A stretch of 64,000 bases of DNA from Bradyrhizobium sp. 1(2017) (GTDB taxonomy: Bacteria; Pseudomonadota; Alphaproteobacteria; Rhizobiales; Xanthobacteraceae). The DNA is taken from the NCBI RefSeq assembly GCF_011602485.2, contig NZ_CP050022.2:7150001-7214000 (forward strand), read 5' to 3'. A model generated the notes under the pieces. That model was given only the letters and a program-made list of their open reading frames with translations, was not told the origin of the DNA and made no database searches. A program made the translations under genes and the position numbers. Below, piece after piece: positions 1 through 64,000 of the stretch (positions are counted from its first letter, which is position 1; every line of letters starts with the position of its first letter).

Positions 1-1058
1 ATTCCGACATCCAGATCGACGGTCTCGGCGACGGCATCGTCCTGTCCGGCACGGCCGCGAATCCGCTGGAAGCGCAGCAGGCCAACGATCTCGCCGCGCG
101 GCTCGCCGGCGGCGCCGACAAGGTGGTGAACTCGATCGTGGTCCGCGGCCGCGACCAGGTCATGCTGAAGGTGACCGTCGCCGAAGTCCAGCGCAACATC
201 GTCAAGCAGCTCGGCATCGACCTCACCGCGAACCTGAACTATGGCACCTCGGTGGTGAGCTTCACCAACTCCAACCCGTTCACGGCCCTTGGCCGCAATC
301 TGGTGGACGGCAACAACCTGACCACGAAGTTCGGCGCAACGCCGTCCGTACAGGCCACTCTGCGGGCGATGGAGACCGCGGGCGTGATCCGGACGCTGGC
401 CGAGCCGAACCTGACCGCGATCTCCGGCGAGTCCGCGACCTTCATCGCCGGCGGCGAATTCCCGGTGCCGGCAGGCTACGCGTGCGATCCCGTCACGCAT
501 GTCTGTACCACCCAGATCAGCTTCAAGAAATTCGGCATCTCGCTCAACTTCACGCCGGTGGTGCTGAGCGAAGGCAAGATCAGCCTGCGCGTGATGACGG
601 AAGTCTCGGAGCTGTCGAACGAGAATTCGATCACGCTGTCCCAGGCCGTGAGCTCGACGTCGGTGAACTCGCTGACGGTGCCCTCGATCAGGACCCGCCG
701 CGCCGAGACCTCGCTGGAAATTCCCTCGGGCGGCGCCATGGCGATGGCCGGCCTGATCCAGCAGCAGACCAAGCAGGCGGTCAGCGGGTTGCCGGGGCTG
801 ATGCAGCTTCCGATCCTCGGTACGCTGTTCCGCAGCCGCGACTTCGTCAACAATGCGACCGAACTGGTCGTGATCGTGACGCCCTATGTCGTTCGCGCGG
901 TCGCGCAAAAGGATCTGTCGCGACCGGATGACGGCTTCGCCGCGCCTTCCGATCCGCAGGCCGAGCTGATCGGCAACATCAACCGCATCTACGGCGTGCC
1001 CGGCCGGACCGAACCGGCCCGGAACTACCGCGGCACCTACGGCTTCATCACCGACTGA
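1..1058 (+). CDS. cpaC: CpaC/RcpA-type Tad pilus secretin (5' end outside window)
   Basis: Outer-membrane secretin through which the Tad/Flp pilus passes. The frame is open from base 3, so the start lies upstream; about 351 residues are visible. The first residues resemble a BON/N-terminal secretin repeat (a DGIVLSGTA stretch). The secretin domain follows, with the usual LAEPNLTAISGESATF segment, a central region with two Cys, and near the C-terminus a LPGLMQLPILGTLFRS segment followed by ELVVIVTPYVV, both secretin hallmarks. It sits 19 nt before cpaD in the order cpaC-D-E-F-tadB-C. Family assignment is firm; only the N-terminus and signal peptide are unseen. Confidence 0.93.
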   Translation, partial: SDIQIDGLGDGIVLSGTAANPLEAQQANDLAARLAGGADKVVNSIVVRGRDQVMLKVTVAEVQRNIVKQLGIDLTANLNYGTSVVSFTNSNPFTALGRNLVDGNNLTTKFGATPSVQATLRAMETAGVIRTLAEPNLTAISGESATFIAGGEFPVPAGYACDPVTHVCTTQISFKKFGISLNFTPVVLSEGKISLRVMTEVSELSNENSITLSQAVSSTSVNSLTVPSIRTRRAETSLEIPSGGAMAMAGLIQQQTKQAVSGLPGLMQLPILGTLFRSRDFVNNATELVVIVTPYVVRAVAQKDLSRPDDGFAAPSDPQAELIGNINRIYGVPGRTEPARNYRGTYGFITD

Positions 1059-1077
1059 GGCGGAACGGGGACCCACG

Positions 1078-1812
1078 ATGATCACAAGACAACCCCAGCT
1101 TCGCAAATGCGCTATCCGCCTCGGTGGCGCGCTCGCCGGCATGGCGCTCGTCCTCGGCGGCTGCCAGCACGACCAGGAGGTCACCGCCTCCATTCCCGAC
1201 GACTACAAGCAGCGCCACCCGATCGCGATCGAAGAGCAGAACCGCTCGATCGTCGTCTTCGTCGGCCACGCGCGCGGCGGCTTGACCGCCGCCCAGCGCG
1301 CCGACGTGATGGGCGTCGCCTCGGCCTGGCTGCGCGAAGGCACCGGCGCCATCCGCATCGACGCGCCAACCGGCACGCCGAACGCACGTCCGGTCGCAGA
1401 CACCATGCGCGAGATCCAGGCGATGCTGGCCGCGGCAGGCGTCCCGCCGCGTGGCGTCGTCGTTCGTCCCTATCAACCGGAAGACAAGCGCTTCCTGCCG
1501 CCGATCCGGCTGACCTATTCCAAGATCGCCGCGGTCGCGGGCCCCTGCGGTCTGTGGCCGGACGACATCGGCCCCTCGATGAAGAACAGGAGCTGGTTCG
1601 AGAACAAGGACTATTACAATTACGGCTGCGCCTATCAGCGCAACCTCGCCGCGATGGTCGACAATCCCAGCGATCTCGAGCAGCCGAGGGCTGAGACGCC
1701 GCCTTACATGGCGCGCCGCACCACGGCCATGGAGAAGTATCGCAAGGGAACGACGACCGCGACCACCTATCCCGAAGCCGACAAGGCCAAACTCAGCGAC
1801 ACCGGCAAATGA
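1078..1812 (+). CDS. cpaD: CpaD-family pilus assembly lipoprotein
   Basis: A 244-residue periplasmic or outer-membrane lipoprotein of the Tad pilus, thought to assist the CpaC secretin. The N-terminus has a basic stretch, a hydrophobic core and a lipobox LGGC with the lipidated Cys at residue 29. The following HPIAIEE and FVGHARGGLTAAQRADV segments are typical of CpaD, as is the C-terminal CxLWPDDIG / NYGCAYQRNLAAMV region. The start ATG has a weak purine tract (GGGGACCCACG) upstream. The stop overlaps the cpaE start by 4 nt (ATGA), which suggests translational coupling. Confidence 0.92.
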   Translation: MITRQPQLRKCAIRLGGALAGMALVLGGCQHDQEVTASIPDDYKQRHPIAIEEQNRSIVVFVGHARGGLTAAQRADVMGVASAWLREGTGAIRIDAPTGTPNARPVADTMREIQAMLAAAGVPPRGVVVRPYQPEDKRFLPPIRLTYSKIAAVAGPCGLWPDDIGPSMKNRSWFENKDYYNYGCAYQRNLAAMVDNPSDLEQPRAETPPYMARRTTAMEKYRKGTTTATTYPEADKAKLSDTGK

Positions 1813-3077
1813 TCAGCTACGCTCGCCAGCCTCAAGAAGAGCAGCCGGAGACCCCGCCCCCGCCGGTCGAGGAGCATATTGCACCCTCGCCGCGCGTCTC
1901 GGTGCAGGCCTTCTGCGAGACCGTGGAGACCGCTGCCGCGGTGCAGTCGGCCGGCGAGGATCGTCGTCTCGGCAAGGCCCATCTGAAGATCCAGATGGGC
2001 GGCATGGCGGCGGCGATCGAAGCCTATCGGTCCGCCCCGACGCCGAACGTGATCGTGCTCGAGAGCGACGGCCGCAACGACCTGCTCGGCGGGCTCGACC
2101 AGCTCGCCACCGTCTGCGACGCCGGCACCCGCGTGGTCGTGATCGGCCGCATCAACGACGTCATGCTCTATCGCGAGCTGGTGCGCCGCGGCGTCAGCGA
2201 TTACGTGCTCGCGCCGGTCGGCGCCATCGACGTCGTGCGCTCGATCTGCAATCTGTTCTCGGCCCCCGAAGCCAAGGCGGTCGGCCGCATCATCGCCGTG
2301 GTCGGCGCCAAGGGCGGCGTCGGCGCGTCTACCATCTCCCACAACGTCGCCTGGGCGATCGCCCGCGATCTCGCGATGGATGCAGTCGTCGCCGATCTCG
2401 ACCTCGCCTTCGGCACCGCCGGGCTGGACTACAACCAGGACCCACCGCAGGGCATTGCCGACGCCGTGTTCTCACCCGATCGCGTCGATACGGCCTTCAT
2501 CGACCGCCTGCTGTCGAAATGCACCGACCATCTCAGCCTGCTGGCAGCGCCCGCGACGCTCGACCGGGTCTATGATTTCGGCTCCGACGCCTTCGATGCC
2601 GTATTCGACACGCTGCGTTCCACCATGCCGTGCATCGTGCTCGACATCCCGCACCAATGGTCGGGCTGGACCAAGCGCGCCCTGATCGGAGCGGACGACA
2701 TCCTGATCGTGGCGGCGCCCGATCTCGCCAATTTGCGCAATACAAAGAACCTGTTCGATCTGTTGAAGGCCTCGCGCCCCAACGACCGCCCGCCGCTCTA
2801 CTGCCTGAACCAGGTGGGCGTGCCGAAACGGCCGGAGATCGCCGCCGCGGAATTCGCCAAAGCGATCGAGAGCCAGCCGGTCGCCTCGATCCCGTTCGAA
2901 CCGCAAATCTTCGGCTCGGCGGCCAACAACGGCCAGATGATCGCGGAGATTTCCGCCAACCACAAGTCGATCGAGATGTTCCTTCAGATCGCCCAGCGCC
3001 TGACCGGGCGCAGCGAGACGAAGAAGCAAAAGTCGTCCTTGCTTTCACCGCTGATTGAGAAGTTGCGGGGAAAATAA
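1809..3077 (+). CDS. cpaE: CpaE/TadZ-like pilus localisation ATPase
   Basis: A 422-residue MinD/ParA-superfamily protein that places the Tad machine in the cell. Residues about 30-155 form a receiver-like domain and about 160-390 the P-loop domain. The nucleotide loop reads GAKGGVGASTIS: the deviant (MinD-type) lysine K168 is present, but the canonical Walker A lysine position is Ala173, as described for TadZ/CpaE proteins. A proline-rich N-terminal stretch (QPETPPPPVEE) precedes the first domain. The start overlaps cpaD by 4 nt; cpaF follows after 21 nt. Confidence 0.92.
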   Translation: MISYARQPQEEQPETPPPPVEEHIAPSPRVSVQAFCETVETAAAVQSAGEDRRLGKAHLKIQMGGMAAAIEAYRSAPTPNVIVLESDGRNDLLGGLDQLATVCDAGTRVVVIGRINDVMLYRELVRRGVSDYVLAPVGAIDVVRSICNLFSAPEAKAVGRIIAVVGAKGGVGASTISHNVAWAIARDLAMDAVVADLDLAFGTAGLDYNQDPPQGIADAVFSPDRVDTAFIDRLLSKCTDHLSLLAAPATLDRVYDFGSDAFDAVFDTLRSTMPCIVLDIPHQWSGWTKRALIGADDILIVAAPDLANLRNTKNLFDLLKASRPNDRPPLYCLNQVGVPKRPEIAAAEFAKAIESQPVASIPFEPQIFGSAANNGQMIAEISANHKSIEMFLQIAQRLTGRSETKKQKSSLLSPLIEKLRGK

Positions 3078-3098
3078 GCCGCCGCATGGAGTTGTTAA

Positions 3099-4568
3099 GT
3101 GTTCGGTAAGCGTAGCGGAACAGACACCGACTTTCGGGCTCCCAAGCCCGGCGCCGTGCCGCCCGAGCCCTCCCAGGCTCCGGCGCCGACGGTGTCGCGC
3201 GCCCCGCCCCCGCCGGCCGTCGCCTCGCCCCCGCTTGCTCCTGCCAAGGCCCCGCCGCCTCCCCCCATGGAGAGCCGGCGCTCGGACAATTATTACGAGG
3301 TCAAGGCGACCATTTTCGGCGCGCTGATCGAGGCCATCGACCTCGCCCAGCTCGCCAAGCTCGATTCGGAGTCCGCGCGCGAGGAAATCCGCGACATCGT
3401 CAACGAGATTATCGCGATCAAGAACATCGTGATGTCGATCGCCGAGCAGGAAGAGCTGCTCGACGACATCTGCAACGACGTGCTCGGCTACGGCCCGCTG
3501 GAGCCTCTGCTCGCGCGCGACGATATCGCGGACATCATGGTGAACGGGGCCGGCACCGTCTTCATCGAAGTCGGCGGCAAGATCCAGCGCACCGGAATCC
3601 GCTTTCGCGACAACCAGCAGCTCCTCAATATCTGTCAGCGCATCGTCAGCCAGGTCGGACGCCGAGTCGACGAATCCTCGCCGATCTGCGACGCGCGCCT
3701 TGCCGACGGCTCCCGCGTCAACGCCATCGTACCGCCGCTCGCGGTCGACGGTCCCGCCCTCACCATCCGAAAGTTCAAGAAGGACAAGCTGACGCTCGAT
3801 CAGCTCGTCAAGTTCGGCGCGATCTCGCCGGAAGGCGCCGAGATCCTCCAGATCATCGGCAGGGTCCGCTGCAACGTGCTAATCTCGGGCGGTACCGGCT
3901 CGGGCAAGACAACGCTGCTCAACTGTCTGACCAACTACATCGAGCACGACGAGCGGGTCATCACCTGCGAGGACGCCGCCGAGCTCCAGCTCCAGCAGCC
4001 TCACGTGGTGCGGCTCGAAACCCGCCCACCCAACATCGAGGGCGAAGGCCAGGTCACGATGCGCGAGCTGGTGCGCAACTGCCTGCGTATGCGCCCCGAA
4101 CGCATCATCGTCGGCGAAGTCCGCGGACCCGAGGCGTTCGACCTGCTTCAGGCCATGAACACCGGCCATGACGGCTCGATGGGCACGCTCCACGCCAACA
4201 ATCCGCGCGAGGCGCTGTCGCGCTGCGAATCCATGATCACGATGGGCGGCTTCTCTCTGCCCTCGCGCACCATCCGCGAGATGATCTGCGCCTCCATCGA
4301 CGTCATCGTCCAGGCCGCGCGCCTGCGCGACGGCTCGCGCCGCATCACCCACGTCACCGAGGTGATGGGCATGGAAGGCGACACCATCATCACCCAGGAC
4401 ATCTTTCTCTACGACCTGATCGGCGAAGACGCCAACGGCAAGATCATCGGCAAGCACCGCTCGACCGGAATCGGCCGCCCGAAGTTCTGGGAACGCGCCC
4501 GCTATTACGGCGAGGAGAAGCGGCTTGCCGCCGCGCTAGACGCCGCCGAATCGGCGCCGCCAAATTGA
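3099..4568 (+). CDS. cpaF: CpaF/TadA secretion ATPase of the Tad pilus
   Basis: A 489-residue type II/IV secretion-family ATPase that powers pilus assembly from the cytoplasm. Residues about 15-60 are a Pro/Ala-rich low-complexity tail. The ATPase core carries Walker A GGTGSGKT at 264-271, an Asp-box region around [10 protein letters not shown], a Walker B-like segment [13 protein letters not shown] near 333-345, and the His-box [13 protein letters not shown]. The start is GTG with a GGAG element about 7 nt upstream; I found no better ATG, since the first in-frame Met is well inside the Pro-rich region. It sits between cpaE and tadB. Confidence 0.95.
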
Positions 4569-4578
4569 GCTGGTCGCC

Positions 4579-5556
4579 ATGAACATGCAGGTCCTCGCCC
4601 TCGCCTTCCTTGCCACCGCCGCCGTCGGCGGCATCGCCTGGGTCTTCCTCTATCCACTCCTGTCCGGAGAGCGGAAGGCCGAAAGCCGTCGCGCCTCGAT
4701 CTCGCGTGCCGACGCGCCCGCGGCCAAGCAGACCGAGAAGAGCCAACGATCGCGCCGTGAGCAGGTCGAGACGTCGCTCAAGGATCTCGAGGCACGGCGT
4801 CAGCAAGAGAAGAGCGTTCCGCTCAGCGTCCGCATCTCGCAGGCAGGGCTCGACTGGACCCCGCAGAAATTCTGGGTCGTGTCCGCCGTCGTGGCAGGCG
4901 TGCTGTTCGCCGCTGCAATGTTCGTCGGAGGCGGCTTGCTGGGCGCCGCCGGGCTTGCCTTTGCCGGCGGTTTCGGCCTGCCGCGCTGGGCACTAAGCTT
5001 CCTGAAGAAGCGCCGCGAGACCAAGTTCCTGGCGGCGCTACCGGATGCGGTCGACGTGATCGTGCGCGGCATCAAGGCGGGCTTGCCGCTGTTTGAATCG
5101 ATCAAGGTCGTCGCGGCCGATGCGCCGGAGCCGCTGCGCAGCGAATTCCTCCAGATCATCGAGACGCAGGCGATCGGCATGCCGCTCGGCGAGGCCTGCT
5201 CGCGGCTCTATGACCGCATGCCGCTGCCGGAGGCGAACTTCTTCGGCATCGTGATCTCGATCCAGCAGAAGTCGGGTGGCAACCTCTCCGAAGCGCTCGG
5301 CAACCTCTCCAAGGTGCTGCGCGACCGCAAGAAGATGAAGGAGAAGATCCAGGCGATGTCGATGGAGGCCAAGGCCTCGGCCGGCATCATCGGCTCGCTG
5401 CCGCCGATCGTGATGTTCCTCGTCTATCTCACGACGCCGCACTACATCTCGCTGCTTTGGACTCATCCCACCGGCCAGCTCATGCTGGTCGGCTGCGTCA
5501 TCTGGATGTCGATCGGCATCATGGTGATGAAGAAGATGATCAACTTCGATTTTTGA
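4579..5556 (+). CDS. tadB: TadB-like inner-membrane pilus platform protein
   Basis: A 325-residue member of the type II secretion F (T2SSF) family, the inner-membrane platform of the Tad pilus. There is an N-terminal membrane segment (about 5-27) and a charged cytoplasmic stretch rich in Arg/Lys/Glu. A hydrophobic pair lies around 97-135, the T2SSF domain spans about 150-275 (LPDAVDVIVRGIKAGLPLFESI, GNLSEALGNLS), and two membrane segments lie near the C-terminus. It starts 10 nt after cpaF and ends 9 nt before tadC. The separation of TadB from TadC rests on gene order. Confidence 0.9.
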   Translation: MNMQVLALAFLATAAVGGIAWVFLYPLLSGERKAESRRASISRADAPAAKQTEKSQRSRREQVETSLKDLEARRQQEKSVPLSVRISQAGLDWTPQKFWVVSAVVAGVLFAAAMFVGGGLLGAAGLAFAGGFGLPRWALSFLKKRRETKFLAALPDAVDVIVRGIKAGLPLFESIKVVAADAPEPLRSEFLQIIETQAIGMPLGEACSRLYDRMPLPEANFFGIVISIQQKSGGNLSEALGNLSKVLRDRKKMKEKIQAMSMEAKASAGIIGSLPPIVMFLVYLTTPHYISLLWTHPTGQLMLVGCVIWMSIGIMVMKKMINFDF

Positions 5557-5565
5557 CGGTGCCGT

Positions 5566-6540
5566 ATGGTCGAGTTTCTCGTTTCGAAGCTACATGACGT
5601 CCGCTTCATGACCATGCTGCTGGCGGCCATCGCCGCCAGCGCCACCGTCTATACGCTGGTGATGCCTTTGTTTGCCGGCGAGGGACTCTCCAAGCGCATG
5701 AAGGCCGTGGCCAGCGAGCGTGAGCGCCTGCGGCAGCGCGAGCGCGAGCGCCTGAACAAGAACGAGAAGGTCTCGCTGCGCCAGACCCCGAAGCAGCTCG
5801 TCTCCAAAGTGGTCGAGGACTTCAACCTCACCAAATGGCTCGCGCAGGAAGCCGCCCGCGACAAGCTCATCATGGCGGGCTATCGCGGCCAGGCCCCCTA
5901 CATCACCTTCCTGTTTGCCCGCATGGTCGCTCCGATCGGGCTCTTCATCGGCGCCGCCATCTACGTCTTCCTGATCGCGCATATGGAGCAGTCGATGCCG
6001 ATCAAGATCGGTATCTGCGTCGGCGCCGCCTATCTCGGCCTCCAGGCGCCAATGCTGTTCCTCAAGAACGCGATCTCCAAGCGCCAGCTCTCGATCAAGC
6101 GCGCTTTTCCCGATGCACTCGACCTGCTGCTGATCTGTATCGAATCCGGCATGTCGGTCGAAATGGCGTTCCGGAAGGTCGCCACCGAGATCGTCGGCCA
6201 GTCCATTGCGCTGTCGGAGGAGTTCGCGCTGACCACGGCCGAGCTGTCCTACTTGCAGGACCGCAAGATGGCCTATGAGAATCTGGCGCGGCGCACCGGG
6301 CTCGAAGGCGTCAAGTCGGTGTGTCTTGCGCTTCAGCAGGCGGAGCGCTACGGCACGCCGCTCGGGCATTCCCTGCGCGTCATGGCGCAGGAAAACCGCG
6401 ACATGCGCATGAACGAGGCCGAGAAGAAGGCCGCTGCGCTGCCGCCGAAGCTGACGGTGCCGATGATCCTGTTCTTCCTGCCGGTGCTGTTCGTCGTCAT
6501 TCTCGGACCGACCGGCATCAAGATCACCGAACTGCATTGA
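5566..6540 (+). CDS. tadC: TadC-like inner-membrane pilus platform protein
   Basis: A 324-residue second T2SSF protein, paralogous to the preceding tadB product and thought to pair with it in the pilus platform. It has one N-terminal membrane segment, an Arg/Glu-rich coiled-coil-like stretch (residues 43-70), and central hydrophobic segments around 115-165. The T2SSF motif FPDALDLLLICIESGMSVE is clear, and a final membrane segment (PMILFFLPVLFVVIL) lies at the C-terminus. It is the last plus-strand gene of the Tad run and converges with tadD across a 58-nt spacer in which I see no convincing terminator. Confidence 0.9.
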   Translation: MVEFLVSKLHDVRFMTMLLAAIAASATVYTLVMPLFAGEGLSKRMKAVASERERLRQRERERLNKNEKVSLRQTPKQLVSKVVEDFNLTKWLAQEAARDKLIMAGYRGQAPYITFLFARMVAPIGLFIGAAIYVFLIAHMEQSMPIKIGICVGAAYLGLQAPMLFLKNAISKRQLSIKRAFPDALDLLLICIESGMSVEMAFRKVATEIVGQSIALSEEFALTTAELSYLQDRKMAYENLARRTGLEGVKSVCLALQQAERYGTPLGHSLRVMAQENRDMRMNEAEKKAAALPPKLTVPMILFFLPVLFVVILGPTGIKITELH

Positions 6541-6598
6541 CGCGAGAGCTCACGGGCGCAGTCGGCCGGCGAGCTCGAGCTTCCAAAGATCAGGCCGA

Positions 6599-7411
6599 TC
6601 AGTCGGGCTGGCTGAGCGAGGCGACCGGCGTCCGCTTCGAGACGCCGTGCGGGGCGTCGTTGCGGTTCAGCATCTCCTTGAGGTAGGCGACGTTGGCTGC
6701 GGCCTGGTCCGGTGGCAGGTCCGCTTTCACGATGGTCTCGGCCTCGGCAAAGCGGCCCTGGAGACCGACGACCAGAGCGAGATTCTGCCGCACCCGGGCG
6801 CTCGCGCGCGGCGACGCATAGGCCTGCCGCAATGCCTCTTCGGCTTTGGGCAGATTCCTCGTCAACATGTAGGACAGGCCGAGATTGGAGAGCACCCCGG
6901 GATCACCGGGCGCGAGCTTCAGCGCGCTCGCGTAATAGGAGCGCGCCTCGTCGTGGCGGCCCATCTGATCGAGCGCGGTGCCCTGCACGGAGAGCAGGCG
7001 CCAGTCGGGATTGTCTGGCGAATGCGCCTTCGACAGCACGTCGAAAGCCTGCTGGAAATTGCCGTTGTCGGAGAGCGCGCGGCCATACTGGGCGAGCAGC
7101 GCCTTGTTGCCGGGATTGGCGATGGTCGCCTGCTCGAGCACGGCGGCGGCCTGGGCACGCTGGCCATTGGCGCGCAAGGCCTGGCCATAGGCCAGCGCGG
7201 CGTCAGCATCCTTGGGGTTGGCGCGATAGCGCTCGCCATAGACTTCGGTGGCGCGCGCGGGATCGATGGGAGCGGCTTCCGCACGCGGCCCGATCGAGCC
7301 CGTGACGTCGGAGAGCTTTGACATGCCCGTGCAGCCGCCGAGGCCCATGGCCACCGCCGCGACCAGCGAGGTGGACGCAAGAAGCCGGGCGAAACTGAAC
7401 CGTTGACGCAT
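6599..7411 (-). CDS. tadD: TadD-like TPR lipoprotein of the Tad pilus locus
   Basis: A 270-residue lipoprotein with a signal sequence and lipobox (LGGC, Cys27). Tetratricopeptide-type repeats follow over about residues 55-240 (AYGQALRANGQRAQAAAVLEQA, LSNLGLSYMLTRNLPKAEEAL and similar). TadD proteins are TPR lipoproteins thought to help assemble the secretin. It is transcribed toward tadC, so it is not in the same operon even though it belongs to the locus. A pair of inverted GTTAACC sites lies 54-76 nt upstream of its start. Confidence 0.85.
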   Translation of the reverse strand: MRQRFSFARLLASTSLVAAVAMGLGGCTGMSKLSDVTGSIGPRAEAAPIDPARATEVYGERYRANPKDADAALAYGQALRANGQRAQAAAVLEQATIANPGNKALLAQYGRALSDNGNFQQAFDVLSKAHSPDNPDWRLLSVQGTALDQMGRHDEARSYYASALKLAPGDPGVLSNLGLSYMLTRNLPKAEEALRQAYASPRASARVRQNLALVVGLQGRFAEAETIVKADLPPDQAAANVAYLKEMLNRNDAPHGVSKRTPVASLSQPD

Positions 7412-7464
7412 GACGCTTTGACTCTCGAGCCGATTGATCGAGCCGCACGCGCCAGCAATAGACT

Positions 7465-7487
7465 GTTAACCCTAACGGCCGGTTAAC
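7465..7487. promoter_or_regulatory. GTTAACC inverted repeat upstream of tadD
   Basis: Seven-base arms (7465-7471 and 7481-7487) form a perfect inverted repeat with a 9-nt spacer, 54-76 nt upstream of tadD. Alphaproteobacterial CtrA sites are TTAA-N7-TTAA; here the two TTAA cores are 13 nt apart, so the spacing does not fit. It could be a different operator or chance. Confidence 0.25.
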
Positions 7488-7504
7488 GTCAGCCCACCTG
7501 CCCT

Positions 7505-9019
7505 TCATTGCGGCACCTGCGGCGGCGCTTCGCCGCCAAGGCCGAGATCGAGCCCGAGATCGAGCCCGAGCACCTTCACGCTCTCGTTCAGGTCCCGCAG
7601 CAATTCCACTCTCAGCCGCGCCTGGAGCTGAATGTCGATGGCCTCGCGCGGCTGCTTCGGCAGTTGGCGCAGGAGATCAGCGCCATTGATCAAGCGCCTG
7701 TCGCGGAGCTCTTCGAGCTGGACGGGATCGATGCCGAGCAGGTCGGCGGAAAGCGCGATCAATCGATCGAGCAGCGCGCTCACCCCGACCGGCGCTTCGA
7801 TGGCGGGCCTCGACCCCGACCTTGCGAGCTTGCCTTCGAGGTTCATCCAGACATGCGACGAGACGATGTAGGTGTAGAGCGCATTCGCCCAATTCGGCTC
7901 GGCTTCGTCATAGAAGCTTCGGCGCATGAACAGCCGGCGGGTGAGCGCCGCAGCCTGATCGCGCTTCAGCGCGGCGCACGAACCGATCTCGATGGCCACC
8001 TGAACCGCGGGGTCGCGAGAAAAGTCCCGTCCTGCCGGCAGCCTGATGGTGCCGTCGGGCAGGTTTGAATCGAGCGGCCGGAACGCGCCGTCGTTGCGCG
8101 ACCGCGAATAGCGGGTGATCGCGAAATGGTGCTCCGTGCAGCCGTCACGAGAGGTGGGAGCGAGACGGATGATGTTGAAGCCGGCATCGTCGCCGCCCTG
8201 TCCGGTCGAGGACGGGCAGGAGAGCACGTAGATCGTGCGCCAGAACCCTTCACCGCCTTCGCGCGAGGTGGCACGCGGATCGGGAATCGAATAACGCGTC
8301 AGTCCCTCGACATGCCGGTGACCGTGCAGGATCAGATTGACATTGAGTGACGTCGCCGCCTCGAGGAAGGTCGCGGGCGCCGCCAGATACATCAGCGGCT
8401 CGTCGGGCACGCCGAGAAACCGCTTTCCTTCGCCAGTCGCCTGCGGCAGCGGATGATGGTGCAGCGCCAGCACGCGGACCAGGTTTTCCACCGGTTCGGC
8501 GTAGTCGGCGCGTCCAGCCGAGCCGAGACTGCCTGCGAGCTCGACGCTCAACCGGGCTGAATCGGTGACCATCGCCTTGTAATTGCTCTCGTCGATATTG
8601 CCGCTCGCGAACGCCGAGAGACTGGCGCGGTTGGAATCCAGCAGCACCAGATCAAGACCGGCCTGGCGGTAGTAGACGCTCTTCGAGGTCCGCGGCAGAT
8701 GCAAATAGTCATAAACGTCGTGACGGCCCGCGCGCTGGCTCGGCCGCTTGACGTCGTGATTGCCGGCAACGGCCTGGATGTCCGTGAACAGTCCGGTCTG
8801 CCGGAGGGACGCGATGACCGCGAGCGCTTCGTCGAGCGCGCGCGGCGTCGGATCGTCCACGAGGTCGCCTGTGATCAGCAGGATGCGGTCGGGAACGTCG
8901 GCGAACGCCGCCATCCTCTCCCGGAGAGCGGCATTGAGCACCTCGATCGACGCAAGCAGTCGGCCTGATCCGTCCAGATGCAGGTCGGAAATCTGCGCAA
9001 TGACGAACGATCTATCCAT
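7505..9019 (-). CDS. Calcineurin-like metallophosphoesterase with extended C-terminal region
   Basis: A 504-residue protein if started at the ATG at 9019; a GTG 36 nt further upstream (9055) is less likely. All five metal-binding motifs are present: D12-x-H14, G51-D52, G86-NHD, the H187-HH triplet and G233-HRH. The fold therefore looks intact and may act on phosphodiesters or nucleotides; the substrate is not evident. Residues about 300-504 after the catalytic domain match no family I recognise. The extreme C-terminus is a Leu-Asp-Gly repeat (GLDLGLDLGLG) encoded by a 12-bp tandem repeat. No signal peptide, so probably cytoplasmic. Confidence 0.8.
   Translation of the reverse strand: MDRSFVIAQISDLHLDGSGRLLASIEVLNAALRERMAAFADVPDRILLITGDLVDDPTPRALDEALAVIASLRQTGLFTDIQAVAGNHDVKRPSQRAGRHDVYDYLHLPRTSKSVYYRQAGLDLVLLDSNRASLSAFASGNIDESNYKAMVTDSARLSVELAGSLGSAGRADYAEPVENLVRVLALHHHPLPQATGEGKRFLGVPDEPLMYLAAPATFLEAATSLNVNLILHGHRHVEGLTRYSIPDPRATSREGGEGFWRTIYVLSCPSSTGQGGDDAGFNIIRLAPTSRDGCTEHHFAITRYSRSRNDGAFRPLDSNLPDGTIRLPAGRDFSRDPAVQVAIEIGSCAALKRDQAAALTRRLFMRRSFYDEAEPNWANALYTYIVSSHVWMNLEGKLARSGSRPAIEAPVGVSALLDRLIALSADLLGIDPVQLEELRDRRLINGADLLRQLPKQPREAIDIQLQARLRVELLRDLNESVKVLGLDLGLDLGLGGEAPPQVPQ
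7544..7570. repeat. 12-bp tandem repeat inside metallophosphoesterase 3' end
   Basis: The unit gagatcgagccc occurs at 7544-7555 and 7556-7567 plus a partial third unit. It encodes repeated Leu-Asp-Leu-Gly at the C-terminus, is in frame, and so may vary in copy number between strains. Confidence 0.7.
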
Positions 9020-9276
9020 TATGCGCCGCTCATTTGCGAATGCTGCGCCGCTCACGCGATGGGAGAAATGCTTTTCAAGAGAACAAGATCAGGCCAATGT
9101 CCGACCGCGTGCCGCCGCGTGCTGCCATCAATGGGTGCAGAACGGCACGAGACAATCTAAAATATCTGCTGATAATGACACAACCACAGCGCTAGTAAAG
9201 TCCTGCACTGCGATCGCGTGACCGGCGGTTCCAATGAGATACGAGATCTGCCCGGCGGCGGTTTCGGCACGCCCTG

Positions 9277-9480
9277 TCAATATTCGATGGCAAGCCGCTT
9301 GCGGATTTCATCAACCCGCTTGTCGAGCGCATCGAACCGCGCGTGCACGGAGCGGTCGTGGAGATAGAAGACATAACCTCCGGCCAGGAACGCGAAGATC
9401 CAATGATGATGCTCGACATAGCCGAACACCGCCTCGATGGCCTGGCCGACGAATATGACCACGCTCCACGCAAATTCCAT
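9277..9480 (-). CDS. Small single-span membrane protein, unknown function
   Basis: A 67-residue protein. The ATG at 9478-9480 is preceded by GGGAGGA about 6 nt away, a strong Shine-Dalgarno, which is why I choose this start over longer in-frame versions reaching 9738. Residues about 7-19 are hydrophobic, and 27-40 (WIFAFLAGGYVFYL) form a likely membrane segment. The charged tail (RFDALDKRVDEIRKRL) could form a short coiled coil. I do not recognise a family. It lies divergent from the M17 aminopeptidase and does not appear linked to the metallophosphoesterase. Confidence 0.6.
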   Translation of the reverse strand: MEFAWSVVIFVGQAIEAVFGYVEHHHWIFAFLAGGYVFYLHDRSVHARFDALDKRVDEIRKRLAIEY

Positions 9481-9682
9481 CGTGAGTCCTCCCGGCAGGC
9501 TTCGTCTCCGGTCGCCGGCAATCTCACAGTCGCGCGGCCACCCTCGGAACCTAGCATGACCCCCATGCTGCGAGTAGCGGCTCACCCGGCGGTGACGGCA
9601 AAGCCGATTGCAGCGGCGGCGAAACTCTGCGAAGTCTCGTCCGTTCGCACGACCTGCTTGATCTGACGATCCGGACCCGCCA

Positions 9683-11056
9683 ATGCCTTCTGTCTTCGAG
9701 ACGTCGCCCACCGCCATCCCGATCATCTTCGTCACCAAATCGAGCTGGGATCAGGTCGCCGAGACGCTGCCGCCGGCGCAACGTCAGTTCGCCACTGCGA
9801 ACGCCTTTGCCGCCAGGCCCGGCGGCTATCTGGCGCTGCCCGCCCCGGACGGCGCGATTGCGCAGGTGCTGTTCGGCCTCGAGGACGAGGGCGCCAGATC
9901 GCGCGACCCGTTCCGGCCGGGCGCCCTGCCCGGCCTGCTGCCGCCCGGCACCTATCGCTTCGCCAATGCGCCGCACGATGCGCGGTTGGCGGCACTCGCC
10001 TTCGCGCTCGGCAGCTATCGTTTCGCCCGCTACCGCAAGGCCGACAGGCCCGACGTCCGGCTGGTGCCGCCTGACGGCGTCGACGCGACCGAGATCGATC
10101 GCATGGCAGATGCGTCGATGCTGGCGCGCGACCTCATCAACACACCGGCCAACGACATGGGACCGGAGGATCTCGCCGCGGCCGCGCAGGCGCTCGCCGC
10201 CGAGTTCGGCGCGAGCTTCGCCTGCACCATCGGTGAAGACCTGAAGACGAATTTTCCGCTGATCCACGCCGTCGGCATGGCCTCCAGCCGCGCACCGCGG
10301 CTGATCGACATCGGCTGGGGCGATCCTGGTCATCCCAAGGTGACGCTGGTCGGCAAGGGCGTCTGCTTCGACACCGGCGGGCTCGACCTGAAGCCGTCGA
10401 GCGGCATGCTGATCATGAAGAAGGACATGGGTGGTGCCGCCAACGTGCTGGCGCTCGCGCGCATGGTGATGGATGCGAGGCTGAAAGTGCGGCTGCGCGT
10501 GCTGATCCCGGCCGTCGAGAACGCGGTCGCCGGCAATGCCTTCCGTCCGCTCGACATCTTCACCTCGCGCAAGGGCATCACGGTCGAGATCGGCAACACC
10601 GACGCCGAAGGCCGGCTCGTGCTCGCCGATGCTCTGGCGCTCGCCGACGAGGAGAAGCCCGACCTGCTGATCGATCTGGGCACGCTGACCGGCGCCGCGC
10701 GCGTCGCGCTGGGGCCGGATCTGCCGCCCTTTTACACCAATGATGAAACACTGGCCGCCGACGTCGCGCGTTGCGCGGCGAAGGAGAACGATCCGTTGTG
10801 GCGCATGCCGCTGTGGCCGCCTTACGATGCCTGGCTGGATTCCAAGACGGCGACAATCACCAATGCCCCATCGGGCGGCTTTGCCGGCTCGATCACCTGC
10901 GCGCTGTTCCTGCAGCGCTTCGTCGAGCACGCCGGGAGCTGGCTGCATGTCGACATCTATGGCTGGACGCCGTCGGCGAAGCCGGCGCGGCCCGAAGGCG
11001 GCGAGTGCCAGGCTGCGCGGGCCATCTACGCACTCCTGAGCCAACGCTATGCATGA
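9683..11056 (+). CDS. M17-family leucyl aminopeptidase-like protein
   Basis: A 457-residue cytosolic metalloaminopeptidase. The C-terminal catalytic half carries the family signature NTDAEGRL at 305-312. The metal and catalytic segment VGKGVCFDTGG has Lys225 and Asp230, followed by the KKDMGGAANV stretch. The N-terminal half is shorter and less conserved than in PepA (about 500 residues), as in many rhizobial paralogues annotated only as leucyl aminopeptidase family. Its 3' end overlaps the NlpC/P60 gene by 8 nt, so the two are probably co-translated. A shared role in peptide or murein-peptide turnover is an inference. Confidence 0.9.
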   Translation: MPSVFETSPTAIPIIFVTKSSWDQVAETLPPAQRQFATANAFAARPGGYLALPAPDGAIAQVLFGLEDEGARSRDPFRPGALPGLLPPGTYRFANAPHDARLAALAFALGSYRFARYRKADRPDVRLVPPDGVDATEIDRMADASMLARDLINTPANDMGPEDLAAAAQALAAEFGASFACTIGEDLKTNFPLIHAVGMASSRAPRLIDIGWGDPGHPKVTLVGKGVCFDTGGLDLKPSSGMLIMKKDMGGAANVLALARMVMDARLKVRLRVLIPAVENAVAGNAFRPLDIFTSRKGITVEIGNTDAEGRLVLADALALADEEKPDLLIDLGTLTGAARVALGPDLPPFYTNDETLAADVARCAAKENDPLWRMPLWPPYDAWLDSKTATITNAPSGGFAGSITCALFLQRFVEHAGSWLHVDIYGWTPSAKPARPEGGECQAARAIYALLSQRYA

Positions 11057-11903
11057 TCCAGGATACGATCCGCGGCTGACGGCGGCGCGAGGCGACATCG
11101 CCGCGAAATATCTCGAAGGCAAGGTCGAGGCGGATCGCTTCGTCGCCGGCGAGGAATTCGAGGTGATCGAGGCGGTCGCGCCGATGCGCGAGCAGCCATC
11201 CTCGGACGCGATGCTGATGACCGAGGCGCTGCGCGGCGAGCGTGTCACCATCTACGACCGCAACGGCGAAGGTTGGGCCTGGGGCCAGCTCAATGGCGAC
11301 GGCTATGTCGGCTGGCTTCCCGACGCAGCGCTGGCGCGCCCCGCGGCGGCGCCGACCCACGTCGTCAGCGCGCTGCGGACGTTTGTCTTTCCCGGTCCCT
11401 CGATCAAGCTGCCGCCGGTGGACACGCTGGTGCTGGGATCAAAGCTCACGATCGGGTGCGAGGATGGGGCCTTCGCAGTGACGCGTGACATCACGTTCGT
11501 GCCGACGGCGCATCTCGCGCCGCTGGATCATCGCGAGCCGGATTTCGTCACCATCGCCGAGCGCTTCGTCGGCACGCCCTATCTCTGGGGCGGCAAGAGC
11601 AGTCTCGGCATCGACTGCTCCGGTCTGGTGCAGGTCTCGCTAACATCTTCAGGCATCGGCTGCCCGCGCGACAGCGACATGCAGCAGGCCGGGCTCGGCC
11701 GCGCGCTGGAGCCGCATGAGCGGGGCAGCTTGCGGCGCGGCGACCTGATCTTCTGGAAGGGCCACGTCGCGATCGTGCGCGATGCCAGCACGATGGTCCA
11801 TGCCAATGCGTATCATATGGCCACGGTGATCGAGCCGATCGAGTTGGCGATCGCACGGATCAGGGCCGCGGGCAGCGACGTCGTCGTGATCAAGCGGCTG
11901 TAG
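11049..11903 (+). CDS. SH3-domain NlpC/P60 cysteine peptidase
   Basis: A 284-residue protein. Residues about 35-90 look like a bacterial SH3 domain (RGERVTIYDRNGEGWAWGQL), a second SH3-like stretch may cover 105-150, and the NlpC/P60 domain fills about 155-284. The catalytic Cys190 lies in GIDCSGLVQ and the catalytic His239 in GHVAIV. Such enzymes cut D-gamma-glutamyl-diaminopimelate bonds of murein peptides. No signal peptide is visible, so it may act on recycled muropeptides in the cytoplasm, which fits its overlap with an aminopeptidase gene. Its last 364 nt recur as a broken copy at 15884-16246. Confidence 0.9.
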   Translation: MHDPGYDPRLTAARGDIAAKYLEGKVEADRFVAGEEFEVIEAVAPMREQPSSDAMLMTEALRGERVTIYDRNGEGWAWGQLNGDGYVGWLPDAALARPAAAPTHVVSALRTFVFPGPSIKLPPVDTLVLGSKLTIGCEDGAFAVTRDITFVPTAHLAPLDHREPDFVTIAERFVGTPYLWGGKSSLGIDCSGLVQVSLTSSGIGCPRDSDMQQAGLGRALEPHERGSLRRGDLIFWKGHVAIVRDASTMVHANAYHMATVIEPIELAIARIRAAGSDVVVIKRL

Positions 11904-11933
11904 GGCCTGGGTCGAGCGGATCGTAAACACGAC

Positions 11934-11956
11934 CCTGTTCCCGGTATCCGAACAGG
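11934..11956. terminator. Weak hairpin after the NlpC/P60 gene
   Basis: CCTGTTC (11934-11940) and GAACAGG (11950-11956) can pair around a 9-nt loop. Only TTTC follows, so termination is uncertain. From here to 12126 I see no gene. Confidence 0.3.
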
Positions 11957-12126
11957 TTTCGGACGCGATTGCTGAGGGAAATGGAACCCTTCATTTTCTG
12001 CGAAAGGGCACCCGCGCCCCCGGCAAATGGGCACCTTGCGGCGCGGCTACGGAACAACGTTACATCTGAGGAGATCTGCGGAACGAAACGCGGCGTCAGT
12101 CTTTCTCTGCCTTTGGGAGGTGCCCC

Positions 12127-12408
12127 ATGAGTTCTCAGGCCAGAGAAGGCGCGTGTGCGTTCGCTTGGCGAAACTACTTGCTGCGTCACAGCGGCATCAG
12201 CGAAAATGACAACCGGCGTTCCGCCCTCCACCGCTACATCTCCAATCTTCGCGATACCGGCGAGGATGATTTCAATCTCTTGCAAATAGCCGCAGTCGCC
12301 TACTTGAAAAAGCTGGACGAACTGCATGACGACCGATGCGCAAGACTCGCGGCAGATCAGGCTTTGGCCGAATGTTTGGAAGCAAGCAATTCACAACCCG
12401 ACCGGTAG
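12127..12408 (+). CDS. Small hypothetical protein (93 aa)
   Basis: The ATG is preceded by GGGAGGTGCCCC, a strong ribosome site. The product is 93 residues, mildly acidic, with no membrane segment or signal. It looks helical, with a DDFNLLQIAAVAYLKKLDEL stretch in the middle. I recognise no family. It is followed after 37 nt by another small ORF with a good ribosome site, suggesting a two-gene unit. Both lie in the segment bracketed by the NlpC/P60 duplication. Confidence 0.6.
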   Translation: MSSQAREGACAFAWRNYLLRHSGISENDNRRSALHRYISNLRDTGEDDFNLLQIAAVAYLKKLDELHDDRCARLAADQALAECLEASNSQPDR

Positions 12409-12445
12409 CTTTAGGCAATAACACCAGGGCGAAGGAGCGAACAGC

Positions 12446-12673
12446 ATGGCAGACAATACCAATGCAGACCGTTTCGCGCGCGACCCGCAACGGCGCATCG
12501 CCGCAGCGACAGCAATCGGCATGAACGCCTTGAAGCCGATGATGCACTTTCAGGTCTCGATGCTGAGGATGTGGGCTGATAGCATCGAAAGGCTCGAGGC
12601 CAGTTACGAAAAGCGGCTGGAAGAAACTGCGACCACGCGCGAGGAACTTTCAGACAAGGACCGCGCCGCGTAG
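12446..12673 (+). CDS. Small hypothetical protein, phasin-like helix (75 aa)
   Basis: A 75-residue protein with AAGGAG 8 nt before the ATG. The central part (MNALKPMMHFQVSMLRMWADSIERLEASYEK, split here by function: a Met-rich amphipathic helix and a charged tail) is reminiscent of short phasin-like proteins that coat polyhydroxyalkanoate granules. That resemblance is weak and only by eye. It ends 9 nt before the convergent OpgC-like gene. The preceding 93-residue ORF is probably in the same transcript. Confidence 0.55.
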   Translation: MADNTNADRFARDPQRRIAAATAIGMNALKPMMHFQVSMLRMWADSIERLEASYEKRLEETATTREELSDKDRAA

Positions 12674-12682
12674 ATCGACTGA

Positions 12683-13957
12683 TCATGAATGCGTCGCGCC
12701 GGCTTTCCTCTCGGAAGGCGACGTTGGGGCCGAAATGGCCACACGCCGCTCTTGGGCGAAAGAGTTCCACCCGCCCGACATCTTGAGAAAGCCGGCCCGA
12801 CCTTCTCGATCGGGAGCGCCAGCGGGGGCCGTCGCCAGCTTGTTGTTGATCGTGTTCAGAAGCCTCGCGACGAAAATCATCATCAGTATCCCGGCAATGC
12901 TGACCACGATCTGCATCGTGAGCCCCTCCGAGATGTCGAGCAGCGCAAGGTGGCCGGCAAGCGCCAGGAGCACGCCCAGACAATAGATCGGCAACGAGTT
13001 CTCACCACAAAACCTCGCGTAGCGCAGCGCCGGCGCCGATAGTCCGCGCCAATTCCTTGGAATGAGTCGCAACACCACGATTGCAAGGGCCAGAAAATGC
13101 AGCACCCGCAACGGACTAAGGTTGGACTTGTCCTGCGGAAACAGCAGAGCCGTCAAGGATTGCTGAACCGGCGGCTTGATGCCCCAACTCAGCGCAAGAA
13201 CCAAGCTGGAAGCCAGATAGAGTGCAGCAAGAGCAAGCACCGTGCGCGACATCACCCAGGGTCGGATCGTTTCTCCCGCGATGACACACCACGCACCCAG
13301 CACGAAGAGAAGCTGCCAAGCGAGCGGATTGAAGAACCAGACGCCGTTGGGCCAGGCTGGAACACTCCATCCGAATGCATGCACGAGTGCATAGAGCAGG
13401 AACGAGACTCCAAGCGTCACGTTTGGTGCTCGCAACAACAGCCACAGCAGTGGCGCGAACAACACGTGAAACATCAAGAAAACTGGCAAGACGTCGGTGT
13501 TGACGGGGCGGTATTGCAGGATTGCAGCGTGCGCCAGCGTCGGCCCAGGATTCTCGAGGAGAACTCGCGTATTGCTCTCGTCGGCAAGGTCATCGCTGCC
13601 CGCGAGGTAGACGAGGACGGCGCAGGCAAGCGTGAGCAGCAGAAACGCGGCGTAGATGTCCCATCCCCGTCGCAGGGAACGGCCGATCGTGCCGCTCCAG
13701 CCCTCGCGCTGCCGTGCCCTGCCGTAGGCCAGCGCACAGGTCACGCCCGAGACGAACATGAATATCTCGGCAGCATCGCAGAAGCCGTAGTTGCGCGGTG
13801 TCAGCCAGCTTCCGATGTTGTTCGGAACATGGTCAAGAAATATCCACCACAGCGCGAGCCCCCGACAAATATCGATGCGCAGGTCGCGGCCATCGGCCCG
13901 GAACTCCGGCGGAGTTTCGCCGATCAACCGCTTTGAGGTGCGAACTCTATCATGCAT
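12683..13957 (-). CDS. OpgC-like polytopic membrane protein
   Basis: A 424-residue protein with about ten hydrophobic segments between residues 30 and 365 and a hydrophilic tail of about 55 residues. The start region (RDLRIDICRGLALWWIFLDHVP) and the FMFVSGVTCALAYGRA and CGENSLPIYCLGVLLA segments match the OpgC family. OpgC proteins succinylate osmoregulated periplasmic glucans in Rhodobacter and relatives, so the likely role is periplasmic glucan decoration. No opgGH genes are present in the window, so this copy stands alone. It lies inside the segment bracketed by the NlpC/P60 duplication. Confidence 0.8.
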   Translation of the reverse strand: MHDRVRTSKRLIGETPPEFRADGRDLRIDICRGLALWWIFLDHVPNNIGSWLTPRNYGFCDAAEIFMFVSGVTCALAYGRARQREGWSGTIGRSLRRGWDIYAAFLLLTLACAVLVYLAGSDDLADESNTRVLLENPGPTLAHAAILQYRPVNTDVLPVFLMFHVLFAPLLWLLLRAPNVTLGVSFLLYALVHAFGWSVPAWPNGVWFFNPLAWQLLFVLGAWCVIAGETIRPWVMSRTVLALAALYLASSLVLALSWGIKPPVQQSLTALLFPQDKSNLSPLRVLHFLALAIVVLRLIPRNWRGLSAPALRYARFCGENSLPIYCLGVLLALAGHLALLDISEGLTMQIVVSIAGILMMIFVARLLNTINNKLATAPAGAPDREGRAGFLKMSGGWNSFAQERRVAISAPTSPSERKAGATHS

Positions 13958-14065
13958 CTGCTGACCTGCCCGGCGTCTGCGGACACCCTCATCGGATAGG
14001 TCAATGAGACGCTCGGATGCTCCGGAGCTTGGGCGGCCGAGCGAGTCTCCGACCGAACGATGCGG

Positions 14066-14266
14066 TTACGCGCTCCAACTGCCCGATGGCTGGGGTTCTT
14101 TCGTCGTCCAGCCGCCACTCTGATCGCCGGCATCGGACGGATCACCCGTCTCCCATGGCGCTTCCAGGATGTCGCCGCCGGTAACGGGTATCAAAAGCTG
14201 CTTTCGCATTTCGGTGAGACGGGCGCGGCAGTACTCACGGTAAAGTATGTCTACTATGGTGAACAT
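14066..14266 (-). CDS. Small hypothetical protein (66 aa)
   Basis: The ATG is preceded by GCGAGGGTTCG, an acceptable ribosome site. The N-terminal part (MFTIVDILYREYCRARLTEMRKQ) is a plausible helix with basic residues. The C-terminal half is Gly/Ser/Thr/Pro rich and looks disordered. No family recognised. The regions either side (13958-14065 and 14267-14401) hold nothing else I can support. Confidence 0.45.
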   Translation of the reverse strand: MFTIVDILYREYCRARLTEMRKQLLIPVTGGDILEAPWETGDPSDAGDQSGGWTTKEPQPSGSWSA

Positions 14267-14401
14267 GATCGAACCCTCGCTTGATCATCACCGCTGCCCC
14301 GCGATAAATCTCGGCCATTTCAACCGGCGGTAAGACGAACGACGCCGGAAGTCATTTGTGTCCGGCAAACTCTGATGACGAAGCCCGACACGAAATCGCT
14401 A

Positions 14402-14554
14402 TCAGAGAACACCCAGTGCTGCAGAACAGTCCGCACCGCGGGTCGTTGAGTTCGACCAAGCGCGAATGACGTCGTAAAGCTGGATTTGCGCTTTCACTCC
14501 GCCAGGGACGTTCAAACCGAAGGCGATGGCGGCAATCAGAAATAGACCTATCAC
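14402..14554 (-). CDS. Very small secreted or membrane peptide (50 aa)
   Basis: A GTG-started ORF of 50 codons with AAGAGGAG 6 nt upstream. The product begins MIGLFLIAAIAFGLNVPGG, a short hydrophobic core like a signal peptide, then a polar part ending ADCSAALGVL. The ribosome site lies in a hairpin with an upstream CTCCT, so translation may be controlled. The overlapping 83-codon minus-strand frame (14352-14603) has no comparable start signal and looks less protein-like. Function unknown. Confidence 0.4.
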   Translation of the reverse strand: MIGLFLIAAIAFGLNVPGGVKAQIQLYDVIRAWSNSTTRGADCSAALGVL

Positions 14555-14560
14555 GATTGA

Positions 14561-14575
14561 CTCCTCTTAAAGGAG
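14561..14575 (-). promoter_or_regulatory. Ribosome site paired with an anti-ribosome-site sequence
   Basis: CTCCT and AGGAG arms (14561-14565 and 14571-14575) form a five-base inverted repeat just upstream of the 50-codon ORF. On the transcript the CTCCT arm comes first and the purine-rich ribosome site second, so a hairpin could hide the site. Confidence 0.3.
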
Positions 14576-14629
14576 ATTTTCTCGCCGCGAATTTCGAAAC
14601 CACTATTGGCGTAATTTTTTGGGCGGCAC

Positions 14630-14643
14630 GTGAGCTAGTTCAC
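14630..14643. promoter_or_regulatory. GTGA...TCAC imperfect palindrome upstream of the AraC gene
   Basis: GTGAGCTAGTTCAC, pairing at 12 of 14 positions, lies between the AraC gene and the minus-strand small ORF in a relatively AT-rich stretch. It could be an operator for either gene. Confidence 0.25.
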
Positions 14644-14808
14644 ATCAGCATCCATCACAGGTGAATGAGACTAGCAAACGAGGAATGTAAGTTCTTGGAG
14701 TTCTGCGTACCTTGCGAAGACGGCTGGTGCGCGAATTGCAAAATGCGGATACCGACAGCAACGACGCAGCGTTTCAACCCGACGTTTTATCAAGGCTGGA
14801 GGTCCCTC

Positions 14809-15837
14809 ATGTCTATGGACGCAGCCGATTTTATATCGCACAGATTCTCAACGCGCGAACTTCCGGAGCGGCTGCGACTTCCGCTATGGCGCGAGAGCTT
14901 TGTGCGCGGGATTGTCCACGCCGACATCGAGCCCTTATCGAGTGCTCCGTTTCACGCCGACGCAACCCTGCAGGCGAGCCGGGGTTTGCGCACGCTCGCA
15001 CTGAAAGGCACGTCCATGCGTTTCAAGCGCTTGAAGGCGAGCCTTGCCGATGGCGATGACTCGATCGGGCTCATCGTCTGCTTACCCAACAGAAGTCAGC
15101 TGTCGCAGCGTGGGCGGGAGATTGAGCTTTGCGGGGGCGACGCACTCGCGATTCTGCATTCGGAGCCCGCCACCGTCACCTACGTCGACGGACTGCTGTT
15201 CGGTCTGGCGGTGCCGCGCGACACGCTTGCGCAGCGCGTGGCGGACATCGAAAGCCTGGCGATGCGGCTGATTCCCCAGCGAACTGAAGCGCTCCGTCTT
15301 CTCATGGCTTACCTCAAGTCGGCATTCAAGGAGGGCGCTCTGGCCACACCCAAGCTGCGTGATGCGGTCGTAGCTCACATCTATGATCTCACCGCCCTCG
15401 CCGTCGGCGAGTGCGCCCCCTTGGGCGATAGCGACGCGAGTGCCGTCGTCGCCGCGCGCCACAGCGCCGTACTCGACTACATCGCGACACACTTTCAGGA
15501 CCCGGGACTTAGGGTCGAGGCGGTCGCGCGTCGCCAAGGCATCTCACCTCGCTATCTACAGCGCCTGATGGCGTCGTCAGGCTCATCGTTTACCGGACAC
15601 GTGAATGAGCTGCGCCTCCAGCTTGCGCTCAAGCTGCTGACCGAGGCGCGCCTCAGCGCGCAGCGAATTTCCGATATTGCTCTGGAAGTCGGCTTCTCGG
15701 ATGTTTCGCATTTCAATCGCTTGTTCCGGGCTCGCTTCGGCGATTCGCCGCGCGGCGTGCGTTACGCCAGAAGAGATTCCGGTGAGCCGCGTGCCTCTGA
15801 ACATGAACGGCACGCGCGGGATGCCACTGCCGAATGA
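14809..15837 (+). CDS. AraC-family transcriptional regulator
   Basis: A 342-residue protein from the ATG at 14809, which has GGAGGT 6 nt upstream; an open frame continues up to 14665 but without a good start. The N-terminal 200 residues look like an AraC ligand-binding domain (RLPLWRESFVRGIVHADIEPLS). The C-terminal 100 residues carry both helix-turn-helix units: VEAVARRQGISPRYLQRLMASSG, and ISDIALEVGFSDVSHFNRLF with FGDSP, the AraC signature. Target and effector are unknown. Its nearest neighbours are small ORFs and the divergent OpgC-like gene. Confidence 0.88.
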   Translation: MSMDAADFISHRFSTRELPERLRLPLWRESFVRGIVHADIEPLSSAPFHADATLQASRGLRTLALKGTSMRFKRLKASLADGDDSIGLIVCLPNRSQLSQRGREIELCGGDALAILHSEPATVTYVDGLLFGLAVPRDTLAQRVADIESLAMRLIPQRTEALRLLMAYLKSAFKEGALATPKLRDAVVAHIYDLTALAVGECAPLGDSDASAVVAARHSAVLDYIATHFQDPGLRVEAVARRQGISPRYLQRLMASSGSSFTGHVNELRLQLALKLLTEARLSAQRISDIALEVGFSDVSHFNRLFRARFGDSPRGVRYARRDSGEPRASEHERHARDATAE

Positions 15838-15883
15838 CGGATTGGGTCGCTGTTTTCCGACGTTGACTTGTGCGCCTCGGGCT

Positions 15884-16246
15884 GGATTTCGTCACTGTTG
15901 CCGAACGCTTCGTCGGCACGCCCTATCTCTGGGGCGGCAAGAGCAGCCTCGGCATCGATTGCTCGGGCCTGGTGCAGGTCTCGTTGACCGCGGCCGGCAT
16001 CGGCTGTCCGTGCGACAGCGACATGCAGCAGGCGGGCCTCGGCCGCGCGCTGGATTCACATGAACGAGACAAGCTGCAACGCGGCGATCTGATCTTCTGG
16101 AAAGGCATGTCGCCATCGTCCGCGACGCCGGCACCATGGTCCACGCCAATGCGCATCACATGGCGACGGTGATCGAGCCGATCGAGCCGGCGATCGCACG
16201 GATCAAGGCCCCGGGCAGCGACGTCGTCGTGATCGAGCGGCTTTAG
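15884..16246 (+). pseudogene. Frameshifted copy of the NlpC/P60 3' end
   Basis: This 363-nt stretch matches 11540-11903 (364 nt), the last part of the intact NlpC/P60 gene. The SH3 region and any start codon are missing. In the first 74 aligned residues I count 9 differences. One C is missing near 16106, next to the catalytic His codon (GGCATGTC against GGCCACGTC), and this throws the frame. After the deletion the other frame continues as HMATVIEPIEPAIARIK and ends at the equivalent stop. The missing base accounts for the whole length difference, so this is a remnant of a full 3' end and is not a functional gene. Confidence 0.9.
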
Positions 16247-16378
16247 GCGCACGCCCGTCAAATTGCCGGTCCGCGTCCCGGCGAGCGTTGGATTGATCTA
16301 TCTCAAGCTCCGCCCGAAATGCGGACCCAGCTTACCTTCGCAAGCCGGCGATACGTCCGGGCGATCGGAAGGTGGGGC

Positions 16379-16762
16379 ATGTATCGGCATATTCTCATTC
16401 CGACAGATGGCTCCGAGCTGGCGCAGCGCGGGGTGGCGCATGGATTGGCCTTGGCCAAATCCGAGGGCGCGAAGGTATCTCTCATCTATGTTGTGGAACC
16501 GCTGCTTGCTGTTACCGGCGATTTTGCGAGTGTGCTGGATCGCGCAGAGAGGGCGGCCAGGGAGGCCGGCGTAAGCTACGACACAATCCAGGTGGAGCAC
16601 GGCCAGCCTGACCAAGCCATCGTCGCAGCAGCGGAGGACAAAGGCTGCGATCTCATTGTGATGTCATGGCACGGCCGCAGCGGGCTTTCGACGCTTCTCA
16701 TCGGAAGTGTGACAAACAAGGTGCTGACCTACGCGACAATCCCCGTGCTGGTCTGCCGATGA
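16379..16762 (+). CDS. Universal stress protein (UspA family)
   Basis: A 127-residue single-domain Usp. It starts MYRHILIPTDGSELA and has the ATP-binding G-x2-G-x9-G-S/T pattern near the C-terminus (HGRSGLSTLLIGSVTNKVL). I choose the ATG at 16379, with GGAAGGTGGGG upstream; an in-frame start 60 nt earlier would add an unrelated leader. It is followed by a membrane protein and a porin on the same strand, suggesting a small stress or envelope operon. The interval 16247-16378 holds nothing else I can name. Confidence 0.9.
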   Translation: MYRHILIPTDGSELAQRGVAHGLALAKSEGAKVSLIYVVEPLLAVTGDFASVLDRAERAAREAGVSYDTIQVEHGQPDQAIVAAAEDKGCDLIVMSWHGRSGLSTLLIGSVTNKVLTYATIPVLVCR

Positions 16763-16796
16763 ACATGCGGACCGCTCGATCCAGCACCATCAGGTC

Positions 16797-17477
16797 ATGG
16801 GGCTTGTGAACAGGATGCCGGACGCTTCAGATTCTCCGTTCGGTGGCGTGCTGGATCCAATGGAGCGGATCTCGGAGACCCTGTTCGGCCTGATCATGGC
16901 ACTTACCTTCATCTGCTCGCTCGGCATCGCGACGGGATCCAATATCAATCTTCAGACCATGCTGATCGGCGTGCTCGGCTGCAACCTTGCCTGGGGCATC
17001 GTCGACGGCGGTCTTTATCTGCTGGGCCGGATCAACAGCCGCGGCGGCAAGGTTCGAATTCTCCACGCGGTGCGGCAGGCGCCGGATTCCGAGACGGCGC
17101 GTCGCGTGATCGCCGACGCCCTGCCACCGGAATTGGCGGCGTTTCTGCCTGCGCAGCAATTGGAAGCAATGCGACAGAAGTTGCGGCAATTGCCCGTGCC
17201 GTCTCGCCGCGTCAGCTTGAGCAGGCGCGATTGGACCGGGGCTTTCGGCCTTTGCCTGCTAAGCTTCGTCTCGACCTTCCCGGTGGTCGTCCCGTTTATC
17301 TTCCTGAGCGACGCCAGAATGGCGCTACGCGCCTCCTACGCCGTTGCCATCGTGATGCTATTCTGCTGCGGTTACGTGTTCGGAATTCAAAGCGGGCTAC
17401 GGCCTTGGGCGGCAGGTCTTGCGATGGTGGCCCTTGGTGGTGCGTTGGTTGGCGTCGCGGTGGTTCTCGGAGGATAG
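16797..17477 (+). CDS. VIT1/CCC1-like membrane protein
   Basis: A 226-residue protein with hydrophobic segments at about 28-47, 52-75, 148-168, 176-196 and 203-225 and a cytoplasmic linker between the second and third. The ERISETLFGLIMALTF and MLIGVLGCNLAWGIVDGGLYLL segments resemble the VIT/CCC1 iron-manganese transporter family, but the characteristic acidic transport residues are not obvious. A metal-transport role is therefore only possible. It starts 34 nt after the universal stress protein, and its stop lies just before the porin start. Confidence 0.6.
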   Translation: MGLVNRMPDASDSPFGGVLDPMERISETLFGLIMALTFICSLGIATGSNINLQTMLIGVLGCNLAWGIVDGGLYLLGRINSRGGKVRILHAVRQAPDSETARRVIADALPPELAAFLPAQQLEAMRQKLRQLPVPSRRVSLSRRDWTGAFGLCLLSFVSTFPVVVPFIFLSDARMALRASYAVAIVMLFCCGYVFGIQSGLRPWAAGLAMVALGGALVGVAVVLGG

Positions 17478-17482
17478 CGACA

Positions 17483-18424
17483 GTGAAGCCGTGGGACGCA
17501 ACATTGGTTCGGCGGTTACGCGATGCCTCATGCGCTGCGCTGGCCGGGTTGTGGCTTGCACCCACGACCGGTGCTCTGGCGCAGGCCGGTCTCCCAAGTC
17601 CAGTCGGCGCGATCGGTCTTGGCAACCGCGGATGGTCGGCCGCCGATACCAACCGTGAACCCTCGACAACCGAGCTCGAATTCAGTGCCCGCGCGGGCGT
17701 TGCATCCGACTACATCTATCGCGGGACCACACTGTCCGATCATGGGCCGGCGGTCGGTGCGGCCTTCGAGGCGCGCTTCGGCGCGCTCTACGGTGGAATG
17801 ACAGCGGCCACCGTCAAGCTGCCGACCCAGCCGGCGGGCGAGCTCACCTTCGCCGGCGGAATCCGTCCGAAGATCGCAAACACCGACTTCGATCTCGGCA
17901 TCACTTATTTCGCCTATCCCGGCGAAAGGCTTCCTGGCGAGACCAACGGCATCAACTATTGGGAGGCGGTGATCCGCGGCGATCGTCACATCGGCGAGCA
18001 GATCCGCATCGCGGCCGGCTACGCCTATTCTCCGAACGTCTCGAACACCGGTGCGTGGAGCCAGTACGCTGCGGCCGGTATCGGTTATGATGTCCCCGGC
18101 CAGTTGCTGCTGCAAAACCTGGCCGTGTCCTTCACGGCTGCTGCCGGCTATTCCTGGTTCGGAAATCAGGCCGCGCAACTCGGTGGCTTCCCGTTGCCGG
18201 CCTATCTCAACTGGCAGGCGGGCGTGACCTTCACCCACAAGGCCTTCAATCTCGATCTGCGCTATTACGATACCAATCTGTCGAAGGAAAACTGCTTCGT
18301 CTTTACGGGTGATCCAAATGCGCGATCAGGCGGCCGCATGAATCCTATCACCAACCCCGAGGGCCTCGTCTCGAACTGGTGCGGCGCGACATTCGTTGCC
18401 AAGGCCTGGTTCGCGTTCAACTAG
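17483..18424 (+). CDS. TorF-family putative porin
   Basis: A 313-residue outer-membrane protein from the GTG at 17483, which has GGAGGA 9 nt upstream; the in-frame extension back to 17231 runs across the previous gene and is discarded. A signal peptide ends around ALAQAG. The mature start (ELEFSARAGVASDYIYRGTTLSDHGPAVGAAFEARFG) is characteristic of the Gcw_chp/TorF porin family, and alternating hydrophobic strands fill the rest, ending AKAWFAFN with a terminal aromatic-containing strand as expected for a beta-barrel. Two Cys (NCFVF, NWCG) near the end may form a disulphide. It converges with yejF. Confidence 0.8.
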   Translation: MKPWDATLVRRLRDASCAALAGLWLAPTTGALAQAGLPSPVGAIGLGNRGWSAADTNREPSTTELEFSARAGVASDYIYRGTTLSDHGPAVGAAFEARFGALYGGMTAATVKLPTQPAGELTFAGGIRPKIANTDFDLGITYFAYPGERLPGETNGINYWEAVIRGDRHIGEQIRIAAGYAYSPNVSNTGAWSQYAAAGIGYDVPGQLLLQNLAVSFTAAAGYSWFGNQAAQLGGFPLPAYLNWQAGVTFTHKAFNLDLRYYDTNLSKENCFVFTGDPNARSGGRMNPITNPEGLVSNWCGATFVAKAWFAFN

Positions 18425-18460
18425 CTCTTGCCCGCGAGCGATCCAACACAACCGCAGAAG

Positions 18461-20098
18461 CTAGGTCGCCACCGACCCGTTCCCGGCCGTCTCCAGCCGG
18501 AATGCCGCCGCGAACAGCGCGCGCGTGTAATCCGTCTTCGGGTTCTTGAAGAGATCGGCGGCCTGGCCCTCCTCGACCACCTTGCCGCCGCGCATCACGA
18601 TGAGATGGCTGGCGAGCGAGGCGACGACGCGCAGATCGTGCGAGATGAACATGTAGGTGAGATCGCGCTTGCGCTGGAGCTCGCGCAACAGATCGACCAT
18701 CTGCGCCTGGAACAGCATGTCTAGCGCGCTGGTCGGCTCGTCCAGCACGACGAAATCCGGCTCCAGCACCGCAGCGCGCGCGATGCTGATGCGCTGGCGC
18801 TGGCCGCCGGAGAATTCATGCGGGTAACGGTACCGCGTCTCCGGCTTCAGTCCGACGTCCTCCAGCGCCTTGACGACGCGCGCCTCGCGCTCCTCGTGCG
18901 ACAGGCCCGGCTGGTGCACGGAGAGCCCTTCGGCGATGATGTCGGCGACCGACATGCGCGGCGAGAGCGAGCCGAAGGGGTCCTGGAACACGATCTGCAT
19001 GTCGCGCCGGAACGGCCGCATCTCCTTGAAGCGCAGACCCTGGATGTCCTTGCCGAGGAACACGATCCGCCCATTCGACGAAATCAATCGTATCAGCGCG
19101 AGGCCCAGCGTGGTCTTGCCCGAGCCGGACTCGCCGACGACGCCCAGAGTCTCGCCCTTGCGCACGGCGACGCTGACGCCATCGACCGCCTTGATGTGAC
19201 CGACCGTCTTGCGCATCAAGCCGCGCTTGATCGGGAACCAGACCTTCAGATCATTGGCCGACATCACCACGGGCGCATCCGGCTGCGGCGGCGCAGGATC
19301 CGGCTTCGGCTCCGCCGCGAGCAGGTCGCGCGTATAGGGATGTTTCGGGGTCTTGAAGACCTGCTCGACCGGCCCCTGCTCGACGATCTCGCCGTTTTTC
19401 ATGACGCAGACGGTGTCGGCGATGCGGCGCACGATGCCGAGATCGTGGGTGATGAAGAGCAGGCTCATGCCGAGCCGCGAACGGATCTCGGCGAGCAGCG
19501 CCAGGATCTGCGCCTGCACGGTGACGTCGAGCGCCGTGGTCGGCTCGTCCGCGATCAAGAGGTCCGGCTCGTTGGCGAGCGCCATCGCGATCATCACCCG
19601 CTGGCGCTGGCCGCCGGAGAGCTGGTGCGGATAGCTGTTCAGCCGCGTCTCGGGCTCGGGGATGCCGACCTGGGTCAAAAGCTCCAGCGTCCGCTTGCGC
19701 GCCTGCGCATTGCTGGTCGGATTGTGCAGCTGGATGATCTCGCCGATCTGCGCCTCGATCGTGTGCAGCGGATTGAGCGAGGTCATCGGCTCCTGGAAGA
19801 TGATGGAGATGTCGCTGCCGCGAATCTCCCGCATCTGCTGCTCCGACCTATCGATCAGCTCCTGTCCCTTGAAGCGGATGCTTCCCGAGGGATGCGAGGC
19901 GTTCGGATAGGGTAACAGCTTCAGGATCGAGAGCGCGCTGACCGACTTGCCGGAGCCGGACTCGCCAACCAGCGCGACGCATTCGCCGCGCTTGATCTGG
20001 AACGAGACCTTGTCGACCGCGAGCGTGGTGCCGCCGCCCTGATGGAAGGCCACCGAGAGATCGCGCACGGCAAGCAGAGGCTGGTTGATCGCGTCCAT
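18461..20098 (-). CDS. yejF: YejF-like fused double ABC ATPase of a peptide importer
   Basis: A 545-residue protein with two ABC domains. The first has [20 protein letters not shown] and DEPTTALD; the second has [20 protein letters not shown] and DEPTSALD. Each has the C-terminal oligopeptide ATPase extension ([13 protein letters not shown] and [12 protein letters not shown]). YejF energises uptake of microcin-like or short peptides. The ATG at 20098 has a GAGG element 5 nt upstream; a GTG one codon earlier is also possible. It is the last gene of a minus-strand operon of two binding proteins, yejB, yejE and yejF, separated from yejE by only 7 nt. Confidence 0.92.
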
Positions 20099-20105
20099 CA
20101 CGCCC

Positions 20106-21284
20106 TCACCTGAAAGTCTTGCGCGGATCGAAGGCGTCGCGCACGGCCTCGCCGATGAAGATCAGGAGCGACAGCATGATCGCGACCGAGAAGAAGCCGG
20201 AGAAGCCGAGCCAGGGTGCCTGCACATTGGATTTGGCCTGGGACAGCAATTCGCCCAGCGAAGGCGATCCCGGCGGCAGGCCGAAGCCCAGGAAATCGAG
20301 CGCCGTCAGCGTCATCACCGAGCTCGACAGGATGAAGGGCAGGAAAGTCATGGTCGCGACCATCGCATTCGGCAGCAGGTGGCGGAACATGATGACCTGA
20401 TTGGAGACGCCGAGCGCGCGCGCCGCCTGAATGTATTCGAAATTGCGCCCGCGCAGGAACTCGGCCCGCACCAGACCGACCAGCGAGACCCAGGAGAACA
20501 GCAACAGGATGCCGAGCAGCACGAAGAAGCCGGGGACGAGCACCGAGGACAGGATCAGGAGAAGATAGAGCGAGGGGATGGCTGTCCAGATCTCGATGAA
20601 GCGCTGGAAGATGAGATCGACCCACCCGCCGAAATAGCCCTGCACCGCACCGGCCGCGATGCCGATGACGGACGAGACGATGGTGAGGCAGAGGCCGAAC
20701 AGCACCGAGATGCGGAAGCCGTAGATCAGCCGCGCCACCACGTCACGGCCCTGATCATCGGTGCCGAGCCAGTTGTATTCGAGGTCGCGGCAGCTCTTCA
20801 GCCCCTTCTTCTCCACCACCGGCTTGCATTGCTTCTCGGTCAGCATCCAGGTCGGCGGCGACGGCGCCGGCGTCGGCAGATCGAGATTGTGGGTGTCGTA
20901 GGAATAGCGGATCAGCGGCCAGACGATGCTGCCGCCCTTGTCCTTGATCAGCTTCTGCAAGTACGGGTCGCGATAGTCGGCGGCCGTTTCGAAATCGCCG
21001 CCGAAGGTCGTCTCCGAATAGGTCACGAAGGCGGGCCAATAGAGATGGCCGTCGAACTTGATCAGGAAAGGCCGGTCGTTGGCGATCAGCTCGGCGAACA
21101 GCGAGACCACGAACAGGGCGATGAAGATCCAGAACGACCAGTAGCCGCGCCGGTTCGCCTTGAAGTTCTGCCAGCGCCGCTTGTTGAGCGGCGATGGGGC
21201 GAACGGCTTGCGCGTGATCGGCACGGCATCGCCGAGCGGCGACTTCGCCGTGGTCTCGATCGGCGTCGGCGCGGTCAACGTCAT
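20106..21284 (-). CDS. yejE: YejE-like ABC permease
   Basis: A 392-residue inner-membrane permease of the peptide importer. I take the ATG at 21284, which has GGGAGGTCTG directly upstream and overlaps the yejB stop by one base (TGATG). An N-terminal cytoplasmic segment contains a basic RRWQNFKANRRGYWSF. The first membrane helix (WIFIALFVVSLFAELI) is followed by a large periplasmic loop, then the binding-protein-dependent permease domain with the EAA loop (ARALGVSNQVIMFRHLLPNA). Length and layout match YejE. Confidence 0.92.
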   Translation of the reverse strand: MTLTAPTPIETTAKSPLGDAVPITRKPFAPSPLNKRRWQNFKANRRGYWSFWIFIALFVVSLFAELIANDRPFLIKFDGHLYWPAFVTYSETTFGGDFETAADYRDPYLQKLIKDKGGSIVWPLIRYSYDTHNLDLPTPAPSPPTWMLTEKQCKPVVEKKGLKSCRDLEYNWLGTDDQGRDVVARLIYGFRISVLFGLCLTIVSSVIGIAAGAVQGYFGGWVDLIFQRFIEIWTAIPSLYLLLILSSVLVPGFFVLLGILLLFSWVSLVGLVRAEFLRGRNFEYIQAARALGVSNQVIMFRHLLPNAMVATMTFLPFILSSSVMTLTALDFLGFGLPPGSPSLGELLSQAKSNVQAPWLGFSGFFSVAIMLSLLIFIGEAVRDAFDPRKTFR

Positions 21285-22393
21285 CAGACCTCCCGCGCCT
21301 CGAAATCGATCCGGGGGTCGATCCACATGTAAGTCAGGTCGGAGATCAGGTTGATCACGAGGCCGACCAGCGAGAAGATGTAGAGCGTGCCGAACACCAC
21401 GGGATAGTCACGGTTGAGCACGCTCTCGAAGCTGAGCAGCCCCAGCCCGTCCAGCGAGAAGATGGTCTCGATCAGCAGCGAGCCCGAGAAGAAGGCGTGG
21501 ATGAAAGTCCCGGGAAAGCCGGCGATCACGATCAGCATCGCATTACGGAAGACATGACCGTAAAGCACCCGGCCCTCGCTGCAGCCCTTGGCGCGTGCGG
21601 TCATGACGTATTGCTTGCGGATCTCGTCCAGGAACGAGTTCTTGGTCAGGAACGTCATGGTGGTGAACGCCCCCAACCCCATGGCGATCAGCGGCAGCGT
21701 CAGGTGCCAGAAATAATCGATGATCTTCCAGTACCAGGGAAACTGCGACCACCCGTCCGAGGTCAGCCCCCGCAGCGGGAACCAGTTGAAGAAGGAGCCG
21801 CCGGCGAACAGGATGATCAGAAGGATGGCGAACAGGAAGCCGGGAATGGCATAGCCGAGCACGAGAACCGTCGATGTCCAGGTGTCGAAGCGCGTGCCGT
21901 CCTTCACCGCCTTGCGGATGCCGAGCGGGATCGAGATCAGATAGGTGATGAGAGTCAGCCAGATCCCGAGCGAGATCGAGACCGGCAGCTTTTCCTTGAT
22001 CAGCTGGATCACGCTGACGTCGCGGAAATAGCTCTTGCCGAAATCGAAGCGCGCGAAATTCCACACCATCAGGAGAAAGCGTTCCGGCGCCGGCTTGTCG
22101 AAGCCGAACTGCGCCTCCAGCTTCTTGATGAAATCAGGATCGAGCCCCTGCGCGCCGCGATATTTCGAGTTGACGGCATCGCCGCCGGCGCCAACCTGCC
22201 CCGGTGCGCGCTGCGCGAAATCGCCACCGCCCGAAATGCGCGACGAGCCGCCGGTGTCGGCGCCCGAAAGCTGCGCGATCACGCGCTCGACCGGGCCGCC
22301 CGGCGCAAATTGCACGACGACAAAGGACACGAAGAGGATCCCCAGCAGCGTCGGGATCATCAGGAGGAGGCGGCGGGCGATATAGGCACTCAT
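21284..22393 (-). CDS. yejB: YejB-like ABC permease
   Basis: A 369-residue inner-membrane permease. The start MSAYIARRLLLMIPTLLGILFVSFVVVQFAPG is typical of DppB/YejB proteins. After a periplasmic loop the core permease domain follows, with the EAA-type loop (YVMTARAKGCSEGRVLYGHVFRNA) and helices through about residue 355. It begins 2 nt after the preceding binding protein stop and overlaps yejE by one base, so the operon is tightly packed. Confidence 0.92.
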   Translation of the reverse strand: MSAYIARRLLLMIPTLLGILFVSFVVVQFAPGGPVERVIAQLSGADTGGSSRISGGGDFAQRAPGQVGAGGDAVNSKYRGAQGLDPDFIKKLEAQFGFDKPAPERFLLMVWNFARFDFGKSYFRDVSVIQLIKEKLPVSISLGIWLTLITYLISIPLGIRKAVKDGTRFDTWTSTVLVLGYAIPGFLFAILLIILFAGGSFFNWFPLRGLTSDGWSQFPWYWKIIDYFWHLTLPLIAMGLGAFTTMTFLTKNSFLDEIRKQYVMTARAKGCSEGRVLYGHVFRNAMLIVIAGFPGTFIHAFFSGSLLIETIFSLDGLGLLSFESVLNRDYPVVFGTLYIFSLVGLVINLISDLTYMWIDPRIDFEAREV

Positions 22394-22395
22394 GA

Positions 22396-24282
22396 TTATT
22401 TCGCCTGCTCGAGCTTGGCGGCCTTGGCGGGTTCATGCCACCAGATGTCGGGCGCGCCGACGCCGTTGGCATAACGCGGCAGCTTCTGCGGACGACCGAA
22501 CTGATCCCAATAAGCCAGCCGATGCGTCTTGTTGTACCATTGCGGCACCCAATAGCGGCCGGACCGGAACAGGCGATCGAACGCGCGGCAGGCGACGGTC
22601 AGCTCTTCGCGGCTGTCCGCCGCCATGATCTTTTCGATCATGGCGTCGATGGCCGGACTGGCAATGCCTGCGAGATTGTAGGAGCCCTTGGTCGCCGCAA
22701 CCTGCGAAGAGAAGAACGAGCGCATGGCATCGCCGGGCGTCGCCGACATGCTGAAGCGCTGGATCGTCATGTCGAAGTCGAAGTCATCCTGGCGCGCCCG
22801 GTACTGCACGGCATCAACGAGGCGTATGTTGGCTTCGATGCCGAGCGTCGCGAGATTCTTGATGTAGGGCGCGTGATGCGGCTGGAACGACGGCTCGTCC
22901 AACAGGAACTCGATCCTGAACAGCTCGCCGTTCGGGAGCGTCCGCTTGCCGTCCTTGATCGGCACGCCGGCCTCGTTCAGCAGTTGCTGCGCCTTGCGCA
23001 ACAGGCTGCGGTCCTGGCCCGATCCGTCCGTGACCGGCGGCGCGAACGGTGCGGTGAAAACGTCGTCGGGAACCTGGCCGCGAAACGGCTCCAGCAGCTT
23101 CAGCTCTTCCGGTGAAGGCGGCGCATCGCCTGCCATCAGGTCCGAGTTCTGGAACGGCGATACCGTACGGGCATAGGCACCGTACATGATGGACTTGTTG
23201 GTCCACTCGAAATCGAAGGCATTGATCAAGGCCTCACGCACGCGCGGGTCCTTGAACTTGTCGCGCCTCGTATTGATGAACCAGCCTTGCGCACCGGAAG
23301 GGGTATCGTCGGGCACCACTTCCATCTTGACGCGGCCGTCCTTGACGGCCGGGAAATCATAGCGCGTCGCCCAGATGCGCGAGGTGAATTCCTCCCGGTA
23401 GAGATAATTCTTGCCGGTGAACCCCTCGAAGGCGACGTCGCGGTCGCGATAGAACTCATAGCGCACGACATCGAAATTGTAGCTGCCGCGGCAAGCCGGC
23501 AGATCGGCGGCCCACCAGTCCTTGACCCGTTCGAACTCGATGTAGCGATTGACCTCGAACCTGCCGACCTTGTACGGGCCGGACCCGAGCGGAATTTCCA
23601 GCGTCGATTCGTCGAACGGCCGCGACGCGTAATACGCTTTCGAGAAGATCGGCAATCCGGCGACATAGAGCGGCACGTCGCGGGCGCGCCCCTTGGCAAA
23701 GGTGACGACGAGCGTCGCATCGTCGATCGCTTCCGCGCTCACAAAGTCGCGCATCTGCACGATGATCAGCGGGTGGCCCTTGGCTTTCAGCGTCGTCAGC
23801 GAGAATGCCGCGTCGTGCGCGGTGAGCTTGGTGCCGTCGTGAAATTTCGCCTCCGGCCGCATCGTGAAGCGATAGACCAGCCTGTCCGGCGATATCTGCA
23901 CGGATTTGGCCGCAAGCCCGTACATCGCGTCGGGCTCGTCGCTGGCACGCACCATCAGCGGCGAAAACGTCATGTCCATGCCTTGCGCGCCGTCGCCCTT
24001 CAGGATGAAGGCGTTGAGCGAGTTGAAGGTCTGGTACGACTGGTTATGCGATTTGGTCGACGGGATCAGCGAGAACGTGCCGCCCTTCGGCGCAGCCGGA
24101 TTGACGTAGTCGAAATGGCGAAAATCGGGAGGGTATTTGAGATCGCCGAACGCGGAGATGCCGTGGGCCTCGGCCCCCGCTTCCGATGCCCGCGCGCCGC
24201 GCAGCAGCGGCGCGCCAATGGACGTGCCGAGGACGGCGCCGACACCCAGGGCCAACACATGCCGGCGTGAAAGCTGCGCCAT
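22396..24282 (-). CDS. Family-5 extracellular solute-binding protein, second of two
   Basis: A 628-residue binding protein that delivers substrate to YejBE. The ATG at 24282 has GGGAG about 10 nt upstream; the upstream in-frame TTG is less likely. The start (MAQLSRRHVLALGVGAVLG) looks like a Tat-type signal: SRR followed by a hydrophobic core. The mature protein has the YejA-like DLKYPPDFRHFDYVNPAAPKGG start and the family-5 segments TFSPLMVRA and RFTMRPEAKFHDG. It is paralogous to the next upstream gene. Two binding proteins in one operon suggest two substrate classes or a duplicated receptor. Confidence 0.9.
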   Translation of the reverse strand: MAQLSRRHVLALGVGAVLGTSIGAPLLRGARASEAGAEAHGISAFGDLKYPPDFRHFDYVNPAAPKGGTFSLIPSTKSHNQSYQTFNSLNAFILKGDGAQGMDMTFSPLMVRASDEPDAMYGLAAKSVQISPDRLVYRFTMRPEAKFHDGTKLTAHDAAFSLTTLKAKGHPLIIVQMRDFVSAEAIDDATLVVTFAKGRARDVPLYVAGLPIFSKAYYASRPFDESTLEIPLGSGPYKVGRFEVNRYIEFERVKDWWAADLPACRGSYNFDVVRYEFYRDRDVAFEGFTGKNYLYREEFTSRIWATRYDFPAVKDGRVKMEVVPDDTPSGAQGWFINTRRDKFKDPRVREALINAFDFEWTNKSIMYGAYARTVSPFQNSDLMAGDAPPSPEELKLLEPFRGQVPDDVFTAPFAPPVTDGSGQDRSLLRKAQQLLNEAGVPIKDGKRTLPNGELFRIEFLLDEPSFQPHHAPYIKNLATLGIEANIRLVDAVQYRARQDDFDFDMTIQRFSMSATPGDAMRSFFSSQVAATKGSYNLAGIASPAIDAMIEKIMAADSREELTVACRAFDRLFRSGRYWVPQWYNKTHRLAYWDQFGRPQKLPRYANGVGAPDIWWHEPAKAAKLEQAK

Positions 24283-24296
24283 GCGCAAAGGCTCCC

Positions 24297-26192
24297 TCAA
24301 GAGCGTTTTCCGATGCGGGCGGCCTTCTCAGTGTCGTACCACCACAACGTCGGCAGGCCGGACCGCCCGTATTTCGGCATTGGCTCGGCGTGGCTGAAGC
24401 GATCCCATCGGGCGTAGCGCGCAAACGGATAGGTGAACTGAGGCACCACGTAGAAATTCCAGAGCAGAACGCGATCGAGCGCGCGGGTCGCAGCGACGAG
24501 ACCGGCGCGATCCTTGGCGAAGATCACCTTTTCGATCAAGGCATCTACGGCCGGGTTCTTGATGCCGATAGTGTTGCGCGCCCCGGGCACGTCGGCGGTC
24601 TGGGAGCCCCAGTATTCGCGCTGCTCGTTGCCCGGCGAGAGCGACTGGCCCCATTGATCGATGATCATGTCGAAGTCGAAGCTGCGCAATCGGTTTTGGT
24701 ACTGCGCATCATCAACCGTACGAACCGACGTATTGACGCCGATCCGCTCCAGCGAAGGCTTGTAGAACAGCGCGATCCGCTCGGATGAGGGATCCTGCAC
24801 GAGGATTTCGACGGTGAGAACCTTGCCCGAGGCGTCCACCAGCTTGTGATCGCGCACCTCGAACCCGGCCTCTTTCAGCAGCTTGGCCGCTTCGCGCAGA
24901 TTGGCGCGCACCGCCTCCGGACTGCCGCCGACCGGATTCTTGTAAGGCGTGGTGAAGACTTCCGGCGGCACCTTGTCCTTTACGGTTTCGAGGATCTGCA
25001 ATTCCTCACCCTGGGGCAGACCGGTCGCGGCAAGATCCGTACCTTCGAAATAGCTGTTGATGCGCTTGTACTGACCGAAGAACAGCTGCTTGTTCATCTC
25101 CTCGAAATCGAAGGCATAGTTGAAAGCGCGCCGCACTCGCGCGTCCTTGAATTGGGGACGTCTGGTGTTGACCACGAAGGCCTGCATGCGGCCGGAATCG
25201 TTGATCGGAAACTCTTCCTTGATCACCCGCTTCTCCGCCACGGCGGGGAAGTCGTAGCCCGTCGCCCATTGCTTGGCGGAATTTTCCGCGATCCAGTCGG
25301 CCTGGTCGGCCTTGAAGGCTTCCAGCGCCACGGTGTTGTCGCGGAAGAACTCGTAGCGCAGCTCGTCGAAATTGTTGATGCCGATCTGACTGGGCAGATT
25401 GGCTCCCCAATGATCTTTCACCCGCTCGAGCTTGATCGACCGTCCCGCCACGAATTCCTTGATCCGGTACGGACCGGACCCGAGCGGCATCTCCAGTGTG
25501 GTCGAACTGATATCGCGCTTGCGGCCCTGCGCGTCGGTGCCTTCCCACCAATGCTTAGGCAGCACGGTCAATTCGCCGACGATGGTCGGCAATTCGCGGT
25601 TGCCCGGCCCGTCGAAGCTGAACTTGATGTCGCGTTCGCCGACCTTCTCCACTTTGGTCACGTGGCGATAGTAGGACGCGTACATCGGGCTCTGCTGCTT
25701 CAACGTCTCCAGCGAGAAGATCACGTCCTCGGGCGTCACCGGCTTGCCGTCATGCCAGCGGGCTTCCTTGCGCAAGCGATAGATCACCCAGGAAAAATCG
25801 TCCGGATGTTGTGCGGCCTCGGCAAGTTCGCCGTACTCGGTCGCCACCTCGTCCGAGGAGCGCGTCATCAGCGTTTCGTAGATCATCGCCGAGGCTGGAG
25901 CGAGGGAGCCTTTGATGCCGGCGACCGCGAGGTTGAAATTGTCGAAGGTGCCGATCGAGATCAGGCGGGCGACGCCGCCCTTGGGCGCATCCGGATTGAC
26001 GTAATCGAAGCGCTTGAAGTCGGCGGGGTACTTGATGTCGCCGAACAGCGACAGCGCGTGCCGCCAGGGCAATTCATTCGCTGATTGGGCGCGCGCCGTG
26101 CCGATGAGGGAAACGCCGCTCACGGAACCGAGGGCGGGAAGCGCTGCAACCGCAGTGCCGGTGAGCAGGAGATCGCGTCGGGTAATGGCCAA
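24297..26192 (-). CDS. Family-5 extracellular solute-binding protein, first of two (YejA-like)
   Basis: A 631-residue periplasmic binding protein. The start is a TTG codon with AGGGATG about 8 nt upstream; no in-frame ATG fits near the N-terminus. The signal (MAITRRDLLLTGTAVAALPALG) has a twin-arginine pair. It shares with the following paralogue the DIKYPADFKRFDYVNPDAPKGG start, YRLRKEARWHDG and the ALDRVLLWNFYVVPQF region. It is the first gene of the Yej operon. A paired AAGGAG / CTCCTT element lies upstream and may fold on the mRNA leader. Confidence 0.9.
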   Translation of the reverse strand: MAITRRDLLLTGTAVAALPALGSVSGVSLIGTARAQSANELPWRHALSLFGDIKYPADFKRFDYVNPDAPKGGVARLISIGTFDNFNLAVAGIKGSLAPASAMIYETLMTRSSDEVATEYGELAEAAQHPDDFSWVIYRLRKEARWHDGKPVTPEDVIFSLETLKQQSPMYASYYRHVTKVEKVGERDIKFSFDGPGNRELPTIVGELTVLPKHWWEGTDAQGRKRDISSTTLEMPLGSGPYRIKEFVAGRSIKLERVKDHWGANLPSQIGINNFDELRYEFFRDNTVALEAFKADQADWIAENSAKQWATGYDFPAVAEKRVIKEEFPINDSGRMQAFVVNTRRPQFKDARVRRAFNYAFDFEEMNKQLFFGQYKRINSYFEGTDLAATGLPQGEELQILETVKDKVPPEVFTTPYKNPVGGSPEAVRANLREAAKLLKEAGFEVRDHKLVDASGKVLTVEILVQDPSSERIALFYKPSLERIGVNTSVRTVDDAQYQNRLRSFDFDMIIDQWGQSLSPGNEQREYWGSQTADVPGARNTIGIKNPAVDALIEKVIFAKDRAGLVAATRALDRVLLWNFYVVPQFTYPFARYARWDRFSHAEPMPKYGRSGLPTLWWYDTEKAARIGKRS

Positions 26193-26210
26193 ATCAACAT
26201 CCCTGTCTTG

Positions 26211-26226
26211 AAGGAGGTTACTCCTT
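26211..26226 (-). promoter_or_regulatory. AAGGAG-CTCCTT inverted repeat in the yej operon leader
   Basis: Six-base arms at 26211-26216 and 26221-26226 with a 4-nt loop lie 19-34 nt before the TTG start of the first binding protein. On the minus strand one arm is an ideal ribosome site and the other its complement, but neither is correctly spaced for the TTG. It may be an mRNA hairpin or mark a leader peptide. Confidence 0.3.
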
Positions 26227-26352
26227 TAAGTTCCCAATATAGGCGAGGTTTCGACCGAATATGTTGCTTTTTCCTCATGTTGAACGCCCAAGCGGCCTAT
26301 CGGATGCGGCCAAACGCCCCGATAACGTCGCCGCGAGGTCCGGATAAGGAAA

Positions 26353-26376
26353 CGGCCAGGCTTTCCAGCCTGGCCG
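26353..26376. terminator. Hairpin downstream of cycM
   Basis: CGGCCAGGC (26353-26361) and GCCTGGCCG (26368-26376) form a 9-bp GC-rich stem around a 6-nt loop. On the minus strand it is followed by TTTCC, as expected for a terminator after cycM, whose stop is at 26404. Confidence 0.65.
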
Positions 26377-26403
26377 CATATTCCAACACGGGATCTTGGG
26401 ACC

Positions 26404-26952
26404 TTACTTCGACGCCGTCGGCAGCGGCTGGGGATGCTCCGACAGCGAATTCAGATAGGCAATGACATCGGCGCGCTCGGAATCCTTGGCGATACCGGCA
26501 AAGCCCATCGCGGTGCCCGGAATGAAGCCCTTCGGATTGGTGAGGAACTTGTTGAGGTCGTCGAAGGTCCAGTTGCCACCCTTCCCTTTCATGGCAGCGG
26601 AGAAGTTGAAGCCGCCATGGCCCTGGCCCTTGGGCTCGCCGACAACGCCGTAGAGGTTCGGACCGACGCGATTCGGGCCGCCCTTTTCGAAGGTGTGGCA
26701 GGCACCGCACTTCTTGGCGGCCGCCGAGCCCTTCTCGACGGAGGCGGTCTGGAGCAGCTTTTCGATCGGCTCGGACGGTGCGGCGGCTGCGCCGCCTTCC
26801 TTGCCGGCATCTTGCTTCACCGCGATCTCGAAGCCGGGCTTTTCCGGCATCTTGGGCGAGAACAGCGCCTGGGCGGTAAAGCTGGTCACCAGAAGGAAGA
26901 GACAGGTACCAAGCACGGCACCCATGATTTTATTGAGTTCGAAAGAGTCCAT
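26404..26952 (-). CDS. cycM: CycM membrane-anchored c-type cytochrome
   Basis: A 182-residue cytochrome c tethered by an N-terminal helix (residues about 9-30) that is not cleaved, with a Pro/Ala-rich linker to about 70. The haem site is C82-GAC-H86, and the likely Met ligand is M149 in GTAMGF. Length and layout match CycM of Bradyrhizobium, which carries electrons to the aa3-type terminal oxidase in aerobic respiration. The gene is divergent from kdsB. A GC-rich hairpin follows its stop. The 219-nt spacer to kdsB must hold both promoters, but I see no clear hexamers. Confidence 0.92.
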
Positions 26953-27171
26953 TTCCGGCCAGGCCCCACCGCAAGAAGGAAACAGCGGCCGATGCGGCCG
27001 CCAGGACGAGCCTCGGGAGAATCAATACATTCCTTATTGTTTCCCCGAGTTTTGCCATTGAGATATCGGTTTGCCCGGGGTCTGGCAACCCGTATAAGCG
27101 AGCCCGCTTTCAGCCCGTCCCCACTCCATTTCTCGGCGCGGAAAACGCTCCGTTTCCAGGCCCTTGACCCA

Positions 27172-27912
27172 ATGATCGACCCCCGCATCCTGGTGCTGAT
27201 CCCGGCCCGCATGGCCGCCACCCGCCTGCCCGGCAAGCCGCTCGCCGATATCGCGGGCCTGCCGATGATCGTGCATGTGCTGCGCCGCGCGGAGGCCGCT
27301 GCGATCGGCCGGGTCGCGGTCGCAACCGACACGCCGGAGATCGCCTCCGTGGTGACCGCCCATGGCGGCGAGGCCGTGATGACCCGCACGGACCACCCCT
27401 CGGGCTCGGACCGCATCCACGAGGCCATGCAGAAGCTCGACCCGGACGCCAAGGCCGAGATCGTGGTCAATCTCCAGGGGGACTTCCCGACCATCACGAT
27501 CGACAACATCCGCGAGGTGCTGCCGCCGCTGCAAGACCCGGCGGTGGACATCGCGACACTGGCCTCGCAGATCCACACCGAGGAAGAGGATCTCGCGCCG
27601 AGCGTGGTGAAGGCGATCGGGACCTCGCTTGGCGGCAAGCGGATGCGCGCACTTTATTTCACCCGCGCGACCGCCCCGACCGGCGACGGACCGCGTTATC
27701 ACCATATCGGCCTCTACGCCTATCGCCGCGCCGCGCTGGAGCGCTACGTCTCGCTACCGCCGTCTCCCCTGGAATTGCAGGAAAAGCTCGAGCAGCTCCG
27801 GGCGCTAGAGGCCGGAATGCGCATCGACTTCACCATCGTCGATACCGTGCCCCGCGGGGTCGATACGCCGGCGGACCTGGAGACTGCGCGCAGCATCCTT
27901 TCCAAATCCTGA
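27172..27912 (+). CDS. kdsB: 3-deoxy-manno-octulosonate cytidylyltransferase
   Basis: A 246-residue enzyme that activates KDO with CTP to CMP-KDO for lipopolysaccharide inner core synthesis. The N-terminal nucleotide-binding motif [19 protein letters not shown] is intact, as are the [12 protein letters not shown] and NLQGDFP segments. In the latter, many KdsB have Asp-Glu-Pro where this one has Asp-Phe-Pro, a variation I note but cannot judge. The ATG at 27172 is chosen; an in-frame extension would reach back to 26434 across cycM and is not real. pheA starts 21 nt after its stop. Confidence 0.92.
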
Positions 27913-27933
27913 GCCGCTGCTACAAGGCCGATC

Positions 27934-28791
27934 ATGAGCAAGATGAAAATCGCATTCCAGGGCGAGCCTGGAGCCAATTCCCACATCGCCATCGCCGAGG
28001 CCTATCCCGACGCCGAGCCGATGCCCTGCGCCACCTTCGAGGACGCGCTGTCGGCGATCTCGTCGGGCGAGGCCGATCTCGGCATGATCCCGATCGAAAA
28101 TTCGGTCGCGGGCCGCGTCGCCGACATCCATCATCTGCTGCCGGCCTCCGGCCTCTTCATCATCGGCGAATGGTTCCTGCCGGTCCGTCACCAGTTGATG
28201 GCGGTGAGGGGCACCAGGCTCGACGACATCAAGAGCGTGGAGAGCCATGTGCATGCGCTCGGCCAGTGTCGGCGCATCATCCGCAAGCTCGGCATCAAGC
28301 CGATCGTGCACGCCGATACCGCCGGCAGCGCCCGCGACATTTCCGAGCGCAAGGACAAGACGGTCGCGGCGATTGCCTCGCGCCTCGCCGCGAAGATCTA
28401 CGGCCTCGACATCCTCGCCGAGGACATCGAGGACGAGGCGCATAACACCACGCGCTTCGTGGTGCTGGCGCGCGAGCCGAAATGGGCGGCCCAAGGCTCG
28501 GGTCCGCTGGTCACGACCTTCGTCTTCCGGGTGCGGAATTTGCCGGCCGCGCTCTACAAGGCGCTCGGCGGCTTTGCCACCAACGGCGTCAACATGACCA
28601 AGCTCGAAAGCTACATGGTCGACGGCAATTTCTTCGCCACGCAGTTTTATGCCGACGTCGACGGCCACCCCGACGACAAGGGCCTCGCCTTCGCAATTGA
28701 GGAGCTGAAGTTCTTCTCGCGCGAATTCCGCATCGTCGGCGTCTATCCGGGACATCCGTTCCGCGCGACGTTCAGCGAGACGCAGGATTGA
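27934..28791 (+). CDS. pheA: Prephenate dehydratase
   Basis: A 285-residue monofunctional prephenate dehydratase, converting prephenate to phenylpyruvate in phenylalanine synthesis. The catalytic domain (residues 1-180) includes PIENSVAGRVADIHHLL and the essential Thr in NTTRF near 170-175. The C-terminal ACT domain (about 188-280) begins LVTTFVFRVRNLPAALYKAL and contains the phenylalanine-sensing ESYMVDG region, so feedback inhibition by phenylalanine is expected. No chorismate mutase domain is present. It is probably co-transcribed with kdsB and ends at a GC-rich hairpin. Confidence 0.95.
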   Translation: MSKMKIAFQGEPGANSHIAIAEAYPDAEPMPCATFEDALSAISSGEADLGMIPIENSVAGRVADIHHLLPASGLFIIGEWFLPVRHQLMAVRGTRLDDIKSVESHVHALGQCRRIIRKLGIKPIVHADTAGSARDISERKDKTVAAIASRLAAKIYGLDILAEDIEDEAHNTTRFVVLAREPKWAAQGSGPLVTTFVFRVRNLPAALYKALGGFATNGVNMTKLESYMVDGNFFATQFYADVDGHPDDKGLAFAIEELKFFSREFRIVGVYPGHPFRATFSETQD

Positions 28792-28795
28792 TTGC

Positions 28796-28829
28796 GTGTC
28801 CCGGACGCGCGAAGCGCGAGCCGGGGCAC
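28796..28829. terminator. GC-rich hairpin between convergent pheA and luciferase-like gene
   Basis: The outer arms (GTGtCCCGG at 28796-28804 and CCGGGGCAC at 28821-28829) and an inner CGCGC-GAA-GCGCG stem fill most of the 51-nt spacer. It can serve both convergent genes, and its sequence resembles the dispersed repeats of this genome. Confidence 0.55.
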
Positions 28830-28842
28830 GATAAACCTAACG

Positions 28843-29859
28843 CTAGACTGCGCTTTTCACGGCTCCAAACGCCTCCGCCAGCAGCGCATACGACTTCTTC
28901 CGCGCCTCGTGGTCGTACACCGCGGTGATCACCATCAGCTCGTCTGGCTTGCTCGCGTCCATCAGCGGCTGAAGCTTCTTCTGCACGGTTGCGGGACTGC
29001 CGACGAACAGGCGCGAGCGGTTGCGCAGGATCGAGATGCGCTCGGCATCCGTGTAGGGATAGGCCTGCGCCTCCTCGACGCTTGGCAGCGGCAGATATTG
29101 ACCGCGGTCGCGGCGAAGACGGTTGAGGTCGAAGGAACTGGCGAGCCGTTCGGCCTCCTCGTCGGTGTCGGCCGCGATGGCCGCGACCGCGAGGATCGCA
29201 TGCGGGGCCGGGCGCCAGGCCGAGGGCTGGAAGCGGTTGCGGTAATGCACCATCGCATCGATCGCGTCATGGGAGGCGAAATGATGGGCGAAGGCGAAGC
29301 CCATGCCAACCTGCGCGGCGAGCTCCGAGGAATAATCGCTGGAGCCGAGCAGCCAGATCGGCGGCAGCCTGGTATCGTCGGGCATCGCGACGACGTTGTG
29401 ATAAGGGTGGCCCGAGGGGAATTCGCGGGTCTCCCATAGAATCAGTTCGTGCAGCCGCTCCAGGAAATCGTCTCCCTCGCGGCGATCGAGCCGGCTGCGC
29501 AGCGCGTAGGCGGTGGCGCCGTCGGTGCCGGGGGCGCGGCCGAGGCCCAAGTCGATGCGACCGGGAAACAGCGCCTCCAGCATCTTGAAGCGCTCGGCGA
29601 CGACCAGCGGGGCATGGTTGGGCAGCATCACGCCGCCGGAGCCGACGCGGATGTGCTTCGTCACCGCCGCGATCTGCCCAATCATCACGTCGGGCGCGGG
29701 GCTCGCGACGGAGGCGAGGTTGTGGTGCTCGGCGAGCCAGTAGCGGACATAGCCGAGCCCATCGACGTGGCGCGCCAGATCAATGCTGTTGCGCAATGCC
29801 GCGGCGGGCCTGGTGCCGGTGGTGACGACCGAGAGGTCGAGGACTGAGAGCGGGATCAT
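28843..29859 (-). CDS. LLM-class flavin-dependent oxidoreductase
   Basis: A 338-residue member of the bacterial luciferase-like monooxygenase superfamily. The opening [25 protein letters not shown] and the [30 protein letters not shown] and [16 protein letters not shown] segments are typical of the group 1 subfamily that includes YhbW-like proteins. It probably uses reduced FMN or F420; the substrate is unknown. Transcribed toward pheA and divergent from metF. Confidence 0.88.
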
Positions 29860-30234
29860 GGCGCGTTAACGTAATGGAGAGCGGCGCGGCGGCAATGGTC
29901 AGGCTGCGCAGGCCTGACGTGTACGGACGGGCGAGCAGCAAGAGGCTCCGATTGGGACAACTCACGTGACCAAATAGGATAGACCTCTCTGCCCACCACG
30001 ACGGCACGGACCTAATCCAGCTCAATCTGCCAAAATAATTATATATTTCAGTAAATTGCGGCCTTCCATCTAGTTCCCACCTTCCAGTCAATCACTATCC
30101 AAATTCACTCACACGAGACCGTAGTGGGCAATTTCCCATCTCCGATGGGCTGTCGGCTAAACCGCCTTTGCCGTATCCTTGCGCTCTCCCAAGGTAGAAC
30201 TCGACCGCCGCCTGACATTGGAGTGCGTGGTGCC
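29860..30234. other. 375-nt intergenic region, partly AT-rich, before metF
   Basis: The region separates divergent genes. Bases 30030-30058 (aaaataattatatatttcag and neighbours) are strikingly AT-rich for this genome and could hold a promoter. No regulatory hairpin or riboswitch match was convincing. A GGAG lies about 12 nt before the metF ATG. Confidence 0.4.
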
Positions 30235-31155
30235 ATGACTGACGTGACGACGCCTGTGACAGCCAACGGGCAGGACGGACACCTGAGGCGGCCCGCGATC
30301 TCCTTCGAGTTCTTTCCCCCCAAGACGGAAGATATGGAGCGCAATCTCTGGGAGACAATCAACCGGCTCGCCCCGCTCGACCCGAAATTCGTCTCGGTGA
30401 CCTACGGCGCCGGCGGCTCGACCCGCGAGCGCACACATTCGACCATCGCCCGCATCCTCAAGGAGACCGCGCTGCTGCCGGCGGCGCATCTGACTTGTGT
30501 CGGCGCCTCGCGCGGCGAAATCGACGAGATCGTGGACCGCTACCACGAGGTCGGCGTCCGCCACATCGTGGGCCTGCGCGGCGATCCTGCCGGCGGCATC
30601 GGCACGCCCTATTCCAGCCATCCCGATGGCTACCAGAGCTCGGCCGACCTCGTCGCGGGAATCAAGAAGCGGCACGGCGATATCGAGGTGAGCGTGTCGG
30701 CCTATCCCGAAAAGCACCCCGAGGCACGCGACTTCGACGCCGATATCGACACGCTGAAGGCCAAGGTCGATGCTGGTGCGACGCGCGCGATCACGCAGGT
30801 GTTCTTCGATAACGATCTCTACTTCCGCTATCTCGACCGCGTTCGCGCCCGCGGCATCGACATCCCGATCGTGCCGGGCATCATGCCCATGCACAATTTC
30901 AAGCAGGCTCGCAATTTCGTCACCCGCGCCGGCACCACCGTGCCGGACTGGTTCGCCGCGAAGTTCGAAGGCCTCGATGACGACGCCGAGACCCGCAAGC
31001 TGGTGGCCGCGACGGTTGCGGCCGGCCAGGTGCAGAAGCTGGCCAAGAACGGCGTCGACACCTTCCATTTCTACACCATGAACCGCGCCGATCTCGTGTT
31101 CGCGATCAGCCATTTGCTCGGCATTCGCGTCAAGAGCGCGCAGAAGGCGGCTTGA
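30235..31155 (+). CDS. metF: 5,10-methylenetetrahydrofolate reductase
   Basis: A 306-residue flavoenzyme that reduces methylene-tetrahydrofolate to the methyl donor used by MetH. The start of the fold is ISFEFFPPKTEDMERNLW, and FVSVTYGAGGSTRERT carries the folate-binding region. HLTCVG, GLRGDPAGG and the ITQVFFDNDLYFRY segment are intact. I use the ATG at 30235; an earlier in-frame start at 30124 adds a basic leader lacking any similarity. metH begins 6 nt after the stop, so the pair is an operon carrying out the last steps of methionine synthesis. Confidence 0.95.
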   Translation: MTDVTTPVTANGQDGHLRRPAISFEFFPPKTEDMERNLWETINRLAPLDPKFVSVTYGAGGSTRERTHSTIARILKETALLPAAHLTCVGASRGEIDEIVDRYHEVGVRHIVGLRGDPAGGIGTPYSSHPDGYQSSADLVAGIKKRHGDIEVSVSAYPEKHPEARDFDADIDTLKAKVDAGATRAITQVFFDNDLYFRYLDRVRARGIDIPIVPGIMPMHNFKQARNFVTRAGTTVPDWFAAKFEGLDDDAETRKLVAATVAAGQVQKLAKNGVDTFHFYTMNRADLVFAISHLLGIRVKSAQKAA

Positions 31156-31161
31156 GACAAC

Positions 31162-35013
<3,852 letters not shown>

Positions 35014-35022
35014 CTCAGTGTC

Positions 35023-35062
35023 GTCCCGGCCTGGCGCGCAATTGCGCAAGGGGGGCCGGGAC
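35023..35062. repeat. Palindromic dispersed repeat after metH
   Basis: The outer arms GTCCCGGCC (35023-35031) and GGCCGGGAC (35054-35062) enclose a second palindrome, GCGCAATTGCGC (35036-35047). It may also terminate metH transcription. Confidence 0.7.
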
Positions 35063-35090
35063 TTCTCCTAAACGAAAAATGAAAAAACGA

Positions 35091-35113
35091 CCCCATGCAC
35101 AGTAGCGATGGGG
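35091..35113. repeat. CCCCAT...ATGGGG hairpin
   Basis: The 6-bp arms (35091-35096, 35108-35113) surround an 11-nt loop, preceded by an A-rich tract. It sits in the 259-nt spacer between metH and the GST gene, which otherwise holds no gene I can support. Confidence 0.4.
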
Positions 35114-35272
35114 TTGAAGGGATTGATAAATTTCGGTCTTACCGAAAACGGCTTGCGCCGTCGGGCAAAACACCTGTACTATTCCATCATCGGCTGCTGC
35201 GCCAATCTTCGCATTCCGACGGATAGGCGTCCCGCGCCACCCCCGGTCTCGTGCCCCGGACGGGAGGGGCCC

Positions 35273-35902
35273 TCACCTCTTCGGCGGCACCAGCGGTTGC
35301 ACGAACTCCCTAAACGGCGCCAGCGCCTCGCAGCGCTCGGCATGCTCGCTCAGTGCCGGATAGCGCGACGCGTCGAACAGCTGCGGATGCGCTTCGCCGG
35401 TGAAGCGGACGACGCAGGCGACCGCGACATCGGCATGGCCGATGCGGTCACCCAGCCAGTACGGCGTCGTCACCCTGGAGCGCTCGGCCTCGAGCACGGC
35501 GAGCACATCCGCGATCTGCGCCCGGCAGCGCTCGACCCACAGCGCGAGCTGCTCCTTCCGCAGCACCCGCTCATAGAGCAGGCTCACCGCCTTGTCGCCG
35601 AGACCGGAAGCGAGCGCACAGATGCGCAAATGCCTGCGCCGCTCAGTGCCGCCGCGCGGCAGCATCGCCTTCTCGGGGCCAACGAGGTCGTCGAGATAGT
35701 CGAGGATGATCGTGCTCTCGATCAGCGCCTCGCCGTCATCGAGCACCAGCGTGGGCACGCGGCGCAGCGGATTATAGGGCGCGATCTTGTCGGCATCGCC
35801 GAAGGTCGACCACGGCCTGTGCTCGAAGGCGAGCCCGTAAAGCCGTAGCGCAATCGCGACGCGGCGGACGAAGGGGGAATCATATTGGCCGATCAGGAAC
35901 AT
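35273..35902 (-). CDS. Glutathione S-transferase family protein
   Basis: A 209-residue protein with an N-terminal thioredoxin-like domain (residues 1-80: FLIGQYDSPFVRRVAIAL, then RRVPTLVLDDGEALIES, the glutathione-contacting region) and a helical C-terminal domain (about 85-205, with the N-capping pattern WLGDRIGHADVAVACVV). Ser9 is at the usual catalytic position. The start at 35902 has GAGAG about 4 nt upstream; a longer frame to 35992 adds a basic leader. Substrate unknown. Confidence 0.88.
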   Translation of the reverse strand: MFLIGQYDSPFVRRVAIALRLYGLAFEHRPWSTFGDADKIAPYNPLRRVPTLVLDDGEALIESTIILDYLDDLVGPEKAMLPRGGTERRRHLRICALASGLGDKAVSLLYERVLRKEQLALWVERCRAQIADVLAVLEAERSRVTTPYWLGDRIGHADVAVACVVRFTGEAHPQLFDASRYPALSEHAERCEALAPFREFVQPLVPPKR

Positions 35903-36100
35903 GGCTCTCGCTTTCGTGTCGCGGCTGGGCTCGAGTCGCCTGCCGGGCCGAAGCCGCTTCGTCGCGTAGGCCCGGCCATCCATCGTCTTCAAGCAGCCAT
36001 TATTGAATAAGGATGGATGCCCCGATCAAGTCCGGGCATGACAGAGCTGGACGCGATTTTCGCTGGCAAGCGGGAAGCCGGAGGTGTTTTGAGGTCGTAA

Positions 36101-36161
36101 CCCGCATGAGCGAAGCGATATGCGGGAACAGTCGCCCCGGATGTCGCTTCGCTCATCCGGG
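36101..36161. repeat. Paired palindromic REP-like element
   Basis: Two adjacent hairpins: CCCGCAT/ATGCGGG arms (36101-36107, 36120-36126) and CCCGGAT/ATCCGGG arms (36136-36142, 36155-36161). Their loops, GAGCGAAGC and GCTTCGCTC, are complementary to each other, so the two REPs are inverted. The element fills the middle of the 325-nt gap 35903-36227. Confidence 0.75.
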
Positions 36162-36227
36162 CTACGACGCCATCGCGCGTTGATGCACCGACGACGGCGC
36201 CAATGACGGTGGGGAGTCAGCCGCGCA

Positions 36228-36821
36228 TTATTCGATGACCGGGACATGCCTTGCCGCATCGCGTGGCGCGGTGCCGTCGAGACGCGGGTCGTCGGCGATC
36301 TCGATCTGGCGACGGAAGGGACGGAAGCCGGAGCGCTGATAGAATGCGACGGCGGCGGGATGATCGAAGGTGCAGGTGTGCACCCAGAGGCGTCGGACGT
36401 CGCGCGACCACGCGATTTCCAGCGCGCGGTTCATCAGGAAGCGGGCGGCGCCGGTGCCGATCAAGGGTGCGGTGACGCCGAAATAGACCAGCTCGCACTG
36501 GCCGGGTGCGCGGAAATCCAGCTCCAGCAGACCTTCATCGCGGCCGTCGACGGCCAGCGCGTAGACTTCTATTCCCGGTGCGTGGATGATCGCGGCGAGC
36601 TCCGCATCGGTCATGCGTGCGCGCGAGAACCACAGCCACTCCTCGCCGACGCGGCGGTGGAGGTCGCGGTACCAATGAAGCGCGGGGGCATCGACCTTGC
36701 GCAGGGACCACACGCCGGGAGGGTCGTCGCGGTGCGCGGGAGGCGCGGTCATCTCCAAATGCGTGACGACGGCAGCGATCTTGCCGGCGGGCACGTCGGA
36801 ATAGCCGTCGGGGAGGATCAT
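36228..36821 (-). CDS. GNAT-family N-acetyltransferase
   Basis: A 197-residue GNAT protein from the ATG at 36821. The acetyl-CoA region is divergent but recognisable: the beta4 strand QCELVYFGVTAPLIGTGAARFLMNRAL has G-T-G-A in place of the usual R/Q-x-x-G-x-G/A loop, and RLWVHTCTFDHPAAVAFYQRSGFRPF is the typical C-terminal half. The acyl acceptor is unknown. It is flanked by repeat-rich spacers on both sides. Confidence 0.85.
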   Translation of the reverse strand: MILPDGYSDVPAGKIAAVVTHLEMTAPPAHRDDPPGVWSLRKVDAPALHWYRDLHRRVGEEWLWFSRARMTDAELAAIIHAPGIEVYALAVDGRDEGLLELDFRAPGQCELVYFGVTAPLIGTGAARFLMNRALEIAWSRDVRRLWVHTCTFDHPAAVAFYQRSGFRPFRRQIEIADDPRLDGTAPRDAARHVPVIE

Positions 36822-36878
36822 GCTTGATGACTCCGCTTCATCGCGAGAGGCGCCAGAGCTGGCGCTCCACATTCCATT

Positions 36879-37006
36879 GTCGTCCCGGCGGAGGCCGGAA
36901 CCCATAACCACAGGATCGCGTTTGGCGAAGACTGGTTTGTTCGGGATTGGCTCCGCGCGCCATTGAAAGACCTCGCGGTATGGGTCCCGGCCTTCGCCGG
37001 GAAGAC
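36879..37006. repeat. Inverted repeat element between GNAT gene and glpK
   Basis: Imperfect 27-nt arms (36879-36905 and 36980-37006) beginning GTCGTCCCGGC and ending GGGAAGAC, with a 74-nt loop. Its layout matches that of the element at 45082-45197. It lies between the start of the GNAT gene and the 3' end of glpK. Confidence 0.7.
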
Positions 37007-37011
37007 CAGAG

Positions 37012-38517
37012 TTACCCCTCGCCCTCGTCGCTGGCCAGCACGCCCTTCACCGCGCGCGCCCATCCCGCGAGCTTGCGCTCGCGCGTGGCCTGGCTCATGT
37101 TCGGCTTGAAGCGGTGCTCGAGGCGCCAATTGTCGGCGAATTTGGTCGGCTCGGGATAGACGCCGGCCTGGAGGCCGGCGAGATAGGCGGCACCCAATGC
37201 CGTGGTTTCCTGGATCACGGGGCGGTCGACCGGCGCATTCAACAAATCGGCGAGGCGCTGCATGGTCCAGTCGGAGGCGGTCATGCCGCCATCGACGCGG
37301 AGCACGACGCTGGCGGTTTCAGAGCTCGGCCAGTCAGCACGCATCGCGGCCCAGAGGTCGAAGGTCTGGTAGCAGACGCTTTCCAGCGCGGCATGGGCGA
37401 GCTCGGCGGGGCCGGTGTTGCGGGTGAGGCCGAACAGCGCGCCGCGCACGCGCGGATTCCAGTAGGGCGCGCCCATGCCGACGAAAGCGGGGACGAGATA
37501 GACGCTCTGCATGGAGTCCGACTGGTCGGCAAGCGGGCCGGTCTCGGCGGCGTGCTTGATGATGCCGAGGCCGTCGCGCAGCCATTGCACCGCGGAGCCG
37601 GCGACGAAGATCGAGCCTTCCAGCGCATAGGTGCGCTTGCCATCGAGCTGATAGGCGACGGTGGTGAGCAGCTTGTTCTTGGACACCACGGGCGTGGTGC
37701 CGGTGTTGAGCAACGCGAAGCAGCCGGTGCCGTAGGTGGACTTCATCATGCCCGGGCGGAAGCAGGCCTGACCGATGGTTGCGGCCTGCTGGTCGCCGGC
37801 AATGCCCGAGATGGCGATGGGGCCGCCGAACAGATCAGGCGTGCTCTCGCCAAAACGCGCCGAAGAATCCTTCACCTCGGGCAGCATCGAGCGCGGCACG
37901 CCGATGATCTCCAGGAGCTCGTCGTCCCACTGGCCGGTGTGGATGTTGAACAGCAGCGTGCGCGAGGCGTTGGTGGCGTCGGTGGCGTGCACCTTGCCGC
38001 CGGTGAGGCGCCAGAGCAGGTAGCAATCGACGGTGCCGAACATCAATTCGCCGCGCGCGGCGCGGGCGCGCGCACCGGGGACGTGGTCGAGGATCCAGGC
38101 GACCTTGGTGCCGGAGAAATAGGGATCGATGATCAGGCCGGTCTTCTTGGAGATCACGGGCTCGCGGCCGTCGGCCTTGAGCCTGGCGCAGATATCGGCC
38201 GTGCGGCGGTCCTGCCAGACGATGGCGCGGTGCACGGCTTGGCCCGTAGCGCGATCCCACACCACGGTGGTCTCGCGCTGATTGGTGATGCCGATCGCGG
38301 CGATGTCCTTTGCGGTGATGCCGGCCTGCTCGATCGCGTCGCGGCACACCATCACGGTCGAGGTCCAGATGTCCTCGGGCTCGTGCTCGACCCAGCCCGA
38401 AGCCGGGAAATGCTGCGGAAACTCCTGCTGCGCCTTCGCCGCAATGGAAATGTCGCCGCGAAACACGATCGCGCGCGAAGAGGTGGTGCCCTGGTCGATG
38501 GCGAGGACGAAAGACAT
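37012..38517 (-). CDS. glpK: Glycerol kinase
   Basis: A 501-residue FGGY-family kinase that phosphorylates glycerol to glycerol-3-phosphate. The N-terminal phosphate loop [16 protein letters not shown] and the [31 protein letters not shown] and [13 protein letters not shown] segments are all intact, and length is normal. It is alone here: no glpD or glpF nearby. It is likely fed by general glycerol uptake. The 3' side holds a dispersed repeat, and the 5' side another palindromic repeat array. Confidence 0.96.
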
Positions 38518-38605
38518 GGCGGCTTACCTTGGTGTTTCCCCGGAGGGATCATTGTGTCGCGCCAAAGAAACGGGATTGCCGGCAAGAGGTCAAGGCGGCT
38601 GTCCG

Positions 38606-38803
38606 CTTACCCTCCCCTGGAGGGGGAGGGTCGATCGCGCGAAGCGCGGGCGGGGTGGGGTGAAGCCACAAAGGCGGTCTCGCTTACGTCGCCAAGAGCA
38701 TCTCCGCTACGCATTCGGGAGCACCGCATTTGTGGATGGTCTGCCACCCCACCCCGCTGCGCATTACATGCGCAGCGACCCTCCCCCTCCAGGGGAGGGT
38801 AAG
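38606..38803. repeat. 198-nt palindromic repeat
   Basis: Perfect 28-nt inverted arms (38606-38633 and 38776-38803) rich in CCCTCCCC and GGGGAGGG. An inner GC-rich pair (GGGGTGGGGTG against CACCCCACCCC) lies closer to the centre. It fills most of the 606-nt space 38518-39123 on the glpK side of the broken DUF559 gene. A short relative lies at 61817-61837. Confidence 0.8.
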
Positions 38804-38822
38804 AGAAGTGTCGCCCAAACCG

Positions 38823-39217
38823 CTAGGTTCGGCGGTGTTTCAACGGGTTGGTTTCGGCCTCAAGCGATCCGTACAGCTCGATATAGATGCGTTCCAGAAC
38901 GGCGGTCAGATCGGTTGTGACCTCCGAGTTCCAGAATCGAACAACGCGATAGCCTTCGTTCTCGAGCCAGCGTTGGCGTTCGAGGTCTCGTTTGGCGATA
39001 TCATCCTCGTTGTGATGCCCGCCATCGAGCTCGATGATCAGGCGCTTTGCTGGACAGAAGAAGTCGACGACGTATCGACCGATCGGAGCCTGCCGGCGGA
39101 AGTGCGAGCTCCTTCGATCGGAAAATCCTTGAGAGCTCGCCACAGCTTGCGCTCGTGCGGCGTCGTATTGGCTCTCAGCTTTTTTGCGGCTGCGCGCCGG
39201 ATAAATGTAGAGAACAT
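38823..39217 (-). pseudogene. Frameshifted DUF559-domain endonuclease-like gene
   Basis: The C-terminal part has the DUF559 core, related to very short patch repair endonucleases (HFRRQAPIGRYVVDFFCPAKRLIIELDG, then HNEDDIAKRD and RVVRFWNSEVTTD). The N-terminal part (starting MFSTFIRRAAAKKLRANTTPHERKLWRALKDFPIEGA) is encoded in a different frame. The two join near 39105, where about two extra bases (or one missing) break the frame. Both pieces match the expected order, so this is a damaged gene rather than two ORFs. It lies between dispersed repeats. Confidence 0.7.
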
Positions 39218-39406
39218 TTTTGCGGCTTCATCCTACCCCGCCTCGCCCTGTGATTCGCACATTGCGAGCCGCCCCTCTCCCTTCAGTGGAGGGTAAGTGA
39301 AACGTCGTGTCGCGGCAACCACACGTCGTTCCCTCACCTCTGGGAAGGGGCAGGGCTATGACCGTATCCGCGAAGATGCTACATGCGGCCGGGGAAACGG
39401 GGCGGC
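39218..39406. other. Repeat-like spacer before the MBOAT gene
   Basis: This short region holds fragments resembling the dispersed CCCTC/GAGGG repeats (39258-39301, 39330-39356) and no gene I can support. Confidence 0.35.
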
Positions 39407-40765
39407 ATGACATTCACCTCTTTTCAGTTCGGCATCTTCGTCGCGGTGGTGTTCGGCGCCTATTATCTGCCGCCGCTGCGCGGCTTCCAGGTGCAGCTGC
39501 TCGTGGCCGCGAGCGTGTTCTTCTACGGGTTCGGACAGCCCGAGCTGCTGCCGCTGCTGCTCGTCGCGGTGCTCGGAACCCATGTCTGCCTGGTGCTCGC
39601 ATTCGAGAACCGAACCGTCTGGATGCCCGCCGGCATCGTCTTCAATCTCGGCCTGCTGGCGTTCTTCAAATACAAGTTCCTGTTCGTCGACGCCGGCGCC
39701 ACTCATCTGACCGGCGTCGCGCCGGTCGACTTCCTGCTGCGGCTGCCGCTGCCGATCGGCATCTCGTTCTTCGTGTTCCACAACATCAGCCTGCTGGTCG
39801 ACCTGACGCGCGAGAAACGCCCGGCACGCCTGCGCGAGGTGTTCCTCTACATCATCTTCTTCCCGCAGCTGGTGTCCGGACCGATCACGCGCGCAACCCA
39901 GTTCATGCCGCAAATCGTTCCCAAGCGGCTCGGCGACGTCGCCTTCGTCGAAGCCGCGAAATGGATTCTCGTCGGCTATTTCTTCAAGCTGTATGTGGCG
40001 AACAATCTCAACGAGATGACGTCCTATATGGACTTCCCGCTCTACGAGACGCTGCGGACGCAGGACCGCTGGCTGCTCGTGTTCCTCTACAGCTACCAGA
40101 TCTACGCCGACTTCTTCGGCTACTCCGCCATCGCGCTCGGTCTCGGTCTGCTGTTCGGCTATCGCCTGCCCGTGAACTTCAATTTGCCGTACATCTCGAC
40201 ATCGTTCTCGGAGTTCTGGACGCGCTGGCATATCTCCCTGTCGACCTGGCTCAGGACCTATCTGTACATTCCCCTCGGCGGCAACCGGCATGGTCCAGGG
40301 CGAACCTATCTCAACCTGATGATCGTGATGACGCTCGGCGGCCTCTGGCATGGCGCGAGCCTGAGCTACGCGCTGTGGGGCATGGCGCACGGGCTGCTGC
40401 TCGTCATCGAGCGGCCGTTCCTGAAGCTTCTCGGCGATGGAAATCGTGTCGTGCGGGTGATCCGGATGGGCATCGTCTTCTTCTGCGTCACGATGCTCTG
40501 GATCTTCTTCAAGCTGCCGAACTTCGACCACGCCCTCGGATACCTCGGGGGAATGTTCGTCGCGACGGACGCGCCCAATCCGCCGAAGCTGTTCTATAAT
40601 CTCGCCTTGCTCTACGCCCTGCCCGTGATCCTCCAGCATGCCGGCATCGGCGCGCTCATCGAAGGAAGGTTGCGACGATGGGAGCCGTATCTCTATGGTG
40701 CGCTGGCAGCGCTTGCCTATCTCGAAGCCGGGCCCGACAGTGCCTTCATCTACTTCCAGTTCTGA
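39407..40765 (+). CDS. MBOAT-family membrane O-acyltransferase
   Basis: A 452-residue polytopic membrane protein of the AlgI/DltB (MBOAT) family, which transfers acyl groups to extracytoplasmic polysaccharides. The family segments SGPITRATQFMPQ, YADFFGYSAIALGLGLLFGY and FWTRWHISLSTWLRTYLYIPLGGNR are present, and the invariant His is His315 in GGLWHGAS. I choose the ATG at 39407; an earlier ATG (39383) lies on the same frame. It precedes an SGNH-like protein with a 1-nt gap, a common pairing for O-acetylation systems. Confidence 0.92.
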   Translation: MTFTSFQFGIFVAVVFGAYYLPPLRGFQVQLLVAASVFFYGFGQPELLPLLLVAVLGTHVCLVLAFENRTVWMPAGIVFNLGLLAFFKYKFLFVDAGATHLTGVAPVDFLLRLPLPIGISFFVFHNISLLVDLTREKRPARLREVFLYIIFFPQLVSGPITRATQFMPQIVPKRLGDVAFVEAAKWILVGYFFKLYVANNLNEMTSYMDFPLYETLRTQDRWLLVFLYSYQIYADFFGYSAIALGLGLLFGYRLPVNFNLPYISTSFSEFWTRWHISLSTWLRTYLYIPLGGNRHGPGRTYLNLMIVMTLGGLWHGASLSYALWGMAHGLLLVIERPFLKLLGDGNRVVRVIRMGIVFFCVTMLWIFFKLPNFDHALGYLGGMFVATDAPNPPKLFYNLALLYALPVILQHAGIGALIEGRLRRWEPYLYGALAALAYLEAGPDSAFIYFQF

Positions 40766-40766
40766 C

Positions 40767-41663
40767 ATGCGGCAGGATTCAGCGCATTTTTGGATGATCA
40801 AGTGCACGTGCGTCGCGGCGGCGCTGCTGCTGGCCTGTGGCCTCGCCACCGCACGCTTCGGTTCGGCCCTGCAGCAGCCGGCCGTCACGACCCGCGACGG
40901 CAGCCTCATCACCCTCAACCGCTATGTGCGCGAGCCCACGCCTGAGATGGTGCTGGTCGGCAGCTCGGTCGCATGGCGTCTCAAGGAGGAGTATTTCTCG
41001 CTGCCCGGCGTCCGCAATCTGGCGTTGGCCGGCGGCTCGCCGGTAACCGGGCTCGAGATCGTCGCGCGGCAGGCCAGGCTGCCGAAGGTCGTCCTGATCG
41101 AGACGAATGTTCTCAGTCGCGCGCCGGACTCCGCGCTGATCGAGACGTTTTCAAGCGGCGCGGGCGCGCAAACGCAGCTTCTGCGCCCGGTACGAACTGC
41201 GATCGCAGCGTATGAGAGCTGGAGTCACGCCGCGCCGAGCCGCGAGCATGCGCGCGCCGAACAGGATCGCCTGCTCAGTCGGTCGCCTGCTACCTTCGAC
41301 AACAAGGTTTATCTCGACCGCGCGGTGGACCAGATGAACGGAGACGACCCGACCGTACCGACGCGCGCGAATGTCGCCCTCCTCAGGACGCTCATCGACG
41401 ATATGCAGCGGCGCGGTACCCGGGCCTTTCTAATCCATGTTCCGTTCGCACCGGAGGTCGAGGACTCTCGCTTCGTCCGGACAACCAAGGAGATCGTCCA
41501 CGAGGCCTTTCCGGACCCCGCGCTCTGGCTGACAGTCAATCCTCCGACGAGAGAACTACGCTGGGACGACGGCATCCATCTCGACGAGCGATCGGCCCTG
41601 ATGGTCGTGCGCGCGATCGAGGGCGCGCTTGCCGGGCGGCCGGCGGCTACACCGCCGCGGTAG
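40767..41663 (+). CDS. SGNH-like esterase or acyltransferase partner of MBOAT
   Basis: A 298-residue protein with an N-terminal anchor or signal (CTCVAAALLLACGLATARFG). It has a nucleophile-like Ser66 in LVGSSVAWRL and a C-terminal D268-x-x-H271 in DDGIHLDERSA, the expected SGNH/GDSL catalytic pattern. These AlgX/AlgJ-like proteins accept acyl groups from an MBOAT and pass them to a periplasmic glycan. The acceptor polymer is not clear. The gene starts one base after the MBOAT stop and converges with the SDR gene, their 3' ends overlapping. Confidence 0.75.
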   Translation: MRQDSAHFWMIKCTCVAAALLLACGLATARFGSALQQPAVTTRDGSLITLNRYVREPTPEMVLVGSSVAWRLKEEYFSLPGVRNLALAGGSPVTGLEIVARQARLPKVVLIETNVLSRAPDSALIETFSSGAGAQTQLLRPVRTAIAAYESWSHAAPSREHARAEQDRLLSRSPATFDNKVYLDRAVDQMNGDDPTVPTRANVALLRTLIDDMQRRGTRAFLIHVPFAPEVEDSRFVRTTKEIVHEAFPDPALWLTVNPPTRELRWDDGIHLDERSALMVVRAIEGALAGRPAATPPR

Positions 41664-42420
41664 TCACGCCGCCGTCGATGACGATGGTCTGTCCGGTCAT
41701 GAAGCTCGAGGCATCCGAGGCGAGATAGGCGACGGCGCCGGCGATCTCGTCGGGTTCGCCGATGCGGCGGAGCGGCGTGGTCGCGGTGCGTCGCTTGAGG
41801 TTGACTTCGTCTTCCCACAGTGCGCGGGCGAAATCGGTCTTGACCAGGCCCGGCGCGATGCAATTGACACGAACGCCCTTCGGGCCCCATTCGCCGGCGA
41901 GCGAGCGGCACAGCGCGAAATCCGCGGCCTTCGAGATGCCGTAGGCGCCGATCACGGTGGAGCCGCGCAGGCCCCCGATCGAGGAGATGATGATCACGGA
42001 GCCGCCTCCGCGCTCGGCCATTTGCGGGATCGCGAGCGCGGAGAGCCAGATGTTGCTCTTGACGTTCGAGCCCATGATCTTGTCGAAGGCTTCGTCCGTG
42101 ATGTCGAGCAGCGGGCCGTAATACGGATTCACCGCGGCGTTGCACACGAGAATGTCGATCTTGCCGTAATGCTTGGTGCTGCCTGCGATCAGCGCCTCGA
42201 CCTCGTTCCTGCGCGCGATGTTGCAGGGAATGACGATGGCATCGCCGCCGGCCGCTTTGATGCCGTCGGCGACCTCCTTGCAGGCGTCGGCCTTGCGCGA
42301 GGAGACCACGACCTTGGCCCCGAGCCTGGCGAGCAGCTCCGCGGAGGACCGGCCGATGCCGCGGCTGGAGCCGGTGACCACGGCGACTTTTCCGGTGAGA
42401 TCGAACGGGGTGTTTTTCAT
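41647..42420 (-). CDS. Short-chain dehydrogenase/reductase in the pim operon
   Basis: A 257-residue SDR. The NAD(P) motif is T16-G-x3-G-I-G23, NAA lies at 94-96, and Ser147-Tyr160-Lys164 form the catalytic triad. It is the last gene of the minus-strand run pimF-pimA-pimB-pimC-pimD-SDR, where pimE would be expected in the published order, but I cannot confirm that pimE is this protein. A role as a 3-hydroxyacyl or similar dehydrogenase is plausible. Its stop overlaps the 3' end of the SGNH gene by 17 nt on the opposite strand. Confidence 0.85.
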   Translation of the reverse strand: MKNTPFDLTGKVAVVTGSSRGIGRSSAELLARLGAKVVVSSRKADACKEVADGIKAAGGDAIVIPCNIARRNEVEALIAGSTKHYGKIDILVCNAAVNPYYGPLLDITDEAFDKIMGSNVKSNIWLSALAIPQMAERGGGSVIIISSIGGLRGSTVIGAYGISKAADFALCRSLAGEWGPKGVRVNCIAPGLVKTDFARALWEDEVNLKRRTATTPLRRIGEPDEIAGAVAYLASDASSFMTGQTIVIDGGVTTAAV

Positions 42421-42444
42421 TGGTGTTGGGCTCCCTCTCTTCTT

Positions 42445-42537
42445 CGTCATTCCGGGGCGCGACGAAGTCGCGAACCCGGAATCCAGAGGTTGTGGCGCGA
42501 GATCCCGGGTTCGTGCTACGCGCGCCCCGGGATGACG
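42445..42537. repeat. Dispersed palindrome between SDR and pimD
   Basis: CGTCATtCCGGGGCG and its complement near CGCCCCGGgATGACG enclose smaller palindromes (TCGCGAC and GAACCCGG type). Same family as 43724-43830 and 48089-48167. Confidence 0.7.
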
Positions 42538-42545
42538 CCAAGGCG

Positions 42546-43688
42546 TCAGATCAACCCGCCCGCGTCGGCGACGCGGCGCTGGTGGTAGTCGGTGTCGCCG
42601 AACGAGTTCTCGATCATGGTGAGGCGCTTGAAGTAGTGGCCGATCTTCGCCTCCATGGTCATGCCGATGCCGCCGTGGAGCTGGATCGACTGCTGGCCGA
42701 CGAATTTCAGCGACTTGCCGATCTGCACCTTGGCCGCGGCGATGGCGTTGGAGCGCTCGCCGGCGTTGTCGAAATCGCTCGCCATGGTCGCGAACATCGA
42801 CATCGAGCGCGCCTGCTCGGCCGCGACGAACATGTCGGAGGCGCGGTGCTGGAGCGACTGGAACGAGCCGATCGCGACGCCGAACTGTTTTCGGGTCTTG
42901 ATATACTCGACGGTGGTCTTGAGCGACTCGTCCATCAGGCCGACCGCCTCCGCGCAAAGTGCAACGCGGGCCTCGTCGACCACGCGTTCGATCAAGGCGA
43001 GGGAATCCTCGGGGTTGCCGAGCACCGCATCCGCGCCGACCTCGACGCCTGTGAAGGTGATGTCGGCGGCGTGCAGGCCGTCCTGGGTCGGATAGCCCTT
43101 CTTGCCGACGCCCTTGGCGTTGGCGGGGACCAGGAACACGCCGATGCCGGTCTTGTCACGGCGATCGCCCTTGGTGCGGGCGGTGACGAGAAGCGTGTCG
43201 GCATTCTCGCCGTTGAGCACGACGAACTTCTCGCCGTCGATCACCCAGCCGTCGCCCTTCTTCTTCGCCGTCGTCGAGACGTCGAAGAGGTCGTAGCGCG
43301 AGTTCTTCTCGAGCTGGGCAAAGGCCAGCGTCTTGCTGCCGTCGATGATCCCGGGCACGTACGCGGCCTTCTGCGCGTCGGAGCCGGCATGGCGCAGGAA
43401 GCCGCCGCCGATCACGACCGTCGCCAGATATGGCTCGAGCACCAGCGCCTTGCCGAGCGCCTCCATCACGATCATGGTCTCGACGCCGCCGCCGCCGAAG
43501 CCGCCATCGGCCTCGCTGAACGGGAGGCCGAGCAGGCCCTGCTCGGCGAGCTTGAGCCAGACCGTTTTGCTCCAGCCGCCCTTCTCCTTCATGTATTTCT
43601 TGCGCTGCTCGAAATCGTAGGAATCGGTCAGCAGGCCGTCGATGCTTTCCTTGAGAAGCCGTTGCTCCTCGTTCAGGTCAAAATCCAT
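42546..43688 (-). CDS. pimD: PimD-like acyl-CoA dehydrogenase
   Basis: A 380-residue acyl-CoA dehydrogenase: the N-terminal helical domain (MDFDLNEEQRLLKESIDG...), the middle beta domain (FAQLEKNSRYDLFDVSTTA, KGVGKKGYPTQDGLHAADI), and the C-terminal FAD domain with QLHGGIGMTMEAKIGHYFKRLTMIE. In Rhodopseudomonas palustris pimC and pimD encode the two dehydrogenase subunits or isoforms of dicarboxyl-CoA oxidation. Here pimD follows pimC with a repeat-filled spacer. Confidence 0.88.
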   Translation of the reverse strand: MDFDLNEEQRLLKESIDGLLTDSYDFEQRKKYMKEKGGWSKTVWLKLAEQGLLGLPFSEADGGFGGGGVETMIVMEALGKALVLEPYLATVVIGGGFLRHAGSDAQKAAYVPGIIDGSKTLAFAQLEKNSRYDLFDVSTTAKKKGDGWVIDGEKFVVLNGENADTLLVTARTKGDRRDKTGIGVFLVPANAKGVGKKGYPTQDGLHAADITFTGVEVGADAVLGNPEDSLALIERVVDEARVALCAEAVGLMDESLKTTVEYIKTRKQFGVAIGSFQSLQHRASDMFVAAEQARSMSMFATMASDFDNAGERSNAIAAAKVQIGKSLKFVGQQSIQLHGGIGMTMEAKIGHYFKRLTMIENSFGDTDYHQRRVADAGGLI

Positions 43689-43723
43689 TTCTTTCGTTCC
43701 TCGTACCCGGACTTATTTGGCTT

Positions 43724-43830
43724 CGTCATTCCGGGATGGCCCGAAGGGGAAGACCCGGAATCCATTTTGCCTTTGAACGTGTTGCCCGATGGATTCCGGG
43801 TTCGCGACTTCGTCGCGCCCCGGAATGACG
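43724..43830. repeat. Dispersed palindrome between pimC and pimD
   Basis: CGTCATTCCGGG at one end (43724-43735) faces a CCCCGGAATGACG end (43818-43830), with inner GGAATCCAT/ATGGATTCC arms. It lies in a 183-nt spacer inside the operon. Confidence 0.7.
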
Positions 43831-43871
43831 GTGGAGAAAGTGCCTCCCCGCCTCGGCGGAGAAGGAGCAGA

Positions 43872-45062
43872 TCACAGCCCCAGCACCGCCTTGGCGATGA
43901 TGTTGCGCTGGATCTCGTTGGAGCCGCCGTAGATCGAGACCTTGCGGTTGTTGAAGTAGCTCGGCGCGATCTGGGCGGTCCAGTCCATGGCTTCGTTGGA
44001 GCCGTCGTCGCCGTGCAGATCGTAAGGCGCCGCGAACGGGCCGATCACTTCCATCAGCAGCTCGGTGGTGGTCTGCTGGATCTCGGAGCCCTTGATCTTC
44101 AGCACCGAGGAGGCCGGATTCGGCTTGCCCTTGCCGTGCTTGCCTTCGTCGGCGACGACGCGGAGCTGGGTGAGCTCGAGCGCCTTCAGCTCGATCTCGC
44201 ACGCCGCGAGCTTCTCGCGGAAGGCGGGATCCTGGATGATCGGCTTGCCGCCGGATTCGACCTTGGAGGCGAGATCCCTGATGCGGCGGATGCGCTCCTT
44301 GGAGACGCCGACGCGCGCGATGCCGGTGCGCTCATTGCCGAGCAGGAACTTGGCGTAGTCCCAGCCCTTGTTCTCCTCGCCGATCAGGTTCTCGAGAGGC
44401 ACCTCGACGTCGTCGAAGAAGACCTCGTTGACCTCGACGCCGCCGTCGATGGTCTGGATCGGGCGCACGGTGACGCCCTTCGACTTCATCGAGAACACGA
44501 TGAAGGAGATGCCCATCTGCTTCTTGGCGTTGTTGTCGGTGCGGCACAGGCAGAAGATCATGTCGGCGTGCTGGGCGAGCGTGGTCCAGGTCTTCTGGCC
44601 GTTGATGATCCACTTGTCGCCCTTGCGCTCGGCCTTGGTCTTGAGCGAGGCGAGGTCGGAGCCGGAGCCGGGCTCGGAGAAGCCCTGGCACCACCAATCG
44701 TCGACATTGGCGATGCGCGGCAGGTACTTCTTCTTCTGCTCCTCGTTGCCGAAGGTGTAGATGACGGGGCCGACCATGCTGACGCCGAAGGCGAGCGGCT
44801 GCGGCGCCGGATAGGACTGCAGCTCCTCGTTGAAGATGTAGTGCTGCACGGATGTCCAGCCCGTGCCGCCATATTGCGTCGGCCAGTGGCTGACGCCCCA
44901 GCCCTTCTTGTTGAGGATGCGCCACCACGTCACCATCTCGTCCTTCGAGAGGTGGCGGCCCTCGACCATCTTGCGCCGCGTATCCGGCGGCACGTTGTCG
45001 CGGAAGAACTGCCGCACTTCCTCGCGAAACGCCTGCTCTTCTTTCGTGAATGCGAGATCCAT
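43872..45062 (-). CDS. pimC: PimC-like acyl-CoA dehydrogenase
   Basis: A 396-residue acyl-CoA dehydrogenase. Clear family segments are QGFSEPGSGSDLASLKTKAERKGDKWIINGQKTWTT (FAD/substrate region) and a C-terminal YGGSNEIQRNIIAKAVLGL that ends the family fold. It is larger than the pimD product and probably oxidises dicarboxyl- or acyl-CoA with electron-transfer flavoprotein as acceptor. A perfect 27-nt inverted repeat lies upstream of it, in the spacer to pimB. Confidence 0.9.
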   Translation of the reverse strand: MDLAFTKEEQAFREEVRQFFRDNVPPDTRRKMVEGRHLSKDEMVTWWRILNKKGWGVSHWPTQYGGTGWTSVQHYIFNEELQSYPAPQPLAFGVSMVGPVIYTFGNEEQKKKYLPRIANVDDWWCQGFSEPGSGSDLASLKTKAERKGDKWIINGQKTWTTLAQHADMIFCLCRTDNNAKKQMGISFIVFSMKSKGVTVRPIQTIDGGVEVNEVFFDDVEVPLENLIGEENKGWDYAKFLLGNERTGIARVGVSKERIRRIRDLASKVESGGKPIIQDPAFREKLAACEIELKALELTQLRVVADEGKHGKGKPNPASSVLKIKGSEIQQTTTELLMEVIGPFAAPYDLHGDDGSNEAMDWTAQIAPSYFNNRKVSIYGGSNEIQRNIIAKAVLGL

Positions 45063-45081
45063 CGGATCCTCCTGTTTCCTC

Positions 45082-45197
45082 GTCGTCCTGGCGAAAGCCA
45101 GGACCCATTACCACCGGCCTTCGTTTTGCGAAGGCAACTGCTGTCTGTGCCCAAACCCCTGCTGCGGAGTATGGGTCCTGGCTTTCGCCAGGACGAC
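45082..45197. repeat. Perfect 27-nt inverted repeat between pimB and pimC
   Basis: Identical arms at 45082-45108 and 45171-45197 (beginning GTCGTCCTGGCG), separated by 62 nt, fill the whole spacer between pimB and pimC. It could form a strong hairpin on the polycistronic mRNA. Confidence 0.85.
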
Positions 45198-45199
45198 GG

Positions 45200-46387
45200 C
45201 TACTGCAACACCTCGAACAATCCTGCCGCGCCCATGCCGCCGCCGACGCACATGGTGACGACCGCGTACTTCGCCTTGCGGCGGCGGCCTTCGATCAAGG
45301 CGTGGCCGGTCAGGCGCGCGCCGGACATGCCATAGGGGTGGCCGACCGAGATCGCGCCGCCATTGACGTTGATCTTCTCGGGGTCGATGCCGAGCTTGTC
45401 GCGGCAATACAGCACCTGCACCGCGAAGGCTTCGTTGAGCTCCCAGAGGCCGATGTCGTCGACGGTGAGGCCGTGGCGCTTCAAGAGGCGCGGCACGGCG
45501 AAGACCGGGCCGATGCCCATCTCGTCCGGCTCGCAGCCGGCGGAGACGAAGCCGCGGAAGATGCCGAGCGGCTTGAGGCCGCGCTTGGAAGCTTCCTTGT
45601 CGCTCATGATCACGGAGGCGCTGGCGCCGTCGGAGAGCTGGCTGGCATTGCCGGCGGTGATCGAAAAGCCGTCGCCGCGCACGGGCTTGAGGCCGGCGAG
45701 GCCCTCGGCGGTGGTCTCCGGGCGCGGGCCCTCGTCCTGCGACAGCGTCACTTCCTTCATCGACACGGCACCGGTCGCCTTGTCGGTCACCGCCATCGTG
45801 GTGGTGATCGGCGCGAGCTCGTCCTTGAACTTGCCGCCCTGCTGGGCGGCCGCAGTGCGGCGCTGGCTCTCCAGCGAATATTCGTCCTGCTTCTCGCGCG
45901 AGATGCCGTAGCGCTTGGCGACGACCTCGGCGGTGTCGATCATGGGCATGTAGACCTCGCCCTTGATCTTGAGCAGCGCCGGGTCCTGGGCATGGAAGCC
46001 GTTCATCTTGTCGTTCTGCACCAGCGAAATCGACTCGCCGCCGCCGCCGACCGCGATCTCGACGCCGTCGAAGATCACCGAGCGCGCGGCGAGCGCGATG
46101 GCCTGCAGGCCCGAGGCGCATTGCCGGTCGATGGTGGTGCCGGCGACGGTGACGGGCAGGCCGGCGCGGAGCAGCGCCTTGCGGGCGATGTTGCCGCCGG
46201 TCGCGCCCTGCTGGAGGGCGGCGCCCATGACGACGTCCTCGACCTCCTTGGGATCGACCTTGGCGCGGGCGACGGCCTCGCCGATGGCATGGCCGAGCAG
46301 GGTCGCACCCTCGGTGGCGTTGAGCATGCCGCGATAGGCCTTGCCGATCGGGGTGCGGGCGGTGGAAACGATGACGGCGTCGGTCAA
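45200..46387 (-). CDS. pimB: PimB-like acetyl-CoA acyltransferase (thiolase)
   Basis: A 395-residue thiolase for the last beta-oxidation step. The active-site nucleophile is Cys90 (DRQCASG); the second set is His350 (SVGHPYG) and Cys380 (TMCVGGGMG). The start is TTG, overlapping the pimA stop (TTGA), so translation is coupled. Residues between are typical of the biosynthetic/degradative thiolase family. pimC follows after a large repeat. Confidence 0.92.
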
Positions 46388-48066
46388 GAGCGACCTCCTG
46401 ATGATGATTGAGCGGATTGTGACGGTTTCTGCTGCTGGCGCAACTCGTGCCGCGACAGCTTTCCGACCGGCGTGCGCGGCAGATCGTCGACGAACTCGAC
46501 CGCGGCCGGCAATTCGTGCTTGCCGAGCTTCCCGGTGAGCTGGCTGCGCAGCTCGTCGAGCGAGAACGGCTTAGCCTCGGGTCTCAGCTTGATGAAGGCC
46601 TTGGCGGCTTCGCCGCGATACTGGTCGGGGATGCCGAGCACGATGACCTCGTGCACGCCCGGTATGGTGTAGATCGCCTGCTCGATCATCTGCGGATAGA
46701 CGTTGAAGCCGCCGGAGATGATCATGTCCTTCTTGCGGTCGACCAGGAAGAAATAGCCGTCCGCATCCATGTGGCCGATGTCGCCGGTGAGGAAGCGGCC
46801 GTCGACGAAGGCATCCGCGGAGCCCTCCGGCCTGTTCCAATAGCCCTTGGTGACGTTCGGACCCTTGATGCGGATCTCGCCGACATCGCCCGGCGGCAGC
46901 ACTTTTCTCGGATCGTCCAGCGCGACCACGTCGAGCTCGATGCCGGGCAGCATCAGGCCGATCGAGCCGGGCTTCTCGGGGCCGGTGGGCGGATGGCCGG
47001 TGCCGGGCGAGCAGGTCTCGGTCATGCCCCAGCCGCTGCGCAGCTTCTTGCCGACCTTGCGCTCGAAGAAGTTGGCGACCTCGACCGGCAGCGGCGCACC
47101 GCCGGAGCCGATGGTGGCAAGCGAGGAGAAATCGCGCTTGTCGAGATCGGGCAGCGCGGCGATCGCGATCCACATCGTCGGCACGCCCGGAAAGTACGTC
47201 GCGCGCTTGACCTCGATGTCGCGCATCACGGCCTCGACGTCGAAGCGCTGGTGCAGCGAGATCAGATTGCCGTGGCTGAGCGAGGACAGCAGCACGACGG
47301 TGAGCGCATAGATGTGGAACAGCGGCAGCACGCAGATCACGCGCTCGATGACGTCACCGCGCGCGGCGCGCGACGGCTTGCCCCAGACGTCGTAGATCGA
47401 CACCGCCGAGGTGAGATTGCCATGCGTCAGCATGGCGCCCTTGGGCAGGCCGGTGGTGCCGCCGGTATATTGCAGCAGCGCGACGTCGTCGGCCGTCACC
47501 TTGGGCCATGCCGCCGGCGCGGCCGCGCCCTCGACGAAGGCCTTGAAGGTGACGATGCGGGGATCGCTGGGGATCGTTGCCTGCGGCGTGCCGACCTTGC
47601 CCCAATCGTCGTCTTCGCAGACGACGAGGCGATCGATCAGGCCCTTCTCCAGGAATTTCAGCGCCGTCGGCAGCAATGCGGCGAGGTTGGAGGTGACGAG
47701 CAGGCGCGAGCCTGAATCGGAGACCTTGTGCGTCAGCGCGATCTCGCCGTCGAGCGGGGAGAGATGCGCGACGCGGCTGCCGGCCTTCAGCGCACCGAAG
47801 AAATTGACGGGGTGATCCGGCGTGTTGCCCAGGAACAGCGCGACGGAGGAGTTCTTGCCGCAGCCGGCGCGCAAGAACGCCGCAGCCGCGCGCTCGGCCC
47901 TCTCGGCAAGCTCGGTGTAGGTGATCGGACGATCGCGAAACTCCAGCGCGGTGCGCGGGCCGTAATCGGCGGCAGCTTTCGACAGCAGGTCGGGTAGCGA
48001 GCCCTGGACGATGGTGTCGTCCCAACGCACGCCTTCGGGGTAAAACTGTTCGCCGGGATGGGTCAT
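46384..48066 (-). CDS. pimA: PimA-like acyl-CoA synthetase (AMP-forming)
   Basis: A 560-residue adenylate-forming ligase. Motifs include [59 protein letters not shown] and the catalytic-lysine region [14 protein letters not shown]. In the pim system this enzyme activates dicarboxylic or fatty acids with CoA. I take the ATG at 48066; an earlier in-frame start at 48084 adds only six residues. A dispersed palindrome lies upstream, and the stop overlaps the start of pimB by 4 nt. Confidence 0.92.
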
Positions 48067-48088
48067 TGCTTCTCTAAACCACACAGAC

Positions 48089-48167
48089 CGTCATTCCGGG
48101 GCGGCTCGGAGAGCCGAACCCGGAATCTCGAGGTTCCGGGTTCGCCCTGTGGGCGCCCCGGAACGAC
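48089..48167. repeat. Dispersed palindrome between pimA and pimF
   Basis: CGTCATTCCGGGGCG at 48089-48103 faces GCGCCCCGGAACGAC near 48153-48167, with GGCTCGGAGAGCC and CGGAATCTCGAGGTTCCG palindromes inside. Confidence 0.75.
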
Positions 48168-48187
48168 ACAAGCGGGAGCAATCCCAA

Positions 48188-50284
<2,097 letters not shown>

Positions 50285-50329
50285 GGTGTCCCTCCTTGGT
50301 GGGGCTATATGCTTTTGTCGATTTCGCGG

Positions 50330-50348
50330 TGCGGAATTTAATTCCGCA
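50330..50348. promoter_or_regulatory. Perfect 19-bp palindrome, candidate IclR operator
   Basis: TGCGGAATT-T-AATTCCGCA sits in the 131-nt gap between pimF and the IclR gene. IclR-family operators are typically palindromes with GGAA/TTCC half-sites, so this is a strong candidate for autoregulation and control of pimF. A minus-strand TTGACA (50388-50383) with a weak TAACCC 17 nt away could be the pimF promoter, which would place the palindrome around its start site. Confidence 0.75.
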
Positions 50349-50415
50349 TCTTGACGGCAGGGTTATTTTGAAGCACGGACGTTGTCAACGACTCCGCGCA
50401 AGAAGCAGATCAGGG

Positions 50416-51282
50416 ATGAAGCGTACAGGAAAGAAGACTGCGACCGATCGGAATTTCGTCGTCGCGCTTTCCCGCGGACTGGACGTATTGCGCGCATTCC
50501 AACCCAATGACGGCCTTCTCGGCAATCAAGAGATCGCGGCGCGGACAAATCTGCCCAAGCCGACCGTGTCGCGGCTGACCTATACGCTGACCAAGCTCGG
50601 CTATTTGACGCCGGTTCCCCGTTTCGAGAAGTACCAGCTCACGCCGGCCGCCATGTCGCTCGGCTACGCCGCGCTCGCCAATCTCGGTGTTCGGCATTTG
50701 TCCGAGCCGTTTCGCGAGGACGTGATGCGCGCGACCGGCGGCGCGGTCGCCGTCGGCGGCCGCGATCGTCACAGCATGATCTATTTCGGGCAGAGCCGCG
50801 GCACCGAGACGGTCGGCGTTCAACTTGACGTCGGCTCCCGCGTGCCGATTGCAACCAGCGCGATGGGGCGCGCCTATTTCTGGGCGCTCGATTCCGACGA
50901 TCGCGCCGAGCTCTCGCGTCTGCTGCGCGAGCATTACGGCAGCCGCTGGCCCAAGATGCGCGATGGACTGGAACGCTCCGGCGAGACCGTGGCGAAATAC
51001 GGCTTCGCGATCTCCGTCGGCGACTGGCACGACGACATCGGCGCCGCAGGCGTCGCGCTCAAGCTCAACGACGGAACCGGGCCCTACGCGTTCAATTGCG
51101 GTGCGCCCGCATTCCGTTTCACGGAAGAGCGTTTGATCAACGACATTGGACCGCGTCTGCTCACGATGGTAAGGAACATCGAAGCGGCACTCGGGGGTCT
51201 GATGCCGCAATCCAAAAAAGAAATCAGCAAAAAGCTGAAATCAGGAGGAAGAGTTGCACGTGTGGCCGAGGGGATCAGATAG
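50416..51282 (+). CDS. IclR-family transcriptional regulator
   Basis: A 288-residue IclR protein. The winged helix-turn-helix covers about 13-80 (ALSRGLDVLRAFQPND, NQEIAARTNLPKPTVSRLTYTLTKLGYL), and the GAF-like ligand domain extends to about 265. I choose the ATG at 50416, with CAGGG just upstream, over a start 120 nt earlier that would lie in the operator. It is divergent from pimF and starts 66 nt before the transporter ATPase gene. It probably senses an acid or acyl-CoA and controls both sides. Confidence 0.9.
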   Translation: MKRTGKKTATDRNFVVALSRGLDVLRAFQPNDGLLGNQEIAARTNLPKPTVSRLTYTLTKLGYLTPVPRFEKYQLTPAAMSLGYAALANLGVRHLSEPFREDVMRATGGAVAVGGRDRHSMIYFGQSRGTETVGVQLDVGSRVPIATSAMGRAYFWALDSDDRAELSRLLREHYGSRWPKMRDGLERSGETVAKYGFAISVGDWHDDIGAAGVALKLNDGTGPYAFNCGAPAFRFTEERLINDIGPRLLTMVRNIEAALGGLMPQSKKEISKKLKSGGRVARVAEGIR

Positions 51283-51348
51283 CCTTTGTCATCACCGGGA
51301 GCGGTTCGCATCGCCCCTTTGCCCACTCAATCGCGTGGGCGAGACGAG

Positions 51349-52146
51349 ATGACGCAGGCACAGCTCGCGCGGGGGACATCGCCCCTGCTCGCCGTTCGCG
51401 ACGTCAGCGTCGTGTTCGGCGGCATCATTGCGCTCAACGGCGTGTCCTTCGACATGCACAAGGGCCAGATCCTCGGATTGATCGGCCCGAACGGCGCCGG
51501 CAAGACCACGCTATTCAACTGCCTCTCGCGGCTGTACCAGCCGTCGTCCGGCGACATCCTGATGGAAGGCACGAGCATCCTGTCGCGTCCGCCGCACCGG
51601 ATCGCCGAGATCGGCATCGGCCGCACCTTCCAGAATGTGGCGTTGTTTCCGAATCTGTCGGTGATGGACAACGTCCGCGTCGGCGCACATTCGAAGACCT
51701 CCAGCGACATCATCAGCGACTCCCTGAAGCTTGCCTGGGTCCGGCGCAGCGAGACCACCGTCAACAAGAAGGTGCACGAGATCCTCGCCTATCTCGACCT
51801 CGAGGACGTCGCCCACACCATCGTCTCCGGCCTGCCCTTCGGCACGCAGAAGCGCGTCGAGTTGGCGCGCGCGCTCGCGGCCGATCCGAAGATCCTGCTG
51901 CTCGACGAGCCGGCCGGCGGCCTCAACCACGAGGAAGTCCACGTGCTCGGCGATCTCATCCGCCGCATCCGCGATGAGCGCCACATGACCGTGCTCCTGG
52001 TCGAGCACCACATGGGTCTCGTGATGTCGATCGCCGACCACGTCGTCGCGCTGAATTTCGGCAAGAAGCTCGCGGAAGGCACGCCCGCCCAGGTGCAGGC
52101 GGACCCGGACGTCATCAAGGCCTATCTCGGGAGCAAGGACCAATGA
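51349..52146 (+). CDS. LivG-type ABC transporter ATPase
   Basis: A 265-residue branched-chain amino-acid-type (HAAT) ABC ATPase. Walker A is GPNGAGKTTLFN, the signature PFGTQKRVELARALA is the usual variant for LivG, Walker B is LLLDEPAGGLN, and the BCA_ABC_TP_C tail (EGTPAQVQADPDVIKAYLG) is present. By context the transporter may import dicarboxylic, fatty or aromatic acids rather than amino acids. It starts at ATG 51349, after the IclR gene, and overlaps the next ATPase by 4 nt. Confidence 0.92.
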   Translation: MTQAQLARGTSPLLAVRDVSVVFGGIIALNGVSFDMHKGQILGLIGPNGAGKTTLFNCLSRLYQPSSGDILMEGTSILSRPPHRIAEIGIGRTFQNVALFPNLSVMDNVRVGAHSKTSSDIISDSLKLAWVRRSETTVNKKVHEILAYLDLEDVAHTIVSGLPFGTQKRVELARALAADPKILLLDEPAGGLNHEEVHVLGDLIRRIRDERHMTVLLVEHHMGLVMSIADHVVALNFGKKLAEGTPAQVQADPDVIKAYLGSKDQ

Positions 52147-52856
52147 CGACGCTGCTCAACGTCAAGGACCTGCGCGCCTATTACGGCCAGGTCCAGGCGC
52201 TCCACGGCCTGTCCTTCTCGCTCAATGAGGGCTCGCTCGTGACGCTGCTCGGCGCCAACGGCGCCGGCAAGACCACCACGCTGCGCGCGATCTGCAACAT
52301 GGTGCGCTCCACCGGTGCGATCGAGTTCGACGGCAAACCGCTGAACAACCGCTCGACCGAGAACATCGTGCGGTTCGGCATCGCCCATGTGCCGCAGGGC
52401 CGCGGCACCTTCACCACCATGACGGTGGAGGAGAATCTCCAGTTGGGGGCCATCACCCGCAAGGACAGCGCCGGCATCATCTCCGACATCGAGCGCATGT
52501 ACGCGCATTTCCCGGTCCTGAAGCAGCGGCACACCCAGCAGGCCGGCACGCTGTCCGGCGGCGAGCAGCAGATGCTCGCGGTCGCCCGCGCGCTGATGCT
52601 GCGGCCGCGGCTGATGCTGCTCGACGAGCCGTCCTTCGGCCTCGCGCCGCTGGTGGTGCGCGACCTGTTCGGTATCCTCGGCAAGATCAACCGCGAGGAC
52701 AAGGTGTCGATCCTGGTGGTCGAGCAGAACGCGCAGCTCGCGCTCGAGCTCGCCGACCAGGCCTACGTGATCGAGACCGGCCGCATCGTGATGTCCGGCA
52801 AGGCCAAGGACATCGCGAACAACGAAGAAATCCGCAAATCCTATCTGGGTTACTGA
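52143..52856 (+). CDS. LivF-type ABC transporter ATPase
   Basis: A 237-residue ATPase partner of the preceding gene. Motifs: GANGAGKTTTLRAI, LSGGEQQMLAVARALMLRPRLMLLDEP and the LivF-typical ENLQLGA and DLFGILGKINRE segments. The two ATPases act as a heterodimer under the two permeases. ATGA overlap upstream; the permease gene starts 13 nt after the stop with GAGGGAG. Confidence 0.93.
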   Translation: MTTLLNVKDLRAYYGQVQALHGLSFSLNEGSLVTLLGANGAGKTTTLRAICNMVRSTGAIEFDGKPLNNRSTENIVRFGIAHVPQGRGTFTTMTVEENLQLGAITRKDSAGIISDIERMYAHFPVLKQRHTQQAGTLSGGEQQMLAVARALMLRPRLMLLDEPSFGLAPLVVRDLFGILGKINREDKVSILVVEQNAQLALELADQAYVIETGRIVMSGKAKDIANNEEIRKSYLGY

Positions 52857-52869
52857 GGGAGCCGGGACA

Positions 52870-53748
52870 ATGGAGCTGTTCACCAACCAGGTCCTGGCCG
52901 GCATCGCCACGGGCGCGATCTATGCCTGCATGGCGCTCGCCGTGGTCATGATCTACCAGGCCATCGACCATCTCAACTTCGCGCAGGGCGAGATGGCGAT
53001 GTTCTCGACCTTCATCTCCTGGCAGCTGATGCAGTGGGGCGTGTCCTACTGGGCCGCCTTCCTGATCACGCTGGCATTCTCCTTCGTCGCCGGCATCGCG
53101 ATCGAGCGCATCCTGTTCAAGCCGCTCGCCAAGGCGCCGGTGCTGACCAACGTCGCCGGCTTCATCGCGCTGTTCGCGATCATCAACTCGTCGGCCGGCC
53201 TGATCTGGGACTTCACCATCAAGCAGTACCCGACCCCGTTCGGCTCCTCGCCCTTCCTGGGCAGCCAGCTGATCTCGACGCACCAGGCCGGCATGATCGG
53301 CGTTACCGTGCTGCTGCTGCTCGGCCTGTACTTCTTCTTTCAGTACACCCGCATCGGTCTTGCGATGCGCGCCGCCGCGTCGGTGCCTGAATCGGCCCGC
53401 CTCGTCGGCATCAACACGAGCTGGATGATCGCGCTCGGCTGGGGCATGGCGACCGCGATCGGCTCGATCGCCGGCATGCTGATCGCGCCGGTCGTGTTCC
53501 TCGAGCCCAACATGATGGGCGGCGTCCTGATCTACGGCTTCGCCGCCGCGGTGCTCGGCGGACTGTCGAGCCCGTTCGGCGCCGTCGTCGGCGGCTTCCT
53601 GGTCGGCATCTTCGAGAACCTTGCCGGCACCTACATTCCCGGCGTCGGCAACGAGCTGAAACTCCCGATCGCGCTCGCGCTGATCATCTCCGTCCTGGTC
53701 GTCAAACCCGCCGGCCTGTTCGGCCGGCAAATCGTCAAGCGAGTTTGA
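52870..53748 (+). CDS. LivH-type ABC transporter permease
   Basis: A 292-residue inner-membrane permease with about eight hydrophobic segments. The start (NQVLAGIATGAIYACMALAVVMIYQAIDHLNFAQGEMAMFS) and AAASVPESARLVGINTSWMIALGWGMATAIGSIAGML are typical of LivH. It is separated from the LivM-type gene by 2 nt. Confidence 0.92.
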   Translation: MELFTNQVLAGIATGAIYACMALAVVMIYQAIDHLNFAQGEMAMFSTFISWQLMQWGVSYWAAFLITLAFSFVAGIAIERILFKPLAKAPVLTNVAGFIALFAIINSSAGLIWDFTIKQYPTPFGSSPFLGSQLISTHQAGMIGVTVLLLLGLYFFFQYTRIGLAMRAAASVPESARLVGINTSWMIALGWGMATAIGSIAGMLIAPVVFLEPNMMGGVLIYGFAAAVLGGLSSPFGAVVGGFLVGIFENLAGTYIPGVGNELKLPIALALIISVLVVKPAGLFGRQIVKRV

Positions 53749-53750
53749 TC

Positions 53751-54770
53751 ATGAGCGCAGCAGAAGAAGTCGTTGGCGAAGGCCACGAGGCGGTCGAGGC
53801 GGTTCCGAAGCGGGCCATGACGCTGGGCACAGGCACCTCGCTGGTGGTGCTGGTGGCGCTGTTGATCGTGCCGGTGTTCGTCAAGAATTTCGTCATCTTC
53901 CAGATGACGATGCTCCTGATCTACGGGCTCGCCGTGCTGGCGCTGAACATCCTGACCGGCGGCTCCGGCCAGTTCTCGCTCGGCCAGAGCGCGTTCTACG
54001 CGGTCGGCGCCTATGTGTCCGCGGTGCTGATGGAGCATGCCAACGTCAACTACGCGCTGACCATTCCGATTTCCGCTGCGGTCTGCTTCGGATTCGGCTA
54101 CCTGTTCGGCAAGCCGGCGCTGCGGCTGTCGGGCGTCTATCTCGCGCTCGCGACCTTCGCGCTCGCCACCGCGATGCCTCAGCTGTTGAAGCTGAATTTC
54201 CTCGAGCACTGGACCGGCGGCGTGCAGGGTCTCGTCGTCACCAAGCCCGATGCGCCGTTCGGCCTGCCGATGTCGCAGGACATGTGGCTGTACTACTTCA
54301 CCCTCGCCGTGACGCTCGCGATCTACATCTTCTCGGTGAACCTGCTGCGCTCCCGCTCGGGCCGCGCCTTCATGGCGATCCGCGACAACGAGATCGCGGC
54401 CTCATCGATGGGCGTCAACGTCGCGCTGTACAAGACGCTGGCCTTCGGGGTGTCCGCCGGCATCACCGGCGTTGCCGGCTCGCTCGGCGCCATCGCCGTG
54501 CAATTCGTCGCGCCGGACAGCTACACCATCACGCTGGCGATCTCGCTGTTCCTCGGCATGGTCGTCGGCGGCGTCGGCTGGTTGCCCGGCTCGTTCGTCG
54601 GCGCGGCCTTCATCATCTTCGTGCCGAACATGGCGGAGAGCATCTCAAAAGGCCTCTCCGGCGCGGTGTTCGGCGTACTGTTGTTCCTCGTCATTTACCT
54701 GGTGCCGCACGGCTCGAGGCAGATCGCGATCCTGGGCCAGCAACTCGCCGGCAAGCTCAGAAAGAACTGA
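53751..54770 (+). CDS. LivM-type ABC transporter permease
   Basis: A 339-residue permease from the ATG at 53751 (an in-frame TTG two codons earlier is less likely). It has a hydrophilic N-terminal stretch, then the LivM core: GLAVLALNILTGGSGQFSLGQSAFYAVGAYVSA and SRSGRAFMAIRDNEIAASSMGVNVALYKTLAFGVSAGITGVAGSL. It ends 39 nt before the first binding protein. Confidence 0.92.
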   Translation: MSAAEEVVGEGHEAVEAVPKRAMTLGTGTSLVVLVALLIVPVFVKNFVIFQMTMLLIYGLAVLALNILTGGSGQFSLGQSAFYAVGAYVSAVLMEHANVNYALTIPISAAVCFGFGYLFGKPALRLSGVYLALATFALATAMPQLLKLNFLEHWTGGVQGLVVTKPDAPFGLPMSQDMWLYYFTLAVTLAIYIFSVNLLRSRSGRAFMAIRDNEIAASSMGVNVALYKTLAFGVSAGITGVAGSLGAIAVQFVAPDSYTITLAISLFLGMVVGGVGWLPGSFVGAAFIIFVPNMAESISKGLSGAVFGVLLFLVIYLVPHGSRQIAILGQQLAGKLRKN

Positions 54771-54809
54771 AGACTCTCATCAAGGCGTTCATTGAAGAAG
54801 GAGACCGAA

Positions 54810-56045
54810 TTGCGTTTTGGAAGAACACTGCGAGCCGCCGCGCTGGTTACGGCAACGGCGGCCATTGCCCTCACCTCCGGCGCTGCACTCGCCCAAAAGA
54901 AATACGACACCGGCGCGTCCGATACCGAGATCAAGATCGGCAACATCATGCCGTACAGCGGTCCGGCGTCGGCCTATGGCGTCATCGGCAAGACCGAAGA
55001 AGCCTATTTCCGGATGATCAACGACAAGGGCGGCATCAACGGCCGCAAGATCAACTTCGTCAGCTATGACGACGGCTATTCGCCGCCGAAGGCCGTCGAG
55101 CAGGTCCGCAAGCTGGTCGAAAGCGACGAGGTGCTGGTGGTGTTCAACCCGCTCGGCACGCCCTCGAACACGGCGATCCAGAAGTACCTCAACGCCAAGA
55201 AGATCCCGCAGCTCTTCGTCGCCACCGGCGCCACCAAGTGGAACGACCCGAAGAACTTCCCCTGGACCATCGGCTGGCAGCCCTCCTACCAGAGCGAAGC
55301 GCAGATCTACGCGAAATGGCTGATGAAGGAGAAGCCGGACGCCAAGGTCGCGATCCTCTACCAGAACGACGATTTCGGCAAAGACTACCTCAAGGGCACC
55401 AAGGACGGCCTCGGCGCCAAGGCCTCGTCCATGATCATCATGGAGGAGAGCTACGAGGTGTCCGAGCCGTCGATCGACGGCCACATCGTCAAGATCAAGG
55501 CCGCCAATCCCGACGTGCTGCTGATCTACACCACGCCGAAGTTCGCCGCCCAGACCATCAAGAAGACCGCCGAGCTCAGCTGGAAGCCGCTGCAGATCCT
55601 CACCAACGTGTCGATCTCGGTCGGCAGCGTGATGAAGCCCGCCGGCTTCGAGAACGCGCAGGGCGTGCTGTCGGCAGCCTATGCCAAGGATTCGACGGAT
55701 CCGCAGTGGGCCAACGACCCCGGCATGAAGAAGTGGAACGAGTTCGTCGACAAGTACATGCCTGGCGCCGACAAGTCGGACACCAGCATGGTCTACGGGT
55801 ATGGCGCCGCCTCGACGCTCGCCAAGGTGCTGGAGATGTGCGGTGACGATCTCACCCGCGCCAACATCATGAAGCAGGCGGCGGCGTTGAAGGATTTTGC
55901 TCCGGACACGCTGCTGCCCGGCGTCAAGATCAACACCAGCGCCACCGACTTCGCCCCGATTGCGCAGCTCCAGATGATGCGCTTCAAGGGCGAGAAGTGG
56001 GAACTGTTCGGCGAGATCATCAGCGGCGACGTCGCCTCCGAGTGA
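54810..56045 (+). CDS. ABC transporter substrate-binding protein 1 of 4
   Basis: A 411-residue periplasmic type I binding protein (Peripla_BP_6 family). The TTG at 54810 has AAGGAG 6 nt upstream and is preferred over an earlier in-frame TTG at 54792. A Sec signal ends in GAALAQ, and the mature start QKKYDTGASDTEIKIGNIMPYSGPASAYG is shared by all four paralogues. Substrate contact regions include LGTPSNTAIQKYLN and FVATGATKWNDP. This is the copy closest to the permease genes and ends in a strong terminator. Confidence 0.92.
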   Translation: MRFGRTLRAAALVTATAAIALTSGAALAQKKYDTGASDTEIKIGNIMPYSGPASAYGVIGKTEEAYFRMINDKGGINGRKINFVSYDDGYSPPKAVEQVRKLVESDEVLVVFNPLGTPSNTAIQKYLNAKKIPQLFVATGATKWNDPKNFPWTIGWQPSYQSEAQIYAKWLMKEKPDAKVAILYQNDDFGKDYLKGTKDGLGAKASSMIIMEESYEVSEPSIDGHIVKIKAANPDVLLIYTTPKFAAQTIKKTAELSWKPLQILTNVSISVGSVMKPAGFENAQGVLSAAYAKDSTDPQWANDPGMKKWNEFVDKYMPGADKSDTSMVYGYGAASTLAKVLEMCGDDLTRANIMKQAAALKDFAPDTLLPGVKINTSATDFAPIAQLQMMRFKGEKWELFGEIISGDVASE

Positions 56046-56070
56046 CACGCTGACGCTATAATTGAAGTCG

Positions 56071-56103
56071 AAAAGCCCCCGCGGGCGACCGCGGGGGCTT
56101 TTT
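56071..56103 (+). terminator. Rho-independent terminator after binding protein 1
   Basis: A 12-bp stem (56071-56082 with 56091-56102) of the AAAAGCCCCCGC type, an 8-nt loop and a closing T run. Confidence 0.95.
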
Positions 56104-56164
56104 GTTGACGGAAGGCGTCAATCTTGTTCAATGCGGCGCCGATCCATCTCGGGGTAGGAGAACA

Positions 56165-57391
56165 ATGGCTGCCGTTCGTCTTCAGGTTGCGACCATTCTG
56201 GCCGCATTCGCGTTGTGCACCGCAATGAGCAGCGGAGCGCTGGCGCAAAAGAAATACGACATCGGCGCCTCCGACACCGAGATCAAGCTCGGCAACATCA
56301 TGCCCTATAGCGGCCCCGCCTCCGCCTATGCCGTGATCGGCAAGACCGAAGAGGCTTATTTCAACATGATCAACGCCGAGGGCGGCATCAACGGCCGCAA
56401 GATCAAGTTCATCTCCTATGACGACGCCTATTCGCCGCCGAAGACGGTGGAGCAGGCGCGCAAGCTGGTCGAGGGTGACGGCGTGCTGCTGATCTTCGGC
56501 TCGCTCGGCACGTCCACCAACAGTGCCATCCGCAAATACATGAACGACAAGAAGGTGCCGCAATTGTTCGTGGCGAGCGGCGCCTCGAAGTGGAACGACC
56601 CCAAGCAATATCCCTGGACCATGGGCTGGCAGCCGAGCTACGTCAGCGAGGCACGCATCTACGCCAAGTACATCATGAAGGAGAAGCCGGACGGAAAGAT
56701 CGCCGTGCTCTACCAGAACGACGATTTCGGCAAGGACTATCTGAAGGGGCTGAAGGAGGGCCTCGGACCCAAGACCTCGATGATCGTGCGGGAAGAAGCC
56801 TACGACACCTCCGAGCCGGCGATCGACGAGCGCGTCGTGAAGCTGAAGTCCACGGGCGCCGATATCTTCATCAGCATCACCAGTCCGAAATTCGCGGCGC
56901 AGGGGATCAAGAAGGCGGCGGAGATCAACTGGCATCCGATGCAGATCATCTCCAACGTCTCGGCCTCGGTCGGCGGCGTGCTGGAGCCGGCAGGCCTGGA
57001 GATCTCGCAAGGCATCCTGTCGGCGAGCTACGCCAAGGACGGGTCCGATCCGCAGTGGAACGCCGACGACGGCATGAAGAAGTTCTACAATTTCCTCGCG
57101 CAGTACGAGCCCAAGGCCAACAAGCTCGATGCCGGCGTGGTGTTCGGCTATGCCGCGGCGCAGACCATGGTGAAGGTGCTGCAGATGTGCGGTGACGATC
57201 TCACCCGCGAAAACGTCATGAAGCAGGCCGCAAGCCTGAAGGATTTCGAGCCCGACACGCTGCTGCCCGGCATCAAGATCAACACCGCACCGGACAATTT
57301 CGCTCCGATCGAACAGCTGCAGATGATGCGCTTCAAGGGCAGGAAGTGGGAGCTGTTCGGCGACATCATCTCGAGCCAGCTCGGCCATTGA
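56165..57391 (+). CDS. ABC transporter substrate-binding protein 2 of 4
   Basis: A 408-residue paralogue of the previous gene. The ATG at 56165 has TAGGAG just upstream. It has a signal peptide (ending GALAQ) and the mature start QKKYDIGASDTEIKLGNIMPYSGP. It is the most divergent by eye in the pocket region (FGSLGTSTNSAIRKYMNDKKVPQLFVASGASKWNDPKQYP: Ser and Thr in place of the shared GTPPN and TGAT), so its substrate preference may differ. No clear terminator follows. Confidence 0.92.
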   Translation: MAAVRLQVATILAAFALCTAMSSGALAQKKYDIGASDTEIKLGNIMPYSGPASAYAVIGKTEEAYFNMINAEGGINGRKIKFISYDDAYSPPKTVEQARKLVEGDGVLLIFGSLGTSTNSAIRKYMNDKKVPQLFVASGASKWNDPKQYPWTMGWQPSYVSEARIYAKYIMKEKPDGKIAVLYQNDDFGKDYLKGLKEGLGPKTSMIVREEAYDTSEPAIDERVVKLKSTGADIFISITSPKFAAQGIKKAAEINWHPMQIISNVSASVGGVLEPAGLEISQGILSASYAKDGSDPQWNADDGMKKFYNFLAQYEPKANKLDAGVVFGYAAAQTMVKVLQMCGDDLTRENVMKQAASLKDFEPDTLLPGIKINTAPDNFAPIEQLQMMRFKGRKWELFGDIISSQLGH

Positions 57392-57648
57392 AGCCGCGCA
57401 GGCGCGCAATTCAAAATAGCTTGTATTCCACGCGACAACTTGTGCGTCGCTGAGCGGCGACGCGCCTCATCTCGCGCGCCGGAATATTCCGCATCCTCTC
57501 GAAAAAAGAGCGCCTTGCTGCGGCCGCGCCGGCGCGGCGTTCTCCTTGCTGGCCGCCCGAGAAGGGTATTCAATGTGTGCCGAAGCGACGCGAAAAGATC
57601 GCTTCCAATCAAGAACACGACACATTCAACCGACCTAGGGAGATCAAG
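57392..57648. other. 257-nt spacer between binding proteins 2 and 3
   Basis: No gene here. A perfect 12-bp palindrome, CGGAATATTCCG, lies at 57480-57491, and GC-rich inverted stretches lie at 57515-57550. The AGGGAG ribosome site of binding protein 3 is at its end. This may hold a separate promoter. Confidence 0.4.
57480..57491. promoter_or_regulatory. CGGAATATTCCG palindrome upstream of binding protein 3
   Basis: Its half-site (minus-strand TGCGGAAT at 57493-57486) is the same 8-mer as in the 50330-50348 palindrome, but the halves are adjacent instead of separated by 3 nt. It may be a second IclR site or chance. Confidence 0.35.
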
Positions 57649-58878
57649 ATGCCTGCAATGCATGTGCGATTGGGGGCCTTCTCGGCTGCCCTCGTACTGG
57701 CTGCCACCCTGTCCACGACGGCGTTCGCGCAGAAGAAATACGACACCGGCGCGACCGACACCGAGATCAAGATCGGCAACATCATGCCCTACAGCGGACC
57801 GGCTTCCGCCTACGGCGTGATCGGCAAGACCGAGGAGGCCTATTTCCGCAAGATCAACGCGGAAGGCGGTATCAACGGCCGCAAGATCAACTTCGTTTCC
57901 TATGACGACGCCTATTCGCCGCCGAAGACCGTGGAGCAGGCGCGCAAGCTGGTCGAGAGCGACGAGGTGCTGCTGATCTTCAATTCGCTCGGCACGCCGC
58001 CGAACTCGGCGATTCAGAAATACATGAACCAGAAGAAGGTGCCGCAGCTGTTCGTCGCCACCGGCGCCACCAAATGGAACGATCCGCAAGCCTTCCCGTG
58101 GACGATGGGCTGGCAGCCGAACTACCAGAGCGAGACCGTCATCTACGCCAAGTACATCCTGAAGAACAAGCCCGACGCCAAGATCGCGGTGCTCTATCAG
58201 AACGACGATTACGGCAAGGACTATCTGAAGGGCTTCAAGGACGGGCTCGGCGCCAAGGCGGCCTCGATGATCGTCATCGAGGACAGCTACGAGGTCTCCG
58301 AGCCGACCATCGATTCGCACATCGTGAGGCTGAAGGCCTCCGGCGCCGACGTCTTCATGAACATCACCACGCCGAAATTCGCGGCGCAGGCGATCAAGAA
58401 GAACGCCGAGCTCGGCTGGAAGCCGCTGCATTTCCTCAACAACGTCTCGGGCTCGATCGGCGCCGTGATCAAGCCGGCCGGCTTCGAGAACGCGCAGGAC
58501 ATCGTCTCCTCGCAATATTTCAAGGACCCGACCGACGCCCAATGGAAGTCCGACGCGGCGATGATCGTTTGGAACGAATTCCTGGATAAGTATTATCCGG
58601 AAGCGAACCGCGCCGACGCCTCGGTGATGTACGCCTACATCGTGAGCCAAGGTCTCGTTCAGGTGCTGAAGGCCTGCGGCGACAATCTGACCCGCGAGAA
58701 CGTCATGAAGCAGGCCGCCAGCATCAAGGATTACGAGCCGGCCGGCCTGCTGCCCGGCATCAAGGTCAACACCTCGGGCAGCGACTTCGCCCCGCTCTCG
58801 CAGCTGCAATTGATCCGTTTCAAGGGCGAGCATTGGGAGCGATTTGGCGACATTTTGAGCGGCGACGTCGGCGGCTGA
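57649..58878 (+). CDS. ABC transporter substrate-binding protein 3 of 4
   Basis: A 409-residue paralogue. ATG 57649 is preceded by AGGGAG (6-nt spacing). Signal MPAMHVRLGAFSAALVLAATLSTTAFAQ, then the shared mature start QKKYDTGATDTEIKIGN. The pocket region reads NSLGTPPNSAIQKYMNQKKVPQLFVATGATKWNDPQAFP, almost the same as copy 4. It ends in a hairpin with a T run (58924-58955). Confidence 0.92.
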   Translation: MPAMHVRLGAFSAALVLAATLSTTAFAQKKYDTGATDTEIKIGNIMPYSGPASAYGVIGKTEEAYFRKINAEGGINGRKINFVSYDDAYSPPKTVEQARKLVESDEVLLIFNSLGTPPNSAIQKYMNQKKVPQLFVATGATKWNDPQAFPWTMGWQPNYQSETVIYAKYILKNKPDAKIAVLYQNDDYGKDYLKGFKDGLGAKAASMIVIEDSYEVSEPTIDSHIVRLKASGADVFMNITTPKFAAQAIKKNAELGWKPLHFLNNVSGSIGAVIKPAGFENAQDIVSSQYFKDPTDAQWKSDAAMIVWNEFLDKYYPEANRADASVMYAYIVSQGLVQVLKACGDNLTRENVMKQAASIKDYEPAGLLPGIKVNTSGSDFAPLSQLQLIRFKGEHWERFGDILSGDVGG

Positions 58879-58923
58879 CATTAACCAGTCGCCGAAGATA
58901 CGGCTCAAATCGACTAAAGGCGC

Positions 58924-58953
58924 AGCCCCTGCGGCGTTGCCGCAGGGGCTTTT
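58924..58953 (+). terminator. Rho-independent terminator after binding protein 3
   Basis: A 12-bp stem (58924-58935 with 58939-58950), 3-nt loop, then TTT. Confidence 0.85.
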
Positions 58954-59059
58954 CCTTGAAGCTTTCGGGCAAATCGTATTGAATTGCGACCGCGTCACCA
59001 AAAACAATCAAGCCAAGAAAAGGAACGCGCACACATCAAGAAAAATAGGGAGATTTGGA

Positions 59060-60289
59060 ATGCCCGCTGTCACCGGCAAGCTTGCGGCCGCATCACTTGC
59101 GCTCGCGCTTTTTGCGGCCACGACGTCGACCGCATCGGCCCAGAAGAAATACGATACCGGCGCGACCGACACCGAGATCAAGATCGGCAACATCATGCCC
59201 TACAGCGGACCGGCCTCCGCCTACGGCATCATCGGACGGACCGAGGCCGCCTATTTCAAGAAGGTCAACGAAGAGGGCGGCATCAACGGCCGCAAGATCA
59301 ATTTCGTCTCCTACGACGACGCCTATTCGCCGCCCAAGACGGTGGAGCAGGCGCGCAAGCTGGTCGAGAGCGACGAGGTGCTGCTCGTCTTCAACTCGCT
59401 CGGCACCCCGCCGAACTCGGCGATCCAGAAATACATGAACTCCAAGAAGGTGCCGCAGCTGTTCGTCGCGACCGGCGCCACCAAGTGGAACGATCCGCAA
59501 GCTTTTCCCTGGACGATGGGCTGGCAGCCCAACTACCAGAGCGAGACGCAGATCTACGCGAAATACATCATGAAGACCATGCCGAACGCCAAGATCGGCG
59601 TGCTCTACCAGAACGACGATTACGGCAAGGACTACCTGAAGGGCCTGAAGGACGGCCTCGGCGCCAAGGCCGCAAGCATGATCGTGCTGGAGGAAAGCTA
59701 CGAGACCTCGGAGCCGACCATCGACAATCACATCGTCAAGCTGAAGGCGACCGGCGCCGACGTCTTCGTCAACATCACCACGCCGAAATTCGCGGCGCAG
59801 GCGATCAAGAAGATCTCCGAGATCGGCTGGAAGCCGACCCACTTCCTCAACAACGTCTCGGCCTCGGTCGGCAGCGTGATCAAGCCCGCCGGGTTCGAGA
59901 ATTCGCAGGACATCATCTCTGCCGCCTATCTGAAGGACGTGTCCGATCCGCAGTGGAAGGACGACGCCGGCATGAAAGCCTTCCTGGAGTTCATGACGAA
60001 GTACTTCCCCGAAGGCGACAAGCTCGACGGCGGCACCATCGTCGGCTACGGCGTGGCACAGACGCTGGTCGAAGTGCTGAAGAAGTGCGGCGACAATCTC
60101 ACGCGCGAGAACGTCATGAAGCAGGCGGCAAGCCTGAAGGACTTCCGCACCGAGGTGCTGTTGCCCGGCATCAAGATCAACACTGGCGCGAACGACTTCG
60201 CACCGATCAGCTCGCTGCAGCTCATGAAGTTCAAGGGCGACAAGTGGGATCTGTTCGGTGACGTGATCAGCGCCGACGCCGGCGGCTAG
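59060..60289 (+). CDS. ABC transporter substrate-binding protein 4 of 4
   Basis: A 409-residue paralogue most like copy 3, with the same AGGGAG ribosome site and signal style (ATTSTASAQ). Shared core QKKYDTGATDTEIKIGNIMPYSGPASAYG, then NSLGTPPNSAIQKYMNSKKVPQLFVATGATKWNDPQAFPWTMG. Likely the most recent duplicate pair. Followed by a strong terminator, which closes the transport locus. Confidence 0.92.
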   Translation: MPAVTGKLAAASLALALFAATTSTASAQKKYDTGATDTEIKIGNIMPYSGPASAYGIIGRTEAAYFKKVNEEGGINGRKINFVSYDDAYSPPKTVEQARKLVESDEVLLVFNSLGTPPNSAIQKYMNSKKVPQLFVATGATKWNDPQAFPWTMGWQPNYQSETQIYAKYIMKTMPNAKIGVLYQNDDYGKDYLKGLKDGLGAKAASMIVLEESYETSEPTIDNHIVKLKATGADVFVNITTPKFAAQAIKKISEIGWKPTHFLNNVSASVGSVIKPAGFENSQDIISAAYLKDVSDPQWKDDAGMKAFLEFMTKYFPEGDKLDGGTIVGYGVAQTLVEVLKKCGDNLTRENVMKQAASLKDFRTEVLLPGIKINTGANDFAPISSLQLMKFKGDKWDLFGDVISADAGG

Positions 60290-60318
60290 CCTACAGCTGG
60301 ATCCGCGTGCTCCAAAGG

Positions 60319-60350
60319 GCCCTCCGCGAGTTTATCGCGGAGGGCTTTTT
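60319..60350 (+). terminator. Rho-independent terminator after binding protein 4
   Basis: An 11-bp stem (60319-60329 with 60335-60345), loop GTTTA, five T's. Confidence 0.95.
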
Positions 60351-60475
60351 GCCGCGCGCCGATCGTGATCACGCGATTGCACAATCGAATGACGGCAAAG
60401 CCTGCTTACGCTTTCGCGCCTGATGCGGTAGGCATGTGACTGGCGGCGCCTGCCGCCGACGTGTTCCCGTCTGCC

Positions 60476-60505
60476 AAGTTCTTCAGTGTCAAGTTCTTCA
60501 GTGTA
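60476..60505. repeat. 15-bp direct repeat upstream of the glycerate kinase gene
   Basis: AAGTTCTTCAGTGTC at 60476-60490 is repeated at 60491-60505 with one end mismatch, 17-46 nt before the ATG at 60522. Confidence 0.75.
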
Positions 60506-60521
60506 TCAAGGCCCCCTCGTC

Positions 60522-61805
60522 ATGACCGATCGCCGTCCCTTGCTCCGCGCGCTCTACGACGCCGCCGTTGCCGCTGCCCATCCCAACGTCGTGCTGGCGC
60601 CGCATCTGCGCCCCGCGCCCAAGGGCCGCGTGATCTGCCTCGCCGCCGGCAAGGGCGCGGGCGCGATGGCCGCGGCTGCGGAGCGGCACTATCTCGACGC
60701 CCTGGGACTCGCGCCGGAGCGCCTCGTCGGCATCGCCACCACGCGCCACGGCTACGGCGTGCCGACGCGCCGCATCCGCGTGGTCGAGGCCGGCCATCCC
60801 GTTCCTGATGAGGCTGGCCTCAAGGGCGCGGCCGACACGCTCGCGCTCGCGGGCGAGGCCGGCCCGGACGATCTGCTGCTGGTGCTGCTCACCGGCGGCG
60901 GCTCGGCGAACTGGATCGCGCCGGTGGAGGGCGTCAGCTTCGCGCAGAAGCAGGCCGTCAACAAGGCGCTGCTCCGCTCGGGCGCGCCGATCGGCGAGAT
61001 GAACGTCGTGCGCAAGCATCTCTCGCGGATCAAGGGCGGCCGGCTGGCACGGGCCGGCAGGAACGCCGCCGAGATCGTGACGCTGGCGATCTCCGACGTG
61101 CCCCACGACGATCCGTCCGCGATCGCCTCCGGCCCCACCGTGCCCGATCCGACCACGCTGGCCGATGCGCGCGCGATCGTCGCGAAATACAAGCTCGCCA
61201 TCGACGATGCCGCGCGTAGCGCGCTCGACGATCCCGCCAATGAAAGCTGCAAGCCTGGCGATGCGGCGTTTGCGCGCGCGCATTTCGAGCTGATCGCGCG
61301 GCCCAAGCAATCGCTCGACGCAGCAGTGAAGCTCGCGCACGAGTCCGGTTACGAGACCATCAATCTCGGCGCCGATCTCGAAGGCGAGGCGCGCGAGGTC
61401 GCCGCCGATCATGTCAGGCTCGCGCTTCAGGCCCGCGCGCAAGGCAAGCGCGTCGCGATCCTCTCCGGCGGCGAGCTCACGGTCACCGTGCGCGGCAATG
61501 GACGCGGCGGACCGAACCAGGAATACGCGCTGGCACTCGCCAGCCTCCTGAAGAACACCGTCGGCATCTCGGCACTGGCCGGCGATACCGACGGCGCCGA
61601 TGGCGGCGCCGGCCATCCCACCGACCCCGCCGGCGCGCTGATCGATGCCGTGACTTTCGCGAAGATGAAGGCACAGGGGCTCGAGCCGCAGGCCTATCTC
61701 GACAACAACGACGCGACCACGTTCTTCGAGGCCACGGGGGATCTGCTTCAGCCCGGCCCGACGCTGACCAACGTGAATGATGTCAGAGTGATTTTGGTGG
61801 ATTGA
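60522..61805 (+). CDS. Type 2 glycerate kinase (GckA/TtuD-like)
   Basis: A 427-residue enzyme with an N-terminal DUF4147 domain (LLRALYDAAVAAAHPNVVLAPHL, GKGAGAMAAAAE, VPDEAGLKGA) and a C-terminal MOFRL domain (GELTVTVRGNGRGGPNQEYALALA, DTDGADGG). These kinases phosphorylate D-glycerate to 2-phosphoglycerate in glyoxylate, serine or tartrate catabolism. I take ATG 60522; a frame extending to 60486 lies over the direct repeat. Monocistronic between the transport locus and the convergent MarR gene. Confidence 0.92.
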   Translation: MTDRRPLLRALYDAAVAAAHPNVVLAPHLRPAPKGRVICLAAGKGAGAMAAAAERHYLDALGLAPERLVGIATTRHGYGVPTRRIRVVEAGHPVPDEAGLKGAADTLALAGEAGPDDLLLVLLTGGGSANWIAPVEGVSFAQKQAVNKALLRSGAPIGEMNVVRKHLSRIKGGRLARAGRNAAEIVTLAISDVPHDDPSAIASGPTVPDPTTLADARAIVAKYKLAIDDAARSALDDPANESCKPGDAAFARAHFELIARPKQSLDAAVKLAHESGYETINLGADLEGEAREVAADHVRLALQARAQGKRVAILSGGELTVTVRGNGRGGPNQEYALALASLLKNTVGISALAGDTDGADGGAGHPTDPAGALIDAVTFAKMKAQGLEPQAYLDNNDATTFFEATGDLLQPGPTLTNVNDVRVILVD

Positions 61806-61816
61806 GGTCACGCTGA

Positions 61817-61837
61817 CCCTCCCCCTCCAGGGGAGGG
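61817..61837. terminator. CCCTCCCC hairpin between glycerate kinase and MarR genes
   Basis: An 8-bp stem (61817-61824 with 61830-61837) and a 5-nt loop. It is a short form of the 28-nt arm at 38606-38633, and sits where a bidirectional terminator is expected. Confidence 0.6.
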
Positions 61838-61843
61838 CAACAG

Positions 61844-62377
61844 TCAAAACTCGTTTGCGATCTTCGCGAGCATCGTGATCAAGGCTTCGCGGTTGCTCTG
61901 CCCGAGCAGGTCGTTCAGCCGCGCCTCGTGCTTGGTGGCAACGAGCTTCTTGGCGCGGGCCAGCACCGCCTTGCCCTTGTCGGTGAGCACCAGGATATGC
62001 GAGCGGCGGTCGTTGGTGGAGCGGATCCGCGCGCATAGGTCGCGGCTCTCGAGATTGTCGAGCATCGCCACGAAGTTCGGCCTGAGGATGCCGAGCGTCG
62101 AGGCGATCTCGGTCTGGTTACGGCCCGGATTCTTCTCAACCAGCAGCAGCACGGAGAATTGCGCCGGCGTGAGCTGGAGCGAAACCATGCAGCGCAGGAA
62201 GTTCTCGAACACCTTGAGCTGCGCCCGCTTCAGGACATAGCCGAGCTGTTCGGAGAGCTCGCCGAGCTGGAGCGCCTCCGCAGAACCCTGACCTTGCGGT
62301 TCGGCCGCGTCCTTGCGACCCTTGACCGGGTCGGCCGGCTTGTCGGAGGACTTTTCAGCGGTCTTGGAAACGGTCAT
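61844..62377 (-). CDS. MarR-family transcriptional regulator
   Basis: A 177-residue winged-helix regulator: a polar N-terminal tail (residues 1-35), then the MarR domain with LTPAQFSVLLLVEKNPGRNQTEIASTLGILRPNFVAMLDNLESRDL and the wing RIRSTNDRRSHILVLTDKG. The larger size and tail resemble BadR-type regulators of aromatic-acid degradation in Rhodopseudomonas, but that is only a possibility. It is divergent from a LivH-type permease gene, with an AT-rich inverted repeat between them. Confidence 0.9.
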   Translation of the reverse strand: MTVSKTAEKSSDKPADPVKGRKDAAEPQGQGSAEALQLGELSEQLGYVLKRAQLKVFENFLRCMVSLQLTPAQFSVLLLVEKNPGRNQTEIASTLGILRPNFVAMLDNLESRDLCARIRSTNDRRSHILVLTDKGKAVLARAKKLVATKHEARLNDLLGQSNREALITMLAKIANEF

Positions 62378-62435
62378 CGCCTCGTGCTCGTAATCCCGCT
62401 AAATTCAGGACGGGTCGTTCCCCACCCTTGATGTT

Positions 62436-62469
62436 ATATTTGATAATTGTTATGGACCATATCAAATAT
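62436..62469. promoter_or_regulatory. AT-rich inverted repeat, candidate MarR operator
   Basis: Perfect 10-bp arms ATATTTGATA and TATCAAATAT (62436-62445, 62460-62469) with a 14-nt spacer, in a 173-nt region that is otherwise GC-rich. It lies between divergent MarR and permease genes, the classic position for autoregulated control of a transporter. A smaller ATAA-TTG-TTAT palindrome (62443-62453) overlaps the left arm. Confidence 0.7.
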
Positions 62470-62550
62470 CGTCAGCGTTTTTCAATGGCTGTGAACGGAC
62501 CGTCCACCGCAATCGGGGGGACCGGCCCGGATTAGGGGGAGCGTCCGGTC

Positions 62551-63591
62551 TTGAATACCACCATCATGCTGTTCCTGCTGCAGGACGGCATCACCAATGG
62601 CGCGATCTATGCGCTGCTCGGCCTTGCGCTGGTGCTGGTGTTCGCCGTCACTCGCGTGATCCTCATTCCCCAAGGCGAATTCGTCACCTATGGCGCACTG
62701 ACCTACGCCTCGCTGGCGGCGGGCCAGATGCCGGGCACGGCAAAGCTCGCACTTGCGCTCGGCATCGGCGCCTTCGCCTTCGACCTGTTCGTCGCGCGCA
62801 AGGCCCTGCACGGACGCCTGATCCTGCGCAGCGTGATCGCCAACGTCGTGCTGCCGGCCATCGTGCTGGCGCTGACCCTGTACTTCGCCGCCCAGAAGCC
62901 GCCGGTCGCCATCTGCATCGCGCTGCCGCTGGTGATCGTGGCGATGATCGGCCTGTACCTCTACCGCATCGCGTTCCAGCCGCTGGCGCACACCTCCGTG
63001 CTGGTGCTGCTGATCGCATCGGTGGGCGTCCACCTCGCGCTGCAGGGGCTCGGCCTCTTGTTCTTCGGGGCCGAAGGCCAGCGCGGGCCTGCCGTGCTGT
63101 CCGGCGCCTTCACCGCCGGTGCGCTGCGCTTCACGGGCCAGAGCATCACGGTCTACGCGATCACCATCGCCTTCATCGTCGGGCTCTGGCTGTTCTTCGG
63201 CCTGACGCTTTACGGCAAGGCCTTGCGCGCGACCGCGGTGAACCGGCTGGGGGCGCGGCTTGCCGGCATCCGCACCACGCTGTCGGGACAGATCGCCTTC
63301 CTGCTCGCGTCCGTCATCGGCGCGCTGTCGGGCATCCTGATCGTGCCGATCACGACGCTGTATTACGACTCCGGCTTCCTGATCGGTCTGAAGGGCTTCG
63401 TCGCCGCCATCATCGGCGGCCTCGTCAGCTATCCCCTCACGGCCGTCGCGGCGCTGGTGGTCGGCACCGTCGAGGCGTTCTCGTCCTTCTACGCATCCAA
63501 TTACAAGGAGGTCATCGTCTTCATGCTGCTGATTCCCGTGCTGCTGCTGCGCTCGCTCGCCGCGCCCGCGGTCGAGGAAGAGAAGGACTGA
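62551..63591 (+). CDS. LivH-type ABC transporter permease of a second transporter
   Basis: A 346-residue permease, clearly a separate system from the one at 52870. TTG start with AGGGGGAG 9 nt upstream; ATG 62566 is an alternative. Core segments [41 protein letters not shown] and [33 protein letters not shown] are typical of the family. Its substrate may be an aromatic acid, judging from the divergent MarR gene. It lies 7 nt before the next permease. Confidence 0.88.
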
Positions 63592-63598
63592 GGCCAAG

Positions 63599-64000
63599 AT
63601 GCAGAGCCGGCTTCCCATCATCGTCTTTGCGCTTGTCATGGCGGCGATCCCGTTCATCCCGGGCATGCCACCGTTCTGGATCGTGCTGCTCGACAACATT
63701 GGCCTTGCCGCCCTGGTCGCGATGGGGCTCGTGCTGCTGACCGGCGTCGGCGGCCTGACCTCCTTCGGACAAGCCGCCTTCGTCGGCTTCGGCGCCTACA
63801 CCACCGCGGTGCTGTCGACGGCCTACGGCGTGTCGCCCTGGCTGACCCTGCCGCTCTCGCTCCTGGTCAGCGGCGTGTTCGCAGTGCTGCTCGGCCTGAT
63901 CACCGTGCGCCTGTCCGGCCACTACCTGCCGCTCGGCACGATCGCCTGGGGGTTAGGGCTGTTCTATCTGTTCAGCAAGCTGGAATTCCTAGGCAGAAAC
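63599..64000 (+). CDS. LivM-type ABC permease (3' end outside window)
   Basis: The ATG at 63599 starts 7 nt after the previous stop. 134 codons are open to the window edge. The product begins [22 protein letters not shown] and contains the LivM-typical [39 protein letters not shown]. Further genes of this transporter (ATPases, binding protein) are expected just beyond the window. Confidence 0.9.

Follow-up and report, generated by a model that had tools for sequence, protein, structure and literature searches.

In Escherichia coli, LivJ and LivK are two receptors on one LivHMGF core for amino acids. A different transporter class, the tripartite tricarboxylate transporters, is not ATP-driven and also combines many receptors with few membrane components. 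In the available text on this class, Bordetella and Rhodoplanes are described as having expanded sets of orphan receptors (PMC5994714). The Rhizobium Bra system belongs to the ABC type, and transport assays, as described in the accessible sections of the report, indicate that the orphan receptor BraC3 interacts with a distant core and changes its range (PMC2978685). In Rhodopseudomonas palustris CGA009 the tandem receptors RPA3723, RPA3724 and RPA3725 lie with an ABC core beside pimFABCDE (Giuliani 2011, PMC3223731). According to the available portions of that report, two of the three receptors bound fatty acids and dicarboxylic acids, each with a profile of its own, RPA3725 bound nothing, and this type of array is specific to the Rhodopseudomonas-Bradyrhizobium clade. 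The fatty acid ABC receptor 4n03 of Thermomonospora curvata is also among the closest known systems.

In this work we analysed a stretch of 64,000 nucleotides from Bradyrhizobium sp. 1(2017), hereafter the window, in which a receptor array lies beside pim genes. Such an array is of a kind already known from Giuliani 2011 (PMC3223731): as in R. palustris, tandem type I receptors with one ABC gene set stand next to a pim operon, but the window has four receptors instead of the three described there. The available text of that report says nothing of promoter-like elements or terminators. The array shares with Bra/BraC3 the ABC class and the presence of receptor genes away from the core; unlike Bra, reported with two receptors for amino acids, it comprises four tandem and about 15 dispersed receptors, with a fatty-diacid pathway beside it. 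The receptor numbers reported for Bordetella and Rhodoplanes are far larger than the window's set. As with LivJ/LivK, several receptors accompany one Liv core, but the window proteins score below the NCBIfam Liv cut-offs.

Methods

The receptors were compared in an alignment (A1) of the four window proteins with 41 of 43 picked relatives, and in a careful tree built from 90 of 360 rows. The multi-genome comparison covered 22 hand-picked genomes, mainly few-contig ones plus five g28 genomes, with part of the receptor candidates of G004 and G031 left unscored. Pocket loops were placed by eye from predicted secondary structure and an alignment to leucine-binding protein, helped by the residues taken to be the ligand contacts of that protein.

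The locus

The pim genes, the core and the receptors are arranged as follows.

42546..43688, minus strand: pimD, pimeloyl-CoA dehydrogenase small subunit (TIGR03203, 804.5 bits, cut-off 653)
43872..45062, minus strand: pimC, pimeloyl-CoA dehydrogenase large subunit (TIGR03204, 894 bits, cut-off 624)
45200..46387, minus strand: pimB-like thiolase (NF005494, 627 bits, cut-off 615)
46384..48084, minus strand: pimA, dicarboxylate-CoA ligase (TIGR03205, 1128 bits, cut-off 706)
48188..50284, minus strand: pimF-like enoyl-CoA hydratase/3-hydroxyacyl-CoA dehydrogenase, assigned by domains only
50330..50348, plus strand: perfect palindrome TGCGGAATTTAATTCCGCA, candidate operator between pimF and the IclR gene
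50416..51282, plus strand: PcaR/PobR-like regulator of the IclR family, divergent from pimF, with its start codon set by eye
51349..52146, plus strand: LivG-like ATPase, start chosen by eye in ORF 51286-52146 (NF008449, 271.8 bits, cut-off 362)
52143..52856, plus strand: LivF-like ATPase (NF008626, 241.8 bits, below the cut-off of 441)
52870..53748, plus strand: LivH-like permease (NF008011, 104.3 bits, below the cut-off of 379)
53745..54770, plus strand: LivM-like permease (Liv model, 124 bits, below the cut-off of 366)
54810..56045, plus strand: S1, binding protein copy 1, TTG start, 411 aa
56165..57391, plus strand: S2, binding protein copy 2, 408 aa
57649..58878, plus strand: S3, binding protein copy 3, 409 aa
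59060..60289, plus strand: S4, binding protein copy 4, 409 aa

PimA, PimC and PimD exceed their equivalog cut-offs and lie in order with PimF and PimB, which identifies a pim locus (pimFABCD). The IclR-family regulator may exert its control through the palindrome at 50330..50348. A palindrome before S3 (CGGAATATTCCG, 57480-57491) was considered as a second operator and dropped, being present in only some loci (every fourth locus inspected).

The four open reading frames all matched Peripla_BP_6 (PF13458) in a profile search, with 181-199 bits, in agreement with the original prediction of four full-length type I binding proteins. They stand in tandem directly behind the LivG, LivF, LivH and LivM-like genes, in a unit divergent from pimF, which is the arrangement of the RPA3723-3725 type. 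With two ATPases, two permeases and type I Peripla_BP_6 receptors, the system belongs to the hydrophobic amino acid type of ABC importers. The NCBIfam cut-offs for the Liv branched-chain amino acid system are missed by all four core proteins and by all four receptors (52-62 bits on the Liv receptor model, cut-off 477); the branched-chain amino acid receptor names in public records are very probably wrong for such genes here. A search of the PDB sequences gave no match to either LivM or LivH.

We consider it likely that the locus combines one importer with several separately transcribed receptors of different acid preferences. It would be the Bradyrhizobium form of the pimelate-locus importer, in which a single Liv-type ABC core (ATPases LivG/F, permeases LivH/M) would bring in dicarboxylic and fatty acids of medium to long chain length, feeding the beta-oxidation encoded by the adjacent pimFABCD genes. 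S1 would be made with the core from an operon that probably starts at the IclR gene, and S2, S3 and S4 would form receptor cassettes of their own, each preceded by a promoter-like element; strong terminators close the S1, S3 and S4 units. Every receptor probably has its own preferred set of acids and would dock on the same permease. Gene order, terminators, conserved element, orthology and the single core are direct evidence obtained here; the ligands of S1-S4 and the docking of all four on the core we infer.

Terminators and promoter-like element

The following signals, all on the plus strand, lie between and behind the receptor genes.

56073..56104, plus strand: terminator after S1, hairpin of -27.5 kcal with T-tract
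56105..56132, plus strand: promoter-like element before S2, TTGACG...TGTTCAAT
57523..57538, plus strand: weak hairpin after S2 without T-tract; several aligned relatives carry a full terminator at this position
57546..57574, plus strand: promoter-like element before S3, TTGCTG...TATTCAAT
58924..58953, plus strand: terminator after S3, hairpin of -26.2 kcal with T-tract
58956..58984, plus strand: promoter-like element before S4, TTGAAG...TATTGAAT
60319..60350, plus strand: terminator after S4, with T-tract; the best-scoring longer hairpin has -25.2 kcal

These energies confirm the strong terminators that had been proposed behind copies 1, 3 and 4; the best of 20 mononucleotide shuffles per stretch reached -13.0 for S1, 0 for S3 and -18.4 for S4. 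No hairpin with T-tract was found by the terminator scan of the stretch after S2 (best shuffle -16.9). The three terminators are conserved across Bradyrhizobium, with values of -20 kcal or lower in 67/73 stretches after S1, 49/57 after S3 and 55/61 after S4, versus only 29/72 after S2; among shuffled Bradyrhizobium stretches this threshold was reached by 3/365, 0/285, 5/305 and 0/360, respectively. Behind the unclassed last receptors of Bradyrhizobium arrays (n = 6) no terminator reached -20 kcal (shuffles 2/30). The generic terminator scan listed only the S3 terminator and the weak hairpin at 57523, those of S1 and S4 coming from a separate scan.

Each copy has a ribosome site of its own, as had been proposed: Shine-Dalgarno-like stretches, recognised by eye, precede S1 to S4 (AAGGAG, AGGAG, GGGAG and GGGAG, in order). 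S1 stands first behind livM without the promoter-like element. When leaders were counted once per locus and class, with identical leaders taken once, the window included and S2-S4 leaders considered only where the gap to the upstream gene was 60-500 nt, the element was present in Bradyrhizobium before S2 in 67/70, S3 in 37/46 and S4 in 57/63 cases, versus 0/74 for S1. In other genera, which were not used to define the element, it precedes 31/43 of the receptors placed second or later and 0/28 of those placed first. The element may act as a promoter; the built-in sigma-70 scan reported no site at the S2-S4 leaders. That this element precedes S2, S3 and S4 and is missing before S1 is new in this analysis. 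Since the S1, S3 and S4 terminators are conserved and the element lies ahead of S2-S4 and not S1, the idea of separately expressed receptors for one permease gains support.

A hairpin behind a binding-protein gene is a recognised means of obtaining more receptor than permease, and no strong terminator lies between S2 and S3 in the window. Both points fit a reading in which the hairpins stabilise mRNA 3' ends or terminate transcription only partially, expression of S2-S4 comes mostly from read-through of the core operon, and the promoter-like elements play a minor part. We regard this as rather unlikely in view of an element conserved before S2, S3 and S4, absent before the first-placed S1 and found also in the non-defining genera.

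Kinship of the copies

The mature parts of S1-S4 are 68-78% identical between pairs, and the almost identical mature N-terminus noticed at the outset is borne out by 39-46 identical residues among the first 50. S3 and S4 are sisters in the tree (99/98), as are S1 and S2 (99/97). S2, taken for the outlier in the original prediction, is thus a fast-evolving sister of S1. The pairing of copies 3 and 4 stands but their description as the latest duplicate does not, because genus g20 holds both types and the split therefore predates the separation from another genus. S1 is the orthologue of the second receptor in the Rhodopseudomonas-like g28 arrays (82-85% identity) and S4 that of the last, third one; these arrays have no counterparts of S2 and S3, and their first receptor has none in the window's array. 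Genus g28 is linked to Rhodopseudomonas through identity values in print.

Recent gene conversion was rejected as the cause of the near-identical N-terminus, the identity of paralogues at 4-fold sites being equal within and between loci (0.75 and 0.74, respectively, for the first 64 residues of S3/S4). As judged from this equality, old purifying selection appears preferable to recent duplication or conversion. In the window S3 and S4 share an exact stretch of 59 nt, which, with the window alone, had hinted at conversion.

Binding pockets and ligands

The pocket-facing segment around the Lys-Trp-Asn-Asp motif had been thought to differ among the copies. This was rejected as stated: the motif is identical in S1-S4 and nearly invariant in relatives, and its flanks vary modestly (Thr/Ser before; Lys/Gln, Asn/Gln/Ala and Phe/Tyr after). 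The Bradyrhizobium receptors have 36 class-specific positions (C-terminal end column excluded), which are not significantly concentrated in the pocket loops (12/89 versus 24/294, p = 0.15).

Different ligands for S1-S4 are plausible by analogy with the published R. palustris data. The copies might also be redundant, binding the same ligands and being kept for receptor dosage over the permease, and 190 of 383 mature positions carry the same residue at 85% or more across all four classes, the motif and most N-lobe positions being invariant. Such redundancy is unlikely, however, given four stable orthologous classes with class-specific positions of their own, a class order unchanged in 69/69 bracketed loci, and two R. 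palustris members whose different ligand profiles are in print, as far as the available text goes. That some copies (e.g. S4, cf. RPA3725) sense or scavenge instead of serving uptake, or bind compounds outside the class, is improbable. In favour of it, RPA3725 bound nothing in the 2011 screen, and S4-type genes, being present in 59/69 bracketed loci and in other genera, are kept for some function; against it, S4 retains most N-lobe positions within the same array and the negative screen may reflect a library gap.

Dispersed receptors and the single core

The window's genome (G000) has one such core and 19 receptor loci of the subfamily. The LivM-like gene is the sole copy of its type, the next best being 40% identical. 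Fifteen loci lie outside the array, 11-689 kb from the nearest LivM-like match (E <= 1e-3), and are BraC3-like orphans, i.e. receptor genes away from any core. Thirteen of these relatives scattered through the chromosome are intact, and some stand beside other catabolic genes. Among all ORFs of at least 60 aa around the orphan loci no LivH or LivM relatives were found, and ATPases 23-32% identical to LivG or LivF occur near orphans in L167 and L172. Family scans gave no match for 3/10 and 7/10 neighbouring proteins in two sets with three proteins in common; the ORFs in these surroundings were chosen by GC3, a rough guide that in L168 took a wrong-strand ORF over the receptor. None of four orphan leaders, one each from L165 and L166 and two from L167, had the promoter-like element within 300 nt upstream.

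Among 149 genomes of the family, 62 have both core and receptors, 81 neither, and 6 are discordant; at most 12 receptor candidates were scored per genome, so that per-genome counts are lower bounds. The count of 19 receptor loci, the single core and the co-occurrence of core and receptors are new in this analysis.

The dispersed orphan receptors may feed the core. We tentatively suggest, giving it somewhat less than an even chance, that LivGFHM of the pim locus is a shared port, used by the tandem four and by most of the 13 scattered relatives that are intact, substrates being added by gain or relocation of a receptor cassette (a single gene with its own promoter and a terminator) and not of a transporter. 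Should a single core accept substrates from as many as 19 receptors, core counts would greatly underestimate the import range of such soil bacteria. The arrays, in which the core hardly changes and receptors come and go in a fixed order, form a natural series on ligand change with the dock kept. The lineage of at least one dispersed gene (7646760) is still inside the array in two other genera.

Locus and gene content

The genome of the window consists of a single contig of 7.86 Mb, and by sequence it is closest to Bradyrhizobium. Four type I substrate-binding protein genes, S1 to S4, lie in tandem behind a transporter core, and 5' of them the order is an IclR-family regulator gene followed by LivG, LivF, LivH and LivM-like genes. 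The genes pimF, pimA, pimB, pimC and pimD are located on the strand opposite to the receptors and the core.

54810-60289, S1 to S4, intact binding-protein genes, all in the same direction
50330-50348, TGCGGAATTTAATTCCGCA, a perfect palindrome in the gap separating pimF from the IclR gene
57480-57491, shorter palindrome CGGAATATTCCG, related to TGCGGAATTTAATTCCGCA, in the S3 leader

PimA, PimC and PimD exceeded their equivalog cut-offs. Annotation as a branched-chain amino acid system is unsupported, since 0/4 receptors and 0/4 core proteins reached the cut-offs of those models. The sequence CGGAATNNNATTCCG was found once each in 64 of the 176 loci fetched, at an about equal distance to livM in most of the oriented 21-kb loci having it, and the palindrome at 50330-50348 is a candidate IclR operator. 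CGGAATATTCCG was confined to a subset of the Bradyrhizobium loci.

In R. palustris, three receptors encoded in tandem next to pimFABCDE have been assayed (Giuliani 2011, PMC3223731), and the S1-S4 array is therefore of a known kind, being a larger version of the published one. In that study both fatty acids and dicarboxylic acids were ligands of RPA3724 and of RPA3723, whose profiles differed, RPA3725 bound no ligand in the assay, and the cluster was termed specific to the Rhodopseudomonas-Bradyrhizobium clade. The receptor identities printed there are 60 and 71%. As the pairwise identities in the three-copy loci of genus g28 (3 of its 6 loci; 57-60, 59-61 and 70-74%) fit these values, g28 is probably Rhodopseudomonas; by that reading S1 would be of the RPA3724 type and S4 of the RPA3725 type.

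Kinship and composition of the arrays

In a tree of 90 rows S1 was the sister of S2 (support 99/97) and S3 that of S4 (99/98). A tree of 360 rows gave clades containing one window copy without the other three, with support of 97 (S1), 90 (S2), 95 (S3) and 67 (S4). S1- and S4-type members were present in genera g28, g6, g40, g26 and g20; among the genera compared, the S2 type was confined to Bradyrhizobium and the S3 type to Bradyrhizobium and g20. The tree pairs and the S1 and S4 types in other genera thus indicate that the duplications are old. The original prediction had S3 and S4 as the latest duplicate: they are indeed sisters, but the recent date does not hold, the S3 type being found also in g20. 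It also took S2 for the outlier, which its grouping with S1 rules out; it has this look only through its faster evolution.

Of 80 loci fetched, 69 were bracketed by livM at one end and a glycerate kinase gene at the other. These 69 contained four receptors in 30 cases, three in 34, five in 3 and two in 2, and the class order was identical in 69/69, unclassed rows being ignored. The commonest class sets were S1-S2-S4 (30) and S1-S2-S3-S4 (25). The first receptor of locus L096 was S2-type in a quick tree and stood beside S1 in the careful tree; first-place receptors of L088, L093 and L099 were assigned S2, the careful tree containing none of the three. The longest array seen among other genera, L152 (g26), has six subfamily receptors in tandem behind one core.

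A promoter-like element and terminators

Aligned leaders revealed a conserved element, TTGnnn, 13-17 bases, T[AG]TT[CG]AA, just past the end of the upstream gene.

Element and terminators at Bradyrhizobium receptor genes. Columns: gene; leaders with element; dinucleotide shuffles with element; hairpin plus T-tract 3' of the gene at <= -20 kcal; mononucleotide shuffles at -20 kcal; genes at -15 kcal; shuffles at -15 kcal
S1; 0/74; 0/1480; 67/73; 3/365; 71; 20
S2; 67/70; 4/1400; 29/72; 0/360; 41; 2
S3; 37/46; 1/920; 49/57; 0/285; 53; 5
S4; 57/63; 0/1260; 55/61; 5/305; 59; 29

Because the Bradyrhizobium loci themselves suggested the pattern, other genera are the better test. There the element stood ahead of 31 of the 43 receptors from position 2 onwards, the 12 misses falling in L135, L138, L139, L142, L149, L152 and L162, and ahead of none of the 28 in first position, a control limited by leaders cut to about 160 nt, mostly livM coding sequence. 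Its presence tracks position in the array, not receptor class. The S1-type gene is second in the array in g28 and has the element in 5/5 cases; the element was absent before an S1-type gene at position 4 of one g26 array. We infer that the element is a promoter. The terminators predicted after copies 1, 3 and 4 are kept across Bradyrhizobium.

One core, many receptors

The genome of the window has 19 receptor loci (query P0001, E <= 1e-80), four in the array and 15 elsewhere, two of the latter being broken (one internal TAG, one split between frames). The distance from these 15 dispersed loci to the closest LivM-like match (E <= 1e-3) is 11-689 kb. No LivH or LivM relatives were found in the 17- to 20-kb stretches around dispersed receptors, and LivG/LivF-like ATPases, 23-32% identical, occurred in 2 of 12. 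In 22 chosen genomes we counted 317 receptors (2 to 29 per genome) versus 24 pim-type LivM (E <= 1e-60), single in 20 genomes and double in 2. The array itself is real, and the proposal that separate receptors serve one permease is strengthened.

Among 149 family genomes (E <= 1e-80), 62 had core and receptors, 81 neither, 5 receptors only (82-92% complete) and 1 the core only (85% complete). All of the 37 genomes in which at least four receptors were counted had the core. In the 122 genomes with completeness of 90% or more and contamination of 5% or less, receptors occurred in 58 and the core in 57 (from the listed rows, 57 both and 1 receptor only). Fisher's p for co-occurrence, ~1e-34, is overstated, since the genomes share ancestry and in many of them there is just one receptor. 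At a stricter E <= 1e-140 the core was found in only 38/149 genomes. Genera g20, g16, g11 and g32 each had one genome with both and another with neither. This co-occurrence fits a dependence of dispersed receptors on the pim-type core, but also their mere duplication from it. In genomes of g6 and g28 the lineage of one dispersed gene, 7646760, is part of the array (90-row tree); it therefore moved out or was left out.

BraC3 of Rhizobium is a tested precedent for such sharing of a core (PMC2978685). Neither the element nor the pattern of one core with many receptors was found in the literature, screened mostly by title and abstract.

Cores without any subfamily receptor in their 21-kb stretch were seen at L083 (B. 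iriomotense SZCCT0007) and L087 (B. jicamae SZCCT0349). Both are second LivGFHM cores, with LivM 87-89% identical, and pim queries gave no match there.

Neighbours of dispersed receptors and related loci

Judging by family matches below the cut-off, some dispersed receptors appear to adjoin catabolic genes:

L168, CaiB-type CoA-transferase
L166, 3-hydroxyisobutyrate-dehydrogenase-like enzyme
L175 and L176, ferredoxin reductases
L174, iron-type alcohol dehydrogenase

At L168 (4913000-4930000 in the genome of the window) an IclR-type regulator, the CoA-transferase and the receptor form a row, resembling a small catabolic unit that lacks a transporter core. Three dispersed receptor genes, two broken, cluster at L170 (6795000-6814900, same genome) close to genes or gene fragments resembling acyl-CoA ligases; this may be a second cluster in decay. 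In a 4.1-Mb genome of g28, locus L147 has a pim-type core and two receptors, with no pimA match at the cut-off used. A reduced Rhodopseudomonas strain is said, in PMC12016538, to have most of the pim cluster, and the L147 genome may be akin to it.
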